A stretch of 64,000 bases of DNA from positions 496,001 to 560,000 of the forward strand of contig NZ_JACETV010000001.1 in the NCBI RefSeq assembly GCF_013912375.1. Direction: 5' to 3'. This document shows, one piece after another, positions 1-64,000 of this stretch (the stretch's first letter is position 1; every line of letters starts with the position of its first letter). A program made the position numbers and the translations under genes. The stretch is from Emticicia sp. BO119. GTDB lineage: Bacteria > Bacteroidota > Bacteroidia > Cytophagales > Spirosomataceae. The notes beneath the pieces were generated by a model that was not told where the DNA came from, made no database searches, and saw only the letters and a program-made list of their open reading frames with translations.

Positions 1-2
1 GC

Positions 3-542
3 CTGTTAGCTCAAGACGAATACGATAGTGAGCTTAGGAAATATCTGGTGCATCAATTACAATTACCAGACTATCAGATTTTAGAAAAAGAGTTTGGGGT
101 AATACCTATGAGTGATGTAGCCACAGAAGAGTTTCCGAGTGAACATATAATAAGAATCGGCACAGCAGGAGGCTATACAAATCCGGCTACAGGATACACT
201 TTTCAGAATACGCAAAGGAAACTGCAAAAGATGGTTGAAACACTGGAACGAACAGGCTCGCCAAAAGCTAAAAAGAATTGGTTTGAAAGCCGATTCAGGT
301 TTTATGCCAGTGTGTTATTGAATGTGCTTGAGCAAAAAAGACACCCTGCGGCTGATATTTTTTCAAAATTGTATCGAAAGAACCCACCTGTAAGAGTTTT
401 CCGCTTTTTAGACGGTGATACAACTATGTGGGAAGAACTTCAATTGATGAATACTGTGCCCAAAACCAAATTTCTGGCAGCAGTTGGGGCAGTGATTATG
501 CGAAAAATAAAGGCAAGACTTAGCGGTCAACCTCACCCATAA
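3..542 (+). CDS. crtY: Lycopene cyclase family protein, C-terminal part (cut by left edge)
   Basis: The reading frame is open from the first bases, so the N-terminus, including the FAD/NAD(P)-binding Rossmann segment, lies outside the window. The visible part, about 179 residues, carries VIPM near the front and the block RIGTAGGYTNPATGYTF, both typical of the C-terminal half of CrtY-type lycopene beta-cyclases, which close the end rings of lycopene in carotenoid synthesis. A helical tail follows, as usual in this family. A GTG at 48 could act as a start but would remove conserved sequence, so I treat the gene as truncated only by the window. Its last 23 bases overlap the 3' end of nuoD on the other strand. 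The family call is from motif recall, and another flavin-dependent carotenoid cyclase subtype is possible. Confidence 0.75.
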   Translation: MLAQDEYDSELRKYLVHQLQLPDYQILEKEFGVIPMSDVATEEFPSEHIIRIGTAGGYTNPATGYTFQNTQRKLQKMVETLERTGSPKAKKNWFESRFRFYASVLLNVLEQKRHPAADIFSKLYRKNPPVRVFRFLDGDTTMWEELQLMNTVPKTKFLAAVGAVIMRKIKARLSGQPHP

Positions 543-1734
543 CAATATCTATTGAGCCTATCGCGGCTATTAAGTCGGCTATCATTCCGCCACGGGCAAT
601 TTCAGGTAAAACTGAAAGATTATTGAACGAGCAGGCGCGGGCTTTTACCCGTACAGGTACATCAGATCGCCCATCAGTACGGAAAAAGAAACCTAATTCA
701 CCTTTCGTACTTTCAGCACGGGCATAGAAATCCATCTTTGGCGGACGAATTTTTTTAGGTACCACTGCCTGTGGGTCAAATTCTTTGGTGCGTTTGTGTT
801 CTTTGGTCAGTTTTTCCAGGCATTGTTCTATAATTCTGATAGATTCAAAACACTCCAGAACACGTACATTATTTCTATCCCAGCAATCACCTGTTTTGCC
901 CATTTCACCTTTGCCGATAGGTATATCAAAATCAATTTCAGGATATACTGAATATCCATCAACTTTGCGTAAATCCCAACGCAAGCCCGACCCCCTTAAT
1001 ACTGGGCCTGTACAACCATAATTGATAGCAACAGGTAGTGGAAGAACAGCTACATTTGCCGTGCGGTTAATAAAAATATGGTTTTCAATCACTAATTGCT
1101 GTAACTCAACCAATTTAGGTTTCAGGTAATCAATCAACGATTTACAGCGGTCTTCAAATCCTACAGGTAAATCATAAAAAAGACCACCTACCCAAATATA
1201 ATTATATAACATTCTTGCTCCGGTTGTCCATTCCAACAATCGCATGATATGCTCTCGGTCTCTGAAAAGCCAGAGGAAAGGGGTATATGCTCCAATATCG
1301 AGTGCATACGTGCCAATGGCTATAAAATGCGAAGCAATGCGATTCAACTCTGCTACTAAAACCCGGATATATTCAACTCTTTTGGGAATTTCTTTATCTA
1401 TGCCTAACATTTTTTCTACCCCCATCACATAGGCGTGTTCTGAGTTCATCGCCGCCAGATAGTCCATTCTATCTACATAGGGGATAATCTGATTGAATGG
1501 CAGGCTTTGGGCGTGTTTTTCAAAACACCGATGCAGATACCCTAAGTGAGGAATCACATCTACTACAATCTCTCCATCAGTTACTATTTCAAGGCGTAAA
1601 ACACCATGTGTAGAAGGGTGCTGAGGGCCTAAATTCAGAATCATCTCTTCCGATTGCAGGTTCTCGGCTTTGTACTTGTTGGGTTCTGAAATTGTTAAAT
1701 TTTCAGGACGATATTTATATTGGACTGATTTCAA
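520..1734 (-). CDS. nuoD: NADH-quinone oxidoreductase subunit D (complex I 49-kDa subunit)
   Basis: NuoD is the peripheral-arm subunit that, with NuoB, frames the quinone-binding site next to cluster N2. The 404-residue product shows the family signature GPQHPSTHG at residues 37-44, HLGYLHRCFEK at 63-73, DRMDY at 89-93 and the C-terminal GSIDIVMGEVDR, so it looks complete and functional. The start used here is TTG. An ATT sits just before it and a stop lies four codons upstream, while the next ATG is residue 31, immediately before the conserved block, which would leave too short an N-terminus. No other nuo gene lies beside it: an exported glycosidase gene is upstream and a convergent lycopene cyclase downstream. 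The gene is therefore outside a classical nuo operon. Confidence 0.95.
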   Translation of the reverse strand: MKSVQYKYRPENLTISEPNKYKAENLQSEEMILNLGPQHPSTHGVLRLEIVTDGEIVVDVIPHLGYLHRCFEKHAQSLPFNQIIPYVDRMDYLAAMNSEHAYVMGVEKMLGIDKEIPKRVEYIRVLVAELNRIASHFIAIGTYALDIGAYTPFLWLFRDREHIMRLLEWTTGARMLYNYIWVGGLFYDLPVGFEDRCKSLIDYLKPKLVELQQLVIENHIFINRTANVAVLPLPVAINYGCTGPVLRGSGLRWDLRKVDGYSVYPEIDFDIPIGKGEMGKTGDCWDRNNVRVLECFESIRIIEQCLEKLTKEHKRTKEFDPQAVVPKKIRPPKMDFYARAESTKGELGFFFRTDGRSDVPVRVKARACSFNNLSVLPEIARGGMIADLIAAIGSIDIVMGEVDR

Positions 1735-1811
1735 AATAGAATGTTAATTATAGCTATAACACCAATAATTAGATTTCATAAAATAAGTATTCTTAAAGCA
1801 TTGAACGTGGT

Positions 1812-1836
1812 AGAGACAAGGCATTGCCTTGTCTCT
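1812..1836. repeat. Short perfect palindrome
   Basis: Twelve-base arms AGAGACAAGGCA and TGCCTTGTCTCT flank a single T. It lies in the spacer upstream of nuoD. Palindromes of this GAGACnnGGCA style occur as dispersed repeats in many bacterial genomes. No run of T follows on either strand, so it is not a convincing terminator. Function unknown. Confidence 0.7.
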
Positions 1837-1936
1837 TCTTCGAGCATATTAAACCTATTTTATATCTAAATAATTCTGTAATTGTGTAAAAAAGAATAAG
1901 TTGATTGTTTCGTTAACTCAAGTTAGTTAATCTCAA

Positions 1937-2830
1937 TTACTTTTTCAAAAATACAAAAATATTGCTTACCGAACGTTCTCCGGCATGGTCAAATATTTTA
2001 TTGTCGGTTGGATAATTAACAACCCCGTTGTCAGGCTGACCAGCAATGTACATGGTTGTAGAGCCACCACCATCAAAGTTAATGGCATCTTTGCAGTTCA
2101 AGGCTTTAGCCAGAGTCGTTAATTCGTGCAGACTCATGCCGTATGATTCACTACTTCGACCATCAACTGTTATCAGTAACAATTTCTTATCGTTGGTAAT
2201 ACAGGCACAGGTACGAGGGTGACGGTTATCGTTAAAGGCATTTTTCTCTAAAGTTTCTGATTGTCCGTTTAGTAATAGCAAAGGCCCTGTCAGTAATACA
2301 TTATCTTCTTTCAAAGCTTTTTCCCAGCCGCTTTTATGTTCGCCTCTGGTGATGCGTACTTTATTTTTATGAATTGTTACTGCCGAAATTGCGTGAACAG
2401 GTAATCTTGGTACATTAATTACTCGAGTCGAGTCCATTATTTTACCATCAATTTTCAGAAAATCAACGGCACCACCGTTCTTTGTATCAAAAAATCCGGC
2501 ATTTACCGCAGCGATTGACTGACTTGCCGTTGCCATTTTGCTGGTGGGTAAGAGTAATCGTTTGGCGGTATTATCAGCTTTTTTTTCATCAGCCGCAACT
2601 AAGCCAAACCTTATCTTTTTGTTTTTCAGCGGCGTTTCAAGAATATTTATCATCTGATTACCATCAAACAAGTTTTTCTGATTGAAATGATGGTTTTTCC
2701 AGAGAATACGATAGCCAATATCCTGCGTTTTCCATTGGGTGGTAGTAATAGTTTGGGTGTCTTTTGTATAAGTTTGTTGGGCAAAGCAAATTTGCGAAAA
2801 CAACAAAAGATAAAGGATTTTGTTATACAT
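1937..2830 (-). CDS. Exported phosphodiester glycosidase family protein (NAGPA domain)
   Basis: The 297-residue product starts with a signal peptide (MYNKILYLLLFSQICFAQQ) and continues with an NAGPA-type domain. This family is named after the uncovering enzyme that removes N-acetylglucosamine from a phosphodiester, and bacterial members are often labelled exopolysaccharide-related. Visible hallmarks are VNAGFFD at 109-115, HPRT at 204-207, DGRS at 223-226, NFDGGGSTTM at 251-260 and ERSVSN near the end, all in the expected order. The protein is probably periplasmic or surface-located, and the sugar-phosphodiester substrate cannot be predicted. It stands alone on the minus strand, with a hairpin element directly upstream of its start. 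Confidence 0.87.
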   Translation of the reverse strand: MYNKILYLLLFSQICFAQQTYTKDTQTITTTQWKTQDIGYRILWKNHHFNQKNLFDGNQMINILETPLKNKKIRFGLVAADEKKADNTAKRLLLPTSKMATASQSIAAVNAGFFDTKNGGAVDFLKIDGKIMDSTRVINVPRLPVHAISAVTIHKNKVRITRGEHKSGWEKALKEDNVLLTGPLLLLNGQSETLEKNAFNDNRHPRTCACITNDKKLLLITVDGRSSESYGMSLHELTTLAKALNCKDAINFDGGGSTTMYIAGQPDNGVVNYPTDNKIFDHAGERSVSNIFVFLKK

Positions 2831-2833
2831 TTG

Positions 2834-2994
2834 GAGCCTGTTTAAAAATTATAATTCGACCTACAAAGGCAGCTTTTTCAGTTATACTGCGTTGTATTTT
2901 TTCGATGTAGCTGCTGGCTACATCTGCAAAATACGCCTTGTTTAACTAAAAAATCTTACCTTTTCGGTCAGAAAGACAATATTTAAACAGGCTC
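2834..2994. mobile_element. 161-bp MITE-like inverted-repeat element
   Basis: Perfect 13-bp terminal inverted repeats, GAGCCTGTTTAAA at 2834-2846 and its complement at 2982-2994, enclose a sequence whose halves are imperfectly complementary. For example GATGTAGC near the centre faces GCTACATC, and further pairing extends outwards through AAATAC and AACTxAAAAA tracts. The element can fold into one long stem and encodes nothing. No clear target duplication is seen. It fills the spacer between the starts of two divergent genes (2830 minus, 3024 plus) and so may influence both promoters. I infer a non-autonomous transposed repeat, with no second copy in this window. Confidence 0.65.
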
Positions 2995-3023
2995 TTAGGT
3001 TTTAAATTTTCTCAAAAGTACAG

Positions 3024-3605
3024 ATGACGACTATTCTTCCCAAAGAATTTTACGAAAAATATGATACGGTTACGCTGTCTAAAAAACTCTTAGGCTGTAC
3101 GATGGTGCATGAAAGCCCGGAGGGGCGTACTTCAGGTATCATTGTTGAAACAGAGGCTTATCTAAGTAATGACCCTGCTTGTCATGCCTATCGAAAAAAA
3201 AGTGCCAGAAATGCCGCCATGTTTGAAGACGCAGGTATTTCTTATGTCTATTTGATTTATGGTATGTACCATTGCTTTAATATTGTGAGTGGTGATAAAG
3301 ATGTGGGTGAAGCGGTGCTTGTAAGGGCTTTGGAGCCTGTAGAGGGTATAGAACTCATGCAAAAAAGACGAGGCACTACCCAATTGAAAAACCTATGCAG
3401 CGGGCCTGCCAAATTGGTAAAGGCGATGGGTATTACTCCCGAGTTCAATTTTTTGCCAGTTTATGATGACGAGTTTTATTGTATTCCACCTAAAGACGAG
3501 AATTTTGAGATTGTTACTACCACGCGCATCGGTATTACCCAAGGAGCTGATTTATTGTATCGGTTTTATATCAAGGGGAATAAATTTGTGAGTAAATTGG
3601 GGTGA
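3024..3605 (+). CDS. DNA-3-methyladenine glycosylase (AAG/MPG family)
   Basis: This monofunctional DNA glycosylase removes alkylated or deaminated purines at the first step of base excision repair. The 193-residue product has the usual bacterial length. The active-site region VETEAYLSNDPACHAYR lies at 41-57: E44 corresponds to the catalytic glutamate, Y46 to the helix-intercalating tyrosine and H54 to the conserved histidine. YLIYGMYHCFNIV follows at 76-88, and RALEPVEG and CSGPAKL are also present. The ATG at 3024 is the only reasonable start. The gene is monocistronic and is followed by a strong GC-rich hairpin that can act as its terminator. Confidence 0.93.
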   Translation: MTTILPKEFYEKYDTVTLSKKLLGCTMVHESPEGRTSGIIVETEAYLSNDPACHAYRKKSARNAAMFEDAGISYVYLIYGMYHCFNIVSGDKDVGEAVLVRALEPVEGIELMQKRRGTTQLKNLCSGPAKLVKAMGITPEFNFLPVYDDEFYCIPPKDENFEIVTTTRIGITQGADLLYRFYIKGNKFVSKLG

Positions 3606-3664
3606 TAATAATGAGAACGGTTTGTTTAAAATGGTAGGGGGTGCCTAAAAAGTCCAGAGTCGCA

Positions 3665-3795
3665 AAATATTATTTGGCTAATCTCAACCCCACACCCTAA
3701 ATCCCTCTCCCCAACTGTGGGGAGAGGGACTTTTTAGCCCTTCCCCATTGTTGGGGAAGGGTTGGGATGGGGTCTTTTCCAAATATTATTTGGCT
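3665..3795. repeat. GC-rich double-hairpin repeat between 15-bp direct repeats
   Basis: Two adjacent hairpins, CCCTCTCCCC/GGGGAGAGGG (3703-3712/3719-3728) and CCCTTCCCCA/TGGGGAAGGG (3738-3747/3752-3761), sit in a 101-bp block much richer in GC than its surroundings. The block is bracketed by an exact direct repeat, AAATATTATTTGGCT, at 3665-3679 and 3781-3795. Further out, GTGCCTAAAAAG near 3647 and its near complement near 3807 add an outer inverted repeat. The first hairpin is followed by CTTTTT, so it can serve as a rho-independent terminator for the DNA glycosylase gene. The direct repeat looks like a target duplication left by insertion of a short repeat. Confidence 0.7.
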
Positions 3796-3856
3796 TAAAA
3801 ACCTTTTTAGACACTTCCCTTCTATAGAAAACGATTAATCCTCATTTTTATGGTTG

Positions 3857-5743
3857 TCACTCCACTATAACCCACCCTGATTTAGGAGATTTGATGGTAT
3901 ATTTTAAGGATACCTTATATTCATTTGTAGGAGCAAGGTTGACTTTCCATCTGATTTTTCCGGTTTCGGTATTGATTTCTGCTTCAGGGGCTTCTTTGTC
4001 TTCAACACTTACATCCTTATTATTTGTAGTTGGAAACTGGTCTTCTATAATCAGATTAATGGCTTCATTCTTCGTATTTCGGGCTATAATTTCATATTGA
4101 AATTGTTCTGTTTTGTTTGACCCAATAACCTGTTTTTTCTGATAACTTTTCAATTTATTGCGACTTACAATTACATTTTTGTCACGGCCGAACGATAGAC
4201 TTAAAGTGTCTTTATTAAAAAGATTCAACTTTGACTTGCCCAAAAATGTATTGTCGATAAACAGGCTTGCTTCTCCCGGAAGAAATTTGTATTTCTCCCA
4301 ATCTAAAATATGGGCATGGAGGAATACATCTGTATCAATTTTAGGAATACAGAAATGCTCAAAAATGGCCGGAATATTTTCTTCTTTAATTTCAACAGTA
4401 GAAACCTTTCCATCAGAAGGAATTGTATAAGGAATCAGAATATCAAAAGATTGACTGGTTGGTGAGTCTCTTTCTGTAATATCTAAAGGGACAGTTTTTT
4501 TACTGAAATCTCTATCGTCGCTAACAGATAAGCCCGCTACTTTTCCTTGTACATTATAACCCACAACAGCAACTTCACTTAAAGACTTTTCATCATCAAT
4601 TAAAACAGCATCAACCCGATTGGAAGAAATGGTTTTTTCTATTGGTTGATAACCAATGGATGAAAAAACTAATGTGGCTGTTTTGCCATAAAAAGTTGGT
4701 GGAATAGTAAGTCGATAATTACCATTCGCATCGGTGCTTGTTCCAAGAGTTGTTCCTTTTAAATTTATTGTAGCACCCGGTAGCCCTTGTTTATCAGACT
4801 TTGTCTTTACCTTTCCCCATACTTCTGACTGATTAGCATTTATAGGCTGATTATCCTCTCCGTTCACCTCATTATAATAATTGCTATAATCATTCTTTTC
4901 ACCTAATATCCATTTTTGTAGGATAGGAGCTGTGCCACTTTTATAAGGGTTAGCGGTTGAGAGTGTGAGTTTTACTTCTTTCCAGTCTTCACCTGAATAC
5001 TGAAAGATATTGGCTTTATAAGCAATATTAATAGGTTGATTTAACTTCTCGACTCTGAAATCATAGGTCGGTGTCCAACCAGCATTTTTTACAAAATAGG
5101 AGATTGAGAGAGGCGCATTGCTGATATTCTCTTTAGCTAATACGGTAACTACTATTTCAGACATCTGCATATCTTTCCTGGCATTGATTTCCGTCAGTTG
5201 CTGATTGAGTTTTTTAGTTTCTTCTTCCAGTTTCTGAATATTTTTTTCGAACTCTAACTTCTTCAATAATACTTCCTGCATTCGTTGCCTTTGGTATTCA
5301 ACACTTTCTTTCAAATCAGCTACTTTCATGCCTGTCTGTGTTCCTCCAAGTATCTGATTTTTTAGTAACATATCTTCCTCTCTCGTGAATAGCAATAGAT
5401 TGTTTCTTTCAATGTTTATTTTGTCTTTTATTATTTGTTGTTGAGTTTCAATTTTAGTAATTTCTTCCTGCATTGCTTTGTCTAAGGTATTCTCTAATTG
5501 ATGAGTTAAAGATAAAATAGTAAATCTACTTTCGCGTTTTACCTGAATACTTTGCTTGTTGATTTGCGGAGAAATACCCTTGAAAAGTAATTCGGTTTTG
5601 CCAACAGGCAAAGAGACTTTTGCCGAACGGGTGACTTGTGCACCATTCAGAAAAATAGTTACGTTTTCGATTTTTGATTGGATAGCAGTTGATTGTGCCC
5701 ACAGCCCTTGTGTAATCAAACAGAGTAAGAGGAATTTTTTCAT
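3857..5743 (-). CDS. MuiA-like exported protein (DUF4140/DUF4139) with inserted CarboxypepD_reg-like domain
   Basis: The 628-residue product begins with a signal peptide (MKKFLLLCLITQGLWAQ). Residues about 21-80 match the DUF4140 N-terminal domain (VTIFLNGAQVTR), 85-195 form a long coiled coil, and the DUF4139 part (YFVKNAGWTPTYDFRVEKL) starts near 205. DUF4139 is interrupted at about 305-425 by a carboxypeptidase-regulatory-like beta-sandwich (GLPGATINLKGTTLGTSTD, then SSIGYQP). This is followed by SLSEVAVVGY, a motif otherwise typical of SusC-type receptors. DUF4139 resumes to the C-terminus. MuiA was named for mucoidy inhibition in Myxococcus/Pseudomonas-type work, but the biochemical role is unknown. 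Probably periplasmic or outer-membrane-associated. Confidence 0.85.
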   Translation of the reverse strand: MKKFLLLCLITQGLWAQSTAIQSKIENVTIFLNGAQVTRSAKVSLPVGKTELLFKGISPQINKQSIQVKRESRFTILSLTHQLENTLDKAMQEEITKIETQQQIIKDKINIERNNLLLFTREEDMLLKNQILGGTQTGMKVADLKESVEYQRQRMQEVLLKKLEFEKNIQKLEEETKKLNQQLTEINARKDMQMSEIVVTVLAKENISNAPLSISYFVKNAGWTPTYDFRVEKLNQPINIAYKANIFQYSGEDWKEVKLTLSTANPYKSGTAPILQKWILGEKNDYSNYYNEVNGEDNQPINANQSEVWGKVKTKSDKQGLPGATINLKGTTLGTSTDANGNYRLTIPPTFYGKTATLVFSSIGYQPIEKTISSNRVDAVLIDDEKSLSEVAVVGYNVQGKVAGLSVSDDRDFSKKTVPLDITERDSPTSQSFDILIPYTIPSDGKVSTVEIKEENIPAIFEHFCIPKIDTDVFLHAHILDWEKYKFLPGEASLFIDNTFLGKSKLNLFNKDTLSLSFGRDKNVIVSRNKLKSYQKKQVIGSNKTEQFQYEIIARNTKNEAINLIIEDQFPTTNNKDVSVEDKEAPEAEINTETGKIRWKVNLAPTNEYKVSLKYTIKSPKSGWVIVE

Positions 5744-5868
5744 AGGAATTGTTTTTTTCTGTTTGATGCAGGGGAGAGGATTTTTCCATAAAATATTTTT
5801 GATTTTATTGCAAAGATGCTGTAATTCGGTGGCTTGGAGGGGTAAAAATTTTGACTGTATTACACTCT

Positions 5869-7152
5869 ATGATCCATATAAAATGTATTTCACGTTTTTG
5901 TTTTTTTCTGTTTTTGACGCTGACCCTTCACGCGCAACAAGGGGAGATTGAGAAAATGCCCGAAAAATCTTTTGTAACACTATCTGATAGTATCCTTATT
6001 AAAGGAGACTCAGATAATGAATTATCTGTCCTTTATGAACAAGCCAGAAACAAGAAAATTGTTGCCATTGGTGAAGTAACACATGGCACACGAGAGGTAC
6101 TGGCATTCCAGAAGCTGATTGCTGTTAATCTTGTGAAGAGACACGATTTCAATTGTATAGTTCTTGGCGAAGTTTCACTACTGGATGCTTATAAAATCAA
6201 TGATTTTGTTGTGAACCAAAGAGGAACGACAAATGACCTGATGATTGAAGGCAAACCAAAAGTGAGAGAAATGGCTTACCGGCAATTAGATATGCTGGAA
6301 TTTTATAGCTGGATTAGAGATTTTAATAAAAACAGACCTTTCAACGATAAAGTATGGGTGATAGGAACAGATATAGATGACCCCAGAGAAATAGTAGCGT
6401 TTGTGAAAGCGCATTGTCAGTTTTACTATTTAAGGGAGTCGAAGGCAATTTTAGAAAAACTGATTTATGACTTAAAAAAGATAGGTCAATCTAATAAGAT
6501 TACTATTAAAACTATTGAAGAAGACGCTAATCAAGTAATTAAGGTTATTGAAAAAAGCAGGAATGGAGTCGATTCTGTTAATCTGAAGATAGACCTGATG
6601 ATTCATGTGCTGAAATCATTGCCCCAATTAGTGGTCTTTTCGTCTGATGCAGATTTGAAGTATAAAATACGTGACAAATTTATTTTTGAGAATATAAACT
6701 GGCTGATTGACTCATGCAAAAAAGATAAAATGGTGATAATAAAAGCACACAATTTTCATATCAATAAAAGAACAATTTATACCGAAGTCTTCGGGAAGTT
6801 TCTGAGTTTTGGAGAATATCTGAGCCGCAGATACCAGAAAACATATCTGAGTATAGGTACAGAAGTACAACAAGGCAGATTTTATACAGGGGCTACTACT
6901 TTTTCTAAAATTGCCGAACACAAGCATAAGATTGGGACAGTAATAGGGTCAGATACGAAAGCCTTGTATGGAATTTTATTCCACGATAGTCTGGCGAAGG
7001 AGTTTTTAAATAAACCCCTTTATACTATTTCCTACGGTACTGTTAACTACAAATCTTCCTTATTGATAAACAGCAAAGGGATGCTTGGGGATGCTTTTGA
7101 TGCCTTGATTTTTATCAGGAATTCTTCACCATATCGTTCAGAGAAAGATTAA
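5869..7152 (+). CDS. Exported erythromycin esterase-like protein
   Basis: I chose the ATG at 5869 over the upstream TTG at 5851 because it gives a proper signal peptide (MIHIKCISRFCFFLFLTLTLHAQ); GGAGG lies about 28 bases upstream. The 427-residue product has the erythromycin-esterase/EreA-like core: AIGEVTHG at 66-73 supplies the paired E and H, LGEVS near 100 a second acidic residue, and KAHNFHINK the later histidine. VWVIGTDIDD and TGATTF are further conserved blocks. Known Ere enzymes hydrolyse the macrolide lactone, but most homologues with signal peptides in environmental Bacteroidota have unknown substrates, so I do not claim macrolide resistance. It is divergent from the MuiA-like gene. 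Confidence 0.85.
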   Translation: MIHIKCISRFCFFLFLTLTLHAQQGEIEKMPEKSFVTLSDSILIKGDSDNELSVLYEQARNKKIVAIGEVTHGTREVLAFQKLIAVNLVKRHDFNCIVLGEVSLLDAYKINDFVVNQRGTTNDLMIEGKPKVREMAYRQLDMLEFYSWIRDFNKNRPFNDKVWVIGTDIDDPREIVAFVKAHCQFYYLRESKAILEKLIYDLKKIGQSNKITIKTIEEDANQVIKVIEKSRNGVDSVNLKIDLMIHVLKSLPQLVVFSSDADLKYKIRDKFIFENINWLIDSCKKDKMVIIKAHNFHINKRTIYTEVFGKFLSFGEYLSRRYQKTYLSIGTEVQQGRFYTGATTFSKIAEHKHKIGTVIGSDTKALYGILFHDSLAKEFLNKPLYTISYGTVNYKSSLLINSKGMLGDAFDALIFIRNSSPYRSEKD

Positions 7153-7185
7153 TTATATCAATTAAGGCATTATCCTTTCTCAATT

Positions 7186-8316
7186 TTACAACCGCTCCAT
7201 TACCTTCTTTACCATTACTTTCTTCCATTCAGCAAAATCTCCGGCTAAGATATGCTCACGGGCCTGGCCTACCAACCATAAATAGAATGTAAGGTTATGG
7301 ACACTGGCCACCTGTGCCGCTAAAATTTCATCACATTTTACCAGATGGCGCAGATAAGCCTTGCTGTAAAATGTGCTGGTGTATCCTCCTAAATTCTCAT
7401 CAATCGGGCTGTAATCATCTTTCCATTTTTCGTTTCTGATATTGATAATGCCTTGTGTTGTAAACAACATACCATTGCGGGCATTGCGGGTTGGCATCAC
7501 ACAATCGAACATATCGATACCTAAAGCGATGCTTTCAAGGATATTTTCTGGCGTACCTACACCCATCAGATAGCGAGGTTTATCTTGCGGCAGAATATCA
7601 TTGACATAATCAATGGTTTCATACATTTTTTCGGCTGGCTCTCCGACAGCTAAACCGCCAATGGCATTGCCTTCACGGTTTTGTTCGGCAATAAATTCAG
7701 CAGACTGGATACGTAAATCTTTATAGACACTACCTTGCACAATCGGGAAAAGGCTTTGCGTATAACCATATAAACCTTCTGTGGCATCAAAGCGGTCGCA
7801 ACAGCGTTTAAGCCAGCGGTGGGTCATTTCCATCGATTTTCTGGCATAGCTATAATCGCAAGGGTAGGGGGCGCATTCATCAAATGCCATGATAATATCA
7901 GCGCCTATTACCCTCTGAATATCCATTACACTCTCAGGCGTAAACAAATGCCTTGAACCATCAATATGAGACTGGAATTTTACCCCCTCTTCTGAGATTT
8001 TTCGTATATCTTTTAATGAAAATACCTGATAACCGCCAGAATCGGTCAGTATCGGGCGATTCCAGCCATTAAATTTATGTAGGCCACCTGCACGCTCCAG
8101 AATATCCAGACCCGGGCGCAGGTATAAATGGTAAGTATTACCCAGAATTATCTGGGCATGAATATCGTTTTCTAATTCTCTCTGATGAACTGCTTTTACT
8201 GTTCCTGCCGTGCCCACTGGCATAAAAATAGGTGTGAGTATTTCGCCGTGGTCGGTGGTGATTTTTCCGGCTCTTGCCTTAGAACTGCTATCAGTTTTTT
8301 GTAATTCATATTTCAT
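7186..8316 (-). CDS. tgt: tRNA-guanine(34) transglycosylase
   Basis: Tgt exchanges guanine 34 for the queuine precursor preQ1 in tRNAs with GUN anticodons, such as the tRNA-Asp(GTC) found 9.5 kb away. The 376-residue product has LTDSGGYQVFS with D92 as general base, GGLAVGEP at 220-227 and DCVMPTRNARNG with nucleophile D271. The usual C-terminal zinc site (CxCxxC plus H) is altered: the positions that align with the three cysteines read L309, G311 and S314 in SPIDENLGGYTST, while H340 (VHNLTFYL) is kept. All other catalytic parts look intact. The ATG at 8316 matches the usual N-terminus. Confidence 0.95.
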   Translation of the reverse strand: MKYELQKTDSSSKARAGKITTDHGEILTPIFMPVGTAGTVKAVHQRELENDIHAQIILGNTYHLYLRPGLDILERAGGLHKFNGWNRPILTDSGGYQVFSLKDIRKISEEGVKFQSHIDGSRHLFTPESVMDIQRVIGADIIMAFDECAPYPCDYSYARKSMEMTHRWLKRCCDRFDATEGLYGYTQSLFPIVQGSVYKDLRIQSAEFIAEQNREGNAIGGLAVGEPAEKMYETIDYVNDILPQDKPRYLMGVGTPENILESIALGIDMFDCVMPTRNARNGMLFTTQGIINIRNEKWKDDYSPIDENLGGYTSTFYSKAYLRHLVKCDEILAAQVASVHNLTFYLWLVGQAREHILAGDFAEWKKVMVKKVMERL

Positions 8317-8405
8317 GGGGCAAAAATACGAAAGATTCAGATTAATTGCAGTTTTATCTATGTCTGTAATACAGGAGATTGTAATGGTTTGTGAATTAGA
8401 ATTAT

Positions 8406-8413
8406 TATCTTTG
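8406..8413 (+). promoter_or_regulatory. Putative -7 element of the DUF1501 gene
   Basis: TATCTTTG fits the Bacteroidota -7 consensus TAnnTTTG exactly and lies 22 bases before the ATG at 8436. Upstream TTG triplets sit 14 or 24 bases away rather than the usual 19-21, so the -33 element is weak. Confidence 0.4.
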
Positions 8414-8435
8414 TCTTGATTCTATTCAAGCCCAC

Positions 8436-9914
8436 ATGGAAAAATTACTAAAAGAGTTTCTTCATGCCGAAAACATGTACCAGACACGTCGGCATTTTCT
8501 AAATACATGTACCACTGGCTTAGGGGTAGCTGCTTTAAGCTCTCTGATGGGCGGCTGCTTTCCGAATAAATCAGGAGAGAATCAGGCGATGACCGACCCT
8601 ACTTTGCCAAAAACGCCACATTTTGCGCCAAAGGTAAAAAGAGTCATTTATATCCATATGGCCGGAGCCCCCTCTCAATTGGAATTATTTGATTATAAGC
8701 CGGAATTACAGAAATATGATGGCCAGGACTGTCCTCAGGAGTTTTTAGAGGGTAAGAAATTTGCCTTTATCAGAGGTGTGCCTAAAATGTTAGGGCCACT
8801 GGCGCAATTCAATCAGCATGGGCAATCGGGGGCTTATATATCAGACTTTATGCCTTATCTGCCTGAAGTAGCGGATGAGCTGACTTTCCTGAAAGCTATG
8901 TACACCGACCAGTTTAACCATGCACCTGCACAATTATTGATGCATACGGGTAGTCCGCGCTTAGGCAGGCCAAGTCTGGGCTCCTGGGCGATGTATGGTT
9001 TGGGTACAGAGAATCAGAATCTACCTGGTTTTATCGTATTGGCTTCTGGTGGAAAAAGCCCCGATGCAGGCAAAAGTGTGTGGGGAAATGGTTTCTTACC
9101 ATCTATCTATCAGGGCGTACAGTGTAGAACCGGAGCAGACCCAGTGCTGTATGTATCAGACCCGCATGGAATGAGCAGGGATATCAGGAAGCAGACCATT
9201 GAGGCTATTAATGAGATTAACAGACAACAATATGAAGAAGTACAAGACCCGGAAATACTGACACGCATTTCCCAGTACGAAATGGCATTCAGAATGCAGA
9301 TGTCTGTGCCTGAAGTAATGGATATCAGCAAAGAACCTGAATGGTTAAGGAGTATGTATGGGGCACAGGTAGGGGAGGCTTCGTTTGCGAATAACTGCCT
9401 TTTAGCCAGAAGACTGGTTGAAAATGGTGTTCGATTCGTTCAGTTGTTCCATTGGGGCTGGGATGCACATGGTACTGATCAGCGATTAGCTTTGGATGGG
9501 GGGTTTAAGGACCTTTGTCAGATAACAGACCGTGCTGTAACAGGCTTGATAAAAGACTTAAAAATGCGGGGCTTACTTGATGAAACGCTTGTAGTTTGGG
9601 GTGGAGAGTTCGGCAGAACACCTATGCAGGAAAATCGTGACGGGCAAACCTTGCCCTTCAAAGGGCGTGACCATCATTTAGATGCTTTTACAATGTTTAT
9701 GGCTGGTGGTGGCTTGAAAAAAGGTATGAGTTTTGGCGAAACCGACCCTTTAGGCTACTATGCTGTAAAGGACCGTACACACGTGCATGATTTACAGGCT
9801 ACAATCCTGCATCTATTGGGTTTTGACCACGAAAAACTGACTTATTTCTTTCAGGGCCGCCCTTTCCGTTTGACTGATGTGGCCGGGAAGGTGATAAAAC
9901 CGATATTGAGTTAG
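8436..9914 (+). CDS. DUF1501 domain protein, Tat-type signal
   Basis: The 492-residue product belongs to the DUF1501 family, a branch of the alkaline phosphatase/sulfatase superfamily common in Planctomycetota and Bacteroidota. A twin-arginine segment, QTRRHFLN (16-23), precedes a hydrophobic stretch ending in SLMGGC, so export by Tat, perhaps with lipidation at C41, is likely. IYIHMAGAPSQLELFDYKP marks the domain start. WGGEFGRTPM and GRDHHLDAF near 390-415 are the conserved metal-site region, and HVHDLQATILHLLG closes the domain. The catalytic activity of the family is unproven. DUF1501 genes usually sit beside a DUF1549/DUF1553 partner, but none is seen here. An internal ATG (residue 14, MYQTRRHF) is an alternative start. 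Confidence 0.88.
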   Translation: MEKLLKEFLHAENMYQTRRHFLNTCTTGLGVAALSSLMGGCFPNKSGENQAMTDPTLPKTPHFAPKVKRVIYIHMAGAPSQLELFDYKPELQKYDGQDCPQEFLEGKKFAFIRGVPKMLGPLAQFNQHGQSGAYISDFMPYLPEVADELTFLKAMYTDQFNHAPAQLLMHTGSPRLGRPSLGSWAMYGLGTENQNLPGFIVLASGGKSPDAGKSVWGNGFLPSIYQGVQCRTGADPVLYVSDPHGMSRDIRKQTIEAINEINRQQYEEVQDPEILTRISQYEMAFRMQMSVPEVMDISKEPEWLRSMYGAQVGEASFANNCLLARRLVENGVRFVQLFHWGWDAHGTDQRLALDGGFKDLCQITDRAVTGLIKDLKMRGLLDETLVVWGGEFGRTPMQENRDGQTLPFKGRDHHLDAFTMFMAGGGLKKGMSFGETDPLGYYAVKDRTHVHDLQATILHLLGFDHEKLTYFFQGRPFRLTDVAGKVIKPILS

Positions 9915-9964
9915 AGAAAATGTCGATTTAGCGAATGGTGAATTAGTGAATAATAAATTAATAA

Positions 9965-10339
9965 TTACAACTCACATAACTCAATAAAATGTCCGTCAGG
10001 GTCGGTTAGGAATAGTTGCTTTACGCCATCAGGGCGGAGTTTGATGGGTTGGTAAGAAATGCCTAAATCATGAAGATGTTTTTCTGCTTGCAGAATATCT
10101 GTTACTTCTAAGCAAAAATGGTTTCCTCTGATACCTGTTGAAGTACCCTCTTCTTTTCTGCCAATCAGATGTAATTCGCGGTTACCGCCTAAACTAATCC
10201 ACCTGACGGGATAGTCAAAGGCAGGAATTGGGATTTCTTGCAAGTCAAGAACCCTTGTGTAAAAATCAGCGCTGCGTTCTACATCACTAACCTGTAAAGC
10301 CACATGGTTGAATGTCTTGATAGATAGTTTATTATTCAT
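9965..10339 (-). CDS. VOC (glyoxalase/dioxygenase fold) family protein
   Basis: Small single-domain protein of the vicinal oxygen chelate superfamily. I place the start at the ATG at 10339 (MNNKLSIKTFNHVALQV), giving 124 residues. An upstream in-frame ATG at 10357 adds only six non-conserved residues. Paired beta-alpha-beta-beta-beta halves are visible: FNHVALQVSDVERSADFYTRVL and GNHFCLEVTDILQAEKHL, ending with DPDGHFIELCEL. Metal-ligand candidates are the H in FNHVAL, the H in GNHFCL and the E near the end, as in glyoxalase I-like proteins. The substrate is unknown. It is convergent with the DUF1501 gene and divergent from dnaX. Confidence 0.85.
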   Translation of the reverse strand: MNNKLSIKTFNHVALQVSDVERSADFYTRVLDLQEIPIPAFDYPVRWISLGGNRELHLIGRKEEGTSTGIRGNHFCLEVTDILQAEKHLHDLGISYQPIKLRPDGVKQLFLTDPDGHFIELCEL

Positions 10340-10419
10340 AAAACAGAGAAAAATCAAGAATTAGTAACAGGAAAATAATCCTGCAAAGCTAAATAAATCT
10401 TGCGAATAGGGCTATCATT

Positions 10420-10451
10420 TTTGGTCGCCCTTTTGTTTTTTTGTAACTTGC
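10420..10451 (+). promoter_or_regulatory. Probable dnaX promoter with very short leader
   Basis: TTTG (10420-10423), a 20-base spacer and TAACTTGC (10444-10451) resemble TTTG-N19-21-TAnnTTTG, with a degenerate -7 element. Transcription would start almost at the ATG at 10455, implying a nearly leaderless mRNA. The spacing is good and the -7 match imperfect. Confidence 0.35.
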
Positions 10452-10454
10452 ACC

Positions 10455-12230
10455 ATGGAAAAGTTTGTAGTTTCAGCGCGTAAGTATCGTCCTATTACCT
10501 TCGATGCCGTGGTAGGGCAGTCTCATATCACCACTACCTTGCAAAATGCGATCAGAACCAATCATCTGGCTCAGGCATTTTTGTTTTGTGGGCCACGCGG
10601 GGTGGGAAAAACTACTTGTGCCAGAATTTTAGCTAAAACTATCAACTGCCAGAATTTAGGCGAAGATATTTCGCCTTGTAATGAATGTGAATCTTGCAAG
10701 AGTTTTAATAACAATGCTTCTTTCAATATCCATGAATTGGATGCTGCTTCGAATAACTCTGTAGAAGACATTAGAAACCTGACTGACCAGGTGCGGTTTC
10801 CGCCACAATATGGCAAGTACAAGGTTTATATCATAGATGAGGTTCATATGCTTTCTCAGGCAGCTTTTAACGCTTTCCTGAAAACATTGGAGGAACCCCC
10901 CAGCTATGCTATTTTTATTCTGGCTACCACAGAGAAATACAAAATTCTGCCTACGATTCTGAGCCGTTGCCAGATTTTTGATTTCAACCGTATTCATATA
11001 AAAGATATGGCCGACCACCTGGCCAACGTTGCCAATAAAGAAAGTATCAAGGCTGATTATCAGGCATTAGAACTGATCGCTCAGAAAGCAGATGGTGGTT
11101 TACGTGATGCTTTGTCGATGTTTGACCTTAACGTAACTTTTGCAGCAGGCAATGAATTAACATATCAATCGGTTTTAGATAATCTGCATATTCTGGACTA
11201 TGACTATTATTTCAGAATGACAGATTTTCTATACGGCGGTGACATAGCAGGAGCGTTATTATTATATAACGATGTATTGGAAAAGGGTTTTGACGGACAT
11301 CAGTTTGTAGTTGGGCTGAACGAGCATTTCAGAAACCTGATGGTGAGCAAAGACCAGCAAACTGTGAAGCTTTTGCAGGTAGCTGAATCAACGCAAAGAC
11401 GTTATCTGGAGCAATCAGGTAAACTGCCTTTAGGTTATATTTTATCTTCGTTGAGTGTCGGTAGTCACTTAGATATTAATTATAAATCAGCCAAAAACCA
11501 GCGGCTATACGTGGAGATTGGCTTAATGAAACTTTCGCAGATTCAGCAGGTTCTGAATCTGAGTGAATTATCAGGTAGTACTTCTGACGAAAAAAAAAAC
11601 AGTAATGTAACTCTTGTACCGATTCCACCTCAATCTGGGGTTCAAAATCCGGTTAATCAGCCTGTAAGTGTTACACCTACTGTTACTCAAATACCCCCAG
11701 CTGTACCAGTAACCAGTACACAAGTTAAAAGTAACCCTCCTGTTGTCTCAACACCAAGGCCTAATTTTACGCCGTCAAAGTTTAAATCAACCGATGTTGA
11801 TTTATCGTTGCCTTCTGTTGGCGCACAGACTAATCAGGTGAATGAGCCTGCCATCAATAACTTCGGTACAAATAAAAGCTTTACTTTAGAACATCTTAAG
11901 AAAGAACTTCATCTGTTTGCGGATTTACGTAATAACGCTACGATAGAAGTAATGCTGAAACGTGATTTTGATCTGGTAGACGGACATATCCTTAAACTAA
12001 GGTTGGATAATCAGGTACAGATGGATTTGCTGACACAAATGAAACAGGATCTGGCTGTGTATCTTCGTCAGCAATTGCAAAACTCCAGCATTCAGATTGC
12101 GTCAGAAATTGTTGAGAATCAGCAGGAAAGACGCCCATATACTGCTCAGGAAAAATTTGAATTCCTTGCTAATAAAAACCCAGCTCTATGGGATCTGAAA
12201 GAGAAACTGGGGATGGATCTGGTGTTTTGA
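10455..12230 (+). CDS. dnaX: DNA polymerase III subunit gamma/tau
   Basis: This is the ATPase of the clamp-loader complex, which opens the beta sliding clamp and couples polymerases at the fork. The 591-residue product shows Walker A GPRGVGKT at 46-53, four zinc-ribbon cysteines (C65, C75, C78, C81), Walker B with DEVH at 128-131, sensor 1 ATTEKYK, and the SRC arginine-finger motif in ILSRCQIFDF. Domain III ends near residue 370. It is followed by a Pro/Val/Thr-rich linker (about 385-450) and a tau-type C-terminal domain that would contact the polymerase. At codons 379-382 a run of ten A occurs with stops close by in both other frames, so a shorter gamma form may be made (see the separate entry). 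Monocistronic and convergent with the TPR gene. Confidence 0.96.
   Translation: MEKFVVSARKYRPITFDAVVGQSHITTTLQNAIRTNHLAQAFLFCGPRGVGKTTCARILAKTINCQNLGEDISPCNECESCKSFNNNASFNIHELDAASNNSVEDIRNLTDQVRFPPQYGKYKVYIIDEVHMLSQAAFNAFLKTLEEPPSYAIFILATTEKYKILPTILSRCQIFDFNRIHIKDMADHLANVANKESIKADYQALELIAQKADGGLRDALSMFDLNVTFAAGNELTYQSVLDNLHILDYDYYFRMTDFLYGGDIAGALLLYNDVLEKGFDGHQFVVGLNEHFRNLMVSKDQQTVKLLQVAESTQRRYLEQSGKLPLGYILSSLSVGSHLDINYKSAKNQRLYVEIGLMKLSQIQQVLNLSELSGSTSDEKKNSNVTLVPIPPQSGVQNPVNQPVSVTPTVTQIPPAVPVTSTQVKSNPPVVSTPRPNFTPSKFKSTDVDLSLPSVGAQTNQVNEPAINNFGTNKSFTLEHLKKELHLFADLRNNATIEVMLKRDFDLVDGHILKLRLDNQVQMDLLTQMKQDLAVYLRQQLQNSSIQIASEIVENQQERRPYTAQEKFEFLANKNPALWDLKEKLGMDLVF
11590..11599 (+). other. A10 slippery run in dnaX, candidate gamma/tau switch
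   Basis: Ten consecutive A are read in frame as GAA AAA AAA AAC (residues 379-382), just past the end of domain III. A -1 shift would add K/Q and stop at TAA 11603-11605. A +1 shift would stop at TAA 11608-11610. Either slip, transcriptional as in Thermus dnaX or ribosomal as in E. coli, would give a protein of about 383 residues with domains I-III only, that is a gamma-like subunit. I see no strong downstream stem-loop, which favours transcriptional slippage. The product itself is inferred. Confidence 0.5.
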
Positions 12231-12349
12231 TTTTTTCTGAATTAATTTTATTAAAGAGTGCCCGAAGTTTAAAACGTAGTGTGATGCCATGCTTATACGT
12301 TACGAATTTCCTTGTATTCCTCAACGAAACTCTGAGTTTAAAACATCTA

Positions 12350-13861
12350 TCAAAAACCCATAGCTGTCAAAGCTGCTCTGGCTTTGTTATCTATGGAAGT
12401 TTTGTATTCATGACGTTTATAAGAAATGGCTTTTTCAAACTCAGCTTTTGCCTTTAATTTCTGATTCCTTTCCTGATATATGTAGCCCGTTTGCAGCGCT
12501 GCACTTGCCCCAAAGTGCCACTGGGCATCTTTGTATTTATCTGTCAAAAAAATAGCCCTTTCGTAATAAGCAATAGCTTTGTCTAATTGCTCTGTTTTGT
12601 GATAGACTCTTGCCAATCTATAATTGAGATCTGCTTTATCTTTAGGTATATATAAAGTATTTTCTGATAGGTTTCTGGCCTCATTTAAAGCTTTTTCATA
12701 ATAGCCTGCATCAAAATAAAGCCGGATTTTAATAAGTGATTTATTAGGCAAAGTGGATGTTTTATGGTAATTCTCATAGAATTTCTGTGCAGCCTTGTCT
12801 GACTCTGCAATGGTACTTCCAACCGTTGGAATCTTGCTGATGTAAGTCAGACCTTTTTTTTCATCGCCTGCTAACCAACTGCATAGAAATAGTTTGTAAT
12901 AGGTATCCTTTAAAAAAGCCTTGCCTTTGAAGTTTTGGATATATGACAGATAAGCCAGACCTGCTTGCTGATAATTGCCTTTAAAGAGGTTGATTTCGCC
13001 TTTGTATAATTCAAAGACGGGGAAATACAAGTATGAGCCATTATAAGGACTTTTCAGGATTAATTGACTGGCCTGTTCGGTGCGTCCTACTTTAAGGGAG
13101 ATGGCAGTTGCTAAAAAATTAAGATTCAGGTTATCTTGATGAGCTTCTACTGCCTGCATGAGTAATTCATTTACCTTGTCGTTATAAGGCAAAATATAAG
13201 CCTGAATAAAGAACTGGCAGAAACTGGATTCTAAACCCCATATTTTATCCTGAGAGGCCAACTCCAGTTCTTTTAGTCCTTGTTGAATGTTGCCTTTTAA
13301 TCCTAAAAAATTGGTTACCCATTTCTGGTTTTCGGGTATTGACCCGACTAAAATATGTAAACAACCAATTGACTTAAGATTGGGTAGAAATTCAGGGAAA
13401 AGCCTCTGGTTTTCTTCTAATAGCCGATATGCCTGAATAATATTCCAGGCGGCTTTAACTTCGTGTCCGAAGCGGATTTTAAGTAATGCCCAATGGATTT
13501 TCAGTTCAGCTCTGAGAAATCGGTTGTAAGGTGATTTCTTATCTGTTTTTTCAATAATTCCTAATCTTTCATCTTCTTTGTCTGTAAGGCTTTCAAAGGC
13601 ATTTTCATCTTCTGAATTAAGCAATTCTACCATGTCAGCATAGTTTTCAGCATATACTTTAAACGGATTTCCAGGCCTCTCTCTGGCTATTAGTTCCCGG
13701 CCGGTCTGTATTCTTAATTTAAATATTTCGGCGTAGGCTTTTTGTAGATTAGGCGTAAAGTCAGCATCAGATGCAAAAGTATTTACCGGAATTACGAGTG
13801 ATAGCATTGCTTTAAGAATGAAGCAGACAAATGCAGATGCGATATGATGGGGTGATGGCAC
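12350..13861 (-). CDS. Exported TPR-repeat protein, Bacteroidota-specific
   Basis: The 503-residue reading frame starts with GTG at 13861; an ATG at 13807 (residue 19, MLSLVIPVNTFASDA) is an alternative. Either start leaves a hydrophobic leader ending near FASDA, so export is likely. The remainder is almost wholly helical, with tetratricopeptide-like pairs, clearest at the C-terminus (ADLNYRLARVYHKTEQLDKAIAYYERAI in two halves, then GYIYQERNQKLKAKAEFEKAI). Such proteins are scaffolds without catalytic residues, and the partner is unknown. The first 100 residues (YAEIFKLRIQTGRELI) are less repeat-like and resemble the conserved N-terminus of a Cytophagales family whose function I do not know. 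Confidence 0.75.
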   Translation of the reverse strand: MPSPHHIASAFVCFILKAMLSLVIPVNTFASDADFTPNLQKAYAEIFKLRIQTGRELIARERPGNPFKVYAENYADMVELLNSEDENAFESLTDKEDERLGIIEKTDKKSPYNRFLRAELKIHWALLKIRFGHEVKAAWNIIQAYRLLEENQRLFPEFLPNLKSIGCLHILVGSIPENQKWVTNFLGLKGNIQQGLKELELASQDKIWGLESSFCQFFIQAYILPYNDKVNELLMQAVEAHQDNLNLNFLATAISLKVGRTEQASQLILKSPYNGSYLYFPVFELYKGEINLFKGNYQQAGLAYLSYIQNFKGKAFLKDTYYKLFLCSWLAGDEKKGLTYISKIPTVGSTIAESDKAAQKFYENYHKTSTLPNKSLIKIRLYFDAGYYEKALNEARNLSENTLYIPKDKADLNYRLARVYHKTEQLDKAIAYYERAIFLTDKYKDAQWHFGASAALQTGYIYQERNQKLKAKAEFEKAISYKRHEYKTSIDNKARAALTAMGF

Positions 13862-13880
13862 TAAATCTTTGTTTTAATGA

Positions 13881-13921
13881 AACAAAAAAGCCAAATCTTC
13901 GTATAACTGAAAATTTGGCTT
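13881..13921 (-). terminator. Intrinsic terminator of the zinc-ribbon gene
   Basis: Arms AAGCCAAAT (13888-13896) and ATTTGGCTT (13913-13921) form a 9-bp stem. Read on the minus strand it is followed by TTTTTTGTT and lies just after the stop of the zinc-ribbon gene. Confidence 0.75.
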
Positions 13922-13940
13922 ATCATGGCAATAAGGATGA

Positions 13941-14681
13941 TTATTTTCTGCTAATCTCAATTGCGTCAACATCGGCAAGAATACGACCGCAGTGCTCACA
14001 AACGATGATTTTCTTTTTATCTTTGATATCAGCCTGACGTTGTGGAGGAACAATATTGAAACAACCACCACAAGCACCACGGCGCACCATAACAACAGCT
14101 AAACCGTTACCGGCATTATTACGGATACGGTTGTAAGCGTTAATCAGACGCTCTTCCACGTTCGTTGCTGCTTTATCACGGTTAGTGACCAAAGCCTTTT
14201 CTTCCTCCTGACTTTCAGCCACTAATACATCTAATTCTTTACGTTTGGCTTCAAGGTCTTTTTTACGGGCATTCATCGCCGACTCCACGTCTGCAATTTC
14301 AGTATTTTTATTTCTGATTTTAAAATCAGCTTCTTTGATACGTTTGTCTGCCAACTGAATTTCTAATTCCTGCAACTCTAATTCTTTCGAAATTGCATCA
14401 TACTCACGGTTGTTACGAACGTTCATCTGCTGGTCTTTATATTTCTGAATCAATTTTTCCGCATCTTTTTTGTTGAGGCGATAGCCGTTGATTTCAGCAT
14501 CTAAAGAGTCTACTTCTTTTTTAAATTTCGAAATACGTGTTTCAAAGCCAACTACTTCATCTTCCAGGTCACGTACTTCGTCTGGCAAATCACCACGTAG
14601 CTTTTTAATTTCGTCTAATTCAGAATCAATCGATTGAAGATTAAGAAGAGCTTCTAATTTTTGTGCAACTGTTAATTCCAT
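13941..14681 (-). CDS. Coiled-coil protein with C-terminal C4 zinc ribbon
   Basis: The 246-residue cytoplasmic protein consists of a long antiparallel coiled coil (about 1-175, rich in E, K, L, D) and a C-terminal zinc ribbon with CGGC near 202-205 and CEHC near 225-228. This is the architecture of the widespread C4-type zinc-ribbon family (CdsZ/HP0958-like), which has been linked to RNA or nucleic acid binding and envelope biogenesis in other phyla. The precise role here is unknown. The gene is the last of a minus-strand series: it lies 102 bases downstream of the Nif3 gene and ends in a good terminator, so it may be co-transcribed with it. Confidence 0.85.
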   Translation of the reverse strand: MELTVAQKLEALLNLQSIDSELDEIKKLRGDLPDEVRDLEDEVVGFETRISKFKKEVDSLDAEINGYRLNKKDAEKLIQKYKDQQMNVRNNREYDAISKELELQELEIQLADKRIKEADFKIRNKNTEIADVESAMNARKKDLEAKRKELDVLVAESQEEEKALVTNRDKAATNVEERLINAYNRIRNNAGNGLAVVMVRRGACGGCFNIVPPQRQADIKDKKKIIVCEHCGRILADVDAIEISRK

Positions 14682-14783
14682 AATATATGAACCGCTACGG
14701 CGGAGCGTCTTGATTTTTAAGCTTTATGTTTTTGGTACAAGAGGTAAATGAAACCAGATCATTTTACCTCAATATGCCATTGA

Positions 14784-15884
14784 TTAATAATAATATTTTA
14801 CCGGATTTGTAGGTGTTTCCGACAAATGGACTGCAAAGTTAGTGAATTTTTTGCAAATATAATCTTTCAATAATTCTTTTGTAAACTGCTCACTTTCATA
14901 ATGACCTATATCGGCTATGATGATGCGCTTTTCGGCATCAAAAAACTCGTGGTACTTGTAATCAGCTGTGATAAAGATGTCGGCACCAGACCGCATAGCA
15001 TCGCCTAACAGGAAACTTCCCGCTCCACCACATACGGCGACTTTTCTAATAGGTTTATCGAGCAGGGCTGTATGTCGAATAACCGAAACTTTCATCTTTT
15101 GTTTTAAATAAGCCAGGAAATCTGTTTCAGCCATTTCTTGTAGCAAAATGCCAATTGCTCCAGAGCCCACCTCCTGATTTTCATTACCTAAGGCAGTGAG
15201 ATAATGAGCTATCTCTTCATATACATGACCCTTACGCATGGCCGCTAAAACAATGTTTTTAAGATAAGCCGGAAAAATTACCTCTACACGGTTTTCTTCA
15301 ACCTCTTCCATTGGCCCACCTGATTGCCCTATAGTTGGGTTTGCTTTCGCATTTGGTTTAAAAGTGCCTTTCCCCTCTACTCTGAAACTGCATTGGCTAT
15401 AATTGCCTATTTCTCCAGCGCCTGCTGCATAGAGTGCATCTAATAGCTGTCCGGTGCTTTCAACAGGAACAAAAACGACGAGCTTCATCAACAGGTCGGT
15501 CTTAGGTGCTAAAATTCTGACCTGTTGCAAGCCTAGTAGTTGAGCGATTTTGAAACTTACGCCATTTATCACATTATCCAGATTGGTATGTGTGGCATAA
15601 ATGGCTATATCGTTTTTGATGGCCTTAATGATGGTGCGCTCTACGTAGTTTTTGCCAGTGATTTTCTTTAAATTTTTAAAAACTATAGGGTGATGGGCAA
15701 CAATGATGTTACACCCTCGTTGAATGGCTTCTTCCACAACATCTTCTGTTGAATCAAGGCTTATCAAAACGCCATTGATGATCTCGTTTGGGTTTCCTAC
15801 AATTAGACCTGCGTTATCGTAAGATTCCTGATAAGAGAGGGGAGCTAACTCTTCGAGATAAGCTGTTAAATCTTTTATTCTCAT
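14784..15884 (-). CDS. Nif3-like dinuclear metal centre protein
   Basis: This is a member of the Nif3/YbgI/YqfO family, cytoplasmic hexamers with a two-metal site. The 366-residue length indicates the form with an inserted ferredoxin-like domain (about 130-235), as in YqfO. Metal ligands are visible in VAHHPIVF (63-70), THTNLDN (about 97-103), and the C-terminal GHYESEQF with H and E. PLSYQESYDNAGLIVGN is the conserved N-terminus. The cellular role is debated; related proteins have been proposed as GTP cyclohydrolase type 2-like or metallochaperones, and I make no claim. Its ATG overlaps the stop of the upstream M20 peptidase gene by four bases, so translation is probably coupled. Confidence 0.92.
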   Translation of the reverse strand: MRIKDLTAYLEELAPLSYQESYDNAGLIVGNPNEIINGVLISLDSTEDVVEEAIQRGCNIIVAHHPIVFKNLKKITGKNYVERTIIKAIKNDIAIYATHTNLDNVINGVSFKIAQLLGLQQVRILAPKTDLLMKLVVFVPVESTGQLLDALYAAGAGEIGNYSQCSFRVEGKGTFKPNAKANPTIGQSGGPMEEVEENRVEVIFPAYLKNIVLAAMRKGHVYEEIAHYLTALGNENQEVGSGAIGILLQEMAETDFLAYLKQKMKVSVIRHTALLDKPIRKVAVCGGAGSFLLGDAMRSGADIFITADYKYHEFFDAEKRIIIADIGHYESEQFTKELLKDYICKKFTNFAVHLSETPTNPVKYYY

Positions 15885-17167
15885 TGTGTCAATCGATAGA
15901 TTAATAAAGCTGTGCGCTGTGTAAGGCCAGGAAATTCTTTCAGATTAATGATTTCGCCGGGTGCGTGTGCGCCTTTTCCTGAAGCACCCAAACCATCAAG
16001 ACATGGTACATATTGCGCAATATAAGAAATATCTCCTGCACCACGAGAACCAGGGTCTCCTGCTTTTACTTCACCCATGTTCAAATCCAGACTTACCTGA
16101 TTCAGTACTTTTAGTAAATCAGCATTGGCTTGCGTTGGTTCCATTGCAGGAATACCATCAGAAAATTTAATTTCTGCACTCGTGCCATTCAGGTGTCTGG
16201 CTACAATCTCACGCATTTTGTTTCTGGCATTTTCTTTCTGCATTTCACTAATAAAACGCAAATCTCCCTGAACGATTACTTTCTGAGCAATAATATTGGT
16301 TTTCCCTATGGCCTCACCTTTTGCCAATGCAGGGTCGTAGCTTACTTCTGTGCCTCCTGAAATGACACCCGGATTAAAGGTAAGATATTTCTCACTGCTT
16401 AATGCCTCCCTGAATTCATCTAATATCCGAGCCGCTTCATAAATTGCGCCGTAACCCATATTCTGACTGAATAAGCCGGATGAATGCCCTGTTTTTCCGG
16501 TAGTAGTCAACTCCCAACCACTTGAACCTCTACGGGCTGTAGCAGCAATATTGAAACTTACAGCGGTTTCATATGCAAGGGCAATATCTGATTGTTTGGC
16601 CCGATCAATAAAATCTTTCCGGCTAATGCTGGTAGGTTTGCCAGAACTTTCTTCATCGCCAGTAAAATAGATAGTGATGGAAGTATCATCTAAAAGCTTT
16701 TGAGCTTGTAGGGCTTTTAAAGCTGCTATAATCATTACGTCACCACCTTTCATGTCGTTTACACCCTGACCTGTGGCAATAGAATCATTCAGGCGGGTAA
16801 ATGGTGTAAAACTCATAGATTTCTCAAAGACTGTATCTAAATGGCCTATCAGAAATAATTTTTTACCCTTTTTACCTGTTCGGTAGGCCACCAGATGTCC
16901 GGCACGATTCAAAGAATCCGGCAATGATACCCATTCAGTAGTAAAGCCCATCTCTTCAAACTCCTTACTAAAAATCTTTCCGACTTGCCTTACTCCTTCG
17001 TGATTGAGGGTGCCGCTATTGATATTAACGACCTGCTCTAAAAGCTTTTCAGTTTGAGTAGCATTGGTTTTTATGTGTTCAATAATTTTTTTCTCTGTGG
17101 AGCTGATTTTTTGTGCAAATGAATTGAATCCAGCCAGCAGGATTAGAAATAAGTAAGTTTTTTTCAT
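15881..17167 (-). CDS. Exported M20 family metallopeptidase (carboxypeptidase G2-like)
   Basis: The 428-residue product starts with a signal peptide (MKKTYLFLILLAGFNSFAQ). Zinc ligands and catalytic residues of the M20 fold are in order: GHLDT (H109, D111), GVNDMKGGD with the bridging D138, and DEESSG at 171-176 with the catalytic glutamate pair. There is also a later acidic ligand (PGSRGAGDIS) and KGAHAPGE near the end. A dimerisation lid lies between. The protein resembles glutamate carboxypeptidase-type exopeptidases that act on C-terminal Glu or related amides, in the periplasm here. It forms an operon with the downstream Nif3 gene (ATGA overlap) and follows the DinB gene by 10 bases. Confidence 0.9.
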   Translation of the reverse strand: MKKTYLFLILLAGFNSFAQKISSTEKKIIEHIKTNATQTEKLLEQVVNINSGTLNHEGVRQVGKIFSKEFEEMGFTTEWVSLPDSLNRAGHLVAYRTGKKGKKLFLIGHLDTVFEKSMSFTPFTRLNDSIATGQGVNDMKGGDVMIIAALKALQAQKLLDDTSITIYFTGDEESSGKPTSISRKDFIDRAKQSDIALAYETAVSFNIAATARRGSSGWELTTTGKTGHSSGLFSQNMGYGAIYEAARILDEFREALSSEKYLTFNPGVISGGTEVSYDPALAKGEAIGKTNIIAQKVIVQGDLRFISEMQKENARNKMREIVARHLNGTSAEIKFSDGIPAMEPTQANADLLKVLNQVSLDLNMGEVKAGDPGSRGAGDISYIAQYVPCLDGLGASGKGAHAPGEIINLKEFPGLTQRTALLIYRLTQ

Positions 17168-17177
17168 GTTGATGATT

Positions 17178-17699
17178 TTATAAGTACCGTTCTTTCAGGA
17201 TATTCAGATGATGTAACTCATGTCCGGCAATAATCCATACTAAGGCTCTGGCAGTAGTAGGCCAGTTATTGGCCAGACCCAAACGAGATAATTCACGTTG
17301 ACTGAATGATTTGAACAACAAGATAGTAGATTTTCTTTGTGCTTTGTATTGTAATAGCAAACTTCGCAGACTTTTTTTATTAAAGTTGGTGGCAGCTACA
17401 TAATCGGCCTCTTCAAAACCCGGTAGCGATTGTTTTTCGTTGCGGGCAATGCACATGGCACGATAAGCTAAGATTCTTTCGCAATCGATTATGTGCCCCA
17501 AAACTTCAATGGGCGTCCATTTTCCCTCGGCGTATCGGTAAAAATGTTTTTCTGAGGATAATGATTTGAAAAAGTTATCCACAATGGAAATATTTTCAGC
17601 CATTGCCTGTAAGGCATTTTCAGATGTAACTGTCTGAATATAACTATTTTGAGGTGATTGAGTATTGTACTCGTTGTTGGCAGGTTTAGAAATTTTCAT
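17178..17699 (-). CDS. DinB/YfiT-like metal-dependent four-helix protein
   Basis: The 173-residue protein has the DinB fold: a four-helix bundle with three histidine metal ligands. Visible ligands are H in EVLGHIIDCE (about 68) and the C-terminal GHELHHLNIL (about 158-167). WTPIEVLGHIIDCERILAYR is the most conserved stretch. In Bacillaceae and Actinobacteria related proteins are bacillithiol- or mycothiol-dependent transferases, but the substrate here is unknown. It lies 10 bases upstream of the M20 peptidase gene on the same strand and may start that operon. Confidence 0.85.
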   Translation of the reverse strand: MKISKPANNEYNTQSPQNSYIQTVTSENALQAMAENISIVDNFFKSLSSEKHFYRYAEGKWTPIEVLGHIIDCERILAYRAMCIARNEKQSLPGFEEADYVAATNFNKKSLRSLLLQYKAQRKSTILLFKSFSQRELSRLGLANNWPTTARALVWIIAGHELHHLNILKERYL

Positions 17700-17718
17700 A
17701 TTTTTTTTGATTCAGGTA

Positions 17719-17749
17719 TTGACACGCAAATATAATCTCCCTACCTTTG
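17719..17749 (+). promoter_or_regulatory. tRNA-Asp promoter (Bacteroidota type)
   Basis: TTG at 17719-17721, a 20-base spacer and TACCTTTG at 17742-17749 match the phylum consensus TTG-N19-21-TAnnTTTG. Transcription should start near 17755, about 45 bases before the mature tRNA. Confidence 0.75.
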
Positions 17750-17799
17750 CAGTCCCAAACGATGAGGGAAATAAAGTTTCAGCAACGTTCAGGAGACCT

Positions 17800-17873
17800 G
17801 GTTCGGTAGTTCAGTTGGTTAGAATACCTGCCTGTCACGCAGGGGGTCGCGGGTTCGAGCCCCGTCCGGACCG
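17800..17873 (+). tRNA. tRNA-Asp (anticodon GTC)
   Basis: The 74-base sequence folds into a full cloverleaf. The acceptor stem is GGTTCGG/CCGGACC with discriminator G73, typical of tRNA-Asp. The D arm contains TCAGTTGGTTAGAA, the anticodon stem CCTGC/GCAGG encloses CTGTCAC with anticodon GTC, and the T arm contains GTTCGAGC. The 3' CCA is not encoded. A clear promoter lies upstream and a terminator directly downstream, so it is a single-gene unit. Its anticodon is a target of the Tgt enzyme encoded at 7186. Confidence 0.97.
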
Positions 17874-17874
17874 C

Positions 17875-17903
17875 AAAAAGCACTCAATTTGAGTGCTTTT
17901 TTT
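17875..17903 (+). terminator. Intrinsic terminator of tRNA-Asp
   Basis: AAAAAGCACTC and GAGTGCTTTTT form an 11-bp stem around AATTT, and the T run continues for two more bases. It begins two bases after the tRNA. Confidence 0.9.
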
Positions 17904-17944
17904 GTTTTTGGACTAATTGAATGATCAAAATTCAATGACATTGC

Positions 17945-18820
17945 TTACTGTAAAAAACTATCCAAATAACCAAATATGGTTTTTGTCTGATTCATCAGGC
18001 CGACATGGTCCTGATTGGGAACAATGGCAAGTTGAGATTTTGGCATGGGTTGAAAACCGGCAGCAATACCGCCTCCTAACAATTTATATGTTTTTGCCAG
18101 TTCGACTTTATCCATGCCATCATTGTCACCTGAGATGATTAATACAGGTGCAGTGATTTTGGCAATATTTTCGTCGCCCATATTAAATGGCTCTCCAGCC
18201 GAGGCAATCATCTGTTCCAGAAACTGGGTCCATTTTGTTTTATCTGGTGCTACGGCTTCATAGGCGGTTTGTAGGGGGGAGTCTGCGAAATGATCAGGCT
18301 TCATTATTTTAAAGATGTCATTTATTTCGGGTAACCATCCTTCACTTTTATAAACAGAAGAAATGATGACTAATTTTCTCAATCGTTCAGGATTTTGAAT
18401 GGCAAACTTGTAGGCTACCTGACCTCCAAAACTATAGCCAACTATATCAGCACTGTCAATTTTCAGGTAATCCATTACTTTTTCTACATCACTTGCTAAG
18501 GTTGCCCGCGATAATTTTCTGTCTGAATAAGGTGTATGCCCATGTCCTTGCAATTCCAGGGCAATTACCTTTCTTGTTTTTGCCAATTCGGGTATCAATT
18601 CTCCCCAATTCATCTGAATGGTATAGTAGGCGCCATGGAGTAAAATAACTGGCTTACCCTCGCCGTAAATTTCATAATAAACGGTGGTGCCGTTAGCCGG
18701 TGCGTAGCCACTACCGACAGGTTTGATTTGTTGTGCATTTGATTGATGGGCTGTTTCCATAATTATTGTGATTATCAGTATTGTTTTAAGAAGATTATGT
18801 GTTCTGAATAAATTTTCCAT
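17945..18820 (-). CDS. Exported alpha/beta hydrolase
   Basis: The 291-residue product has an N-terminal hydrophobic leader (about 10-29) and an alpha/beta hydrolase fold. The oxyanion-hole region VILLHGAYY lies at 58-66, the nucleophile elbow GYSFGG at 128-133 (S130), the acid is in ISGDNDGMD near 232 and the histidine in NQDHVGLM near 272. The overall pattern resembles esterases, haloalkane-dehalogenase relatives and proline iminopeptidase-like proteins. With no specific substrate motif I leave it as hydrolase. It is transcribed alone, divergent from the outer-membrane protein gene at 19198. Confidence 0.88.
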   Translation of the reverse strand: MENLFRTHNLLKTILIITIIMETAHQSNAQQIKPVGSGYAPANGTTVYYEIYGEGKPVILLHGAYYTIQMNWGELIPELAKTRKVIALELQGHGHTPYSDRKLSRATLASDVEKVMDYLKIDSADIVGYSFGGQVAYKFAIQNPERLRKLVIISSVYKSEGWLPEINDIFKIMKPDHFADSPLQTAYEAVAPDKTKWTQFLEQMIASAGEPFNMGDENIAKITAPVLIISGDNDGMDKVELAKTYKLLGGGIAAGFQPMPKSQLAIVPNQDHVGLMNQTKTIFGYLDSFLQ

Positions 18821-19197
18821 AACAGTTCAGATTAGTTTGAAACGTATTGATACTATAAAGATAGCGTTTATTTCAGGATTTGATAGTGTGTGAAAGCGAC
18901 GAAATAGAGGTGATTTATGACAAAATATTCTCGTTATATGGAGAAAAGAACTTGTGCGAGTTTAATATTATCTGAATTAGAGAATAGGTTGTTACACCTG
19001 CGCTACTCTGCTGCCCAATTTTGCTTACTTGTTTTTTATAGAAATATGTATAAACGGACAGTATGATTCTTATTTAACAACTTGAACGGCTTTGAAAGAA
19101 TTTGACAAACTTTTGCATACCTGAATTTTAACTGTTTAAGCAATATTTGAAGAGTTTTAAAAATGAAAAGCTATAACTTTTAAATTCAGAAAAAATT
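18821..19197. other. Divergent intergenic region, no clear motif
   Basis: This 377-base AT-rich spacer holds the promoters of the hydrolase (minus) and the outer-membrane protein (plus). I find no exact TAnnTTTG; AATATTTG near 19143 is the nearest on the plus strand and TATCTTTA near 18858 on the minus strand. No reading frame, RNA or repeat is evident. Confidence 0.5.
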
Positions 19198-21606
19198 ATG
19201 AAAAGCTTAAAAAGCCTTTTACTGTTTTTGTATTTTACTATACCTTTATCAGGTTTTTCTCAAACATCCACAATCACTGGTGTCCTCAGAGATAGTACTA
19301 CTAATAATCCATTGCCTTTTGCAACTATTGCGCTTTTTAAAAGCAAAGCTGCCCTGCCCCTCAAAGCCACGTTTACCGATGAAAGCGGGAAATTTTCGGT
19401 TTCAGCAGATACTGGCTCATTAGTGGTCGTTTTTACGTATGTAGGCTACGCCGAAAAAAGGATTCCGATAACTCTATCGACTAATGAATCAAAAAACCTT
19501 CAGGCTGTTCTTTTAACTTCTTTAGCTAAATCTTTGGGATCAGTAACAGTCACTGCAAGTAAACCTTTGATTGAACAGACAGACGATAAAATTATATTTA
19601 ATGTGGATGCAGACCCTTCAACAAAAACCGAAAACGCTTTGGACATTTTGCGAAAAACACCTTTTGTGTCGGTTGATGGGAACGATAATATAACTGTTAA
19701 TGGGCAGTCGAACCTGAAAATTCTACTGAATGGTAGAGAAACAGGTATGTTTTCTCAGAATGTTTCTCAGGCATTGAAAAGCTTTCCAGGTGCCAGCATT
19801 GTAAAAATTGAAGTGATTACGAATCCATCGGCAAAATATGATGCTCAAGGAGTAGGGGGTGTGATTAATATTGTAACCCAAAAACAAATCATTGGCTATA
19901 ATGGAAGTGCCTCGCTCACCTTGAGTTCGATTCATAATACATTTGGCAATTTTAATTTTAATCTTAAGAAAGGCAAGGTTGGGGTATCGGTTAATTATTT
20001 TTATAATGCCATCGGTCTCTTAGGCAATCAGGCTCCACCATTTTTTGCCTATTCAAAAACTGAGGCAATTAATTCGCAGACCTATAATACCAGAATTTTA
20101 GATGGCACTACCATTCAGCAATTGTTTCAGAATTTTGGAAATGCAGAAATCAGCTATGATTTAGATAAATATAAGACCATCAGCGTTTATGGGTCTGTTA
20201 CTGGTGGGTTCAATAATCTGGCAACAGCAACAAGCATAGAAACAATTTTCCCTACTACCACAACCACCAGTTTTCTCACTCTGCAAAATAATACCAATAG
20301 CCCCAATTATAACGTTGGTTCGGATTTTATCAAAAAATTCAAGGATATTCCTGAAAAAGAATTTTCAATAAGGCTGTTTACCGAATATTCAAAGAATGAT
20401 CGTTTTCTGGACAGTTATCAGGATAACCCGGAAATCGACAGGTATATCATCAATAATAATTATGCGCATAATACACAGACAACCCTACAATCTGATTATA
20501 TATTGCCCTTGAAACGGAAGCAAAAAGTTGAAACCGGCCTAAAGCTGATTCTAAGGAATGCGACATCTGACTACGAAAGTTTAATTAAAACAAGACCTAT
20601 AGATGATTACACCATATTACCCACCAATACAAATAATTTCAATTATCAGCAACAAGTATATAGTGCTTATGGAAGCTATAATTTTACCCTAAAAAAATTT
20701 CCGTTTCGTTTGGGCCTCAGGATGGAACATACAGAAGTGGATGGAAATTTTAAAGGTACTGAAACAGCCGTTAGGCAAAGTTATACCAATTTTATACCGA
20801 ATGTTCAGACCTCTACCCAGATTACGAAAGAGTATAAAATTATTTTAAGTTATGGACAACGGATACAACGCCCGTTTATTAATAATCTGAACCCATTTAT
20901 TAATAATAACGATACACTGAATATCAGCTATGGTAACCCATTACTTAAGCCGCAATTGATTCATAACCTTACACTCCAGAATAACTTTGCCAAAGGAAAA
21001 GTATTTGCAGGACTTACATTGCTTGGTTCTTATAGTAACAATAAAATCATTCAGATAATCAATTTTAACAAAGAAACCGGGGTAACATCAACCGTTAGTG
21101 AAAATCTTGGTTTAGAATCGCAGCTAAATCTGAACGGAAATATTACAGTTAATTTCAGTAAAGCCTGGAATATGTCTGTCAATTCTAACCTGAACTATAC
21201 TCATATAAAAAATAGTGCTGATAAGAGACAACAAAACAGTGGGCTGGCAGGGTTTATCGGGGTTTCGAACAATTTTAAGGTAAATCCGAAATTCAGTATT
21301 TCTACCTTTGTCGGGAATTTCAGACCGCCTATCGGCTTACAGGGATATACATCAAGTCAATGGTTTTATAATATTACCCCTTCGTTTAAACTTTTTAAAG
21401 ATAAAATCACTGTTACCGTAGCAGCAGCCCGATTCATTACAAAATACGTGACGGTAAAAACCATACAAAATGATGTCAACTTCCGTTCTGAGAATTTAAA
21501 CTCCTTTCAGGCACGTAATTTCAGGATAGGTATGATCTGGAATTTTGGTAAATTAAAAGAAAACGTTTCCAGAAAAAAAGGGGTAAGTAACGATGATGTG
21601 CTTTAA
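19198..21606 (+). CDS. TonB-dependent-type outer-membrane beta-barrel protein
   Basis: The 802-residue product has a signal peptide (MKSLKSLLLFLYFTIPLSGFSQ), a CarboxypepD_reg-like domain at about 24-105 (TGVLRDSTTNNPLPFATIAL), a plug-like domain at about 125-225 (DALDILRKTPFVSVDG, KIEVITNPSAKYDAQGVGGVINIV) and a large beta-barrel to the end. This is the OMP_b-brl_3 layout of Bacteroidota outer-membrane receptors. No SusD partner is adjacent and the ligand is unknown. It is a paralogue of the receptor that runs off the right edge (same ITNPSAKYDA block). No stop interrupts it, and the C-terminal tail is charged rather than ending in an aromatic residue. A terminator follows. Confidence 0.9.
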   Translation: MKSLKSLLLFLYFTIPLSGFSQTSTITGVLRDSTTNNPLPFATIALFKSKAALPLKATFTDESGKFSVSADTGSLVVVFTYVGYAEKRIPITLSTNESKNLQAVLLTSLAKSLGSVTVTASKPLIEQTDDKIIFNVDADPSTKTENALDILRKTPFVSVDGNDNITVNGQSNLKILLNGRETGMFSQNVSQALKSFPGASIVKIEVITNPSAKYDAQGVGGVINIVTQKQIIGYNGSASLTLSSIHNTFGNFNFNLKKGKVGVSVNYFYNAIGLLGNQAPPFFAYSKTEAINSQTYNTRILDGTTIQQLFQNFGNAEISYDLDKYKTISVYGSVTGGFNNLATATSIETIFPTTTTTSFLTLQNNTNSPNYNVGSDFIKKFKDIPEKEFSIRLFTEYSKNDRFLDSYQDNPEIDRYIINNNYAHNTQTTLQSDYILPLKRKQKVETGLKLILRNATSDYESLIKTRPIDDYTILPTNTNNFNYQQQVYSAYGSYNFTLKKFPFRLGLRMEHTEVDGNFKGTETAVRQSYTNFIPNVQTSTQITKEYKIILSYGQRIQRPFINNLNPFINNNDTLNISYGNPLLKPQLIHNLTLQNNFAKGKVFAGLTLLGSYSNNKIIQIINFNKETGVTSTVSENLGLESQLNLNGNITVNFSKAWNMSVNSNLNYTHIKNSADKRQQNSGLAGFIGVSNNFKVNPKFSISTFVGNFRPPIGLQGYTSSQWFYNITPSFKLFKDKITVTVAAARFITKYVTVKTIQNDVNFRSENLNSFQARNFRIGMIWNFGKLKENVSRKKGVSNDDVL

Positions 21607-21632
21607 AAAGTAAGAGTAGATTATTGCAGACT

Positions 21633-21670
21633 GCGAAAAGTACTCATGAATGTGTGCTTTTCGCTTTTTT
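21633..21670 (+). terminator. Intrinsic terminator after the outer-membrane protein gene
   Basis: GCGAAAAG (21633-21640) and CTTTTCGC (21657-21664) form the stem, extendable by AC/GT pairs, and are followed by TTTTTT. Confidence 0.85.
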
Positions 21671-21763
21671 ATTCCTCTTACTTATCTGATAGTTCCTGTT
21701 AAACTTATAAAGATTAATAATAAATTTGTTTGAAACGAATCTATTAATAATTATTGAAACAAA

Positions 21764-22480
21764 ATGCAGCCAGACAATTATCATTGGTTTGACCTTAATT
21801 TCCCATGGATAGGAATAGCAGGTGCAGCTATTATGCTAATTCTGCTTTTTAGGACTAACCTTTTTCGTTCAAACCATGAAATTTCAAAATGGCAAGACAT
21901 AACCTGGCTTTCATGGTTGGGCTTTACGGCTTATCTGATTCATAATGGCGAGGAGTATGGTATAGACCTGAATGGCCATATTCATGCCTTTCCCGAACAA
22001 TTCTGTAATACCGTCACAAAAGTGCTTGGTATTACAGATTGTAGTGTCCCGCCTGCATTTTACCTGGCGGTCAATATAACATTATTCTGGATTATTGTTC
22101 CTTTGGGAGCAATAATGAGTCGCCAGCATCCTTTGACTGGTCTTGCCATCTATAGTGTTATTTTTATAAATGGCTTAATCCATATTCTACCTTTGCTTAT
22201 TGGTACAGGCTATGGCCCCGGGGCTTTTACGGCACTTATCCTCTTTTTACCAATATCTGTTTGGGTAGGCTATGCTTGCTTTGGTAAAGGCAAACTCCCT
22301 TATGCATCAATAGTAGTATTGATTATCTTAGGGCTTATATTGCACGCCATTTTAATGAGTTCATTGGTAGCATTTTTAACCGGAAGAATAAGCAGTATTC
22401 TTTTGATTTTGATTCAAATATTTAATGCGATATTATTACTTCTCCTGACCTTGATTGCTGAAAGATTGATAAAGAGGTAA
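21764..22480 (+). CDS. HXXEE-domain integral membrane protein
   Basis: The 238-residue product has about seven hydrophobic segments (near 15-30, 45-60, 100-120, 125-145, 150-175, 180-205, 210-235). HNGEEYGIDL at about 60-69 is the motif that names the HXXEE family, and INGLIHILP near 137-145 is its second conserved block. The polar motif inside membrane segments suggests a metal- or substrate-binding site, but no activity is known. It stands alone and is convergent with the beta-helix protein gene. Confidence 0.75.
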   Translation: MQPDNYHWFDLNFPWIGIAGAAIMLILLFRTNLFRSNHEISKWQDITWLSWLGFTAYLIHNGEEYGIDLNGHIHAFPEQFCNTVTKVLGITDCSVPPAFYLAVNITLFWIIVPLGAIMSRQHPLTGLAIYSVIFINGLIHILPLLIGTGYGPGAFTALILFLPISVWVGYACFGKGKLPYASIVVLIILGLILHAILMSSLVAFLTGRISSILLILIQIFNAILLLLLTLIAERLIKR

Positions 22481-22541
22481 GTTTTATTTGAAATATCATC
22501 TTATAAAAATCCACTACTACTCAACCGACATATTCTCTTAT

Positions 22542-24710
22542 CTACTTCTCCATCAAAATATAAGCTGGATACGATTCACGATTGGGCAAATCAAATGTTT
22601 CATCGTAAGGTTGAGTGCCCGTACCATTATTGTATAACGCCACACGTTTTACACCCGTTGCTGTGCTACCACCAATACCATTGATAACATTCTGAATCTG
22701 ACCCGGGCCTGCAAAACGAGTGATGCACATTTTTTCAAGCTTTACATTCGGGCTATTGGGTATTTCAAAGCCATTGCTTTTATTCACTTTGCCATCAGTT
22801 CCGGTGAAAACTGCATAAGAACCCATGCCAATACCTTGATGTTGCTTTACTTTATTAGCTACCTTATAGGCTGCATAACCATCAACCCGACCTCCCTGAC
22901 TGCTCCAGCTTGGTTGATTTGGGGCATCGTAAGGCGGTTCGTTTTGTAAGAAATAGGTTCTGCCACGCTCGCCCAACCATAAAACTTCATATTCCTGATA
23001 GTGTTCGGCAAATAGCCCATACAACGTAACATCATCGCCGGTTACAATCAATCCATTTTTACATCGGTCTCTTGTCCAGCGTAGATTTCCACCACGTTGT
23101 GAGCCATGATCGGCGCGCCACAGCCAGAAGTGGTCGCCCACCACATTATTGCTGCTGAGTTGCATAGAAGCATGTATCTGAATATTTTTTGACTGAACAC
23201 CACCTACTCTGCAAGTAATGTCAGTTAGCAAAATAGGATTTGTCGAGTGGTCTGCTTTGGCGTCTTCGTTACCAACTCTGATTTGATAAGTAGTACTATT
23301 GAATGAATCCATTAAAAGTCCGGCAACGATAATTCCGTCCTTGTCATCAACATAAATACAGCCCCAGATATTTTTCTCAGTAGGTTCAAGCGTAACGGAG
23401 GCTATACCTGTACCAAGCAGTATGGCATCTTTTCTATTTACTTGAATAGGTGCATTTAATGCATAATGCCCAGGAGTGAAGAATATATTTTTGCCGGCTC
23501 TCAAGGCATTATTGATTTCTACATCGGTATCGCCTTCTTTGGCAATGTACCAGTCGGTCAATAAATCCTGTATTTTACCCATGCCCATATCTGTTTCTGA
23601 CCAGGAAATCCCCACTCTATCTTTTTGCCATGCAGGAATAAATACTTTGTATTCGCCATCAGTATCTAAAAAAAGGTACGGTTTTTCTCTGATAACTGGT
23701 GTTGAAGGAATTGTGGTGTTAACATCATTTGCCTGAGGAGCATTGATGCAACCTTGCCAGACCATATTATAGGAACCTCCCATCGCTGTAGAGCCTTCTG
23801 GGAAAACAGTATTTCTGGTGTACCATTGTTGTTGTCCACCCCAGTTGGGTCTGGTTGTTGTATATCTGGAGTCGGCTATAAAACCGCCGCTACCCCAGAA
23901 GTTGTTGCTGCCAACATCTGAAATATATTTGGAAGTGCTTTCAATCTGCATTCGTCGGGCACTGGTGGATTGGGAAACCGTCCAGGCAAAATCCCTCATA
24001 ACGGTAACGTTTTCCATTGAACGCCAGAATGTACAAGTAGCGTTTGCCCCACCCGAAAGGTGAGGTCTTGTAAATACAGAGCCCAGTTTTACATCGCCCG
24101 GTGATTTGCCTAAACCGCCTAAATGAGAATAGAATCCTAATTCTATTGAGTTAGCATCTGCCGATGAAGCAGAACCTGATCCACCTGAATCGTAGGTCTG
24201 GCCATTAATATTGGGTTTGAAATAATATGCCTGACGTTTGGTTGTCCACTCTCCGTTTGCTCCAGCCAGACCGCAAGTTTTAAATTGCGAATTAATTTCT
24301 ATGCGTGCTGTTTCGGCTTTTTCGTGTTTTCTATCGTAGAAATAGATATTGTTTCCAAAAATCTGATTTTCGAGCGATAGTATTATGGTTATGGTGTCAC
24401 GGGTGATTTTATAGTAGTTTTCATACTTATCGGCATTGGGCTTTTTATCAGTATATGTCAGCTTTGAAGTTGAACCAACAGATACAAAATCTGATGCCAG
24501 ACGACTGCCTCCTCTTGTGATTATATAAGGCCCTGAAGAACCGAAAGCTGTCCATGATAATGTCATGCTATGTTTCTTTTTATTGTAAACAATTTTGTTC
24601 TCGCCTTTTTTCTCCAGAACTTTTTCAATAGGGGAATAAGTTGTTACAAAACCACAAAAAATTGCCGGAAACGCCAATGCTATAAATAGAGAGATAACTT
24701 TTGTACCCAT
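22542..24710 (-). CDS. Secreted right-handed beta-helix protein, probably carbohydrate-active
   Basis: I set the start at the ATG at 24710 (MGTKVISLFIALAFPAIFCGF), which begins a signal peptide. The longer frame from 24776 adds 22 unlikely residues. The 722-residue product has a fibronectin-III-like module (about 40-110), a middle domain, and a C-terminal pectate-lyase-type helix from about 370, with DWYIAKEGDTDVEINNAL and the strongly marked NVVGDHFWLWRADHG. It ends with EHYQEYEVLWLGERGRTYF and a PYDAPNQPSW block. The same blocks occur, from memory, in actinobacterial proteins misnamed adenylyl cyclase or coagulation factor 5/8 proteins. The beta-helix suggests a polysaccharide lyase or glucanase, but the catalytic residues are not recognised. 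Confidence 0.7.
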   Translation of the reverse strand: MGTKVISLFIALAFPAIFCGFVTTYSPIEKVLEKKGENKIVYNKKKHSMTLSWTAFGSSGPYIITRGGSRLASDFVSVGSTSKLTYTDKKPNADKYENYYKITRDTITIILSLENQIFGNNIYFYDRKHEKAETARIEINSQFKTCGLAGANGEWTTKRQAYYFKPNINGQTYDSGGSGSASSADANSIELGFYSHLGGLGKSPGDVKLGSVFTRPHLSGGANATCTFWRSMENVTVMRDFAWTVSQSTSARRMQIESTSKYISDVGSNNFWGSGGFIADSRYTTTRPNWGGQQQWYTRNTVFPEGSTAMGGSYNMVWQGCINAPQANDVNTTIPSTPVIREKPYLFLDTDGEYKVFIPAWQKDRVGISWSETDMGMGKIQDLLTDWYIAKEGDTDVEINNALRAGKNIFFTPGHYALNAPIQVNRKDAILLGTGIASVTLEPTEKNIWGCIYVDDKDGIIVAGLLMDSFNSTTYQIRVGNEDAKADHSTNPILLTDITCRVGGVQSKNIQIHASMQLSSNNVVGDHFWLWRADHGSQRGGNLRWTRDRCKNGLIVTGDDVTLYGLFAEHYQEYEVLWLGERGRTYFLQNEPPYDAPNQPSWSSQGGRVDGYAAYKVANKVKQHQGIGMGSYAVFTGTDGKVNKSNGFEIPNSPNVKLEKMCITRFAGPGQIQNVINGIGGSTATGVKRVALYNNGTGTQPYDETFDLPNRESYPAYILMEK

Positions 24711-25049
24711 AACGATATTCTTTATTTTACTATTAATAAAACAATCGGTAAAATTGCATATGCAAAGATGGCTCAAATTTTCTGTTCTACAGAAGATTTT
24801 ACTCCGGTTATTTACAGGTAAATCTGTGAAGAGTTTAATATGGATACCTGATTAAGCAATAAACTTTCAAAACTATCTTTATTAGGAGTAATCTGTGGTT
24901 TGTATCAATCCAGATTCTAAGATTTTAAACGGCTTAGTGGTTTGCATATGTGTCAAAAATAAAAAAAAGAGCCTCCCTACTATCAAAGAAGCTCTCCTTA
25001 GATGGCCAATTCGGTTATTTAAAAATTCGTCTCAATTCTTGCCATGTCA
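24711..25049. other. Intergenic region with minus-strand terminator
   Basis: The 339-base spacer lies between the start of the beta-helix gene and the end of the VOC gene. At 24961-24995, read on the minus strand, AGAGCTTC and GAGGCTCT pair (one G-U) and are followed by eight T, a good terminator for the VOC gene. The rest is the leader of the beta-helix gene; CATCTTTG, one base off the -7 consensus, lies near 24763-24770. Two short overlapping reading frames here are not credible. Confidence 0.55.
24961..24995 (-). terminator. Intrinsic terminator of the VOC gene
   Basis: An eight-pair stem on the minus strand (AGAGCTTC with GAGGCTCT) is followed by TTTTTTTT, 55-90 bases after the stop codon at 25050. 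Confidence 0.7.
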
Positions 25050-25433
25050 TTACTTATTTGAATGCAAAGCAACAGTATTCCCTTCAGAATCAACAAAAAA
25101 TGCCATATAACCGATTTCGTCAGATACTTTGGTTTTGGGCATAACAATTTTACCTCCTGCTGGTTCAATTTTCGAAAGAACAACTGTTAGGTCTGGATTT
25201 CCGTTCAGGTAAATTTTAGCACCGTCTGCGCTTGGTTTGTGCATAGGGCCTTGTACTAATCCGCCTGATACTTTTCCATTCATATCTTCAGATGGGAAAA
25301 AGGCCATTTGCATACCCATCATTTCTTGTTGATGTAACTCGATTCCGAAAATGCTTTCATAGAATTTAACGGCCCGGCTTATGTCTGAAACTGAAATTTC
25401 AAACCAGTTCAAAGTGTTTTCTTGTGCTGTCAT
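25050..25433 (-). CDS. VOC family protein
   Basis: The 127-residue product is a single VOC module: LNWFEISVSDISRAVKFYESIFG at the front and KIYLNGNPDLTVVLSKIEPAGGKIVMPK then GYMAFFVDSEGNTVALHS at the back. The pattern EISVxDxxRAxxFYexxFG resembles the bacterial glyoxalase/CFP32-like group. The usual metal-binding histidines are not obvious at the first strand (WFEI), so metal dependence is doubtful. It begins a series of three small minus-strand genes of related type (25050, 25842, 26394), each with its own spacer. Confidence 0.85.
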   Translation of the reverse strand: MTAQENTLNWFEISVSDISRAVKFYESIFGIELHQQEMMGMQMAFFPSEDMNGKVSGGLVQGPMHKPSADGAKIYLNGNPDLTVVLSKIEPAGGKIVMPKTKVSDEIGYMAFFVDSEGNTVALHSNK

Positions 25434-25841
25434 TGTTTTGTGAGTTTAATTGTTAATTACTGTATTCGAATTTTTGATAGATTTGAGTGGGTAATGCTAT
25501 TCCTTTGTTTTATGCAGCTATGACGTTTGAGCCTTTTAAAATCGGACAAACCTTGGGATTTTTTTTTAATTATTTTGATGGATTAATGGAGAAGCCTGTA
25601 GTATTTTTAAACTACATTGACCAGGGATTTGCGGGCTATTTTAAAAAGTGGGGAAATGTAAAATAAAAATTAGTAGGGAAGACGTGCTAACATAAAATAC
25701 TTATCTGAGAACAGCACTGGACAGAAAGGCATTGAAAAAAGCAAAGTATGATGATAACTATTAAGTTATGTTTCATCACATGAATATTGTGATAATAATA
25801 ACAGGAAGTAAATGGAATATTAACTATATACAGTAGAAATC
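25434..25841. other. Intergenic region with one short reading frame
   Basis: This 408-base spacer separates the VOC gene from the DUF1801 gene. It is AT-rich and contains a 48-codon frame (listed separately) but no promoter consensus, RNA or repeat that I can support. Confidence 0.5.
25520..25666 (+). CDS. Possible small protein, 48 residues
   Basis: An ATG-to-TAA frame of 48 codons begins MTFEPFKIGQTLG and is rich in F, G and K. It runs opposite to its neighbours and has no recognisable domain or signal peptide. Composition (aromatic, glycine, few rare codons) is more protein-like than the surrounding shadow frames, but nothing else supports it. Confidence 0.2.
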   Translation: MTFEPFKIGQTLGFFFNYFDGLMEKPVVFLNYIDQGFAGYFKKWGNVK

Positions 25842-26249
25842 TTATTTCTCAACCAATTGTAACCAATTTCTGATTATTGTTTGTAACTCACCTTGTTTCT
25901 CAAAAACATGAGCTAAGTCTCTGAATACAACAGTGCGTCTGCCATCTTTAAAATCGCCCTCAAGCAACCCTGATTTATCATTAATTTTAGCACCACTCGG
26001 AAATACAAGCATGATTCGGCCTTTAAAGAGGTTCATCACTATTATATCGCGTTTATATTCCTTGGGGTCAAATTCCTGCATCGGCCCGGTATAGTAGAAG
26101 CTTGGATTGTTCCATTTAATCCGTTCTGATATTTCCTGATCAGTGCTTAAAATGATTTGCCGTAAAGTTTCTGTAACTTTAGCTAATGTAGGTTCAAGCT
26201 TCAGGATATGCTCGGTTACTTGTTCTTTTTCAGATAGTTTTGCTTTCAT
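25842..26249 (-). CDS. DUF1801 (YdhG-like) domain protein
   Basis: The 135-residue cytoplasmic protein has the DUF1801/YdhG pattern: an N-terminal helix pair (VTETLRQIILSTDQEISERIKWNNPSFYY) followed by a beta-sheet block with FKGRIMLVFPSGAKI and a C-terminal segment with GRRTVVF. The family has a frataxin-like fold and no established activity. In Bacteroidota and Actinobacteria such genes often cluster with VOC/PhnB-like genes, as here, where VOC genes lie on both sides. Own ATG at 26249, no overlap. Confidence 0.8.
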   Translation of the reverse strand: MKAKLSEKEQVTEHILKLEPTLAKVTETLRQIILSTDQEISERIKWNNPSFYYTGPMQEFDPKEYKRDIIVMNLFKGRIMLVFPSGAKINDKSGLLEGDFKDGRRTVVFRDLAHVFEKQGELQTIIRNWLQLVEK

Positions 26250-26393
26250 GATTGTTATGATTTGATGGATTTAAAGATAGTCAGTTTCAGATTCAGTTTA
26301 TGATGAAACCTAAGAAATGTTTAATGGAATCATTAAAAATAGCGATGCCGAAGTATAATCTCCGGCATCTTTGATAAATTTGATATAATAATC

Positions 26394-26831
26394 TTAATGA
26401 GTGGTTCTTTCATCAAAACTAACCATCCAGTTAATACCAAATTTATCTGTAAACATACCGTAATACGAACCCCAGAATGTCTGGTTCATAGGCATTGTTT
26501 GTATCCCATCTACTGAAAGTTCATTATACAGGCGGTCAGCTTCTTTTTTGCTATCAGTGTTGATAGATAAAGAAAAATTATTGCCAAAAACGGTCTTTCC
26601 TGCCCATTGCCCACCTGTATCAGAAGCCATCAAAATAGTTTGCGGGCCTATAGGTAAGCTGATATGCATTATTTTATCTCCATCCTCTTTGGGCATTTCC
26701 ATACCCTCTTGCGGAGGCATTTCTTTAAATCTGTTTACACTTGCAAATTCACCACCAAATACTGACTTATAAAAATTAAAGGCCTCTTCGCAATTGCCTT
26801 CAAAAGTGAGATAAACATTTACGGTAGTCAT
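26394..26831 (-). CDS. PhnB-like VOC family protein
   Basis: I choose the ATG at 26831 (MTTVNVYLTFEGNCEEAFNFY), giving 145 residues; the frame from 26879 adds 16 residues not typical of the family. Conserved blocks are the N-terminal VYLTFEGNCEEAFNFYKSVFGGE, IMHISLPIGPQTILMASD, and the C-terminal FWGSYYGMFTDKFGINWMVS. These are hallmarks of the PhnB/3-demethylubiquinone methyltransferase-like VOC group. Despite that database name they are not methyltransferases, and the function is unknown. Confidence 0.88.
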   Translation of the reverse strand: MTTVNVYLTFEGNCEEAFNFYKSVFGGEFASVNRFKEMPPQEGMEMPKEDGDKIMHISLPIGPQTILMASDTGGQWAGKTVFGNNFSLSINTDSKKEADRLYNELSVDGIQTMPMNQTFWGSYYGMFTDKFGINWMVSFDERTTH

Positions 26832-27111
26832 TTCTTTATTGTTTAAATTAGTGAAAAATTGAAACTTGCCTGTTAACACATTAGATAGGTTCGCCGTTAA
26901 TAAACCTGATTTAGCAGCCTGGTTCTTACAATCAAAAATAGCATAAAATTATCAAAATTAAATTGGATGTCGTTTAAGTTTATGTTATCTTATCAGGTAT
27001 CAGAAAGACCTATTTAAACAGAATTTTATTATATCAATTTTTGTTATTTTTTTGAGCCTTTTGAATTTTATTCCTTTATGAGTAGTTTAAGGGCTGAATT
27101 AATACCTACCC

Positions 27112-28200
27112 ATGTTAGCCGAATTATATTATCCCTCGTCAATCGAACCCAAAGACTTAGATGTCCACCTTGAAGATGGGTGGTTCAGAATGGGGCAGGC
27201 TATTTTTACCACCAATTTCCTGAAATTTAAAGAGATATTTTACAGTGCCATCTGGTTACGTATTGACTTGCGTACTTTTGAACCCTCTAAAACACAGCTA
27301 AAACTCCAGAAATTTAATTCGAGGTTTAAAGTAAAGATACAGGAAGCCTCTATTGACGATACAAAAGAAATGCTCTTTGAAAAGTATCAGGATCATGTTT
27401 CGTTCGATACAGCTCCTAATTTGCAGCAATTGTTATATGGGCATGGTGTTAATGATATTTACGAGACCTTAGAGATTTGTATTTATGATGGCCCAAAACT
27501 TATAGCCTGTGGCTTTTTTGATTTAGGTGAGAGTACCTCAGCAGGAATTTCCTGCTTTTATGATCCTGATTATAAAAAACATAGTCTTGGTAAATACCTT
27601 ATGTTCCTGAAAATGGATTTTTCGAAGAAAAGAGGGCTTGATTTTTTTTATTTAGGATATTTTGCACCGGGGTATCCGTTATTTGATTATAAATTAGATT
27701 TAGCAAAAAAGTCATTAGAATATCTGGATTTAGTAACTGGTATGTGGATGCCTATTGAGCAATTCAGCTATGAGGCGATCCCACTTGACATAATGATGAT
27801 TAAACTGTATAACCTGCAAAATGCACTTAAGAATGAAAGAGTAAACAGCGTTTTTCAGTTTTACGAGTTTTTTGATGCCGATTTAATCAATAGTCTGAAT
27901 GGTTTGCGGCTTTTCGATTTTCCTGTTTTTTTGCTATGCTTTGGTAACAATACTTCTAATCCGATTGTGGTCTACGATCTGAGAGATGAAAAATATCATC
28001 TTATAACCTACCACTGTATTTACGAAACGATGTTTGAGCAGAAAGATAAAACACGGTTTAATACACATTTACTACAACTTTCGAAAGTATTGTATTCTAC
28101 TTCTTCTATTGAAGTGATGGTGAAAGTTATTACTACTGCGCTAAGAAAAAATTCTGTCGGAGAGTTTTATATTTTTGATTTGGTTTTGCGTGAAGCTTAG
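27112..28200 (+). CDS. Ate/Bpt-like aminoacyl-tRNA-protein transferase homologue lacking the N-terminal cysteines
   Basis: The first 220 residues follow the arginyl/leucyl-tRNA-protein transferase layout. An N-terminal domain has DGWFRMGQAIF (22-32), WLRIDLRTFEPSKTQLKLQK (48-67) where family members read RxSGxxxYxP then PSRSQRR. A GNAT-like C-terminal domain has FFDLG (143-147), CFYDPDYKKHSLGKYLMFL (154-172) and FFYLGYFAPG (182-191). Family members add Arg, or Leu onto Asp/Glu, at protein N-termini (N-degron pathway). The CxxCxxC cluster between the two N-terminal blocks is absent (TTNFLKFKEIFYSAI), as is the leading CxY. About 140 extra residues of unknown type follow. Activity is uncertain because of these losses. 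Confidence 0.72.
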   Translation: MLAELYYPSSIEPKDLDVHLEDGWFRMGQAIFTTNFLKFKEIFYSAIWLRIDLRTFEPSKTQLKLQKFNSRFKVKIQEASIDDTKEMLFEKYQDHVSFDTAPNLQQLLYGHGVNDIYETLEICIYDGPKLIACGFFDLGESTSAGISCFYDPDYKKHSLGKYLMFLKMDFSKKRGLDFFYLGYFAPGYPLFDYKLDLAKKSLEYLDLVTGMWMPIEQFSYEAIPLDIMMIKLYNLQNALKNERVNSVFQFYEFFDADLINSLNGLRLFDFPVFLLCFGNNTSNPIVVYDLRDEKYHLITYHCIYETMFEQKDKTRFNTHLLQLSKVLYSTSSIEVMVKVITTALRKNSVGEFYIFDLVLREA

Positions 28201-28409
28201 GAAACCAAAATGTAAAGGTTTTATTTTTGTCAGGATTTTTTGTTATCTGTCATGTGCATTTTGGCGAATGATAGTGAACTTGCTCAAGTACATACTTCTC
28301 AAATTTTTGGTTCTGAATTGTTCATTCTATTTATTTCTGTTTAAAAAATGTCTGCTGGCACATTATTTTGGGCTTTGTGTAAATCATCACACATATTATA
28401 AAGCATAGA

Positions 28410-29408
28410 ATGAAAACTAAATCTCATCTTTTTCTAATTAATTTATTGTTTCTTCTGGTAAAGATTACGTATGCACAGGTTAAGGTATCCGATCTGAATT
28501 TAGAAAATTATAAATACCCTTTTCCTGTTAAGTATATTACTATTAATTCTCAAAAGCAGGAATTGCAAATGGCTTACATGGATGTGAAGCCCGACAAAGC
28601 CAACGGAAAAGTAGTAATGCTTCTGCACGGAAAAAACTTCAATGGAGCATATTGGAGACAGACTACAGAAGTTTTAACAAAAGCAGGCTATAGAGTAATC
28701 ATTCCTGACCAGATAGGCTTTGGCAAATCTTCTAAACCCTTAAATTACCAATATTCCTTTCAGGATTTAGCCAGGAACACCAAACAGATTTTGGACGACT
28801 TGGGTATTAGAAAACTTTGCGTTTTAGGTCACTCAATGGGAGGGATGCTCGCTACTCGTTTTGTATTAATGTGCCCAGATATGGTTGAAAAATTTATTTT
28901 GGTGAATCCCATCGGTCTGGAAGATTATAAACTCAAAGTGCCTTATCAGACTATTGATGAAGCCTATCAGAAGGAGTTGAAACAGACATACCAAACACTA
29001 AAAAAATATCAGCAAACTAATTATTATGATGGTCAATGGAAATCTGCTTATGAAGAGTGGCTGGCACCCTTGGCCGGCTGGACTTTGAATAAAGATTATT
29101 CAATCATTGCATGGAATTCGGCGCTTACTTCTGATATGATTATGACCCAACCGGTGGCGTATGAATTTGATAAAATAAAAACCCCAACGTTATTAATCAT
29201 CGGTCAAAGAGACAGAACTGCTATTGGGAAAGACAGGGTTTCAAAAGAGTTACAAGCCACTATGGGTAATTATCCTGAATTAGGCAAACTTACTCAGGCT
29301 AAGATTGCCAATAGTAAATTAGTGCCAATTGAAGGGGTTGGGCATCTGCCACATATTGAGGCATTCGATAAATTTATTACCCCATTGTTAGATTTTCTGA
29401 ATGAATAG
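28410..29408 (+). CDS. Exported alpha/beta hydrolase
   Basis: The 332-residue product carries a signal peptide (MKTKSHLFLINLLFLLVKITYAQ). MLLHGKNFNGAYW near 70-82 is the oxyanion-hole region, GHSMGGM near 144-150 holds the nucleophile serine, IIGQRDRTA near 265 the acid, and GVGHLPHIE near 310 the histidine. The fold resembles epoxide hydrolase/haloperoxidase-type esterases. It is the first of a plus-strand run of exported hydrolases, with phospholipase C 143 bases downstream, and so may work on the same lipids, although the spacing allows separate promoters. Confidence 0.88.
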   Translation: MKTKSHLFLINLLFLLVKITYAQVKVSDLNLENYKYPFPVKYITINSQKQELQMAYMDVKPDKANGKVVMLLHGKNFNGAYWRQTTEVLTKAGYRVIIPDQIGFGKSSKPLNYQYSFQDLARNTKQILDDLGIRKLCVLGHSMGGMLATRFVLMCPDMVEKFILVNPIGLEDYKLKVPYQTIDEAYQKELKQTYQTLKKYQQTNYYDGQWKSAYEEWLAPLAGWTLNKDYSIIAWNSALTSDMIMTQPVAYEFDKIKTPTLLIIGQRDRTAIGKDRVSKELQATMGNYPELGKLTQAKIANSKLVPIEGVGHLPHIEAFDKFITPLLDFLNE

Positions 29409-29551
29409 CCCATCAATGAGTTTTAGAAGTATAATTTAGGAAAGTAAAGATATTGTTAATAATTGGGTTTGTTCGGAGACAGAAGCCATTATTAGTTTTA
29501 TATTTACAACTCATTTTATACTAAACTCACCCTAATACTTCGACAGCCTTT

Positions 29552-32128
29552 ATGGAGACAAGAAGAGAATTTATTCAGAAAGCAGCGATTTTAGCGAGCG
29601 GTACCGGATTAGCCGGAGTGTTACCTCCTGTCATTCAGAAAGCCTTATCTATTGACCCCAAAACGGGGAGTACTTATCTTGATGCCGAGCACGTAGTGAT
29701 TCTGATGCAGGAAAACCGTTCATTTGACCACTCCTACGGTACTTTACAAGGTGTTCGTGGCTTCAACGACCCAAGGGCTATCTCTCTTCCTAATAAGAAC
29801 AAAGTATGGTTGCAACCCAATGCCGCCGGAGAAACCTATGCACCGTTCAGACTTGATTTAAAAGATACCAAAGCTACCTGGATGAGCTCTTTACCACATT
29901 CATGGGAGAATCAGGTAGATGCACGTAATGAAGGTAAATACAATAAATGGTTAGATGTAAAGCAATCAGGTAATAAGGATTTTAAGAAAATGCCTTTGAC
30001 GATGGGTTATTATGACCGTGAAGATATTCCGTTTTATTATGCTTTGGCTGATGCTTTTACGGTTTGTGACCAGAACTTCTGCTCTTCGCTGACGGGTACA
30101 ACACCTAACAGGTTATATTTATGGACGGGGACTATCAGGGAGGAACAGAATGAAAACTCAAAAGCCAATGTAAAAAATGAAGATGTGGATTATGATAGAT
30201 GGGCGCGCTGGAAGACTTTCCCGGAAAGATTGGAAGAGAATGATATTTCATGGAAAATCTATCAGAATGAAATTAGTCTTGATACAGGTTTAGAAGGGGA
30301 AGAAGATGCCTGGTTGGCTAATTTTACAGATAGTCCGATTGAATGGTTTGAGCAATACCATGTAAAATTTCATCCTGAATTTTACCAGTATCTGCAAAAA
30401 ATGGAAAAGCTTTTGCCCGAGCAAATTGCAACTGCCAACATAAAACTTGGTACTCTTACGGCAGGTACTGCAGAGTATGATAAAGCAAAAAAGGATTTAG
30501 ATCAGAAAGAAGAATATCTGATCAGAGCTAAAAAAGAATTAGAAGACTGGAAGCCTGAAAAGTTTGAGGCGTTATCAGAGTTTCATAAAAATATACATAG
30601 AAAAGCTTTTACTAATAATAGAAAAGACCCGCATTATCATGAACTGACTACTTTGGAGTATGAAGATAATGGAGTGAAACGTCAGGTGCAGGTGCCAAAA
30701 GGAGACGTTTTGTATCAGTTCAGGGAAGATGTAAGTACTGGGAAATTACCACAGGTATCCTGGATTGTTGCACCTGAGAATTTTTCCGACCATCCAGGTG
30801 CACCCTGGTATGGTGCCTGGTATTTATCTGAAGTAATGGAAATACTGACGAAAAATCCGGAGGTATGGAAAAAGACTATTTTTATTTTGACCTACGATGA
30901 AAACGATGGTTATTTTGACCATGTACCACCTTTTGTTCCGCCAAATCCGCATCAGGTACATACGGGAAAAGTATCAAGTGGTATAAATGCCGGAGTAGAG
31001 CAGGTGAGCCTGGCCCAGGAGCTCAAACGCAAACGTACTAATCCGGAAAAGGATTCGCGTGCAAGTCCGATAGGTTTAGGTTTTCGCGTACCGATGGTAA
31101 TTGCATCACCCTGGAGCCGTGGTGGAAACGTTTGTTCAGAAGTCTTTGACCATACCTCTGTCTTACAGTTTTTGGAGAAATTCCTGAACCATAAAACTGG
31201 TAAAAATATCAGAGAAACCAATATCAGCGAATGGCGCAGGACTATTTGCGGGGATCTTACCTCAAGCTTTGAGCCTTATAACGGAGAGAAAATCAAACTG
31301 CCTACGTTTGTTGAGAAAGAACCTTTTATCAAAACTGTTTACAATGCCAGGTTTAAAGGGCTGCCTTCAAATTTCAAGAAGCTAAACGAGACCGAGATAG
31401 TAGAGTTAAATTCGGGAAAAGATCTGGGTATTTTGCCGAAGCAGGAGCCGGGTATCAGAAAAGCAATGCCTATACCGTATCAGTCTTATGTTGAGGGGAA
31501 ATTGACTGCGGATAAAAAGAGTTTCGCCATGAGTTTACAATCGTCTGACGAAATTTTTGGTAAGCAATCAGGTGGAACTCCTTTCATTGTATATGCACCT
31601 GGTAAGTATGCAGTAAGAGATAAGAATAATCAGCAAACAGGTTGGGAAGATATAAGAACGTGGAATTATGCAGTAGCTAATGGCGATCAGCTCTCAGACG
31701 AATGGGCATTGGATAACTTTGAAAACGAGCACTATCATCTGATAACCTATGGCCCTAACGGGTATATGAGAGAATTTAAAGGCAATGCTAATGACCCTTT
31801 ATTAGAAATCAGTTGTGAATACCAACGTATGAAAGGTAGTTCTAAAAAACTAACAGGTAATATTGAAGTAAAAATAAAGAACCTGAATACACAGAGTCCG
31901 GTAAGCATTGAAATCATTGATCAATCCTATAAAAATGGTACTCATAACAAAACTGTTATGGCAGGAGGCAGCGCAACTATAATAGTTGACCTTACCAGGA
32001 GTTTTAGCTGGTATGATTTCAGCATAAAAGTAAATGGCAATGACTCCTTTGAAAAACGCTATGCAGGACACGTTGAAACAGGAAAATCAAGTTTTACTGA
32101 CCCTGCTATGGGGAGGGTAGTGGCCTGA
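29552..32128 (+). CDS. Phosphocholine-type phospholipase C, Tat-exported
   Basis: The 858-residue product starts with a twin-arginine signal (METRREFIQKAAILASGTG). The metal-binding signature QENRSFDHSYG lies at 53-63, followed by GTTPNRLYLWTG and, later, LTYDENDGYFDHVPP. Together these define the phosphoesterase family of Pseudomonas PlcH/PlcN and related acid phosphatases. Two C-terminal beta-domains of the PlcC type follow (TPFIVYAPGKYAVRDK and GNIEVKIKNL onwards). The enzyme should release phosphocholine or a similar head group from phospholipids outside the inner membrane. A segment around 280-335 is extra helical sequence. It is flanked by other exported hydrolases, suggesting lipid use. 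Confidence 0.9.
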   Translation: METRREFIQKAAILASGTGLAGVLPPVIQKALSIDPKTGSTYLDAEHVVILMQENRSFDHSYGTLQGVRGFNDPRAISLPNKNKVWLQPNAAGETYAPFRLDLKDTKATWMSSLPHSWENQVDARNEGKYNKWLDVKQSGNKDFKKMPLTMGYYDREDIPFYYALADAFTVCDQNFCSSLTGTTPNRLYLWTGTIREEQNENSKANVKNEDVDYDRWARWKTFPERLEENDISWKIYQNEISLDTGLEGEEDAWLANFTDSPIEWFEQYHVKFHPEFYQYLQKMEKLLPEQIATANIKLGTLTAGTAEYDKAKKDLDQKEEYLIRAKKELEDWKPEKFEALSEFHKNIHRKAFTNNRKDPHYHELTTLEYEDNGVKRQVQVPKGDVLYQFREDVSTGKLPQVSWIVAPENFSDHPGAPWYGAWYLSEVMEILTKNPEVWKKTIFILTYDENDGYFDHVPPFVPPNPHQVHTGKVSSGINAGVEQVSLAQELKRKRTNPEKDSRASPIGLGFRVPMVIASPWSRGGNVCSEVFDHTSVLQFLEKFLNHKTGKNIRETNISEWRRTICGDLTSSFEPYNGEKIKLPTFVEKEPFIKTVYNARFKGLPSNFKKLNETEIVELNSGKDLGILPKQEPGIRKAMPIPYQSYVEGKLTADKKSFAMSLQSSDEIFGKQSGGTPFIVYAPGKYAVRDKNNQQTGWEDIRTWNYAVANGDQLSDEWALDNFENEHYHLITYGPNGYMREFKGNANDPLLEISCEYQRMKGSSKKLTGNIEVKIKNLNTQSPVSIEIIDQSYKNGTHNKTVMAGGSATIIVDLTRSFSWYDFSIKVNGNDSFEKRYAGHVETGKSSFTDPAMGRVVA

Positions 32129-32254
32129 TTAAATTGTAGCATGTTTTCACATCGTGCTACAAGCCCTTTTGGTCTATAATCTAAAACCTGAATTGGCAGA
32201 ATCAGATTATTTATGTACTTTGGGAGGCAAAAATCATCTAAACAAACTACTGAT

Positions 32255-34447
32255 ATGAAGCTTTTTGTTTTCTTGTTACTATTGCCTGTTTCTTTATTTG
32301 CTCAGAAAGTTACTAATTCTTTTACGGCCGCCGAGATCAGGCGTTATGAACAACAAGCTCAACGGGTTACTATCGTTCGCGATAACTGGGGAATACCTCA
32401 TGTTTATGGAAAAACCGATGCAGATGCAGTATTCGGTCTCTTATATGCCCAATGTGAAGATGATTTCAAGAGAGTAGAAATGAACTACATTGAAAAACTG
32501 GGCAGAATGGCTGAATTGAAAGGTGAGCCGGAGCTATATAATGATTTACAAATACGTTTACTGATTGATACCACAGAAGCCATTGCCGATTATAATAAAG
32601 CAGAAGTTTGGTTGAAAAAACTGATGAACGCCTATGCCGATGGCATTAATTATTACCTCTTTAAGCACCCTGAAGTAAAACCAGCCATGCTTACGCTTTT
32701 TAAACCGTGGTACGCTCTTTTATGGACTGATGGAAGTATAGGAGCTATCAGCACGGCTGATGCAACCATAAGTGAGCTGAAAAATTTCTATTCTGGCGAT
32801 AAAGTTTCTTATGTTGATGAACCTAAAGATCCAGAGAATCAGACCGGATCAAACGGTTTTGCACTCGCTCCATCAAAAACGGCTTCGGGTAACGCTATTT
32901 TATATATTAATCCTCATGTCACGTTTTATTTCCGGCCTGAAGTACAAGTGGTTAGTGAAGAAGGTCTGAATGTATATGGTGCTGTAACATGGGGGCAATT
33001 CTTTGTTTATCAGGGCTTTAACCCTTATTGTGGCTGGATGCATACTTCAAGCGCGGTTGATGTATCAGACCTTTATGCTGAGAAAATTTCCAAAAAAGGT
33101 AACAAATTTTTCTATGAATATGATGGGCAACAAAAACCCGTTACTGAAAAGAAAATTGTGGTCAGATATCTGAAAGACGGACAACTACAAACCAGAGAAT
33201 TTACTACTTACTTTACGCATCATGGTCCGGTGATAGCCAAACGTGATGATAAATGGCTTAGTCTGAGGTCTTATAATCGCTCAATGGTGAGCCTGATACA
33301 AAGCTGGAAACGCACAAAAGCAAAGGGTTTTGAAGACTACAAGAAAGTAATGGATTTAAAAGCCAATACTTCTAATAATACAGTTTTTGCCGATAATAAA
33401 GGAAACATTGCCTATTGGCATGGCAATTATGTGCCTGTTAGGGATAAATCAATCAACTGGTCGAACCCTGTTGATGGAAGTGTGAGCACAACGGAGTGGA
33501 GGGGCTTACATAGCGTAAATGAATCAGTCCATTCGTATAATCCGGCGAATGGATGGTTGCAGAACTGTAATTCTACGCCTTTTACAGTGGCGGGTGAAAA
33601 TAGCCCCAAAAAGTCAGATTATCCAGCCTATATGGCACCTGATGGAGAGAATTTCAGAGGTGTAAATGCTGCAAGAGTATTAGGAAATGGAAGTAGTTTT
33701 ACGATTGATAAGGTAATTGCCGCAGGTTATGATACCTATCTGTCTGCATTTGAAGTGTTAGTGCCAGCCTTGGTTAAATCATTTGAAATAAGTGCACAGA
33801 AGCATGATACTTTGTATTATCAATTAATTGACCCTATCATGCTATTGAAGAAGTGGGATTATCGTACAGGAGAAAATTCTGTTGAAACAACAATGGCAAT
33901 AGAATGGGCTCAGAAATTAGGTGGGCAAATACAAAAGATTTATATTGATGAAGGCGAAGATGACCAGGTAACCCGCACAAAGAAATTTGCTATGACGGCC
34001 ACACCCGAACAACTCATTAAACCTTTTGCTCAGGCTGTTAAAGATTTAACAAATAAGTATGGCACATGGCAGAAACCCTGGGGTGAAATTAATCGTTTTC
34101 AACGGCTGACTGGAGATTTGCAAGGTAAATACGATGATTCACAGCCCAGTATCCCGATGGGATATGCCTCTGCCTTATGGGGTATGTTACCATCTTATAA
34201 TAGCAGGGTGTATCCGAATACCAAAAAAAGGTATGGCATCAGTGGCAATAGTTTTATCTGTGCTGTAGAATTCGGGCCTAAAATCAAAGCAAAATCATTA
34301 CTGGCAGGAGGAGAGAGCGGAGATCCGAAATCGCCACATTTTAAAGACCAGGCCGAAATGTACACCAAAGGACAGTTTAAAGAGGTGCTGTTTTATAAAG
34401 AAGATGTGTTGAGAAATGCTGAGAAGAGTTATCATCCGGGCGAGTAG
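32255..34447 (+). CDS. Penicillin acylase family N-terminal-nucleophile hydrolase
   Basis: I place the start at the ATG at 32255 (MKLFVFLLLLPVSLFAQ), which begins a signal peptide; the frame from 32213 adds 14 residues without support. The 730-residue precursor has VTIVRDNWGIPHVYGKTDADAVFG, the classic start of the alpha chain. It also has QTGSNGFALAPSKTASG near 215, where self-cleavage between G and S would free the catalytic serine of the beta chain, and INPHVTF downstream. Family members hydrolyse beta-lactam side chains, N-acyl-homoserine lactones or other N-acyl amides, and the substrate cannot be told. It lies 126 bases after phospholipase C and before a phosphodiesterase gene. Confidence 0.9.
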   Translation: MKLFVFLLLLPVSLFAQKVTNSFTAAEIRRYEQQAQRVTIVRDNWGIPHVYGKTDADAVFGLLYAQCEDDFKRVEMNYIEKLGRMAELKGEPELYNDLQIRLLIDTTEAIADYNKAEVWLKKLMNAYADGINYYLFKHPEVKPAMLTLFKPWYALLWTDGSIGAISTADATISELKNFYSGDKVSYVDEPKDPENQTGSNGFALAPSKTASGNAILYINPHVTFYFRPEVQVVSEEGLNVYGAVTWGQFFVYQGFNPYCGWMHTSSAVDVSDLYAEKISKKGNKFFYEYDGQQKPVTEKKIVVRYLKDGQLQTREFTTYFTHHGPVIAKRDDKWLSLRSYNRSMVSLIQSWKRTKAKGFEDYKKVMDLKANTSNNTVFADNKGNIAYWHGNYVPVRDKSINWSNPVDGSVSTTEWRGLHSVNESVHSYNPANGWLQNCNSTPFTVAGENSPKKSDYPAYMAPDGENFRGVNAARVLGNGSSFTIDKVIAAGYDTYLSAFEVLVPALVKSFEISAQKHDTLYYQLIDPIMLLKKWDYRTGENSVETTMAIEWAQKLGGQIQKIYIDEGEDDQVTRTKKFAMTATPEQLIKPFAQAVKDLTNKYGTWQKPWGEINRFQRLTGDLQGKYDDSQPSIPMGYASALWGMLPSYNSRVYPNTKKRYGISGNSFICAVEFGPKIKAKSLLAGGESGDPKSPHFKDQAEMYTKGQFKEVLFYKEDVLRNAEKSYHPGE

Positions 34448-34485
34448 ATTTTTAATTTAATTACCATTCTATATTCCGTATTGCT

Positions 34486-35418
34486 ATGAAATCCAATAAA
34501 ATAATTGGTTTACTTCTACTACTTTTTTCTTTAGTCTCAAATAAACTTTCAGCCCAAAGAGTTATTGTTATCGGGCTTGATGGTTTTGGTGCTGAAGGGT
34601 ATAAAACAGCAAAGCACCCTAATATTGATGCACTGATAGCTGATGGTGTATTGTCTCTTACAACCCGGCCTGTAATGCCGTCTGTAACTATGCCAAACTG
34701 GACCAGCCATTTGTCAGGTGCAGGCCCTGAAGAACATGGTGTGGTGAATAATAACTGGACAATAGACAAGCATGAGTTACAACCGATAGAAGCAGATCAG
34801 GAGGGTTTTTATCCATCAATATTTAAATTACTCAAAGATCAGGTACCCCATGTAAAAACAGGATTTTATTATAACTGGGCTAATCTCATTAAATCTTTCA
34901 ATCAGAAATACCTTGATGAAATATCATTTGAAGAGAATTTTGAGTTTACCAATAATTATCAGAAAGCATTTGATTTTATTGTAGCAAACAAGAAAGAGCC
35001 AACAATGGTATTTTTATATACTGTGCATATAGACCACGCAGGACATGACTATAAATGGCTGTCGCCGCAATATATAACTGCCATTGAAGAAGCAGATGTA
35101 GCGATTGGTAAACTGATGAATCAATTAAAAGCGGATAATCTCTATAATGATACGCACTTTATTCTGATTGCAGATCATGGTGGTATTCCAACCGGGCATG
35201 GTGGTGTTTCTATGTCAGAGATGCAGGTTCCATGGGGTGCCACAGGCCCACAATTCAATCATTTAGGGTTGGTTGATTTTCCGAACAGTAATAAAAATAC
35301 ATCGCTGGCAATTGCCAATATTTTTGGCTTGAAAGAAATTCCGGACTCATGGACGGGGCTTTTGCCTGAACTGATTCTAAAGAAGAAAAATAAGAGATTA
35401 AAGAAGTATTTCCGATAG
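34486..35418 (+). CDS. NPP-type alkaline phosphatase superfamily phosphodiesterase
   Basis: The 310-residue product has a signal peptide ending near LSAQ. GLDGFG (30-35) supplies the first metal-binding aspartate, and VTMPNWTSHLSGAGPEEHG (67-85) has the nucleophile T68 and N71, as in nucleotide pyrophosphatase/phosphodiesterases. HIDHAGHDY near 185 and ADHGG near 229 supply the remaining metal ligands. The nucleophile is Thr, not Cys, so it is not a formylglycine sulfatase. It lies 38 bases after the acylase and probably shares its transcript. Possible substrates are phosphodiesters released by the upstream phospholipase C, but this is inference. Confidence 0.9.
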   Translation: MKSNKIIGLLLLLFSLVSNKLSAQRVIVIGLDGFGAEGYKTAKHPNIDALIADGVLSLTTRPVMPSVTMPNWTSHLSGAGPEEHGVVNNNWTIDKHELQPIEADQEGFYPSIFKLLKDQVPHVKTGFYYNWANLIKSFNQKYLDEISFEENFEFTNNYQKAFDFIVANKKEPTMVFLYTVHIDHAGHDYKWLSPQYITAIEEADVAIGKLMNQLKADNLYNDTHFILIADHGGIPTGHGGVSMSEMQVPWGATGPQFNHLGLVDFPNSNKNTSLAIANIFGLKEIPDSWTGLLPELILKKKNKRLKKYFR

Positions 35419-35470
35419 GATGGTAATATCCATCAACTCTATTGTAATACTGCATTTAATACGTTTTTGC

Positions 35471-38400
35471 TTATTGGATTTCTTTCGTGGGCAAGGTTTG
35501 ATTCTCAGGTAAAATCACATTAAATGTACTACCACCTTTAACATTATTTTCTATACTGATGTCTCCGTGATGATTCTGTGCTATTTTTTTGCATATAGCC
35601 AGCCCAATTCCTGTACCCTCATATTCTGATTTTCGGTGTAATCGTTGGAAGATATGGAATACTTTTTCTATATATTCTGGAGGAATACCAATGCCGTTAT
35701 CAGTAAATTGTATATTATAATAGCTGTAGTTAGCTGATAATCCCAATAATTCTGCTTCGGTCTCACTAAGTTTTTGGGTATTAATACTGATTATTGGCCT
35801 TACATCTTTCTGCACAAATTTCAATGCATTACTCAGTAAATTGGCAAAAAGTTGACTCATTTGTAATGGAATTGCTTCTATAACAGGTAATTTCTTTCGA
35901 TCTATTGTTGCTTTTTTCTGCTCAATTAACAGTTCGTAGTCTGACAATATATTCTCAAAAATCTCATTAAGATTTACTTTTTCGTAGGTGTCATTTTCTT
36001 TAACAAGTTGCGAGTACATCAGTACGTCTCTGATGAGGGCTGTCATACGGACAGATGAGTTTCTTATTTTAGCCAGAAAATTCTTTGAATCATCAGAAGG
36101 ATTTGGGCCTAAACTTCGCTCTAATAATTGTGAAAAAGTACTGATTTTGCGTAAAGGTTCCTGCAAGTCATGTGAAGCGATATAGGCAAACTGAGCCAGT
36201 TCAGCATTAGATTGCATCAGTTTTGTATTAGACTCAGCTAATTCTTCGATGGTAACCTGTAATTTTTCAATGGCGGTATCTAATTCCCTGGTACGTTGTT
36301 TTACTTCTGCTTCCAAGGCGAGTTGCATCTCTCGTTGCAGTGTAATATCCTGTGCAATTCCACTTAAAATTGCAGGGTTACCTGTCGCATCATAAAATAC
36401 CTGACCTTGTGCATGAATCAGGCGTACCTGCCCGGTTTTATGATTTACAACAGGGTGTTCGTTGTCATAAATACCTGAGCCTCCGGGAGATGTTATTTTA
36501 TTAATAAGTGCTGGAACTGACTCTCTATAATCGCCTGGCAAAGGATTATAAGCAGCTATAAGGTCTTGAGTATCTTCATTAAATCCAAGCCAGTGCATGA
36601 AGCGGGGTGAGTATTTGTAAGTCTGATTTTTAATATCCAGTTTCCAGGTAACCAACCCAGCTAATTCTATGGCTACACGTAATTCTGCTTCAGCTTCTTC
36701 TAACGCCTGTTGGGCTTTTATCTGTTCAGTAACTTCAACTGCTATTTCTAATATTGCATAAATCTCACCATCAGCATTGAATACTGGGGTATAGGTAATA
36801 TTATAGTATCCTTCTGTCAGGATTCCATTCTTTATTATTTTAGCCAATGAGCCAGAGGAGTGATATTCCTTTCCTGTTTTAAATACTTTATCTAATATTT
36901 GTAAAAAGGGTTGATTTTCGGTTATTAATTCGGGCATTACCTCTTTTAAGGGTTTCCCAACGATATCAGAACCCTTACCCATCAGATCAATAAATGTCTG
37001 ATTCGGATTTTCTATAATGAAATCAGACCCGACATAAAGGCCGATTCCGGCAGGAGCAGATGAAATAATGCTGCGGAGTTTGGTTTCACTTTCTTCTATT
37101 TTACGACGGGCATTCACTTGTTCGGTTACTTCAACAGCTACCACCAGCACACCAACAATCTGGTCTGTTCCTTCATAGCGTGGTTGATAGGTAAAATCAA
37201 CGTAAATGGATTCTGGTTTGCCGTTCTTTACTAAATCTACTTTTACACTATTGGCAATAAAAGGTACTCCAGTCTCAATAACACTTCTAAGCAAATTGTC
37301 AAAGCCCTGGCCAGTCAACTCGGGTAATGCTACTAATAATGGTTTATTTATTAAATCTTCTGGTTTCCGGTCGACCAATGCTGCATAAGCTGAATTGACA
37401 TTCCTGAAGGTGAGGTTATCTTCACTGATAATAGCAATAGAAACGGGAGATTCTTCAAAAGACGAAAGCAATTCGCGTTGTGTTTCTTCAATACGTTGCT
37501 GTGCCAATACCTGCTCAGTTACATCTACGGCCATATCCATAATGGCATATACCTCTCCTTTAGTATTGAAAAGTGGTTTATAGGTAAAATCGAAATAATA
37601 GGTGCCTAACACACCATCTACCATAAGGTCGGCTCGCATTCCAGTAGCTGTGTATGCTACACCAGTTGTAAAAATAGTATCTAAAATTTCCAGAAAGGGT
37701 TGTCCGACCAATTCTGGTACTGCCTCTGCTAATGGTTTACCAAATACTGAGCGACCTTTTCCCCAAAAGCCAAGCATTTTTTCATTAGCTACCTCAATTA
37801 CCTGGTCTTTTCCTACAAAAAGGCAGGTAGCAATTGGGGCTTCTTCAACCAGAGCACGAAAACGTGCTTCGCTTTCTTCAAGATTATGCGTGGCATTTTT
37901 CTGGTCGGTAATATCTATAACAGACCCTATGAACCGGATTGGTTTATCAGCGGCATCGAAAAATACTTTTCCTTTGGCTTTTACCCATCTGATTACTCCG
38001 TCTTCAAAACCAACAGTGCGGTATTCAACATCGTAGTCGCCATTGCTGATTGATTTGACAAACGATTTGTCAATCACATTCAGAACCCGTTCACGGTCAT
38101 CAGAATGCAGCCCGGTTACAAAATCTTTTTCGTAGGTTACTTTCTCCTTGTGGCTTATACCAAAAAGAATACGGCAGCGTTCGTCCCACTCTAATGTGCC
38201 TTTTTCAAGGTCTAAATCAAAAGTACCTAATTGAGCCGCTTCTTTCGATAGTCTCAGTTGTTCAAAAGCTCTTTCTAAATCCCTTTCATGTTGGGCACGT
38301 TCGGTTATTAGTGTACAAGAGCCAAGATAACCTTCAAATACTCCATCCTTGTTGAAACGTGGTGTATTTTGCGATAAAATCAAATGATATTTACCTTCTT

Positions 38401-39160
38401 TCCCCAGAATCCTAAACTCGTCTTTGAATGATTTCTGCAATTTGAAGAATTTTGCAGCTTTTTGACTGAATCTATTCAGATCATCAGGATGTATCACATT
38501 TGCCCAACCATTATTAATTAATTCTTCTGTTGGACTCCCCGTAAGATTATGCCATGCTTTATTAAAATAAATAGGATTCCCATCAGTATCACCCAAAGCA
38601 ATAAGTATATCGCTTTGTTCGGCAATTGTCCTGAAAAGTTCTTCACTTTCTGAAAGACGTTTAAGTGATTTTACTTTAGGTGTAGTTTCCTGACAAACAA
38701 CCAATATGCCTTGAATCAGGCCGTTTTCATCTTTAACAGGGCTATAGGAAAAATCGAAAAATACTTCTTCTGTGTTTCCATCTCTTTCCATTTCTAATCT
38801 GAAATCCCGAAAGAAAACAGGGTTTCCCTGCATTACTTCTTTGAATAAAGGTTCAATAGTTCCCCAGATTTCAGGATAGGTCTTTCGGGCACCAATACCC
38901 AATGCTTCAGGATGTTTATTAGTTCCCAGAATCGGCCTGAAAGCATCATTATAAAACTGCAAATACGAACTGCTCCAGCAAATTAACATCGGCGATGGGC
39001 AGTCGAGTATGGTAGCAATCAATTGTTTTAACTGAACTGGCCATTGATCTGGTGTACTTAATATTGTATTCGCCCAATCTTTGGTTCTCATCAAAGCACC
39101 CATCTCACCCCCCCCTTTAAAAAAGGGAAAGTCGTTGAGATTATTGCTTGAGGTGCTCAT
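35471..39160 (-). CDS. Soluble multi-PAS sensor histidine kinase
   Basis: The 1229-residue protein has no signal or membrane segment. About seven PAS units occupy residues 1-960. Three consecutive PAS_4-type units (about 430-810) are evident internal duplications: each has GKPLxEVxPEL or a variant and ends in AVEVTEQxxAxxxIEE. HisKA follows with ASHDLQEPLRK (phospho-acceptor H997), then an HATPase domain with NLLSNALK, TDNGIGIPPEYIEKVF and GTGIGLAICKKIAQNHHG. A single-domain response regulator gene lies four bases upstream, so the pair is an operon with the regulator first. This layout recalls light- or redox-sensing Cph1/Rcp1-like pairs, but no chromophore-binding domain is visible. The stimulus is unknown. 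Confidence 0.92.
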   Translation of the reverse strand: MSTSSNNLNDFPFFKGGGEMGALMRTKDWANTILSTPDQWPVQLKQLIATILDCPSPMLICWSSSYLQFYNDAFRPILGTNKHPEALGIGARKTYPEIWGTIEPLFKEVMQGNPVFFRDFRLEMERDGNTEEVFFDFSYSPVKDENGLIQGILVVCQETTPKVKSLKRLSESEELFRTIAEQSDILIALGDTDGNPIYFNKAWHNLTGSPTEELINNGWANVIHPDDLNRFSQKAAKFFKLQKSFKDEFRILGKEGKYHLILSQNTPRFNKDGVFEGYLGSCTLITERAQHERDLERAFEQLRLSKEAAQLGTFDLDLEKGTLEWDERCRILFGISHKEKVTYEKDFVTGLHSDDRERVLNVIDKSFVKSISNGDYDVEYRTVGFEDGVIRWVKAKGKVFFDAADKPIRFIGSVIDITDQKNATHNLEESEARFRALVEEAPIATCLFVGKDQVIEVANEKMLGFWGKGRSVFGKPLAEAVPELVGQPFLEILDTIFTTGVAYTATGMRADLMVDGVLGTYYFDFTYKPLFNTKGEVYAIMDMAVDVTEQVLAQQRIEETQRELLSSFEESPVSIAIISEDNLTFRNVNSAYAALVDRKPEDLINKPLLVALPELTGQGFDNLLRSVIETGVPFIANSVKVDLVKNGKPESIYVDFTYQPRYEGTDQIVGVLVVAVEVTEQVNARRKIEESETKLRSIISSAPAGIGLYVGSDFIIENPNQTFIDLMGKGSDIVGKPLKEVMPELITENQPFLQILDKVFKTGKEYHSSGSLAKIIKNGILTEGYYNITYTPVFNADGEIYAILEIAVEVTEQIKAQQALEEAEAELRVAIELAGLVTWKLDIKNQTYKYSPRFMHWLGFNEDTQDLIAAYNPLPGDYRESVPALINKITSPGGSGIYDNEHPVVNHKTGQVRLIHAQGQVFYDATGNPAILSGIAQDITLQREMQLALEAEVKQRTRELDTAIEKLQVTIEELAESNTKLMQSNAELAQFAYIASHDLQEPLRKISTFSQLLERSLGPNPSDDSKNFLAKIRNSSVRMTALIRDVLMYSQLVKENDTYEKVNLNEIFENILSDYELLIEQKKATIDRKKLPVIEAIPLQMSQLFANLLSNALKFVQKDVRPIISINTQKLSETEAELLGLSANYSYYNIQFTDNGIGIPPEYIEKVFHIFQRLHRKSEYEGTGIGLAICKKIAQNHHGDISIENNVKGGSTFNVILPENQTLPTKEIQ

Positions 39161-39164
39161 GGGG

Positions 39165-39545
39165 CTATTGGATTAAGGGCTTTAATAAGTCAATTAATTC
39201 GTTAAAGTCACCAGGTTTTGTTATAAAATCGTAAGCACCTAAATCTTTTGTTAATTCTTTTGTAGCTGAATCTGAAGCAGTAGAGAAAATAATTATAGGT
39301 ATATGAGAAAGAGATTGATTTTGTTTGATATGGAATAAAAACTCCTGGCCTGTCATTAAAGGCATATTAAGGTCAAGAAAAATTACTTCTGGTAAACTTA
39401 CACCTAAAGCTAATTTCGACAATGCTTCACGCGCACTATGATAATAATTGTATTGTACAGAAGAAGAAATTTGTTGAATAGCTGTCAGGAAAATTTCCTG
39501 ATCGTCGTCATCGTCATCAATTAATAAAATATTACTGAAAGTCAT
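39165..39545 (-). CDS. Single-domain response regulator
   Basis: The 126-residue protein is a receiver domain only: acidic pocket LLIDDDDDDQE (7-17), phospho-acceptor D58 in IFLDLNMP, FSTAS with the switch T/S, and K of TKPGDF. It has no output domain, so it must act by protein contact or phosphotransfer. It is immediately upstream of the multi-PAS kinase, with four bases between them, which makes that kinase its likely partner. A closely similar arrangement recurs at 57723-60586. Confidence 0.93.
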   Translation of the reverse strand: MTFSNILLIDDDDDDQEIFLTAIQQISSSVQYNYYHSAREALSKLALGVSLPEVIFLDLNMPLMTGQEFLFHIKQNQSLSHIPIIIFSTASDSATKELTKDLGAYDFITKPGDFNELIDLLKPLIQ

Positions 39546-40040
39546 ATTGCTAATGTATCGAAACCTATGCTTAACTTAATTATGTTTTGGTGTGATTCTT
39601 CGGATATAGGTTAATAACACCGCAAGACATTTTCATAAAAGTAAAAATAAAAACGAAAAAAGCCAAAAAGTATTGATCAATTGAGCAAATAATGATTGTT
39701 ATTTATTTCTACTGTATATGAGGAGAATGAAAAAGCAAATCTTGAATTGAGGAAATAGGAAAGAAATTTTGAAACTCTATGATAAAGTATAAAAGTATCA
39801 GTTATTTGAATTAGAATAAAGTCAGGAGAAGGGTTTTACCTGATATAATCTGGTAAAAACTGGATCCCGACCTTTCAAACAGCGTCCACTCCAACAATGA
39901 GAAAGAAGTTAACAACCTCTCTCCACTATTAGGAGTGGACTTTACTGTGCGAAGATTCAGAAATCAGGGATGTTTGATGTCAAATAAGATTTCGTAAATT
40001 TCTTTTTGGGATATGCTCACCCTATATCAGATGCTCTCTG
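39546..40040. other. 495-base intergenic region with competing inverted repeats
   Basis: The region lies upstream of the regulator-kinase operon and downstream of the permease gene (all minus strand). GTCCACTCC (39884-39892) can pair with GGAGTGGAC (39932-39940), and the latter can instead pair with TCCACT at 39922-39927, so two exclusive hairpins are possible. No T run follows the longer stem, so it is not an obvious terminator. No gene is seen, and the promoter of the regulator is not recognisable. Confidence 0.5.
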
Positions 40041-42497
40041 CTATTCTGTTTTCAATGATTTTATAGGGTTCAACAATGCAGCCTTGATTGTGTTGTAACT
40101 AACTGTAAAGATTGCTATTATAATGGCTAATAAACCCCCTGCCAGTGGCATCCACCAGGCTATATTAATATGATAAGCGTATTCCTGTAACCATAAATTA
40201 GCTCCCCACCAGGCAATAGGTGCGGCAACAATAATTGACGCAATAACCAGTTTCAGGAAATCTTTGGTAAGTAAGGCTGTAAGACTGAATACTGATGCGC
40301 CCAATACCTTTCTTACGCCAATTTCCTTAATACGTTGCTCAGCAGCATAGGTAGCCAATCCGAATAAACCTAAGCAGGCAATAAAAATGGTCGATAAAGC
40401 AGCCCAGATAAGAATTTGTTGTCTGCGGGCATCTTCCATATAGAATAGTTTCAACTGTTCGTCCAGAAAATGATATTCAAATGGGTCATCTTTTTCGTTA
40501 TTGACCATCACGGCCTTAAGCTTATCTAAAGTGCTTTGAATATTGGTACTTTCAATTCTGGCTGTGTAATAATCAACATCGTGTATAGGGTTTTTAATAT
40601 ACCCTAATATCAATGGTTCAATTTTAGCCTTCAATGACTGAAAATGGAAATCTTTCACAATACCCACTACATGCATTTTTATCGGATTATTTAAGGTGTT
40701 GAATATCTCTGATTGGGCGATAGACGGAATAGTAATCAACTGATTATTAGCTTCCTGAATATTCAAAGCCGTTGCTGCAGTTTCGTTGAGAATTACCGCA
40801 CCTGAATCTGCTACCTGCTCAAAATTTCTACCATTTAAGAGTTTAACATTGAATGTTTCTATGAAATTTTCATCGGCAGCAAAGTAATAAGATGCTTTTT
40901 CTGCTTCTACACGGTTGTCGGTATAAACTTTTACTTTTCTATAAGTTTTCCATTCACCCGGCACTCTCGAAGTAGCCGATACATTTTTTACACCGCTAAT
41001 TTTTGCCATTTCGCTTTTGAGGCTAATCATGTTTTTACGGGCAGCACCATTATTCACATCAATCACCACCATATGGTCTTTTCTGAAACCCAGATTGGTA
41101 TTGTTCAGGTATTTCACCTGCTCATAAACCACCAGAGTACAGATAATCAAAACTGTGGAAATAGTAAATTGTGTAAATACCAGTCCTTTCCGAAGATTGG
41201 ATGCCAGATTACTATTCATTTTCAATCCTTTCAGCAAATTCAAAGGCTTGAAACTGGATAGTAAAAACGCTGGGTAAAAGCCTGAAAACAAGCTGGTGAA
41301 AATACAAGCCCCAATAGCTAAAAGCCAGATTCGGTAATCTGTATTGAAATTAAGCGAGAGTTCTTTATTAGTAAACTGATTGAATATTGGTAAGATAACC
41401 TGTAAAAGCAGAACCGACAAAACAAAAGAAACGGTAGTGATAATAAAGGCTTCAAGTAAAAACTGAATGATAAGGCTTCCTTTTTCTGCACCTAACGATT
41501 TACGAACACCAATTTCTTTGCTTCTGTTTGATGCTTTGGCAGTAGATAAATTAATATAATTAATACCCGCAATTAAGAGCACAAAAAGTGCGATGTAAAT
41601 AAAAATTTTTATATATAAAGGGTTGCCCTGGGCTATGGCTGCGACATTTGAATTTCTGGCACCATCATAAATACCCTCTGAGCGTAAATGAACATTTTTC
41701 AGATTTTGTAAATTATAAGAAAAAGTAGTGCCTGCTTCCGGCTTGAAATTTTTAAGTACCAGGTTTTTCAGATTGACTGCAACGTGTTCAGGGTCTGACT
41801 GCGGTTTCAATAAAAAATACACAGTGAAATTGCTCGAAAGCCAGTCGTTCTGCATCATATCTTTAAAATAGTTGGCAGAGTGACTCGTGGCTTCTGAGAG
41901 CAGATTATTAAAAGTAAAACTTGAATTTTTTTTATGATTTTTCAGAACACCTGTGATTTTTAAAGGTGAATCTATAAAACTAAACTTGAGTGTTTTACCC
42001 AGTACTTTAGTTGTATTGAATCTGTTCAATGCCAGTTCTTCGGTAATGACAATAGTGTTTGGTTCGGTTAACGCTGTTTCTCTGGTACCTTCAATTAATG
42101 GGAAATCGAATATTCTGAGGAAATTCTCATCAACCGTCGTTACATCCTCCTGAAAATTAATTTCCGGTCTTTCAGGGTTAATCAGGTTGGCTCTGCCCAT
42201 TCGAATCACTCGGGTAGAATTTTCTATTGCAACGATTACCTTTTTCGATTCTTCTGCAACTTTAAAGGAACCACCTGCAATAATGGTCTGCTCACCTTTC
42301 GCGCTCTTATGTTCAATCAATCGGTATATTCGGTCGGCATTACTATGCTGTTCATCAAAGGTAAGTTCGTCGAAAACAAACAATCCAATCAGAAAAAAGC
42401 AAATCAATCCAAAGGTAAGCCCGGCAATATTCAACAGGCTATATAATTTGTTTTTGAAGAGATTTCTCCAGGCGATTTTTATATAATTACGAAGCAT
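40041..42497 (-). CDS. FtsX/MacB-type ABC transporter permease without adjacent ATPase
   Basis: The 818-residue inner-membrane protein has a first membrane helix at about 20-42, a MacB-PCD-like periplasmic domain, and an FtsX core (about 290-400) beginning at IYIALFVLLIAGINYINLS with EIGVRKSLGAEKGSLIIQFLLEA. A second helix, periplasmic domain and second FtsX core (about 690-810, EIGVRKVLGASVFSL) follow. This duplicated layout is widespread in Cytophagales, often as paralogues that send lipids, peptides or signals out of the cell. No ATP-binding subunit lies in this window. Upstream is a sigma-54-like promoter and a palindrome, so expression may be controlled by an NtrC-type activator. Confidence 0.9.
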   Translation of the reverse strand: MLRNYIKIAWRNLFKNKLYSLLNIAGLTFGLICFFLIGLFVFDELTFDEQHSNADRIYRLIEHKSAKGEQTIIAGGSFKVAEESKKVIVAIENSTRVIRMGRANLINPERPEINFQEDVTTVDENFLRIFDFPLIEGTRETALTEPNTIVITEELALNRFNTTKVLGKTLKFSFIDSPLKITGVLKNHKKNSSFTFNNLLSEATSHSANYFKDMMQNDWLSSNFTVYFLLKPQSDPEHVAVNLKNLVLKNFKPEAGTTFSYNLQNLKNVHLRSEGIYDGARNSNVAAIAQGNPLYIKIFIYIALFVLLIAGINYINLSTAKASNRSKEIGVRKSLGAEKGSLIIQFLLEAFIITTVSFVLSVLLLQVILPIFNQFTNKELSLNFNTDYRIWLLAIGACIFTSLFSGFYPAFLLSSFKPLNLLKGLKMNSNLASNLRKGLVFTQFTISTVLIICTLVVYEQVKYLNNTNLGFRKDHMVVIDVNNGAARKNMISLKSEMAKISGVKNVSATSRVPGEWKTYRKVKVYTDNRVEAEKASYYFAADENFIETFNVKLLNGRNFEQVADSGAVILNETAATALNIQEANNQLITIPSIAQSEIFNTLNNPIKMHVVGIVKDFHFQSLKAKIEPLILGYIKNPIHDVDYYTARIESTNIQSTLDKLKAVMVNNEKDDPFEYHFLDEQLKLFYMEDARRQQILIWAALSTIFIACLGLFGLATYAAEQRIKEIGVRKVLGASVFSLTALLTKDFLKLVIASIIVAAPIAWWGANLWLQEYAYHINIAWWMPLAGGLLAIIIAIFTVSYNTIKAALLNPIKSLKTE

Positions 42498-42534
42498 AAG
42501 TGAAGATATTTAAGTGAGGGTTATTCTTGCTAAC

Positions 42535-42551
42535 CGAAAATCTTGTGCCAA
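42535..42551 (-). promoter_or_regulatory. Sigma-54-like promoter of the permease gene
   Basis: Read on the minus strand, TTGGCAC (42551-42545) is a perfect -24 element. Its GG is spaced as expected from a -12 element TTTC (consensus TTGC, one mismatch) at about 42539-42536. Predicted start of transcription is near 42524, some 27 bases before the ATG at 42497. Confidence 0.45.
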
Positions 42552-42601
42552 ATAATTAAAAGGTTGATAGGCAATTGTTTATAATGGAGTGAAGTTTATT
42601 T

Positions 42602-42619
42602 TTGTCCGAAAATGGACAA
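42602..42619. promoter_or_regulatory. Palindrome, candidate enhancer site
   Basis: TTGTCC (42602-42607) and GGACAA (42614-42619) form a dyad about 85 bases upstream of the predicted permease start of transcription, the usual place for an NtrC-type activator. A further GCGTCCGC lies about eight bases to the right and may be a second half-site. Confidence 0.45.
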
Positions 42620-42797
42620 CTAAGCGTCCGCTTTTAATATACAATTGATTCATTATTGTCTGAACTGTGATTTACCTGATTTGTATGATTAAACGGATTG
42701 AGAATCAATACTTTAAATTACTATGCTGATTTTACTAGCAAAATCAGGAAAATCCATTAATCGGCTAAATCAAAGTTCCAAACGAACATTTTAAATA

Positions 42798-42812
42798 CAC
42801 CCAAATTGGGTG
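42798..42812. promoter_or_regulatory. Perfect palindrome upstream of propeller kinase gene
   Basis: CACCCAAATTGGGTG has seven-base arms around a central A and lies 49 bases before the ATG at 42862. A second dyad, CTGATTTT/AAAATCAG, is at 42726-42747. No T run follows, so an operator is more likely than a terminator. The 364-base divergent spacer holds no exact TAnnTTTG. Confidence 0.45.
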
Positions 42813-42861
42813 AGATTCGGATAAGTATTAAATTCGTACATTAGCAGTTCAATTCCGGAGT

Positions 42862-45800
42862 ATGTTAACAAGATTATTTATTATTTTCTTTTTATGGAGT
42901 TTCAGGTTGGTGGCAGTACCGACTTTAGATCAGATAGGGTTAAAAGAGGGATTGAGCCAGAGTGAGGTTCGTACGATTCTTCAGGATAAGGAGGGTTATA
43001 TGTGGTTTGGTACACAGAACGGGCTGAACCGCTATGACGGTTCAGTGATGAAGCATTTCTATAATAATCCCTTTGAGAAAAATACACTATCGAATGACGA
43101 TGTAACTTTTTTGTATGAAGATTCTGAGCAAAAACTCTGGATAGGTACAAAAAATGGTCTGAATAGTTTTAACAAGATATCTAAGGATTTTGAACGCCAT
43201 GCCGATCTTTTTGGTAAAAACAAGCCTGATTATACCTATATCATAACAGGTATTGTAGAAGACCAGAAGAAAACACTATGGGTAAGCACCTATGATGGCC
43301 TTTGGCGATTGATTCCGAAAGGTAAGACTTATAAAGCCATTCATTATGAATATGATTCGACCAACCGTAAGAGTTTAGGGGGCTATGGGGTAGGGTATGT
43401 AATAAAAGACAAAAAAGGGGGTATATGGCTAACCACTAAGATTGGCCTAAGCAAGATAGTGATTAAAAATCCTGACAAACTCCCTGAACAGCAACAGGTG
43501 GAGTTTTTACACGCCAGAAATGCTCCACAAGATTTCTACAAAAAACTGAATTTCCCGATTCAGCGGATTTTTTGTGATGAACAGAATAATATTTGGGTGG
43601 CTGCACAGGAAAAGCTGCTCAGACTTAATCTCAATACTTCTGAATTGCAGGATTTTTCAGAACAGCTGATTCAGCCAGATGTATTTATATCGGCCATTAT
43701 GGTAGATAGGTTTAATACAATCTGGGTAGGTACGATAGCAAAAGGTGTATTTCGTTATCAGGTCAGGGGAAAAACAATTGAACTGATTGAGCATATAGAA
43801 GAAGACGCCCTTAGTAAGAAGGGCTTGAAAAGCAGTGCTATTTTTTCGATTTATGAGGGCAAAGAGGCCAATGAAGATATTGTGTGGATTGGTACACGTG
43901 AAGCCGGAGTTCATTTGTTCAGTCATTCCAAGAACAGTTTTAAACAATGGGATAAAGTACTTGCCAAAGAAAATTCAATAGCAGCTACTTCGGTTTTCGG
44001 AATATGTAAAGATAGCTATGGCGATATTTGGGTGGGTACTTACGAAGGACTTTTCAAAATAAATTCTCATACAAGTAAATATAAAAAATATGTATTCAGC
44101 ACTGTTAATAACCGTATGAATACACATCAGGTTATTTTTGAAGACTCAAAAAAAGATATCTGGGTAGGTAGTAATGAAGGGGTATTCAGGTATAATCGGG
44201 TAGTTGACAAGTTCTTTAGTTTCCCGATTCCGAAAATAAAAGGACATGAGCCTGCAATTATGCATTTTTTAGAAGATAAAGACCACACACTCTGGATTGG
44301 GACAAGTGCTTATTTACTTCGTATCCAAGGCAAGGATATGAAACGATTTGATAAAACACCTGATGGTGTGGTTTTATCAGTAGCTGCTTTGCAACATGAC
44401 AATAAGGGTAATTTGTGGATTGGTACTTATAATGGTCTGGTGAAATTTAACCCTGTAAATGAAACCTATAAGACTTATATGAATGACCCGAATAATCCGA
44501 AAGGCCTGATTAATGATCTGATACTCTCGGTATTATTCGACAAAAATAATCAGATGTGGATTGGTAGTCCAAAAGGATTGAGCAAACTGGTTGTTGAGAA
44601 TGGGAAGGAGAGTTTTATTCATTATACTGAAAAAGACGGCCTGCCCAACAGTTTTGTTTACTCTACTTTAGCCGACGATAAAGGCAGAATATGGATGAGC
44701 ACTAATAACGGAATTTCGTGCTTTGATCCGAAAACAAAAACTTTTCAGAATTATTCATCAGATGATGGGTTATCGAATCGGGAGTTTAACTCAGGAGCCT
44801 ACTTTCAAACAAAATCAGGTGAGATTTTCTTCGGTGGCTTAGGCGTATTTGTGAGTTTTGACCCTCTACAAATGACGAGTAACCGCCATTTACCAAAAAC
44901 GGTGATTACCTCGTTTATGAAGTTTGAAAAAGAGCAGAATCTGGATAGCCTTCTTATGAAAGACGGTAAGATAAAGCTGAATTATAACGAAAATTTCTTT
45001 GCTTTCCGCTTTGCACCACTCGATTTTACGAATCCGGAAAAAAATCAGATAGCTTATAAATTAGAAAACTTTGATAATGACTGGATTTACTATGGTAATC
45101 GCAGGTATATAAATTTTACAAATCTAAAGGCAGGCGAATATCAATTAAGAGTTAAAAGTGCAAATAATCAAGGTTTCTGGAACGAAAAAGATATTCTTAC
45201 TATACCCATTTCAATTGCTCCTCCATTCTGGCAAAAATGGTGGTTTTACCTGCTCTCGTTTATTGTAATGGGTACAATTGCCATGACCTTCTACCGCGTC
45301 AGAGTCAATCGTGTTGTAGAGATTGAACGCGTGAAGCTGGAAGAAAACGAAAGAGTAAGAAAGATTGCGGCGCAAGATATGCATGATGAATTTGGTAATT
45401 CACTGACACGTATTTCTTTACTGACTGAATTGATAAAGAATAAACTGAAAAAATCAGAGAGTGAAGAAGCTCTGGTTCTGCTATCAAAGATAGGTGATAA
45501 TGCCGGTAGATTATATCAGGGAACCAAGGATTTTATCTGGGCGATTAATCCAGAACATGATAATTTGTTTGAGATTGCCATAAGAATCAAGGATTTTTGT
45601 GATGAGATATTAGATAAAAGAGATATTAGGTTTGTGTGTGAAGGTATTTCGGAGGACTTTGAGTTCATAAAATTACCTATGGGAGCCAGCAGACATCTGG
45701 TAATGCTGTTTAAAGAAGCAATTATGAATACTCTGAAGCATGCTAATGCCAGTGAGGTGAAATTGAATTTTAGATTAGAAAACAAAAAACTGACGATTTG

Positions 45801-45966
45801 TTGGCAGGATAATGGTACCGGTATTCAATCAAATAAGCCCAACAATGGCAATGGACTGGGGAATATTCGTAGCCGTGCCGAAAAAATAGGAGCAGAAGTA
45901 GAAATAATTTCAGAAAATAATGAAGGGACAACTGTGAAGCTGGTCATCAACAAAATAAAAAAATGA
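42862..45966 (+). CDS. Two-component regulator propeller sensor kinase (HisKA_3 type)
   Basis: The 1034-residue protein has an N-terminal leader and a large periplasmic sensor of about fourteen Reg_prop strands, seen as repeated IWVGTxxG/LWIGTxNGL motifs over residues 25-680. A Y_Y_Y domain follows (YKLENFDNDWIYYGNRRYINFTNLKAGEYQLRVKS in two blocks near 735-775). One membrane helix lies at about 793-812 (WWFYLLSFIVMGTIAMTFY). The cytoplasmic part is NarL-family: DMHDEFGNSLTRISLL with H841, and an HATPase with GNGLGNIRSRAEKIG. Such sensors often detect glycans or their breakdown products. The stop overlaps the start of a NarL-type regulator by four bases, giving a translationally coupled pair. 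Confidence 0.93.
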   Translation: MLTRLFIIFFLWSFRLVAVPTLDQIGLKEGLSQSEVRTILQDKEGYMWFGTQNGLNRYDGSVMKHFYNNPFEKNTLSNDDVTFLYEDSEQKLWIGTKNGLNSFNKISKDFERHADLFGKNKPDYTYIITGIVEDQKKTLWVSTYDGLWRLIPKGKTYKAIHYEYDSTNRKSLGGYGVGYVIKDKKGGIWLTTKIGLSKIVIKNPDKLPEQQQVEFLHARNAPQDFYKKLNFPIQRIFCDEQNNIWVAAQEKLLRLNLNTSELQDFSEQLIQPDVFISAIMVDRFNTIWVGTIAKGVFRYQVRGKTIELIEHIEEDALSKKGLKSSAIFSIYEGKEANEDIVWIGTREAGVHLFSHSKNSFKQWDKVLAKENSIAATSVFGICKDSYGDIWVGTYEGLFKINSHTSKYKKYVFSTVNNRMNTHQVIFEDSKKDIWVGSNEGVFRYNRVVDKFFSFPIPKIKGHEPAIMHFLEDKDHTLWIGTSAYLLRIQGKDMKRFDKTPDGVVLSVAALQHDNKGNLWIGTYNGLVKFNPVNETYKTYMNDPNNPKGLINDLILSVLFDKNNQMWIGSPKGLSKLVVENGKESFIHYTEKDGLPNSFVYSTLADDKGRIWMSTNNGISCFDPKTKTFQNYSSDDGLSNREFNSGAYFQTKSGEIFFGGLGVFVSFDPLQMTSNRHLPKTVITSFMKFEKEQNLDSLLMKDGKIKLNYNENFFAFRFAPLDFTNPEKNQIAYKLENFDNDWIYYGNRRYINFTNLKAGEYQLRVKSANNQGFWNEKDILTIPISIAPPFWQKWWFYLLSFIVMGTIAMTFYRVRVNRVVEIERVKLEENERVRKIAAQDMHDEFGNSLTRISLLTELIKNKLKKSESEEALVLLSKIGDNAGRLYQGTKDFIWAINPEHDNLFEIAIRIKDFCDEILDKRDIRFVCEGISEDFEFIKLPMGASRHLVMLFKEAIMNTLKHANASEVKLNFRLENKKLTICWQDNGTGIQSNKPNNGNGLGNIRSRAEKIGAEVEIISENNEGTTVKLVINKIKK

Positions 45967-46601
45967 GCTACCAAAATACAAACCTTATCAAAATCTGCCT
46001 GGTAGAAGATGATAATATTATTCGGGAAGGATTTGTCATGCTTTTGAACGAAAATCAGGGATTCAAAGTAGTAAGTGCTTATAATAACTGTGAGGATTTT
46101 CTCAAAAATGTGCAGAATGATAAGCCTAATGTAGTATTAATGGATATTGAACTGCCAGGTATGAATGGTATTGAGGGTATTGAGCGAGCAAAGAAGATCT
46201 ATCCGCACGCGCAGATTATAGTAGTAACTGTTTATGAAAATGATGATCTGGTGTTTAAAGCTCTTTGTGCAGGTGCCGGAGGGTATCTGACCAAAAACAT
46301 GCCATCACAACGTCTGGTAGAAGCAATAAGAGAGATTATGAGTGGAGGTGCACCGATGAGCACCAACATAGCCCGATTGGTGGTTGCTTCATTTCAGAAA
46401 AATCATAATTCTCCGTTATCTTCAAGAGAAACAGAGGTGTTGGAATTGCTATCAAGAGGAAAAAGTTATAGCAATATAGCTGAAGGTTTGTTTATTGATA
46501 AAGAGACAGTAAGAACCCACATCAAGAATATTTACTGGAAACTGGAGGTTCATTCAAAGGCTGAAGCGATTGAGAAAGCTATGAAAGAGAAACTGATATA
46601 A
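45963..46601 (+). CDS. NarL/LuxR-family response regulator
   Basis: The 212-residue protein has a receiver domain (VEDDNII at 14-20, phospho-acceptor D61 in VLMDIELPGMNG, TVYEND, K of LTKNMP). The LuxR-type helix-turn-helix is at about 148-205 (SSRETEVLELLSRGKSYSNI then KETVRTHIKNIYWKLE). It should bind DNA as a dimer when phosphorylated by the propeller kinase with which it overlaps by ATGA. Its targets are not identifiable here; the palindrome at 42798 upstream of the kinase gene is a candidate autoregulatory site, and the DUF2911 gene lies downstream. Confidence 0.95.
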   Translation: MSYQNTNLIKICLVEDDNIIREGFVMLLNENQGFKVVSAYNNCEDFLKNVQNDKPNVVLMDIELPGMNGIEGIERAKKIYPHAQIIVVTVYENDDLVFKALCAGAGGYLTKNMPSQRLVEAIREIMSGGAPMSTNIARLVVASFQKNHNSPLSSRETEVLELLSRGKSYSNIAEGLFIDKETVRTHIKNIYWKLEVHSKAEAIEKAMKEKLI

Positions 46602-46919
46602 GCGTATGAAGTAATAAGAAGGAGTAGATTTGTAAAACTATAAAGACAATGACTTTGTGTTGACGGCCAATTGCAACACTCTGTCATTGTATCTTTGCCA
46701 AAGTATAAGATATTTATCCTCAATTGAAAATTTTCAGAAGAAACTGTACCTACTCATAATGTTCTTTCTTTACCTGAAAATGCCCTTTCCTCCGCTCTCA
46801 ACACAACCAAAAGAGCAAAATTTGGCCTATTATTCATCTTGAAACAACTTGCACCAATTTGGCAAGGTTTTAATAGCCCTGTTTTGTACTGAAAATCTAC
46901 ATTTGCTAAAAAAAATATC
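46602..46919. other. Intergenic region with candidate promoters
   Basis: The 318-base spacer holds TACATTTG at 46898-46905, an exact -7 element 14 bases before the ATG of the DUF2911 gene but without a -33 TTG at the right distance. It also holds TATCTTTG near 46690. Short reading frames on both strands look random. Confidence 0.4.
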
Positions 46920-48029
46920 ATGAAAAAACTAAAACTTTTATTATTCTGCACTATTAGTGCTTTGAGTGCCAATGCACAAGGTATTACCCAGCCTATCTCA
47001 GGTGGTAATAAAAAGGCTTCTGTCTCTGAAATAATAGGAATTACAAAAGTGTCTGTCAACTACGACCGACCTGCGGTAAAAGGTCGTGAAAATAAAATAT
47101 GGGGTGCTGTAGTGCCTTATGGTTTTGTTGATTATGATTATGGCACCTCAAAGGCAGCACCCTGGCGGGCAGGGGCTAACGAAAACACAACATTTGAATT
47201 TGATACGGAAGTAATGATTGAGGGGAAAAGCCTACCTGCCGGTAAATACGGTTTTTTTGTAGCAATGGGTAAGGAAAAAGCTGTATTGATTTTCTCAAAA
47301 ACCAATACCGCATGGGGAAGTTTTTATTATGAACCCAAAGATGATGCTTTACGGGTTGATGTGCCAATTGTGTACGAAAAAGAGTCTGTAGAAAGGCTAA
47401 AATATGAGTTTTCGAACCAAAGCGACCAGGAAGCAACTATTACTCTCGCCTGGGAGTATGTCCGGATTCCATTTAAAGTAGCTGTCGATTTAACCAAGCA
47501 AAGACTTGAAGCATACAGAAGGGAGTTTAATAACGGTAATTTTTATCGTTATTGGCAAAATATGCACGCAGCCGCAAATTTTTGTTTAGTAAACAATATT
47601 AATCTCGAAGAAGGCTTATCATGGGCAGAGCGTTCGATCACTACTTATTTTGGTGAAGCTAATTTTCTCACGCTTTCTACTTATGCCGGGTTGTTAGAAA
47701 AAAATCAGCAAAAAGCCAAGGCAGATTCAGTATTAAAAAAAGCTTTTCCAATGGCTACTATGCTTCAGCTTAACACTTATGGCCAAAGCCTTTTACGAAT
47801 GAAAAAAGACAAGGAAGCCTTAGAGATATTTAAATTGAATTTTGAAAAATATCCTGATGATATTTATACCTGTTTAGGAATGACGAGAGGGTATTATTTC
47901 AACAATAACGAGAATGAAGCTATAAAATATGCCGAAAAGGGTAAAACCATAGCTAAAGATGACAACACTAAAGCATATTTTGAGGGAATTCTGGCTGACA
48001 TAAAATCAGGCAAGCAATTAGTAAGGTAA
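46920..48029 (+). CDS. Exported DUF2911 protein with TPR-like C-terminus
   Basis: The 369-residue product has a signal peptide (MKKLKLLLFCTISALSANAQ). The DUF2911 domain spans about 30-170, recognised by SVNYDRPAVKGRENKIWGA, PWRAGANENTTFEFD, GKSLPAGKYGFF and AWGSFYY. The C-terminal third is helical with TPR-like pairs (KDKEALEIFKLNFEKYPDD then YAEKGKTIAKDD). DUF2911 proteins are common in Bacteroidota and their function is unknown. The position after the NarL-type regulator gene, with its own -7 element, suggests an independent transcript. Confidence 0.88.
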   Translation: MKKLKLLLFCTISALSANAQGITQPISGGNKKASVSEIIGITKVSVNYDRPAVKGRENKIWGAVVPYGFVDYDYGTSKAAPWRAGANENTTFEFDTEVMIEGKSLPAGKYGFFVAMGKEKAVLIFSKTNTAWGSFYYEPKDDALRVDVPIVYEKESVERLKYEFSNQSDQEATITLAWEYVRIPFKVAVDLTKQRLEAYRREFNNGNFYRYWQNMHAAANFCLVNNINLEEGLSWAERSITTYFGEANFLTLSTYAGLLEKNQQKAKADSVLKKAFPMATMLQLNTYGQSLLRMKKDKEALEIFKLNFEKYPDDIYTCLGMTRGYYFNNNENEAIKYAEKGKTIAKDDNTKAYFEGILADIKSGKQLVR

Positions 48030-48167
48030 TGAAATTGTTGAAAATTATGAAAGAACTGCGGCGAATAAATCAGTTTAACAAATTTTAACATTCTTAAACT
48101 GGATTTATTCGCTACAGGTTTTAATTTCATGTTACTTTATGTAACAGCTATTTTTTTGCTCAATAAG

Positions 48168-48995
48168 ATGAGTTATCAAGAATTTCAGATTCCAGTAGTT
48201 TTGCAGCCCTATATTGCCAGTATCTGGGTGGATAGAACAAGTTATTCAAAAGGGCACGGAGATAAGTACTGGTTTCCGAACGGCGCGATAGAATTAATAT
48301 TTAATCTGGGTACTGCCTACCATAGAAAAAGCCTTGAGGAGGGCGGTACAAATAATTCTGTAGCGAGGCCTGTAGTGATAGGGCAGATGAAAAAGATGGT
48401 AGCCTTAGAATTATTCAACAACAATTATGTTTTAGGCATTCGTTTTACACCTACCGGCTTTTCGGCGTTCAGTCATATTCCGGCTAATGAATTGAACGAT
48501 TTGCAAGTGCCTGTTAATCAGGTATTTGCAGTGAAAGATAATTTAATAGAAGAACGTGTCAGAGAAGCATCAACTATATATGAGAAAATAGGTGTTATTC
48601 TTGATTTTTTGTACAGAAACCTCAGAAAGATACCTTCTAATGACCTAATAAACAAAGCATTGGGAGAGATAACTTCAAGAAATGGAGACATAAAAATCAA
48701 TATGTTGGCAGATAAGTTCGGGATTTCAGATAAAACTTTAGAAAGTAAATTCAAACTTTCGGTAGGACTAACGCCAAAAGAATATGCTAAAATTTGTCGG
48801 TTAAATAGTTTTCTTCTAAAATTTAAACAAAATAGCCAGTTGAGCCTCACCCACCTGAGTTTTGAAACCAACTATTATGATCAGTCCCATTTTATTAAGG
48901 AATTCAAAAGTTTTGCATATTTTACTCCCAAAAATCTACTAAAAGATAAGGCTAAACTGTTTGATATTAACTTGCTGTCGATGAAAACTCTATAA
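48168..48995 (+). CDS. AraC-family transcriptional regulator
   Basis: I choose the ATG at 48168 (MSYQEFQIPVVLQPYIASIW), giving 275 residues; the frame from 48129 adds 13 hydrophobic residues. The N-terminal part has the DUF6597-like pattern (PYIASIWVDRT, YWFPNGAIELIFNLG, GIRFTPTGFSAF). The AraC helix-turn-helix pair is at about 175-265, with MLADKFGISDKTLESKFKLSVGL in two blocks and YYDQSHFIKEFKSFAYFTPKNL. The effector is unknown. It lies just upstream of the nine-gene exported cluster on the same strand and is the obvious candidate to control it. Confidence 0.9.
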   Translation: MSYQEFQIPVVLQPYIASIWVDRTSYSKGHGDKYWFPNGAIELIFNLGTAYHRKSLEEGGTNNSVARPVVIGQMKKMVALELFNNNYVLGIRFTPTGFSAFSHIPANELNDLQVPVNQVFAVKDNLIEERVREASTIYEKIGVILDFLYRNLRKIPSNDLINKALGEITSRNGDIKINMLADKFGISDKTLESKFKLSVGLTPKEYAKICRLNSFLLKFKQNSQLSLTHLSFETNYYDQSHFIKEFKSFAYFTPKNLLKDKAKLFDINLLSMKTL

Positions 48996-49092
48996 ATCAC
49001 TAAACTAAATCTATACAATAAATCCCAATTTCGATTTTTTACAATTTTCCACTTTTTTTAATCCTTTAATTTGTGATTATTAATTGACTTGA

Positions 49093-49968
49093 ATGAAAAT
49101 CACGGGATTTCTATTGGTAATATTTAGTCTGTTATCTATTGTAAGTACTGCCCAGATTAAGCAAGAATCAGGTTTACAGGCCATGATTAATGTTGAAAGA
49201 GCCTTTGCGGCCTATGCTCAACAGACCAGCATGAGACAGGCATTTTTGAAGTTTATGGCCCCAAATGGCATAAAATTCCAGAAAGGCGAGGCTGTAAATG
49301 CCATTCAACTTTTTGAAACAACGCCGGATACCGAATCAAATGATTTATTGGCTTGGTGGCCGATATTTGCTGATATAGCATCTTCCGGTGATTTTGGATA
49401 TACTTATGGACCCTGGCAATATTTTACTTCAAAGACAGACTCACTACCTACCGCTACTGGTTTGTTCTCATCCGTCTGGCAAAAACAAGCCAATGGCGAG
49501 TGGAAAAATTTGATGGATTTAGGGACTTCGTATAAAAACAGTTTCAAAAAAAGTGTGGAGGTGGCAAGCTCTAAAACTGTCTTAAAAAAGCAATCTGAAA
49601 AAGTGAGTAAGGCTGAAGCGAGAGCAGCTCTGATAGCGCTGGATAAAAAATACATAGCTGAATTGAATCAGAAGGCTACCTCATTTATTGCAGAATACTA
49701 TTCAATGGAAGGGAGGATTCACAGACCTAATGAAGCCCCGGTGACAGGTTTAAACGAGCTTGAAAAATATCAGGATGGTAGTAAAACTTTCATTTTTAAT
49801 CATCTGAATGCTGAAATTTCAGAAGCGGCTGATATGGCCTATACTTATGGCAAAGTGGCCGTAACTCTGCCCAGTGGACGCATAATTAATGCCAATTATA
49901 TCAGGATATGGAAAAAAGAAGACGGTAAAATCTGGAAAATAGTACTGGATGTAATTGGAATGTCATAA
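49093..49968 (+). CDS. Exported protein with two NTF2/SnoaL-like halves
   Basis: The 291-residue product has a signal peptide (MKITGFLLVIFSLLSIVSTAQ). Two related alpha+beta halves are apparent: MINVERAFAAYAQQTSMRQAF with GYTYGPWQYF, TGLFSSVWQKQANGEWKNLMDLG in two blocks, and then ALIALDKKYIAELNQKAT, MAYTYGKVAVTLPSG, NYIRIWKKEDGKIWKIVLDV. Both end in a W-x-x-G-x-W strand typical of DUF4440/SnoaL-like cone folds. No catalytic residues can be named. It lies first in the exported cluster, 87 bases before the SUMF1-like gene. Confidence 0.75.
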   Translation: MKITGFLLVIFSLLSIVSTAQIKQESGLQAMINVERAFAAYAQQTSMRQAFLKFMAPNGIKFQKGEAVNAIQLFETTPDTESNDLLAWWPIFADIASSGDFGYTYGPWQYFTSKTDSLPTATGLFSSVWQKQANGEWKNLMDLGTSYKNSFKKSVEVASSKTVLKKQSEKVSKAEARAALIALDKKYIAELNQKATSFIAEYYSMEGRIHRPNEAPVTGLNELEKYQDGSKTFIFNHLNAEISEAADMAYTYGKVAVTLPSGRIINANYIRIWKKEDGKIWKIVLDVIGMS

Positions 49969-50055
49969 CCATTAAGGTTTTTGCAGGTAACAGCATGATT
50001 TAGATAATCCCGTTTAAGTTATGGCGAGTGTTCATCTTAATAACAATAAAAAATT

Positions 50056-51483
50056 ATGAAAAAGCTTACGATTCTACCTCTGTTTTTTTTCTTCGGGGTT
50101 TTTCAAGCAACTGCCTCTGATATAATAATAGAGCAGGTGCAATGGCAAAGGGAAAACAATAAACTCTATGCGCAACTACAACTTTCCTGGAAAAACGCCT
50201 GGAGAAATGAGAATAATCATGATGCCGTCTGGGTGTTTTTCAAAGTTACTCCAAGTCCTTATACGGATAACAATAATTACAGCCATGTAAAAGTCGAAGG
50301 TAGTGGGCATAGATTGATAAAAAATCAATTGGCAGGCAGCCCTGATCCGGTGCTTGAAGTTTCAAAAGATCATATGGGGTTATTTTTGATGCCGAACAAA
50401 ACCTATAGAGGGAATATCAGCTGGAAAATCTGGATTGCCCTTGAAAATGTAGAGGGCAATTTATACGAAAAGAACTTTGCCGCGTATGGTATAGAAATGG
50501 TAAGCATACCTCAGGGAAAGTTTACTTTAGGAGAAGCAGATACTACTCTGCTGAAAACGAATTATACGTTCTTTTTATCTGGTGAGAATGGTGAATTTAA
50601 AGGCCTTTTCAATATAGCTTCTGAAACAAATGATATAAAGATTGGCCCACAGGCAGGCTCTTTGTACTATCATTCAAAAACGAAAATCTATAATGGTGAC
50701 CAGACCGGAATCATTCCGAAGGCTTTTCCGAAAGGGTTTCAGGCATTTTACCTGATGAAATATGAACTTTCTCAGGGCCAGTATGCCGATTTTCTTAATT
50801 GTATTTCTGTTACCTCATCTTTCCAGAGGGCAAATTTCGGTGGTAGAAATTATGAAGATTACAGGGGCTCTATTTATCAGAAGGATGGTGTTTATCTGGC
50901 GAAATCACCTGGTCGCCCTGCCAATTTTATCAGTTGGGATGATGCAATGGCGTATGCTGACTGGGCAGCTCTGCGGCCCTATACAGAACTGGAATACGAA
51001 AAAGCCTGTAGAGGACCTTTGAAACCCATTAATAGGGAATTTCCGTGGAATACTGCCTCAAAAGAAAAACTAATAAGACACGTGAACAAGCAAGACGAAC
51101 TTGTATTTGCCAATGGTGCTGATGAAAGTACGCTTAGCAACATCAATAAAGAAGAATTTGGTGCTTCCTATTACTGGGTAATGGATTTGTCGGGGAGTGT
51201 GTGGGAGCGCGTAATTACCATAGGCGACTCAACAGGTAGGGGATTCAAAGGTACTCATGGTGACGGAATACTTAAATATGGTTTTGCCACCAATGCAGAC
51301 TGGCCGGTGGGCTGTACTGAAACATCCGGCTTTGGATTTCGGGGTGGGGGCTATTACCACCATGACCAGCTTATTGGAGACTTGAACCCGAACGCTACAC
51401 TGGCCAACCGTACTTTTGGGGCATGGTCGGGAGGTATGAGATCGCTTGCTTATGGTAGCCGTTTTGCCAGAACCAAAGATTGA
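50056..51483 (+). CDS. Exported SUMF1/formylglycine-generating-enzyme-like protein
   Basis: The 475-residue product has a signal peptide ending near QATAS. Residues about 25-145 are a beta-rich region (VWVFFKVTPSPY, NKTYRGNISWKIWIALENV), and 155-475 are an FGE-sulfatase domain: MVSIPQGKFTLGE, ISWDDAMAYADWAALRPYTE, LEYEKACRG, WVMDLSGSVWERV, SGFGFRGGGYYH, RFARTKD. The cysteine pair required by true formylglycine-generating enzymes is not seen at the C-terminus, and no Cys-type sulfatase is encoded nearby, so a non-catalytic or different role is likely. The next gene starts five bases after its stop. Confidence 0.85.
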   Translation: MKKLTILPLFFFFGVFQATASDIIIEQVQWQRENNKLYAQLQLSWKNAWRNENNHDAVWVFFKVTPSPYTDNNNYSHVKVEGSGHRLIKNQLAGSPDPVLEVSKDHMGLFLMPNKTYRGNISWKIWIALENVEGNLYEKNFAAYGIEMVSIPQGKFTLGEADTTLLKTNYTFFLSGENGEFKGLFNIASETNDIKIGPQAGSLYYHSKTKIYNGDQTGIIPKAFPKGFQAFYLMKYELSQGQYADFLNCISVTSSFQRANFGGRNYEDYRGSIYQKDGVYLAKSPGRPANFISWDDAMAYADWAALRPYTELEYEKACRGPLKPINREFPWNTASKEKLIRHVNKQDELVFANGADESTLSNINKEEFGASYYWVMDLSGSVWERVITIGDSTGRGFKGTHGDGILKYGFATNADWPVGCTETSGFGFRGGGYYHHDQLIGDLNPNATLANRTFGAWSGGMRSLAYGSRFARTKD

Positions 51484-51487
51484 TGCA

Positions 51488-52441
51488 ATGAAAAAAGCTA
51501 CTTACATATTTGTATTGTTCTGTACAGGTCATATGGTTCTGGCACAGGAGCCTGCAAAGAAATGGTATAAAGGTAATATTCATACTCATACCAGAAATTC
51601 AGATGGAAATACCTCTATCGACTCAGTAATCAATTGGTATGTAAGTCAAAAGTTTGACTTTATGTCTATAACCGACCATAATAAACTCAGCTATGATGAA
51701 ACTTTAGCCAGCAAGTATAATTCAGAGGAGAAATTCTTGTTGATACCCGGAGTTGAGGTTACAGACAGATTTGAAAAAACGCCGGTTCATTTGAATGGCA
51801 TAGGTGTTTCTGAGAATGTTCTGCCACTTTCGGGTACTTCAGTGGATAATGTCATAGCTGGAAATTTAGCTGATATTTCGCAAAAAAACGGATTAGGGAT
51901 TCTCAATCATCCTAATGGCATATTAAAAGCTGCTATCACTTCTGAACAAATTTCCCGGATTAAAAATCTGAAGTTTTTCGAGGTCTGTTGTGCCGATTTT
52001 AAAGGCGGGAGTTTCAAGCCATCAACAGATGAAATATGGGATAGAGTACTCAGCAAAGGCAAGATTTTATATGGTGTCGCGGCTGACGATGCACATAACT
52101 TTCGTCCTTACTCAAAAGACCCCGGTAGCGCCTGGATTATGGTAAATGCTGAAAAACTGGAACAAAAAAAGATTATTGAAGCTATGGAAAAAGGTGATTT
52201 TTATGCTACAACAGGTGTGATTATCAGGAACTATTCAATTGCCGACCATAAAATACAAATTGAAATAGAGAGTAACGGATATGGATTCAGAACCTATTTT
52301 ATTGGCCAGAATGGTAAAGTCCTTAGCGTAGATGAATCTGATAATCCGACATTTAAAATGAAGAAAAAACACAAATACGTGAGATGCCGGATAGAACGGT
52401 CTGACGGCGCTTATGCCTGGCTTCAACCCAATTTTTATTAA
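51488..52441 (+). CDS. Exported PHP-domain (CehA/McbA-like) metallohydrolase
   Basis: The ATG at 51488 (MKKATYIFVLFCTGHMVLAQ) begins a signal peptide and lies five bases after the previous stop, so I reject the earlier frame start at 51446, which overlaps that gene. The 317-residue product has PHP metal ligands in order: NIHTHTRNSDG (H32, H34, D39), SITDHNKLS (D63, H64), IPGVEVT with E, ILNHPNG with H, and GVAADDAHNFR with D and H. These form the trinuclear site of PHP phosphoesterases. The substrate is probably a phosphoester but is unknown. Confidence 0.88.
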   Translation: MKKATYIFVLFCTGHMVLAQEPAKKWYKGNIHTHTRNSDGNTSIDSVINWYVSQKFDFMSITDHNKLSYDETLASKYNSEEKFLLIPGVEVTDRFEKTPVHLNGIGVSENVLPLSGTSVDNVIAGNLADISQKNGLGILNHPNGILKAAITSEQISRIKNLKFFEVCCADFKGGSFKPSTDEIWDRVLSKGKILYGVAADDAHNFRPYSKDPGSAWIMVNAEKLEQKKIIEAMEKGDFYATTGVIIRNYSIADHKIQIEIESNGYGFRTYFIGQNGKVLSVDESDNPTFKMKKKHKYVRCRIERSDGAYAWLQPNFY

Positions 52442-52536
52442 ATTTAATTACAAAGTCATCCAGATTTGGATTTGTAATCAGTAACTATTACAAGCCAAAA
52501 GCCAGTTACTTTCTTGTTCTCTTAAACCAGCTAACT

Positions 52537-53217
52537 ATGAATTTCTTAAAGATTATTACTTTCGTTTGCCTTTCGTTTTCAGTCTTTTCACAAATAAGTT
52601 TTCAGATTAAAGGCAAAGTCAATGGTATCGAAAGCCAGACTGTTTTATTGATTACTTCTGAAAACGATACAGTAGCAAGTGCTAATGTAACCGGAACGGC
52701 TTTCAGATTAAAAGGCAAAATTGGTGAACCTCAGCTTTGTTATCTTCAGGATTCAAAGAGAAATTTTCGTCTCCCTGTTTTTATAGAGCAAGGCAGTACT
52801 TCTGTTTCAATCGAATTGAATCCCGAAACTAATAAAATAATGAAAGCTATCATTAAAGGAGCTCCTGAACACGATTTGTATCAAAAACTTTTAAGCTCTG
52901 AAAAGGGTCATCTGACCAATGATGAGGTCAGACAGATGCAAAACTGGCTTAAACTTAATGATACTGTGTCGATTAATCATTTAAAAAGAGTTAAGCGCCA
53001 AGAAATGGACGAAGCCTATGAAAACATCAGGACAATATTTGCAAGTAATCCCTGTTCATACGCTTGTGGGTTCTATATAGGTTCTATCAGAAACATCGGA
53101 AAAGAACGCCTTACTAAAATGTATGACCTGTATAATTTGCTGTCTCCTGAAATTCAACGAAGCCATTTCGGACAGAAATTCTATAATCAATATCAAAAGG
53201 AAAGCCTAAAGCAATGA
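52537..53217 (+). CDS. Exported DUF4369 protein without thioredoxin domain
   Basis: The 226-residue product has a signal peptide (MNFLKIITFVCLSFSVFSQ) and a DUF4369 domain: FQIKGKVNGIESQTVLLIT, FRLKGKIGEPQLCYLQD, PVFIEQGSTSVSIEL. A helical segment follows that ends with PEIQRSHFGQKFYNQYQKE. DUF4369 is normally the N-terminal part of TlpA-like disulfide reductases, and the helical part ending in GxxYNxxxxE matches the region just before their thioredoxin domain. Here the stop falls at that point. The next gene overlaps by four bases, so the short form looks genuine. It may bind a ligand or protein but cannot perform thiol chemistry. Confidence 0.8.
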   Translation: MNFLKIITFVCLSFSVFSQISFQIKGKVNGIESQTVLLITSENDTVASANVTGTAFRLKGKIGEPQLCYLQDSKRNFRLPVFIEQGSTSVSIELNPETNKIMKAIIKGAPEHDLYQKLLSSEKGHLTNDEVRQMQNWLKLNDTVSINHLKRVKRQEMDEAYENIRTIFASNPCSYACGFYIGSIRNIGKERLTKMYDLYNLLSPEIQRSHFGQKFYNQYQKESLKQ

Positions 53218-54095
53218 AGCCAGTCCTAATACTTATTTTATTCTCACAACTGCTTTTCGCTCAAAAAAAACCTTCAATCAATTATTTGAATGAAGTGCCG
53301 CCCAGCCAGATAGCCAAAGTTTTTGCTGACGGTATCATGAGCACGAGTCAGATTGAGCATTCGGCGCCTGCTTTTTCGCCTGATGGTCGGAAAGTGCTTT
53401 GGGCTATAATGAAAATGCCCTCTTACCGCATGAAGATGCTGGAAATGAATTATGTAAACGGGCAGTGGTCAGTACCAAAAATGCCGGCTTTCTCGGATAG
53501 TTTGTCCGATTTTTCATTTCCTGATTTTAGTGTGGATGGTAAAACTCTGTTTTTTAGCTCGAACAGAAGGGTTAATCAAGCTGATACTTTAACTAAAGGA
53601 AATCGCCTTTGGTATGTCTCTCTGAATGGTGATAAATGGGGAGAGCCACAGTTGGTAGAAAAATTGAAGTCCTACGGAGGTATTTATGCGAATAGTATTG
53701 CCGCAAACGGAAATATGTACTTTACCTTTGGCCCTCATCGCTCATCTGACTGGAATATACTCTATTCAGGAATTAAAGATATAAACCCTTCGCCATTGCC
53801 AACTAATACAAAAAGCTATGAAGATGGGCCATACATTCACCCAAAAGAGGAATATATGATTTTTGAATCAAACAGAACCGGAAGTATCGGAAACAGTACT
53901 GACCTCTATATTTCATTTAAAAAGAATGGTGCATGGTCTGAGCCGGTCAATATGGGTTCAAAAATAAATACGCCCTTTTCAGAGCGGTTTGCAAGAGTAT
54001 CGCCTGATGGGAAGTATCTGTTTTTTGGAAGCAACAGAAACGGTAATTTTGATATTTTCTGGATTGATGCCTCTATCATTAATGAGTTTAAATAG
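53214..54095 (+). CDS. Exported PD40/TolB-like beta-propeller protein
   Basis: The 293-residue product starts with a signal peptide (MKPVLILILFSQLLFAQ). PD40/WD40-like motifs are clear: SAPAFSPDGRKVLWAI, FPDFSVDGKTLFFSSNR, DGPYIHPKEEYMIFESNR and RFARVSPDGKYLFFGSNRNGNFDIFWID, giving a four- to six-bladed propeller. Such proteins bind partners in the periplasm and have no catalytic site. The start overlaps the stop of the DUF4369 gene (ATGA), indicating coupled translation. Confidence 0.88.
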   Translation: MKPVLILILFSQLLFAQKKPSINYLNEVPPSQIAKVFADGIMSTSQIEHSAPAFSPDGRKVLWAIMKMPSYRMKMLEMNYVNGQWSVPKMPAFSDSLSDFSFPDFSVDGKTLFFSSNRRVNQADTLTKGNRLWYVSLNGDKWGEPQLVEKLKSYGGIYANSIAANGNMYFTFGPHRSSDWNILYSGIKDINPSPLPTNTKSYEDGPYIHPKEEYMIFESNRTGSIGNSTDLYISFKKNGAWSEPVNMGSKINTPFSERFARVSPDGKYLFFGSNRNGNFDIFWIDASIINEFK

Positions 54096-54104
54096 ACAAA
54101 TCAT

Positions 54105-55475
54105 ATGAGATTATTTTTGCTTCTTCTTATTTTACCTTACCTCGCATTCGGACAAAAAAGTGATGCTACAAAAATTGAAATTGGTGAGCGGATAAGTTTT
54201 TTTTCAAAGACCTTAAATGAAAATCGTGAACTTTTGATTTACAGCCCCAAATCAGCAGAAAAATCGAATAGCACTTACCCTGTCATTTTTCTTTTTGATG
54301 CAGAGTCTTTATTTAATACAGTAGTTGGGACACTCTGTTTTATGAATTATAGTTCTTCGCTTCCGCAGATGCCAGAGGCGTATATCGTGGGTATTGTTAA
54401 TAAAAACAGAAGCAGAGATATGCCTACTCCACAGGATTTTAGCAGCTCGCGAGAAGTCCAGAAATTCAATGATTTTATCAGTAAAGAATTACTGCCGTTT
54501 ATTTCTAAAAAACTGAAATCGAGCGGTATGAATATCCTGATCGGGCATTCGCAGGGAGCACTTTTTGCTACTTATTTAGCCATTCAAAATCCTACTATGT
54601 TTCAGTTTACTCTGGCACTTGATGTGCCTATGAGTGTTTCAAAAACTTTAGAAACTGACTTTTCTAATAAACTGTCGCATAACTGCAACCAGAAATATAT
54701 TTCGGTAAAAGCAATTTATGGATGGGATTCAGACATTCAGCATCAATGCAATAACCACAGGCAAATAAGTATAATCAATGAAAGCCATGAAACCATGCCT
54801 TTGAAAGGAGTATATGAAGGTTTGAAGATACTATTTGAAGATTATTTGCCTAAAGACAAGGACTTGCCACTTGAAAAGATAAAGAATTACTATGCTGGGT
54901 TAAGTGCAAAATACCAGATAAACTATTCTATGCCTGCCCTCATTTTGCTGGAAAGCGCGAAACAACATATCGGGCAATCTGATAAAAAAGAGGCATTGGA
55001 TTTACTTTTAACGCATGATAAAATGTATGGAGCAAATGAAAAAAGTATGCGATTAAGAAAAGATGTCGATGCCATTACGACGGGTCCAGATGAAAGGGTT
55101 ACAGAAGCAATAAACCATGCAAGCCCGTCAGCTAATGAAATAACTCCCTTTTTAGGGAAATGGTCAGGCAGGGTAAAAGTGCCAAATGGTGAGGATATGT
55201 TGATTGATTTTGAAATCAAGCATTTAAACAATAAATATGTGATGCAGTCCACGATTATGAATTCTTTTAAAATAAATTCAGATTTTTTGTTTGTTAATGA
55301 AAAAAAACAGTTGGTTTGGGGAAGGAAACACGATGGAGGAGGTGTTTATTATTCTATTGGTGATCTGGTTAATGACGGGCGTAAACTTATAGGAACGGAA
55401 GACTTGATAGGTTTCGTTTTTCCGAAAGAAATGCCGAAATTCATTATTAATACCTTTGAATTTATCAAACAATGA
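54105..55475 (+). CDS. Exported esterase-D-like hydrolase with C-terminal lipocalin-like domain
   Basis: The 456-residue product has a signal peptide (MRLFLLLLILPYLAFGQ). Residues about 20-250 form an alpha/beta hydrolase of the esterase D/Fes type: LLIYSPKSAEKS, PVIFLFDAESLF, EAYIVGIVN, NILIGHSQGALFATYLA with the nucleophile serine, and NESHETMPL for the histidine. Residues about 345-456 make a beta-rich domain (FLGKWSGRVKVPNGEDMLIDF) that resembles small lipocalin-like folds and the product of the next gene. It sits 10 bases after the propeller gene, and its stop overlaps the next start by four bases. Confidence 0.82.
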   Translation: MRLFLLLLILPYLAFGQKSDATKIEIGERISFFSKTLNENRELLIYSPKSAEKSNSTYPVIFLFDAESLFNTVVGTLCFMNYSSSLPQMPEAYIVGIVNKNRSRDMPTPQDFSSSREVQKFNDFISKELLPFISKKLKSSGMNILIGHSQGALFATYLAIQNPTMFQFTLALDVPMSVSKTLETDFSNKLSHNCNQKYISVKAIYGWDSDIQHQCNNHRQISIINESHETMPLKGVYEGLKILFEDYLPKDKDLPLEKIKNYYAGLSAKYQINYSMPALILLESAKQHIGQSDKKEALDLLLTHDKMYGANEKSMRLRKDVDAITTGPDERVTEAINHASPSANEITPFLGKWSGRVKVPNGEDMLIDFEIKHLNNKYVMQSTIMNSFKINSDFLFVNEKKQLVWGRKHDGGGVYYSIGDLVNDGRKLIGTEDLIGFVFPKEMPKFIINTFEFIKQ

Positions 55476-55981
55476 AAAATATAATAATATTCTTTCTTGC
55501 ATGTCTGTTTGTAAATACTGGTACTGGACAGGATACTAAGACATTTGTACCAGAAGGCGATGCCCGTTACTTCGACTTCTGGCCAGGTAAATGGTATGTG
55601 CAAAATGAAGATAAAACCATTGATTCCTTAAGTTTTTTTAATGTAAAAAAAGGAGTTCATGAGGCCAGTTTTGTTGAAGAATGGTACTTTAAAAATATAG
55701 GCAAATCTATTGCTATTCGCACCTGGGACAAAACCAATAATAAATGGGGATTTGTATGGGCTTCTGAGAATGGTTTATATCAGGTATGGAATTCAAAGAA
55801 AATTGGTGATAATTGGTTTATATATAACCAGTTTACAGTTAATGGCGAAACCTATCTTTCACGACAAGGATTTATTCCTCAGAAAGATGGAACAGTACTA
55901 AGAATCAGTGAAAAATCAATTGATGAAATTCATTGGGAAACTCGGTTTAAGCAGATTCTAATCAGACAAAAAGATAAATAG
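55472..55981 (+). CDS. Exported lipocalin-like (DUF1579-type) protein
   Basis: The 169-residue product has a signal peptide (MKNIIIFFLACLFVNTGTGQ) and a single beta-barrel-like domain beginning ARYFDFWPGKWYVQNED, which matches the FDFWxGxW hallmark of DUF1579 and related lipocalin-like proteins. Alternating strands follow (SFVEEWYF, SIAIRTWDKTNNKWGFVWAS, GLYQVWNSKKIGDNWFIY). Such proteins may bind small hydrophobic ligands, and no enzyme residues are visible. Its ATG overlaps the stop of the esterase gene. Confidence 0.75.
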   Translation: MKNIIIFFLACLFVNTGTGQDTKTFVPEGDARYFDFWPGKWYVQNEDKTIDSLSFFNVKKGVHEASFVEEWYFKNIGKSIAIRTWDKTNNKWGFVWASENGLYQVWNSKKIGDNWFIYNQFTVNGETYLSRQGFIPQKDGTVLRISEKSIDEIHWETRFKQILIRQKDK

Positions 55982-56024
55982 CAGAGTCTTAATATAATCA
56001 TTTAACAAACTGGAAACCATAACT

Positions 56025-57122
56025 ATGCAAGGAAGAAGAAATTTTATTAAAACAATGACTTTAGGCTTACCAGCCATACATACCATGAAGTCAGATTTTT
56101 TGAGTAATACTGATACCAAACCATTGGGTGTTGCTTTGGTAGGCTTAGGAAACTATGCAACAAAGCAATTAGCTCCGGCTTTACAACAAACACAACTTTG
56201 CAAGCTTACAGCAATTGTAACTGGCACTCCTGAAAAAGCAGAGAAATGGTCAAAAGAGTATAATATTCCTAAAAAGAATATCTATTATTATGCTAATTTT
56301 GATGATATCAGAAATAATCCGGACGTTGATATAATTTATATTGTTTTGCCCAATTCTATGCATGCCGAATACTCAATAAGAGCTGCGCAAGCGGGCAAAC
56401 ACGTGATTTGCGAAAAGCCAATGGCATTGAATGTGAAGGAGTGTGAAGACATAATTGCTGCCTGCAAAAAAGCCAAGGTAAAATTATCAATAGGTTATAG
56501 ACTCTATTTTGACCCATATCATTTAGAAATGCGGAGATTGGGAAATGAAAAGGTTTACGGAGGTATCAGATTGATTGAGAGTAGTCTTGGGTTTTCTATG
56601 GCAGATCCGAAAGTATGGCGACTTAACAAGGCAATGGGTGGGGGTGGAGCTATTATGGATCTGGGAGTTTATTGTATTCAGGGAGCCAGAAGAACTATTG
56701 GTGAACTTCCTGTGGAAGTTTCGGCTCAGGGATTTATTATGGATAAAACCATTTTTAAAGATATTTATGAAGGATACACGTTTACTATGAAATTTCCAAG
56801 TGGAGCTGTATCCAATAGTACAACTACCTACTCATCTTATGTTGACAGGTTACATGCCACAACTGGCTGGCAATGGTTTGCATTAAACCCATCGTATAAT
56901 GCTATCGGAACGGCAGGACAATTTTTTGATGGAGAGATAAAACCTATGGATTTTCAGAGTAAAGACTATCAGCAGATAAATCAATTAGATGATTTTGCCA
57001 GATGTATTATTGAAAATAAAATATCTGCCGCCTCCGGCGAAGAGGGATTGATAGATCTGAAAATTATTGAAGCAATAAAACAATCTGCCGATACAGGTAA
57101 TAAAGTAATTTTAAAATGGTAA
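56025..57122 (+). CDS. Gfo/Idh/MocA family oxidoreductase with Tat-like leader
   Basis: The 365-residue product has an N-terminal MQGRRNFIKTMTLGLP leader, resembling a twin-arginine signal, as in glucose-fructose oxidoreductase. The Rossmann domain has VALVGLGNYATKQLAPAL (36-53) and DVDIIYIVLPNSMHAEY. The conserved EKPMAL is near 125-130, GYRLYFDPYH near 155 and GGGGAIMDLGVYCIQGAR near 205 with the catalytic-site D and H/Y region. It probably acts on a sugar or polyol with tightly bound NAD(P) in the periplasm. It lies 44 bases after the lipocalin-like gene within the cluster and is the only clear redox enzyme there. Confidence 0.88.
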   Translation: MQGRRNFIKTMTLGLPAIHTMKSDFLSNTDTKPLGVALVGLGNYATKQLAPALQQTQLCKLTAIVTGTPEKAEKWSKEYNIPKKNIYYYANFDDIRNNPDVDIIYIVLPNSMHAEYSIRAAQAGKHVICEKPMALNVKECEDIIAACKKAKVKLSIGYRLYFDPYHLEMRRLGNEKVYGGIRLIESSLGFSMADPKVWRLNKAMGGGGAIMDLGVYCIQGARRTIGELPVEVSAQGFIMDKTIFKDIYEGYTFTMKFPSGAVSNSTTTYSSYVDRLHATTGWQWFALNPSYNAIGTAGQFFDGEIKPMDFQSKDYQQINQLDDFARCIIENKISAASGEEGLIDLKIIEAIKQSADTGNKVILKW

Positions 57123-57175
57123 TTTTAGATAAATTACAAGCTGATTTTATTTGAACCTTTTTAAAGCTAAAAATT

Positions 57176-57622
57176 ATGAAAAAGAAAATTACTATTCTTG
57201 CTGTGTTTCTTACGGCTTCCATTTACGTTCAGGCACAGACAAATCAGGATGCTGAACTTGTGACAAAAGCGTGCATGAATTATATTGAGGGATTCTACGA
57301 AGGGGACACTTTAAAGATTAAAGCATCTTTACGACCAACTTTGACCAAATTTGGCTATTTTAAAAACAAGCAGACTGGCAAATTTGCTGAAGACGGGTAT
57401 ATGACCTACAAGCAAGCTATAGACTATGCCGCAGGGGTAAGTGCAAAGAAAAGATTTCCAAAACCGGATGCGCCAAGAATAGTGAAAGTCCTGGATATTT
57501 CGAATCACACGGCTGCCGCCAAAATTACTGCCTGGTGGGGGACAGATTATTTATTGTTATCGAGAGAAGGTGATGGCTGGATGATTGATCAAGTGCTATG
57601 GGAAGGGCCGTTGGTTAAGTAA
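57176..57622 (+). CDS. Exported NTF2-like (lumazine-binding-type) protein
   Basis: The 148-residue product has a signal peptide (MKKKITILAVFLTASIYVQAQ) and one NTF2/SnoaL-like domain: VTKACMNYIEGFYEGDTLKI, SLRPTLTKFGYFKNKQTGKF, HTAAAKITAWWGTDYLLLSR and GDGWMIDQVLWEGP. This matches the putative lumazine-binding family of short periplasmic proteins in Bacteroidota, whose ligand is unproven. It follows the oxidoreductase gene by 53 bases and is the last gene of the cluster. Confidence 0.82.
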   Translation: MKKKITILAVFLTASIYVQAQTNQDAELVTKACMNYIEGFYEGDTLKIKASLRPTLTKFGYFKNKQTGKFAEDGYMTYKQAIDYAAGVSAKKRFPKPDAPRIVKVLDISNHTAAAKITAWWGTDYLLLSREGDGWMIDQVLWEGPLVK

Positions 57623-57722
57623 ATTAAACTCAAAGGAATCATTAATATTGCCTTTTTAGGAATAAACATTTTTTAGGTTTCATAAGTCAAAAAAACAAGG
57701 GTTAGTTACTGAAGGAATACAT

Positions 57723-60137
57723 TTATCTGCTTAATGGCGTAAAAATATGAAAAGTTGCACCTTTGCCAGGCTCACCGTTGGCAGTAATAAATCCTTGATG
57801 GTTCTGGATAATTTTTTTACATATAGCCAATCCAATACCAGTACCTGAATATTCATTTTTATTATGCAAACGCTGGAAAAGCTCAAATATTTTTTGTGAG
57901 TACTGCTGATCGAAACCGATACCATTATCAGTGATGCTTAGCATATTGTAGTTTTTACCGGCGTCAGCTCCATGACTTACATAATTTTTGCCTTGAACCG
58001 TTTTAGAGGTAATATTGATTTCTGCCTGAACATCAGTTTTGCTGTATTTAATTGCATTGCCTATGATATTTTCTAATAACTGCTGAAACTGAAAAGGAAT
58101 CAAGTTCAATTCAGATAAGGTTGTATGAGAAATGATTACGTTTTTCTCTTCAATACTATCTTTAAGTGTATTCTTTACCTCATCTAAGAGTAAATTTAAA
58201 TTGGTTTTCTCAAATATTTTGTCAGCTGATGTAGCACGGGAAAAAGCAAGTAAATCATTGATAAGTTTCTGCATCTGAGTTGCCGAAGTAATGATTCGGG
58301 GTAAAAACTCTTTAGCTGTAGGAGTAAGTTTTTCGAAATCTTTTTCAAAAATTCGATTGCTGAATAACTTGATTTTTCGCAAAGGCTCCTGCAAATCATG
58401 GCTGGCTATATAATTAAAAGAAGTAAGTTCTTCGTTACTTCTCTGTAATTCAATGTTTTTTTGTTCCAGTTGCTGGTTAATCCGGTATTGTTCAGTAACA
58501 TCCTGGCATGTGCCAGTCAGTTTATAAGGTTTATTAAATTCATTTAATAATACTTCTCCCTTACCTTGCAATACTCTTATGGTACCGTTATCCCATACAA
58601 TCCGTATGACATAATCTTCCGCAATATGTGTTTCCAGGGCTTTATGAATTTCGCTTATACGTCGTTCACGGTCTTCCGGGTGAACTAATGAAACGAAGCG
58701 TTCAAAGTGTATTTCTTCTGATTGGGGCTCAAGCCCGTAAATCCTGTACATTTCATCACTCCAGTCTATTTTATTATTGGGTATATCCCAACTCCAGTTA
58801 CCAATATGCGTGAGCGCCTGTGCCTGCTTGTGTAGTTCTATGGTATGTTCTAATTGTTGTAAAATCTTGTTTCTTTCTGTTACATCCATCACAGTTCCTC
58901 TCATTTTGAGCGGTTTACCGTCTTGGAAAGTGACAATTCCACGAGACCATATTATTTTCTCTGTTTCTTTCTGATAGCGATATTCACATTCGTAAATACC
59001 ATTGCCAGTAATGGCCTCATTAATAGCGGCGGTAAGCCGTGTCTGGTCGGCTGGATGCACAAATTGTAGAAATGTGAGATAATCTTTACTTTCTTCTAAT
59101 TCGAATATTTTTAGTAACTGGTCTGAATAAAGTGAATTATGTGCCTGCAAATCCCACTCAAAGCTGCCTAAACCTGCTATTTCCTGGGCTTCGCTTAGTT
59201 GCTGTTCACGTAGCTGTAGCTTCTGTGAGGCATCTTTTTCTTTATTAATATCGAGCGACATCCCAATAATCTGTGATGGGATACCTTGCTCATTTCGTTT
59301 GAATACTGTCTCATAAACTCTTTGCCAATGATAACCCCCTCTTTTGTTTTTGAGCCGATACTCAAGACTACGGATTTCACCATCTTTGGCAGAAGAAAAA
59401 TTGCGGAGGTGTTCGAGCCTTTTATCTAAATCTTCAGGATGAAGCAATGCCGAAAACATATTGCTTCCAAAACTTCTGATTTCTTCGCCTGTAAAGCCAA
59501 TCAGTTCTTCTCTTTTGGATGTTGAATAAATTTCTTTCTGGTCTAATAAGTCATATACATATACCACACCGGGTAGGGTGTTATTTACCTTCTCAATAAA
59601 GTAGAGATTCTCATTAATTTTTTGTTGCTTGATATTAAATAATGTATTGTATGATTTTTCTTCGACAGTAAGCACAAATTGGTCTATTTCATCTAAAATA
59701 TGATTATAAAGTTTGAAATCGGTGGTATAGTCAGGTAAAAAACGACGGAAGGCTTTTCTACGGGCAAAGTTTCCTGCTGAAATGTCCTTTGCTACTATTT
59801 CATCACTCTGAACCACAACCAACTGGTTTTCCGTCCATTTTTTTATTGATGTTTCGATAAACTCATCAATTGTATTGGTAGCAAAATAATTAAGGAGTTC
59901 TCTTGTGCCTTCAATGGATATTTTTATCAATTCATCTTCTGGCATATGCTCAAAAAATCTTAATACGGGTATTTTTATTTCTCGGGATATGAATAGCAAT
60001 TCCCGCGTAAAATCTTCTAATTTATTACTAAGAAGATGGGCGGCATAGCCGTTTAAATAATTAAAATGTAATAGGTCTGGTTTAATAACCTCATTGACAG
60101 AACGAATTTCGTCTGATTTGTCTTTGGTAAGAGACAT
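57723..60137 (-). CDS. Soluble PAS sensor histidine kinase, paralogue of the 35471 gene
   Basis: The 804-residue protein has no membrane segment. Residues 1-170 are helical (HFNYLNGYAAHLLSNKLEDF, FRRFLPDYTTDFKLYNHI) and of no family I know. Three PAS/PAC units follow (about 185-555), with YIYDLLDQKE-like and FSALLHPEDLDKR blocks. HisKA has ASHDLQEPLRK with phospho-acceptor H580, and HATPase has IIGNAIKYSK, SITDNGIGFDQQYSQKIF and GTGIGLAICKKIIQNHQG. The C-terminal 230 residues closely resemble those of the kinase at 35471. A REC-only gene lies 11 bases upstream on the same strand, so the same regulator-then-kinase operon layout recurs. Confidence 0.92.
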   Translation of the reverse strand: MSLTKDKSDEIRSVNEVIKPDLLHFNYLNGYAAHLLSNKLEDFTRELLFISREIKIPVLRFFEHMPEDELIKISIEGTRELLNYFATNTIDEFIETSIKKWTENQLVVVQSDEIVAKDISAGNFARRKAFRRFLPDYTTDFKLYNHILDEIDQFVLTVEEKSYNTLFNIKQQKINENLYFIEKVNNTLPGVVYVYDLLDQKEIYSTSKREELIGFTGEEIRSFGSNMFSALLHPEDLDKRLEHLRNFSSAKDGEIRSLEYRLKNKRGGYHWQRVYETVFKRNEQGIPSQIIGMSLDINKEKDASQKLQLREQQLSEAQEIAGLGSFEWDLQAHNSLYSDQLLKIFELEESKDYLTFLQFVHPADQTRLTAAINEAITGNGIYECEYRYQKETEKIIWSRGIVTFQDGKPLKMRGTVMDVTERNKILQQLEHTIELHKQAQALTHIGNWSWDIPNNKIDWSDEMYRIYGLEPQSEEIHFERFVSLVHPEDRERRISEIHKALETHIAEDYVIRIVWDNGTIRVLQGKGEVLLNEFNKPYKLTGTCQDVTEQYRINQQLEQKNIELQRSNEELTSFNYIASHDLQEPLRKIKLFSNRIFEKDFEKLTPTAKEFLPRIITSATQMQKLINDLLAFSRATSADKIFEKTNLNLLLDEVKNTLKDSIEEKNVIISHTTLSELNLIPFQFQQLLENIIGNAIKYSKTDVQAEINITSKTVQGKNYVSHGADAGKNYNMLSITDNGIGFDQQYSQKIFELFQRLHNKNEYSGTGIGLAICKKIIQNHQGFITANGEPGKGATFHIFTPLSR

Positions 60138-60148
60138 ACTTCAAAATT

Positions 60149-60586
60149 TTAATACTTTAAAACAAATTTTTCTTTATCAGGTTGAGGTTTGTACTCTTCG
60201 CATTTCAGAGTAAAAACCTTCTTTAGGATAATTTTTAGTTCTATGTAGGAGTCAGGTTTTGAAATATACAGATTGGCTCCTGCTTTGAAAGTAGAGTTAA
60301 TCTGGTCGACATTAGAACTGGTAGAATAAATTACTACTGGTATGTTCTTATATCGTCTATTGGTTTTTATTTCATACAGGCATTCCTGTCCGTTTTTGAA
60401 GGGCATATTCAAATCAAGAAAGATGGCATCAGGTAGCTTATCAGATAGCATATTCATCAGTTCTAAGCCATCATTAGCAGTGTTGATTGTGGCAGAACTT
60501 ACGGTCTCTGAAAGCGCTTCTTTGAAGAAAATCCTGTCATCTTCATCATCATCAGCGAGAATAATATGGTAGTTGTTTTTTGTCAT
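60149..60586 (-). CDS. Single-domain response regulator
   Basis: The 145-residue protein is a receiver domain only: ILADDDEDDRIFF (9-21), phospho-acceptor D58 in IFLDLNMP, IYSTSS with the switch residue, and SKPDSY with K. A short basic/hydrophobic tail (KCEEYKPQPDKEKFVLKY) follows. There is no output domain. It is the paralogue of the regulator at 39165 and is located directly upstream of its presumed partner kinase. Confidence 0.93.
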   Translation of the reverse strand: MTKNNYHIILADDDEDDRIFFKEALSETVSSATINTANDGLELMNMLSDKLPDAIFLDLNMPFKNGQECLYEIKTNRRYKNIPVVIYSTSSNVDQINSTFKAGANLYISKPDSYIELKIILKKVFTLKCEEYKPQPDKEKFVLKY

Positions 60587-60837
60587 GCAGTTTTAATAGT
60601 TAGGCGTAAGGTAATCAATCTATACTTTATAGTTATTATCCAAGGAAATAAGGATAAAAGCAAAAGAATTATCGAATTATGAATTTTGGATAATATTACA
60701 GATAAATGGGCAATTATCCTTTTATGGGCTAATAATCTGAAAGTTACGTTAAAATTACACACATTTATTGAATTATCTTTTTTTTATTTTGTATTCTTAC
60801 CATTCGAAAAAAATATTTAATTAACCTTTTAAACTAT

Positions 60838-61617
60838 ATGTCAAAGCAAATGAGCAAAAACAGCTTGTCCGCACTTTTAATACTTTCTATTGTTGCAGGT
60901 AGCTATGCGCAGGCGCAGATGGGAGTAGGAGCTAAAGCCCCCAAAGATGCGGAAGTGTATTTTGATGGCACCCGTAAAATGCTCGATGAAAAATGGATTT
61001 ACTGGGAAGGCCCGAGACTATCAGCTACTTTACCAATTAAGTGGTTTATTGTTGATGACCCAGCAGGAAAAGGCACAGCAGTAAACACGAATGACCCCGC
61101 CGCTGCAGGAGGTAAGTATGGTGCAGCTGATATTGTTACAAAGGATACTTTTCGTGATTTCAGGGCACATGTGGAATTTTATATCAGCAAGCCGGGAGGT
61201 AATAGTGGGGTATATTTACAAAACCGGTATGAAATTCAGGTATTGGATGGCGATACTACTTCGCATGGCTTAGGGGCTGTTATCAATGAAACGAAATCGC
61301 CTTATTATGCTTATAATGGGGTTGGGAAATGGAACGCCTATGATATAACTTTCAGAGCGGCTCGTTTCAAAGATGGAAAACTGGTGGAAAAGCCAATGGT
61401 AACCATGTATTTTAATGGTAAAAAAGTACATATTAACCAGAAAATCAGCCAGGTTTGGGGTGGCCCGAACTCAGGTATCGATGGTGGGAATGATGGTGGT
61501 AAGGGCATCACAGATACACCCGGTGGCCTGAAATTACAGGCTGAAGGGCATGATGTATTATACCGTAATATCTGGATTAAACGATTGGACTTGAAAACGG
61601 CAGATACGGATTTTTGA
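60838..61617 (+). CDS. Exported DUF1080 protein (3-keto-disaccharide hydrolase family)
   Basis: The 259-residue product has a signal peptide (SALLILSIVAGSYAQAQ); the ATG at 60838 or the one at 60850 could be used. The DUF1080 jelly-roll domain is clear: VYFDGTRKMLDEKWIYW near 40, DFRAHVEFYISKPGGNSG, VYLQNRYEIQVLDG (about 124-137), GKWNAYDITFRAARF and GGLKLQAEGHDVLYRNIWI. Family members act on glucosides or 3-keto-glycosides and often pair with Gfo/Idh oxidoreductases. One such oxidoreductase lies 4 kb upstream but is separated by the kinase operon. A terminator follows. Confidence 0.92.
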   Translation: MSKQMSKNSLSALLILSIVAGSYAQAQMGVGAKAPKDAEVYFDGTRKMLDEKWIYWEGPRLSATLPIKWFIVDDPAGKGTAVNTNDPAAAGGKYGAADIVTKDTFRDFRAHVEFYISKPGGNSGVYLQNRYEIQVLDGDTTSHGLGAVINETKSPYYAYNGVGKWNAYDITFRAARFKDGKLVEKPMVTMYFNGKKVHINQKISQVWGGPNSGIDGGNDGGKGITDTPGGLKLQAEGHDVLYRNIWIKRLDLKTADTDF

Positions 61618-61693
61618 GCATGTTGCAGAGGGCTCTGAGCAGAGGGTTAAGACCTTTCTGATAGTTAAGATATTTAATTTTAATCGATATTGA

Positions 61694-61727
61694 AGCGAAT
61701 GGGTAAACTACTCATTCGCTTTTTTTG
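61694..61727 (+). terminator. Intrinsic terminator overlapping the end of the convergent gene
   Basis: AGCGAATG (61694-61701) and CATTCGCT (61713-61720) form an 8-bp stem followed by seven T. The right arm and the T run also encode the last residues (KKANE) and lie next to the stop of the minus-strand gene at 61708. Confidence 0.85.
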
Positions 61728-62199
61728 TGATATACTCAACAATAAGTTTATGTTGTGTCATTAGACTCAAACCTAATATAATTTGTACTAAATTAATGTA
61801 AAACCTGGATGCTTCTTTGAATATACTGCCATTGAAAAAGCTTGCAATATCATCTAAAAGTTTTGGGAAAACTTCAATAATCATAAGTCCGCCTAATATA
61901 ATGGTTGCCATTCTTAAAACTGTTTCGGTGCTGATGTCCAGACTAATTGGCTCATCATCAAAATCCTTATCGAGCCTTAATGTATTAATTATCCATCTTG
62001 TTTTGAATATTAATGTTAACATTACCAAAAAATAGACTGAAAAGCCTACTAAAATAATTAAAACTGATTCACTAACATTGCCCTGATTGTACTCAGCAGT
62101 GGCATACATCTGCAAAAGGGCAATAGCTTGAAGACAATAGGCAATTAATCTTAAGCCTAAGATTTTTAAAAATATTGACCAAAATGTTCTGATAGTCAT
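61708..62199 (-). CDS. Four-helix membrane protein of unknown function
   Basis: The 163-residue product has hydrophobic segments at about 10-30, 45-68, 95-113 and 130-150, the loops between holding an acidic stretch (DKDFDDEPISLD). The pattern resembles DUF2975-type four-helix membrane proteins but I cannot confirm the family. It is convergent with the DUF1080 gene and its final codons lie inside that gene's terminator. No neighbour hints at a role. Confidence 0.65.
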   Translation of the reverse strand: MTIRTFWSIFLKILGLRLIAYCLQAIALLQMYATAEYNQGNVSESVLIILVGFSVYFLVMLTLIFKTRWIINTLRLDKDFDDEPISLDISTETVLRMATIILGGLMIIEVFPKLLDDIASFFNGSIFKEASRFYINLVQIILGLSLMTQHKLIVEYITKKANE

Positions 62200-62466
62200 A
62201 AAAGCAAATGAATTTGGGGTTGTATATGGTTATTTTCTTACTATTCTCATGCAATTATCAAAAATCAAAGATACAATTTATTGGTTATGAAAATCACCAT
62301 GCAGGCATCGCGCTGTAATGAATTACTTTATGAGTCGTCTATAATCGAAAACGGAAAATTGTATGATAAAGAATTTAACAAAATCTCGCTGTAACCTTTT
62401 CCCTCAGCAGGAGTTTCCATTTTGCAAACCCAAAAAAACAATCATTTATCAAGCTAATCGGTCATC

Positions 62467-62482
62467 TACGAATTTTTTCGTA
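62467..62482. promoter_or_regulatory. Operator-like dyad 1 (TACGAA-N4-TTCGTA)
   Basis: TACGAA and TTCGTA are perfect inverted repeats around TTTT. The site ends six bases before the -33 element of the receptor promoter. An identical dyad lies 54 bases downstream, centre to centre. Confidence 0.65.
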
Positions 62483-62488
62483 ATAAAT

Positions 62489-62519
62489 TTTGAAATAATC
62501 AAAAGAGGGTATATATTTG
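62489..62519 (+). promoter_or_regulatory. Consensus Bacteroidota promoter of the receptor gene
   Basis: TTTG (62489-62492), exactly 19 bases, then TATATTTG (62512-62519) fit TTTG-N19-TAnnTTTG perfectly. Transcription should start near 62525, inside the second dyad. Confidence 0.75.
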
Positions 62520-62537
62520 CTACGAAATTATTCGTAG
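62520..62537. promoter_or_regulatory. Operator-like dyad 2 (CTACGAA-N4-TTCGTAG)
   Basis: Seven-base perfect arms flank ATTA; the site begins directly after the -7 element and covers the predicted start of transcription. It shares TACGAA-N4-TTCGTA with dyad 1. The TAC...GTA form recalls BlaI/MecI/CopY-family operators, but no such repressor gene is in the window. Confidence 0.65.
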
Positions 62538-62683
62538 TTAAAAAATGTTAAACGCAAAATGGGGGATTCATAAATAAACATTAATACCTATCTTTGTGAC
62601 AACAAGCTGGTCTCTTTATAAGCAAAACAGTAAAAAATACTGGTTGCCATTTACAAAATTATTGAAAAGCTATAACAATTATC

Positions 62684-64000
62684 ATGAAAAATTTATTACT
62701 CGTATTACTCTTTACGGGCATATCAAACCTTTTGTATGCTCAAACCTTCTCTGTTAAAGGTCAGGTAAAAAATCAACAGAATGAAGTAGTTTCATTTGCT
62801 ACGCTTGCAATCCACGCCAACAAAGATTCATCATTAATAAAGGCTGATATAGCCGACGAAAACGGAGGCTTTAAAATCAATAATCTTAAGGCAGGCAGGT
62901 ATTTTATCAAAATTACTGCAGTAGGATTCAGTCCTTTCAACTCACCGGTTTTTGAATTGGTTGATAAAGACCTGGATTTTCAGCCATTTACCATATCTTC
63001 TGATACTAAACAATTGAGTGAGGTTAAAGTAGTAGCTGCCAAGCCCCTGATTGAAGTACAAAACGACAAAATTGTATTTAATGTAGAAAGTAGTATCAAT
63101 GCGGCAGGCCTCAACGGGCTGGAAATACTCCAGAAATCACCAGGTGTTCAGGTAGATAAAGATGAAAACATATTAGTAAAAGGCAAGGCAGGTGTGCGCA
63201 TCTATATTGATGGACGCCCGTCGCCTATGAGCGGAAAAGATTTAGCTTCTATACTAAAAAGTATGAATTCATCTGATATTGAAGCCATTGAGATAATTAC
63301 CAACCCATCGGCTAAATATGATGCCGCAGGCGATTTGGGTATTATTAATATCAGATTGAAGAAAAATAAGAAATTAGGTACGAATGGAACTGTTAATTTA
63401 GGGTCTAACTGGGGTATTACCCCTAAATTCAATGGATCTGTTAACCTGAATCATAGAGATAAGAAAGTTAACATTTTTGGTAATTACAGCTATAATCAAG
63501 GTGCATGGCATAACCAAACACTTGATGACCAGATTTTGAATAATATTGCCTATAACAAGACCTGGAAAGGGATTTATCGTGACACCTCTCATAATGCCAA
63601 AATCGGCATGGATTATTTTATTAATTCAAAACATACACTGGGGTTTAATGCTAACGGGCGTGCAACCGACCATAATGGTGGCGGTGAAAGCCAGACCTTG
63701 ATAGGAAACAAAGCACTGGCTCAGCCGGACTCGGCTATTCTTAATTCACGTACTTCAAATCCTGAAAAAAACAAAAACCTGAACCTCAATCTTAACTATC
63801 GGTATGCCGATACTACGGGGCATGAACTGAATGTAGATGCTGATTACGGCATTTTTACTTCCAGAGGTGTCAGTTATCAGCCAAACACCTATGAGTTTCC
63901 AAATTCTGACAGACCGTCCTTCAGCCGCAACTTTGTCACTAAAACACCTATCGATATCAGAATTAAATCATTTAAGGTAGATTATGAGCAACCATTTAAG
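62684..64000 (+). CDS. TonB-dependent-type outer-membrane receptor, N-terminal part (cut by right edge)
   Basis: The frame from the ATG at 62684 is open for 439 codons to the window end. It starts with a signal peptide (MKNLLLVLLFTGISNLLYAQ), then a CarboxypepD_reg-like domain (about 22-100, SVKGQVKNQQNEVVSFATLA), a plug-like domain (EILQKSPGVQVDKDENILVK, then IEIITNPSAKYDAAGDLGIINI at about 190-225) and the first strands of a beta-barrel. It is of the same family as the 802-residue protein at 19198. The gene sits behind a consensus promoter with two operator-like dyads, so it is probably tightly controlled. The ligand is unknown. Confidence 0.9.
   Translation, partial: MKNLLLVLLFTGISNLLYAQTFSVKGQVKNQQNEVVSFATLAIHANKDSSLIKADIADENGGFKINNLKAGRYFIKITAVGFSPFNSPVFELVDKDLDFQPFTISSDTKQLSEVKVVAAKPLIEVQNDKIVFNVESSINAAGLNGLEILQKSPGVQVDKDENILVKGKAGVRIYIDGRPSPMSGKDLASILKSMNSSDIEAIEIITNPSAKYDAAGDLGIINIRLKKNKKLGTNGTVNLGSNWGITPKFNGSVNLNHRDKKVNIFGNYSYNQGAWHNQTLDDQILNNIAYNKTWKGIYRDTSHNAKIGMDYFINSKHTLGFNANGRATDHNGGGESQTLIGNKALAQPDSAILNSRTSNPEKNKNLNLNLNYRYADTTGHELNVDADYGIFTSRGVSYQPNTYEFPNSDRPSFSRNFVTKTPIDIRIKSFKVDYEQPFK

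Follow-up and report, generated by a model that had tools for sequence, protein, structure and literature searches.

Transcriptional slippage in the dnaX gene of Thermus thermophilus was reportedly described by Larsen in 2000. The Thermus gene encodes tau in the zero frame and has an A run with close stops in both other frames, which gives gamma-like short products, and the dnaX gene studied here is like it in each of these features, its short products being predicted. This gene lies in the window, by which we mean the whole stretch of 64,000 nucleotides of the Emticicia sp. BO119 genome that was analysed. The two genes differ in that the run has nine A's in Thermus and ten in the window, the phyla are unrelated, and slippage was shown experimentally in Thermus whereas here it is read from the sequence. 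The E. coli dnaX gene, in which a -1 ribosomal frameshift operates, is comparable in its products, gamma beside tau, and in the location of its signal within the gene. However, the E. coli signal has an A_AAA_AAG heptamer, an upstream Shine-Dalgarno (SD) sequence and a downstream stem-loop, and it is the -1 stop that matters, whereas the window dnaX is without the SD and the stem.

The Thermus slippage is described in the available text of two papers (PMC1088944, PMC5009743), the first of which treats a run length conserved among homologs as a sign of purposeful transcriptional slippage. Thermus-type features present in the window dnaX are at least nine A's past the gamma-shared domains, early stops in both frames and a conserved run length. 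The accessible part of Antonov 2013 (PMC3711429) reports 17 two-ORF dnaX genes from 12 genera, nine of them with ten A's and a frame change needed for tau, as well as Chlorobi members with A9, A8 and A7, and proposes transcriptional realignment. Unlike the genes of that set, the window dnaX is single-frame and so falls outside it, and 101 of its relatives have the two-frame layout. The ten-A genera of that study, which are listed in its Supplementary Figure S3, likely overlap with the Bacteroidota. In the part of the literature covered, which extends to the accessible text of that study, we found no report of a phylum-wide dnaX A-run pattern or of a within-family swap. The mechanism discussed below is already known; the points of interest are its breadth, the frequent frame flips and the swap of mechanism within one family.

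The dnaX Gene of the Window

The window dnaX matched NF011531 over its full length (787.3 bits against a cut-off of 685, E 1.3e-236) and TIGR02397 over residues 6-360 (415.7 bits against a cut-off of 250, E 1.6e-124). The match of domain III to PF12169 (E 9.3e-5) scored 22.7 bits, slightly below the cut-off of 24.4 bits. In addition, residues 4-287 matched solved DNA polymerase III gamma/tau chains, e.g., 1jr3_A, a type of chain that we take to be from E. coli. The match to domain III extends to residue 366, about 13 codons short of the A10 run. The sequence around the run is GAC GAA AAA AAA AAC AGT AAT GTA (phase GA/A AAA AAA AA/C), and the zero frame is open through to residue 591, so that tau is in the same frame as gamma (Table 1).

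Table 1. Features of the dnaX locus, with positions in the window.
Feature	Positions	Strand	Basis
dnaX, DNA polymerase III tau (591 aa, zero frame) and gamma (382-385 aa, proposed via slippage)	10455..12230	+	Profile matches
Clamp-loader domain III, residues 244-366, last domain common to gamma and tau	11184..11552	+	PF12169
Slippery run A10, codons 379-382	11590..11599	+	Sequence and conservation in relatives
TAA closing the frame entered by +1 A (A11), product 383 aa	11603..11605	+	
TAA closing the frame entered by -1 A (A9) or +2 A, product 384-385 aa	11608..11610	+	
Tau-only region, variable linker and C-terminal part	11601..12227	+	Same part in shifted frame elsewhere

The initial annotation of this DNA had placed ten A's in frame at these codons, just after domain III, with both shifted frames stopping in 2-4 codons, and the run and both TAA codons were exactly where it had put them; both non-zero frames close within four codons of the run. 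It had also predicted a short product of about 383 residues with domains I-III only, in agreement with the computed products, which were 591 aa (66.4 kDa) for A10, 383 aa (43.2 kDa) for A11, 384 aa (43.2 kDa) for A9, 385 aa for A12 and 382 aa for A8, with all short forms at 43.0-43.4 kDa. Its masses of about 42 and 65 kDa were close to the computed 43.2 and 66.4 kDa, if slightly low.

The neighbors of dnaX, a glyoxalase-like ORF upstream and a TPR-like ORF downstream (names by eye), are on the opposite strand. No other A or T run in the window reaches ten, and a length of nine is reached just once more, by a T9 at 25559. In the whole genome (6.57 Mb, either strand), ten A's occur at 39 overlapping places, counted as 29 separate runs. 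Twenty of the 28 non-dnaX runs were inspected, and 7 of these 20 are in the sense strand of an ORF of at least 100 codons: L408 (A12), L414 (A10), L403 (in a 131-codon ORF) and L409 (near the 3' end) are inside the ORF, and L406, L410 and L419 are no more than about 20 codons from the first possible ORF start. By the same ORF inspection, the remaining 13 are outside such ORFs or antisense. The A12 of L408, in a dacB-like gene (by eye; G000:C12:91861-91872), is not kept in the 10 other genomes of the genus.

Conservation of the Run in the Bacteroidota

Searches for dnaX were made in the genus (11 genomes), family (61), order (118), class (99) and phylum (99), samples that partly overlap, and a scan of named genomes (at least 80 loci) and region fetches provided further genes, giving 358 distinct sequences after repeats were removed. 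A run of nine to twelve A's downstream of domain III was present in 286 of the 358 (A10 in 233, A9 in 30, A11 in 22 and A12 in 1). By sample, A9 or longer was found in 11/11 sequences of the genus (own included), 39/49 of the family, 89/99 of the order, 83/99 of the class, 14/29 of the phylum and 50/71 of the named genomes; outside the window's class, the run was in only 14 of 29 sequences. Counted otherwise, it was present in 244 of 298 coded genomes and in 69 of the 90 family groups fetched, and was absent from all fetched members of the other 21. The A10 of the window is, then, a real and conserved feature. The initial annotation had named an unbroken run in relatives as a check, and this held throughout the genus (A10 in 11/11 genomes), in the 286 sequences of the phylum and in 42 of 62 genes of high GC3 (see below); it did not hold in the 72 of 358 sequences that have no run.

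The length of the run is tightly set. Within codons 345-425 the longest A run of the 358 sequences was 10 in 230, 9 in 29, 11 in 21 and 8 in only 2, with 7-8 together in 11, a two-humped distribution that is nearly empty at 8. In three control segments of these genes the peak was at 4-5, and nine or more A's occurred in just 1, 1 and 2 sequences. The position of the run is narrow (quartiles at codons 369 and 381), and all three codon phases occur (148, 105 and 33 of the 286 runs in phases 1, 2 and 0, respectively). As position is kept while codon phase varies, it is the bases and not the residues that are conserved.

Of the 72 sequences without the run, 13 have a ribosomal frameshift cassette at the corresponding codon and 59 have neither. 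Among the latter, dnaX of Bacteroides, Phocaeicola and other Bacteroidaceae/Prevotellaceae (L077, L085, L101, L104, L106, L107, L111) had no A-run and no clear frameshift cassette past domain III; two of them (L101 and L106) have a G6 after domain III. In a few lineages a run of A10-A12 was seen about 85 codons further downstream in place of the usual site, namely in L084 (codon 461), L109 (463), L170 (457), L289 (463) and L294 (464), likewise with early stops in both other frames.

Conservation at the level of the genus was dropped as proof of slippage, as a run in another gene is equally kept. A GNAT-like gene (by eye; L447, G000:C12:248330-249055, minus strand, and L448-L457) has A10 (9 genomes) or A9 (2 genomes) in 11/11 Emticicia genomes. 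Its run is about 13 codons before the end of the gene, the two A9 copies ending 8-10 codons earlier, and is possibly a second slippage site or just a lysine-rich tail.

Chance and Codon Usage

Taken singly, the window gene is weak evidence of selection, because A10 arose in 37% of draws when its amino acids were kept and its codons redrawn; when its own linker codons were shuffled in order, A10 arose in 0.5%. It is the comparative evidence across relatives that makes the case for a selected run strong. A run of A9 or longer was found in the linker (codons 345-470) of 183 of the 248 single-frame dnaX genes, and elsewhere in these genes in only 3 (codons 1-345) and 5 (beyond codon 470). Synonymous redraw of the 248 genes gave a mean of 78.3 genes with such a run and a maximum of 92 (100 redraws), and shuffling of codon order gave a mean of 21.4 and a maximum of 31. 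Lysine is encoded by AAA at 3202 of the 4707 Lys codons in the N-terminal parts of these genes. Nevertheless, where GC3 was at least 0.6, the run was present in 42 of 62 single-frame genes, compared with a redraw mean of 7.2 and maximum of 14 (200 redraws; codons 345-425). The redraw and shuffle tests together ruled out chance or codon bias as the source of the A-run.

Stops in the Shifted Frames

The stops after the run were analysed in 177 of the 183 genes with tau in frame (those with the run at codon 420 or earlier), with other positions of the same linkers as controls. The median distance to a stop was 1.0 codon in the +1 A frame and 3.7 codons in the -1 A frame, compared with 10.0 and 11.7 at control positions. 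The +1 A frame was closed within 3 codons in 80% of the 177 genes (22% of control positions) and the -1 A frame within 6 codons in 139 of the 177 (31% of control positions). That nearby stops would be conserved in relatives, as the initial annotation had anticipated, was borne out by both shifted frames being closed within 10 codons in 93% of the genes, as opposed to 23% of controls. Early closure of both frames speaks for products in both, as transcriptional slippage would give; a -1 ribosomal frameshift would make no use of the second frame.

Genes with Tau in Another Frame

The 358 genes divide into 183 with tau in frame, 95 in which tau needs +1 A, 6 in which it needs -1 A, 2 cut by a contig end and the 72 without a run, so that the tau part is found in any of the three frames. 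In the 101 two-frame genes, e.g., those of Echinicola arenosa (L053), Nafulsella turpanensis (L052) and Cesiribacter (L065, L067), the zero frame stops soon past the run, which would give gamma, and the tau part is open in a shifted frame. The shifted tails matched tau tails of single-frame genes in 99 of the 101 (E 1e-4), the two without a hit being L373 and L375. A10 is the mode both where tau is in frame (148/183) and where it needs +1 A (80/95). Of the six -1 A genes, three have A11 and three A10, and homopolymer errors in assembly could account for some of these.

Close relatives can differ by a single base. L220 (A10, tau in frame) and L232 (A9, tau needs +1 A) have one genus code, are sisters in the tree and have near-identical context, and L045 and L055 likewise have runs one base apart and flipped frames. 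Otherwise, members of a family group largely agree in layout, with +1 A needed for tau in f18 (7/7), f19 (7/7), f2 (7/8), f4 (7/8), f15 (7/8) and f20 (6/7), and tau in frame in f8 (8/8) and f5 (5/5). A tree of the 358 sequences, made with FastTree from their N-terminal parts, required at least 40 changes of layout, 32 for presence of A9 or longer and 45 for codon phase, numbers that tree error can inflate. The available text of PMC5009743 states that at an efficiency near 50% one nucleotide can reverse the roles.

Ribosomal Signals and a Cassette Clade

In the window dnaX there is no A_AAA_AAG, the C after the run leaving only A_AAA_AAA and A_AAA_AAC. The run is preceded by gtagtacttctgacg, with no SD-like motif, and the 70 nt downstream form no stable structure (-9.8 kcal/mol, z +0.33). 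Across the A-run genes, GGAG or GAGG ended 3-12 nt before the run in 25% of the +1 A genes and 7% of those with tau in frame, and 0-12 nt before it in 33% and 15%, respectively, compared with 1-3% farther than 22 nt upstream; such motifs may act as a weak stimulator of the ribosome, or they may just reflect Glu codons. The mean fold z after the run was -0.49 (60 of 177 genes with tau in frame) and -0.32 (60 of 95 +1 A genes), with controls 100 nt on at -0.27 and -0.31, and the fractions with z below -2 were 0.15 and 0.12, compared with 0.05 and 0.10 of control stretches. The z-scores of these two 60-gene samples gave no evident sign of a general RNA stimulator past the run.

The 13 cassette sequences have a heptamer at codon 379-380 (G_GGA_AAG in 8, A_AAA_AAG in 4 and G_GGA_AAA in L241) and, in all 13, an upstream GGAGG that ends 10 nt before the heptamer in 12 and 7 nt before it in L241. 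Like E. coli dnaX they have an SD and a heptamer, and the 4 with A_AAA_AAG have the very heptamer of that gene. Twelve are of family group f1, namely nine coded genomes and Pseudarcicella hirudinis (L041), a Cytophagales MAG (L042) and Arcicella rosea (L044), each of which has its first 900 bases identical to those of an f1 genome; the thirteenth is an Arcicella MAG (L047). One further f1 genome (L137) has neither run nor cassette. Folds with z below -2 followed the heptamer in 5 of the 13, as against the 0.15 and 0.12 of the two A-run samples.

The stops around the cassette also differ from those around the A-run. In the ten cassette genes with tau in frame, the -1 frame is closed after 0.7-3.7 codons and the +1 stop is at random distance (median 11.3). 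The +1 frame was closed within 6 codons in 1 of these 10, compared with 139 of 177 A9+ genes (Fisher p 1.7e-5) or, in the same family, 24 of 43 (p 0.013). The other three genes (L047, L228, L241) have a zero-frame stop at codon 383 and a -1 frame that is open for 206-247 codons.

In a quick IQ-TREE tree of 67 rows (SH-aLRT only), 12 cassette rows (L044 was left out) formed one side of a branch with support of 97. The deep order of this tree is unreliable, as four outgroup rows from two other families fall inside the A-run side. Given its spread through the phylum, the A-run would be the older state, and the simplest reading of these sequences would be one switch from A-run to ribosomal cassette.

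Probable Mechanism of Gamma and Tau Production

Considering the comparisons above, we believe that the A10 run in dnaX is probably a programmed transcriptional slippage site, and the suggestion in the initial annotation that slippage on the run gives gamma beside tau is supported by the comparison of relatives. RNA polymerase would add or drop A's on the run, producing dnaX mRNAs in all three frames. Those with 10 (or 10+3n) A's would encode full-length tau, and the others would reach a stop in 2-4 codons and encode gamma-like proteins that have 382-385 residues and are confined to domains I-III. Normal translation of this mixture of mRNAs would supply both tau and gamma, each presumably entering the clamp loader. 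In the two-frame genes, we infer that slippage must be of substantial efficiency, because tau would otherwise not be made.

For the A10 genes, the evidence favors slippage by the polymerase over slippage by the ribosome. In the alternative, transcription would be faithful and gamma would come, much as in E. coli dnaX, from programmed -1 frameshifting by the ribosome on A_AAA_AAA or A_AAA_AAC in the run. In favor of this are the A_AAA_AAN heptamer included in every A10 run, the position of tau in the -1 frame in 95 of the 101 two-frame genes, the -1 stop, which of the two comes first in single-frame genes, the enrichment of SD-like GGAG/GAGG shortly before the run (25% of tau-shifted genes), the folds with z below -2 after 15% of 60 tau-in-frame runs (5% of controls), and the ribosomal-type cassettes of the sister clade. 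Even so, we regard this explanation as unlikely, though the ribosome may contribute a share of the slipping, given the heptamer in the run and the GGAG/GAGG before it in two-frame genes. Seven A's would do for a ribosomal heptamer, yet lengths of 7-8 are rare (11/358) and the mode is 10; the early closure of the +1 frame is left unexplained by -1 slipping and is missing from the very clade with ribosomal-type signals; the window gene has neither SD-like motif nor stable downstream fold; and Bacteroidia ribosomes are reported, in the accessible text of PMC9976891, to hide their anti-SD and not to recognise SD sequences. The presence of tau in the +1 A frame (95 genes) and in the -1 A frame (6 genes) is likewise easier to reconcile with transcription than with a ribosome that slips in one direction. 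A run of ten A's agrees in length with the 9-10 bp RNA:DNA hybrid in RNA polymerase. A length set at about 10 also fits the slippage on runs of about 9 described in the available text of PMC1088944.

Two explanations without any programmed slippage are far less credible. Replication slippage could make the run a mutable, phase-variable tract (or assembly error could mimic one), with cells toggling between tau-on and tau-off. The one-base differences with flipped frame in the two pairs of close relatives and the error-prone nature of homopolymers in assemblies would agree with this, but dnaX is essential in studied bacteria and tau-off cells should therefore not persist, ten is the commonest run length in both layouts, and layouts are largely common within the eight family groups listed above. 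The conserved length of the run also counts against it under the view of such conservation taken in PMC1088944, as far as its text was available. We consider a toggling tract very improbable. The run could otherwise be a mere by-product of a lysine-rich linker in AT-rich genomes, with no role in decoding, as the 37% of redraws of the window gene with A10 and the preference for AAA would allow. We give this hardly any credence, as 183 of 248 genes have A9 or longer when redraw yields at most 92 (42 of 62 against at most 14 at high GC3), the length is fixed at ten, both shifted frames close early, and 101 genes would lose tau without a frame change.

Transcriptional slippage thus remains our preferred explanation for the window gene and its A-run relatives. 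Joining it to the cassette clade, we think it reasonably likely, though with less assurance, that ten-A slippage is old and of high efficiency in dnaX of most Bacteroidota, that a genome, since slippage supplies all frames, is free to place either tau or gamma in the templated frame, that the layout has flipped many times, and that one clade of the family of Emticicia has swapped to ribosomal slipping at the same codon. If this is true, a core replication protein in much of a phylum would be routinely made from mRNAs unlike the gene, many apparently truncated or frameshifted dnaX genes would be intact, the one-base flips would form a natural series for measuring slippage in living cells, and transcriptional and ribosomal slipping would have been exchanged within one family. 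Such a swap would pose the question of how an internal GGAGG acts on ribosomes whose anti-SD is said to be hidden, a circumstance that makes the constant GGAGG of the cassette clade puzzling.

Further Observations on Ribosomal Features

As a possible explanation of how the cassette clade could use an SD, ribosomal protein bS21 was surveyed in 16 genomes, of which 2, both of A-run type, gave no sequence by motif. The protein showed no evident break in that clade, its C-terminal Tyr being kept (by eye) in all nine cassette-clade genomes examined. Two patterns for the 3' end of 16S rRNA had no match in the 16 genomes. A strong SD (aaggaggt) is present upstream of rpsU, the gene of bS21, in the window's genome and one congener (L420, L421); it is missing in the nine cassette relatives and equally in the three other A-run relatives that gave sequence.

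In Pontibacter, dnaX (L049-L051) has an A7 at codon 375 with AGGAG or AGGGG upstream and a TAA in the -1 frame one codon on, and the +1 frame is also closed, two codons on. These signals may represent a separate change to ribosomal frameshifting.
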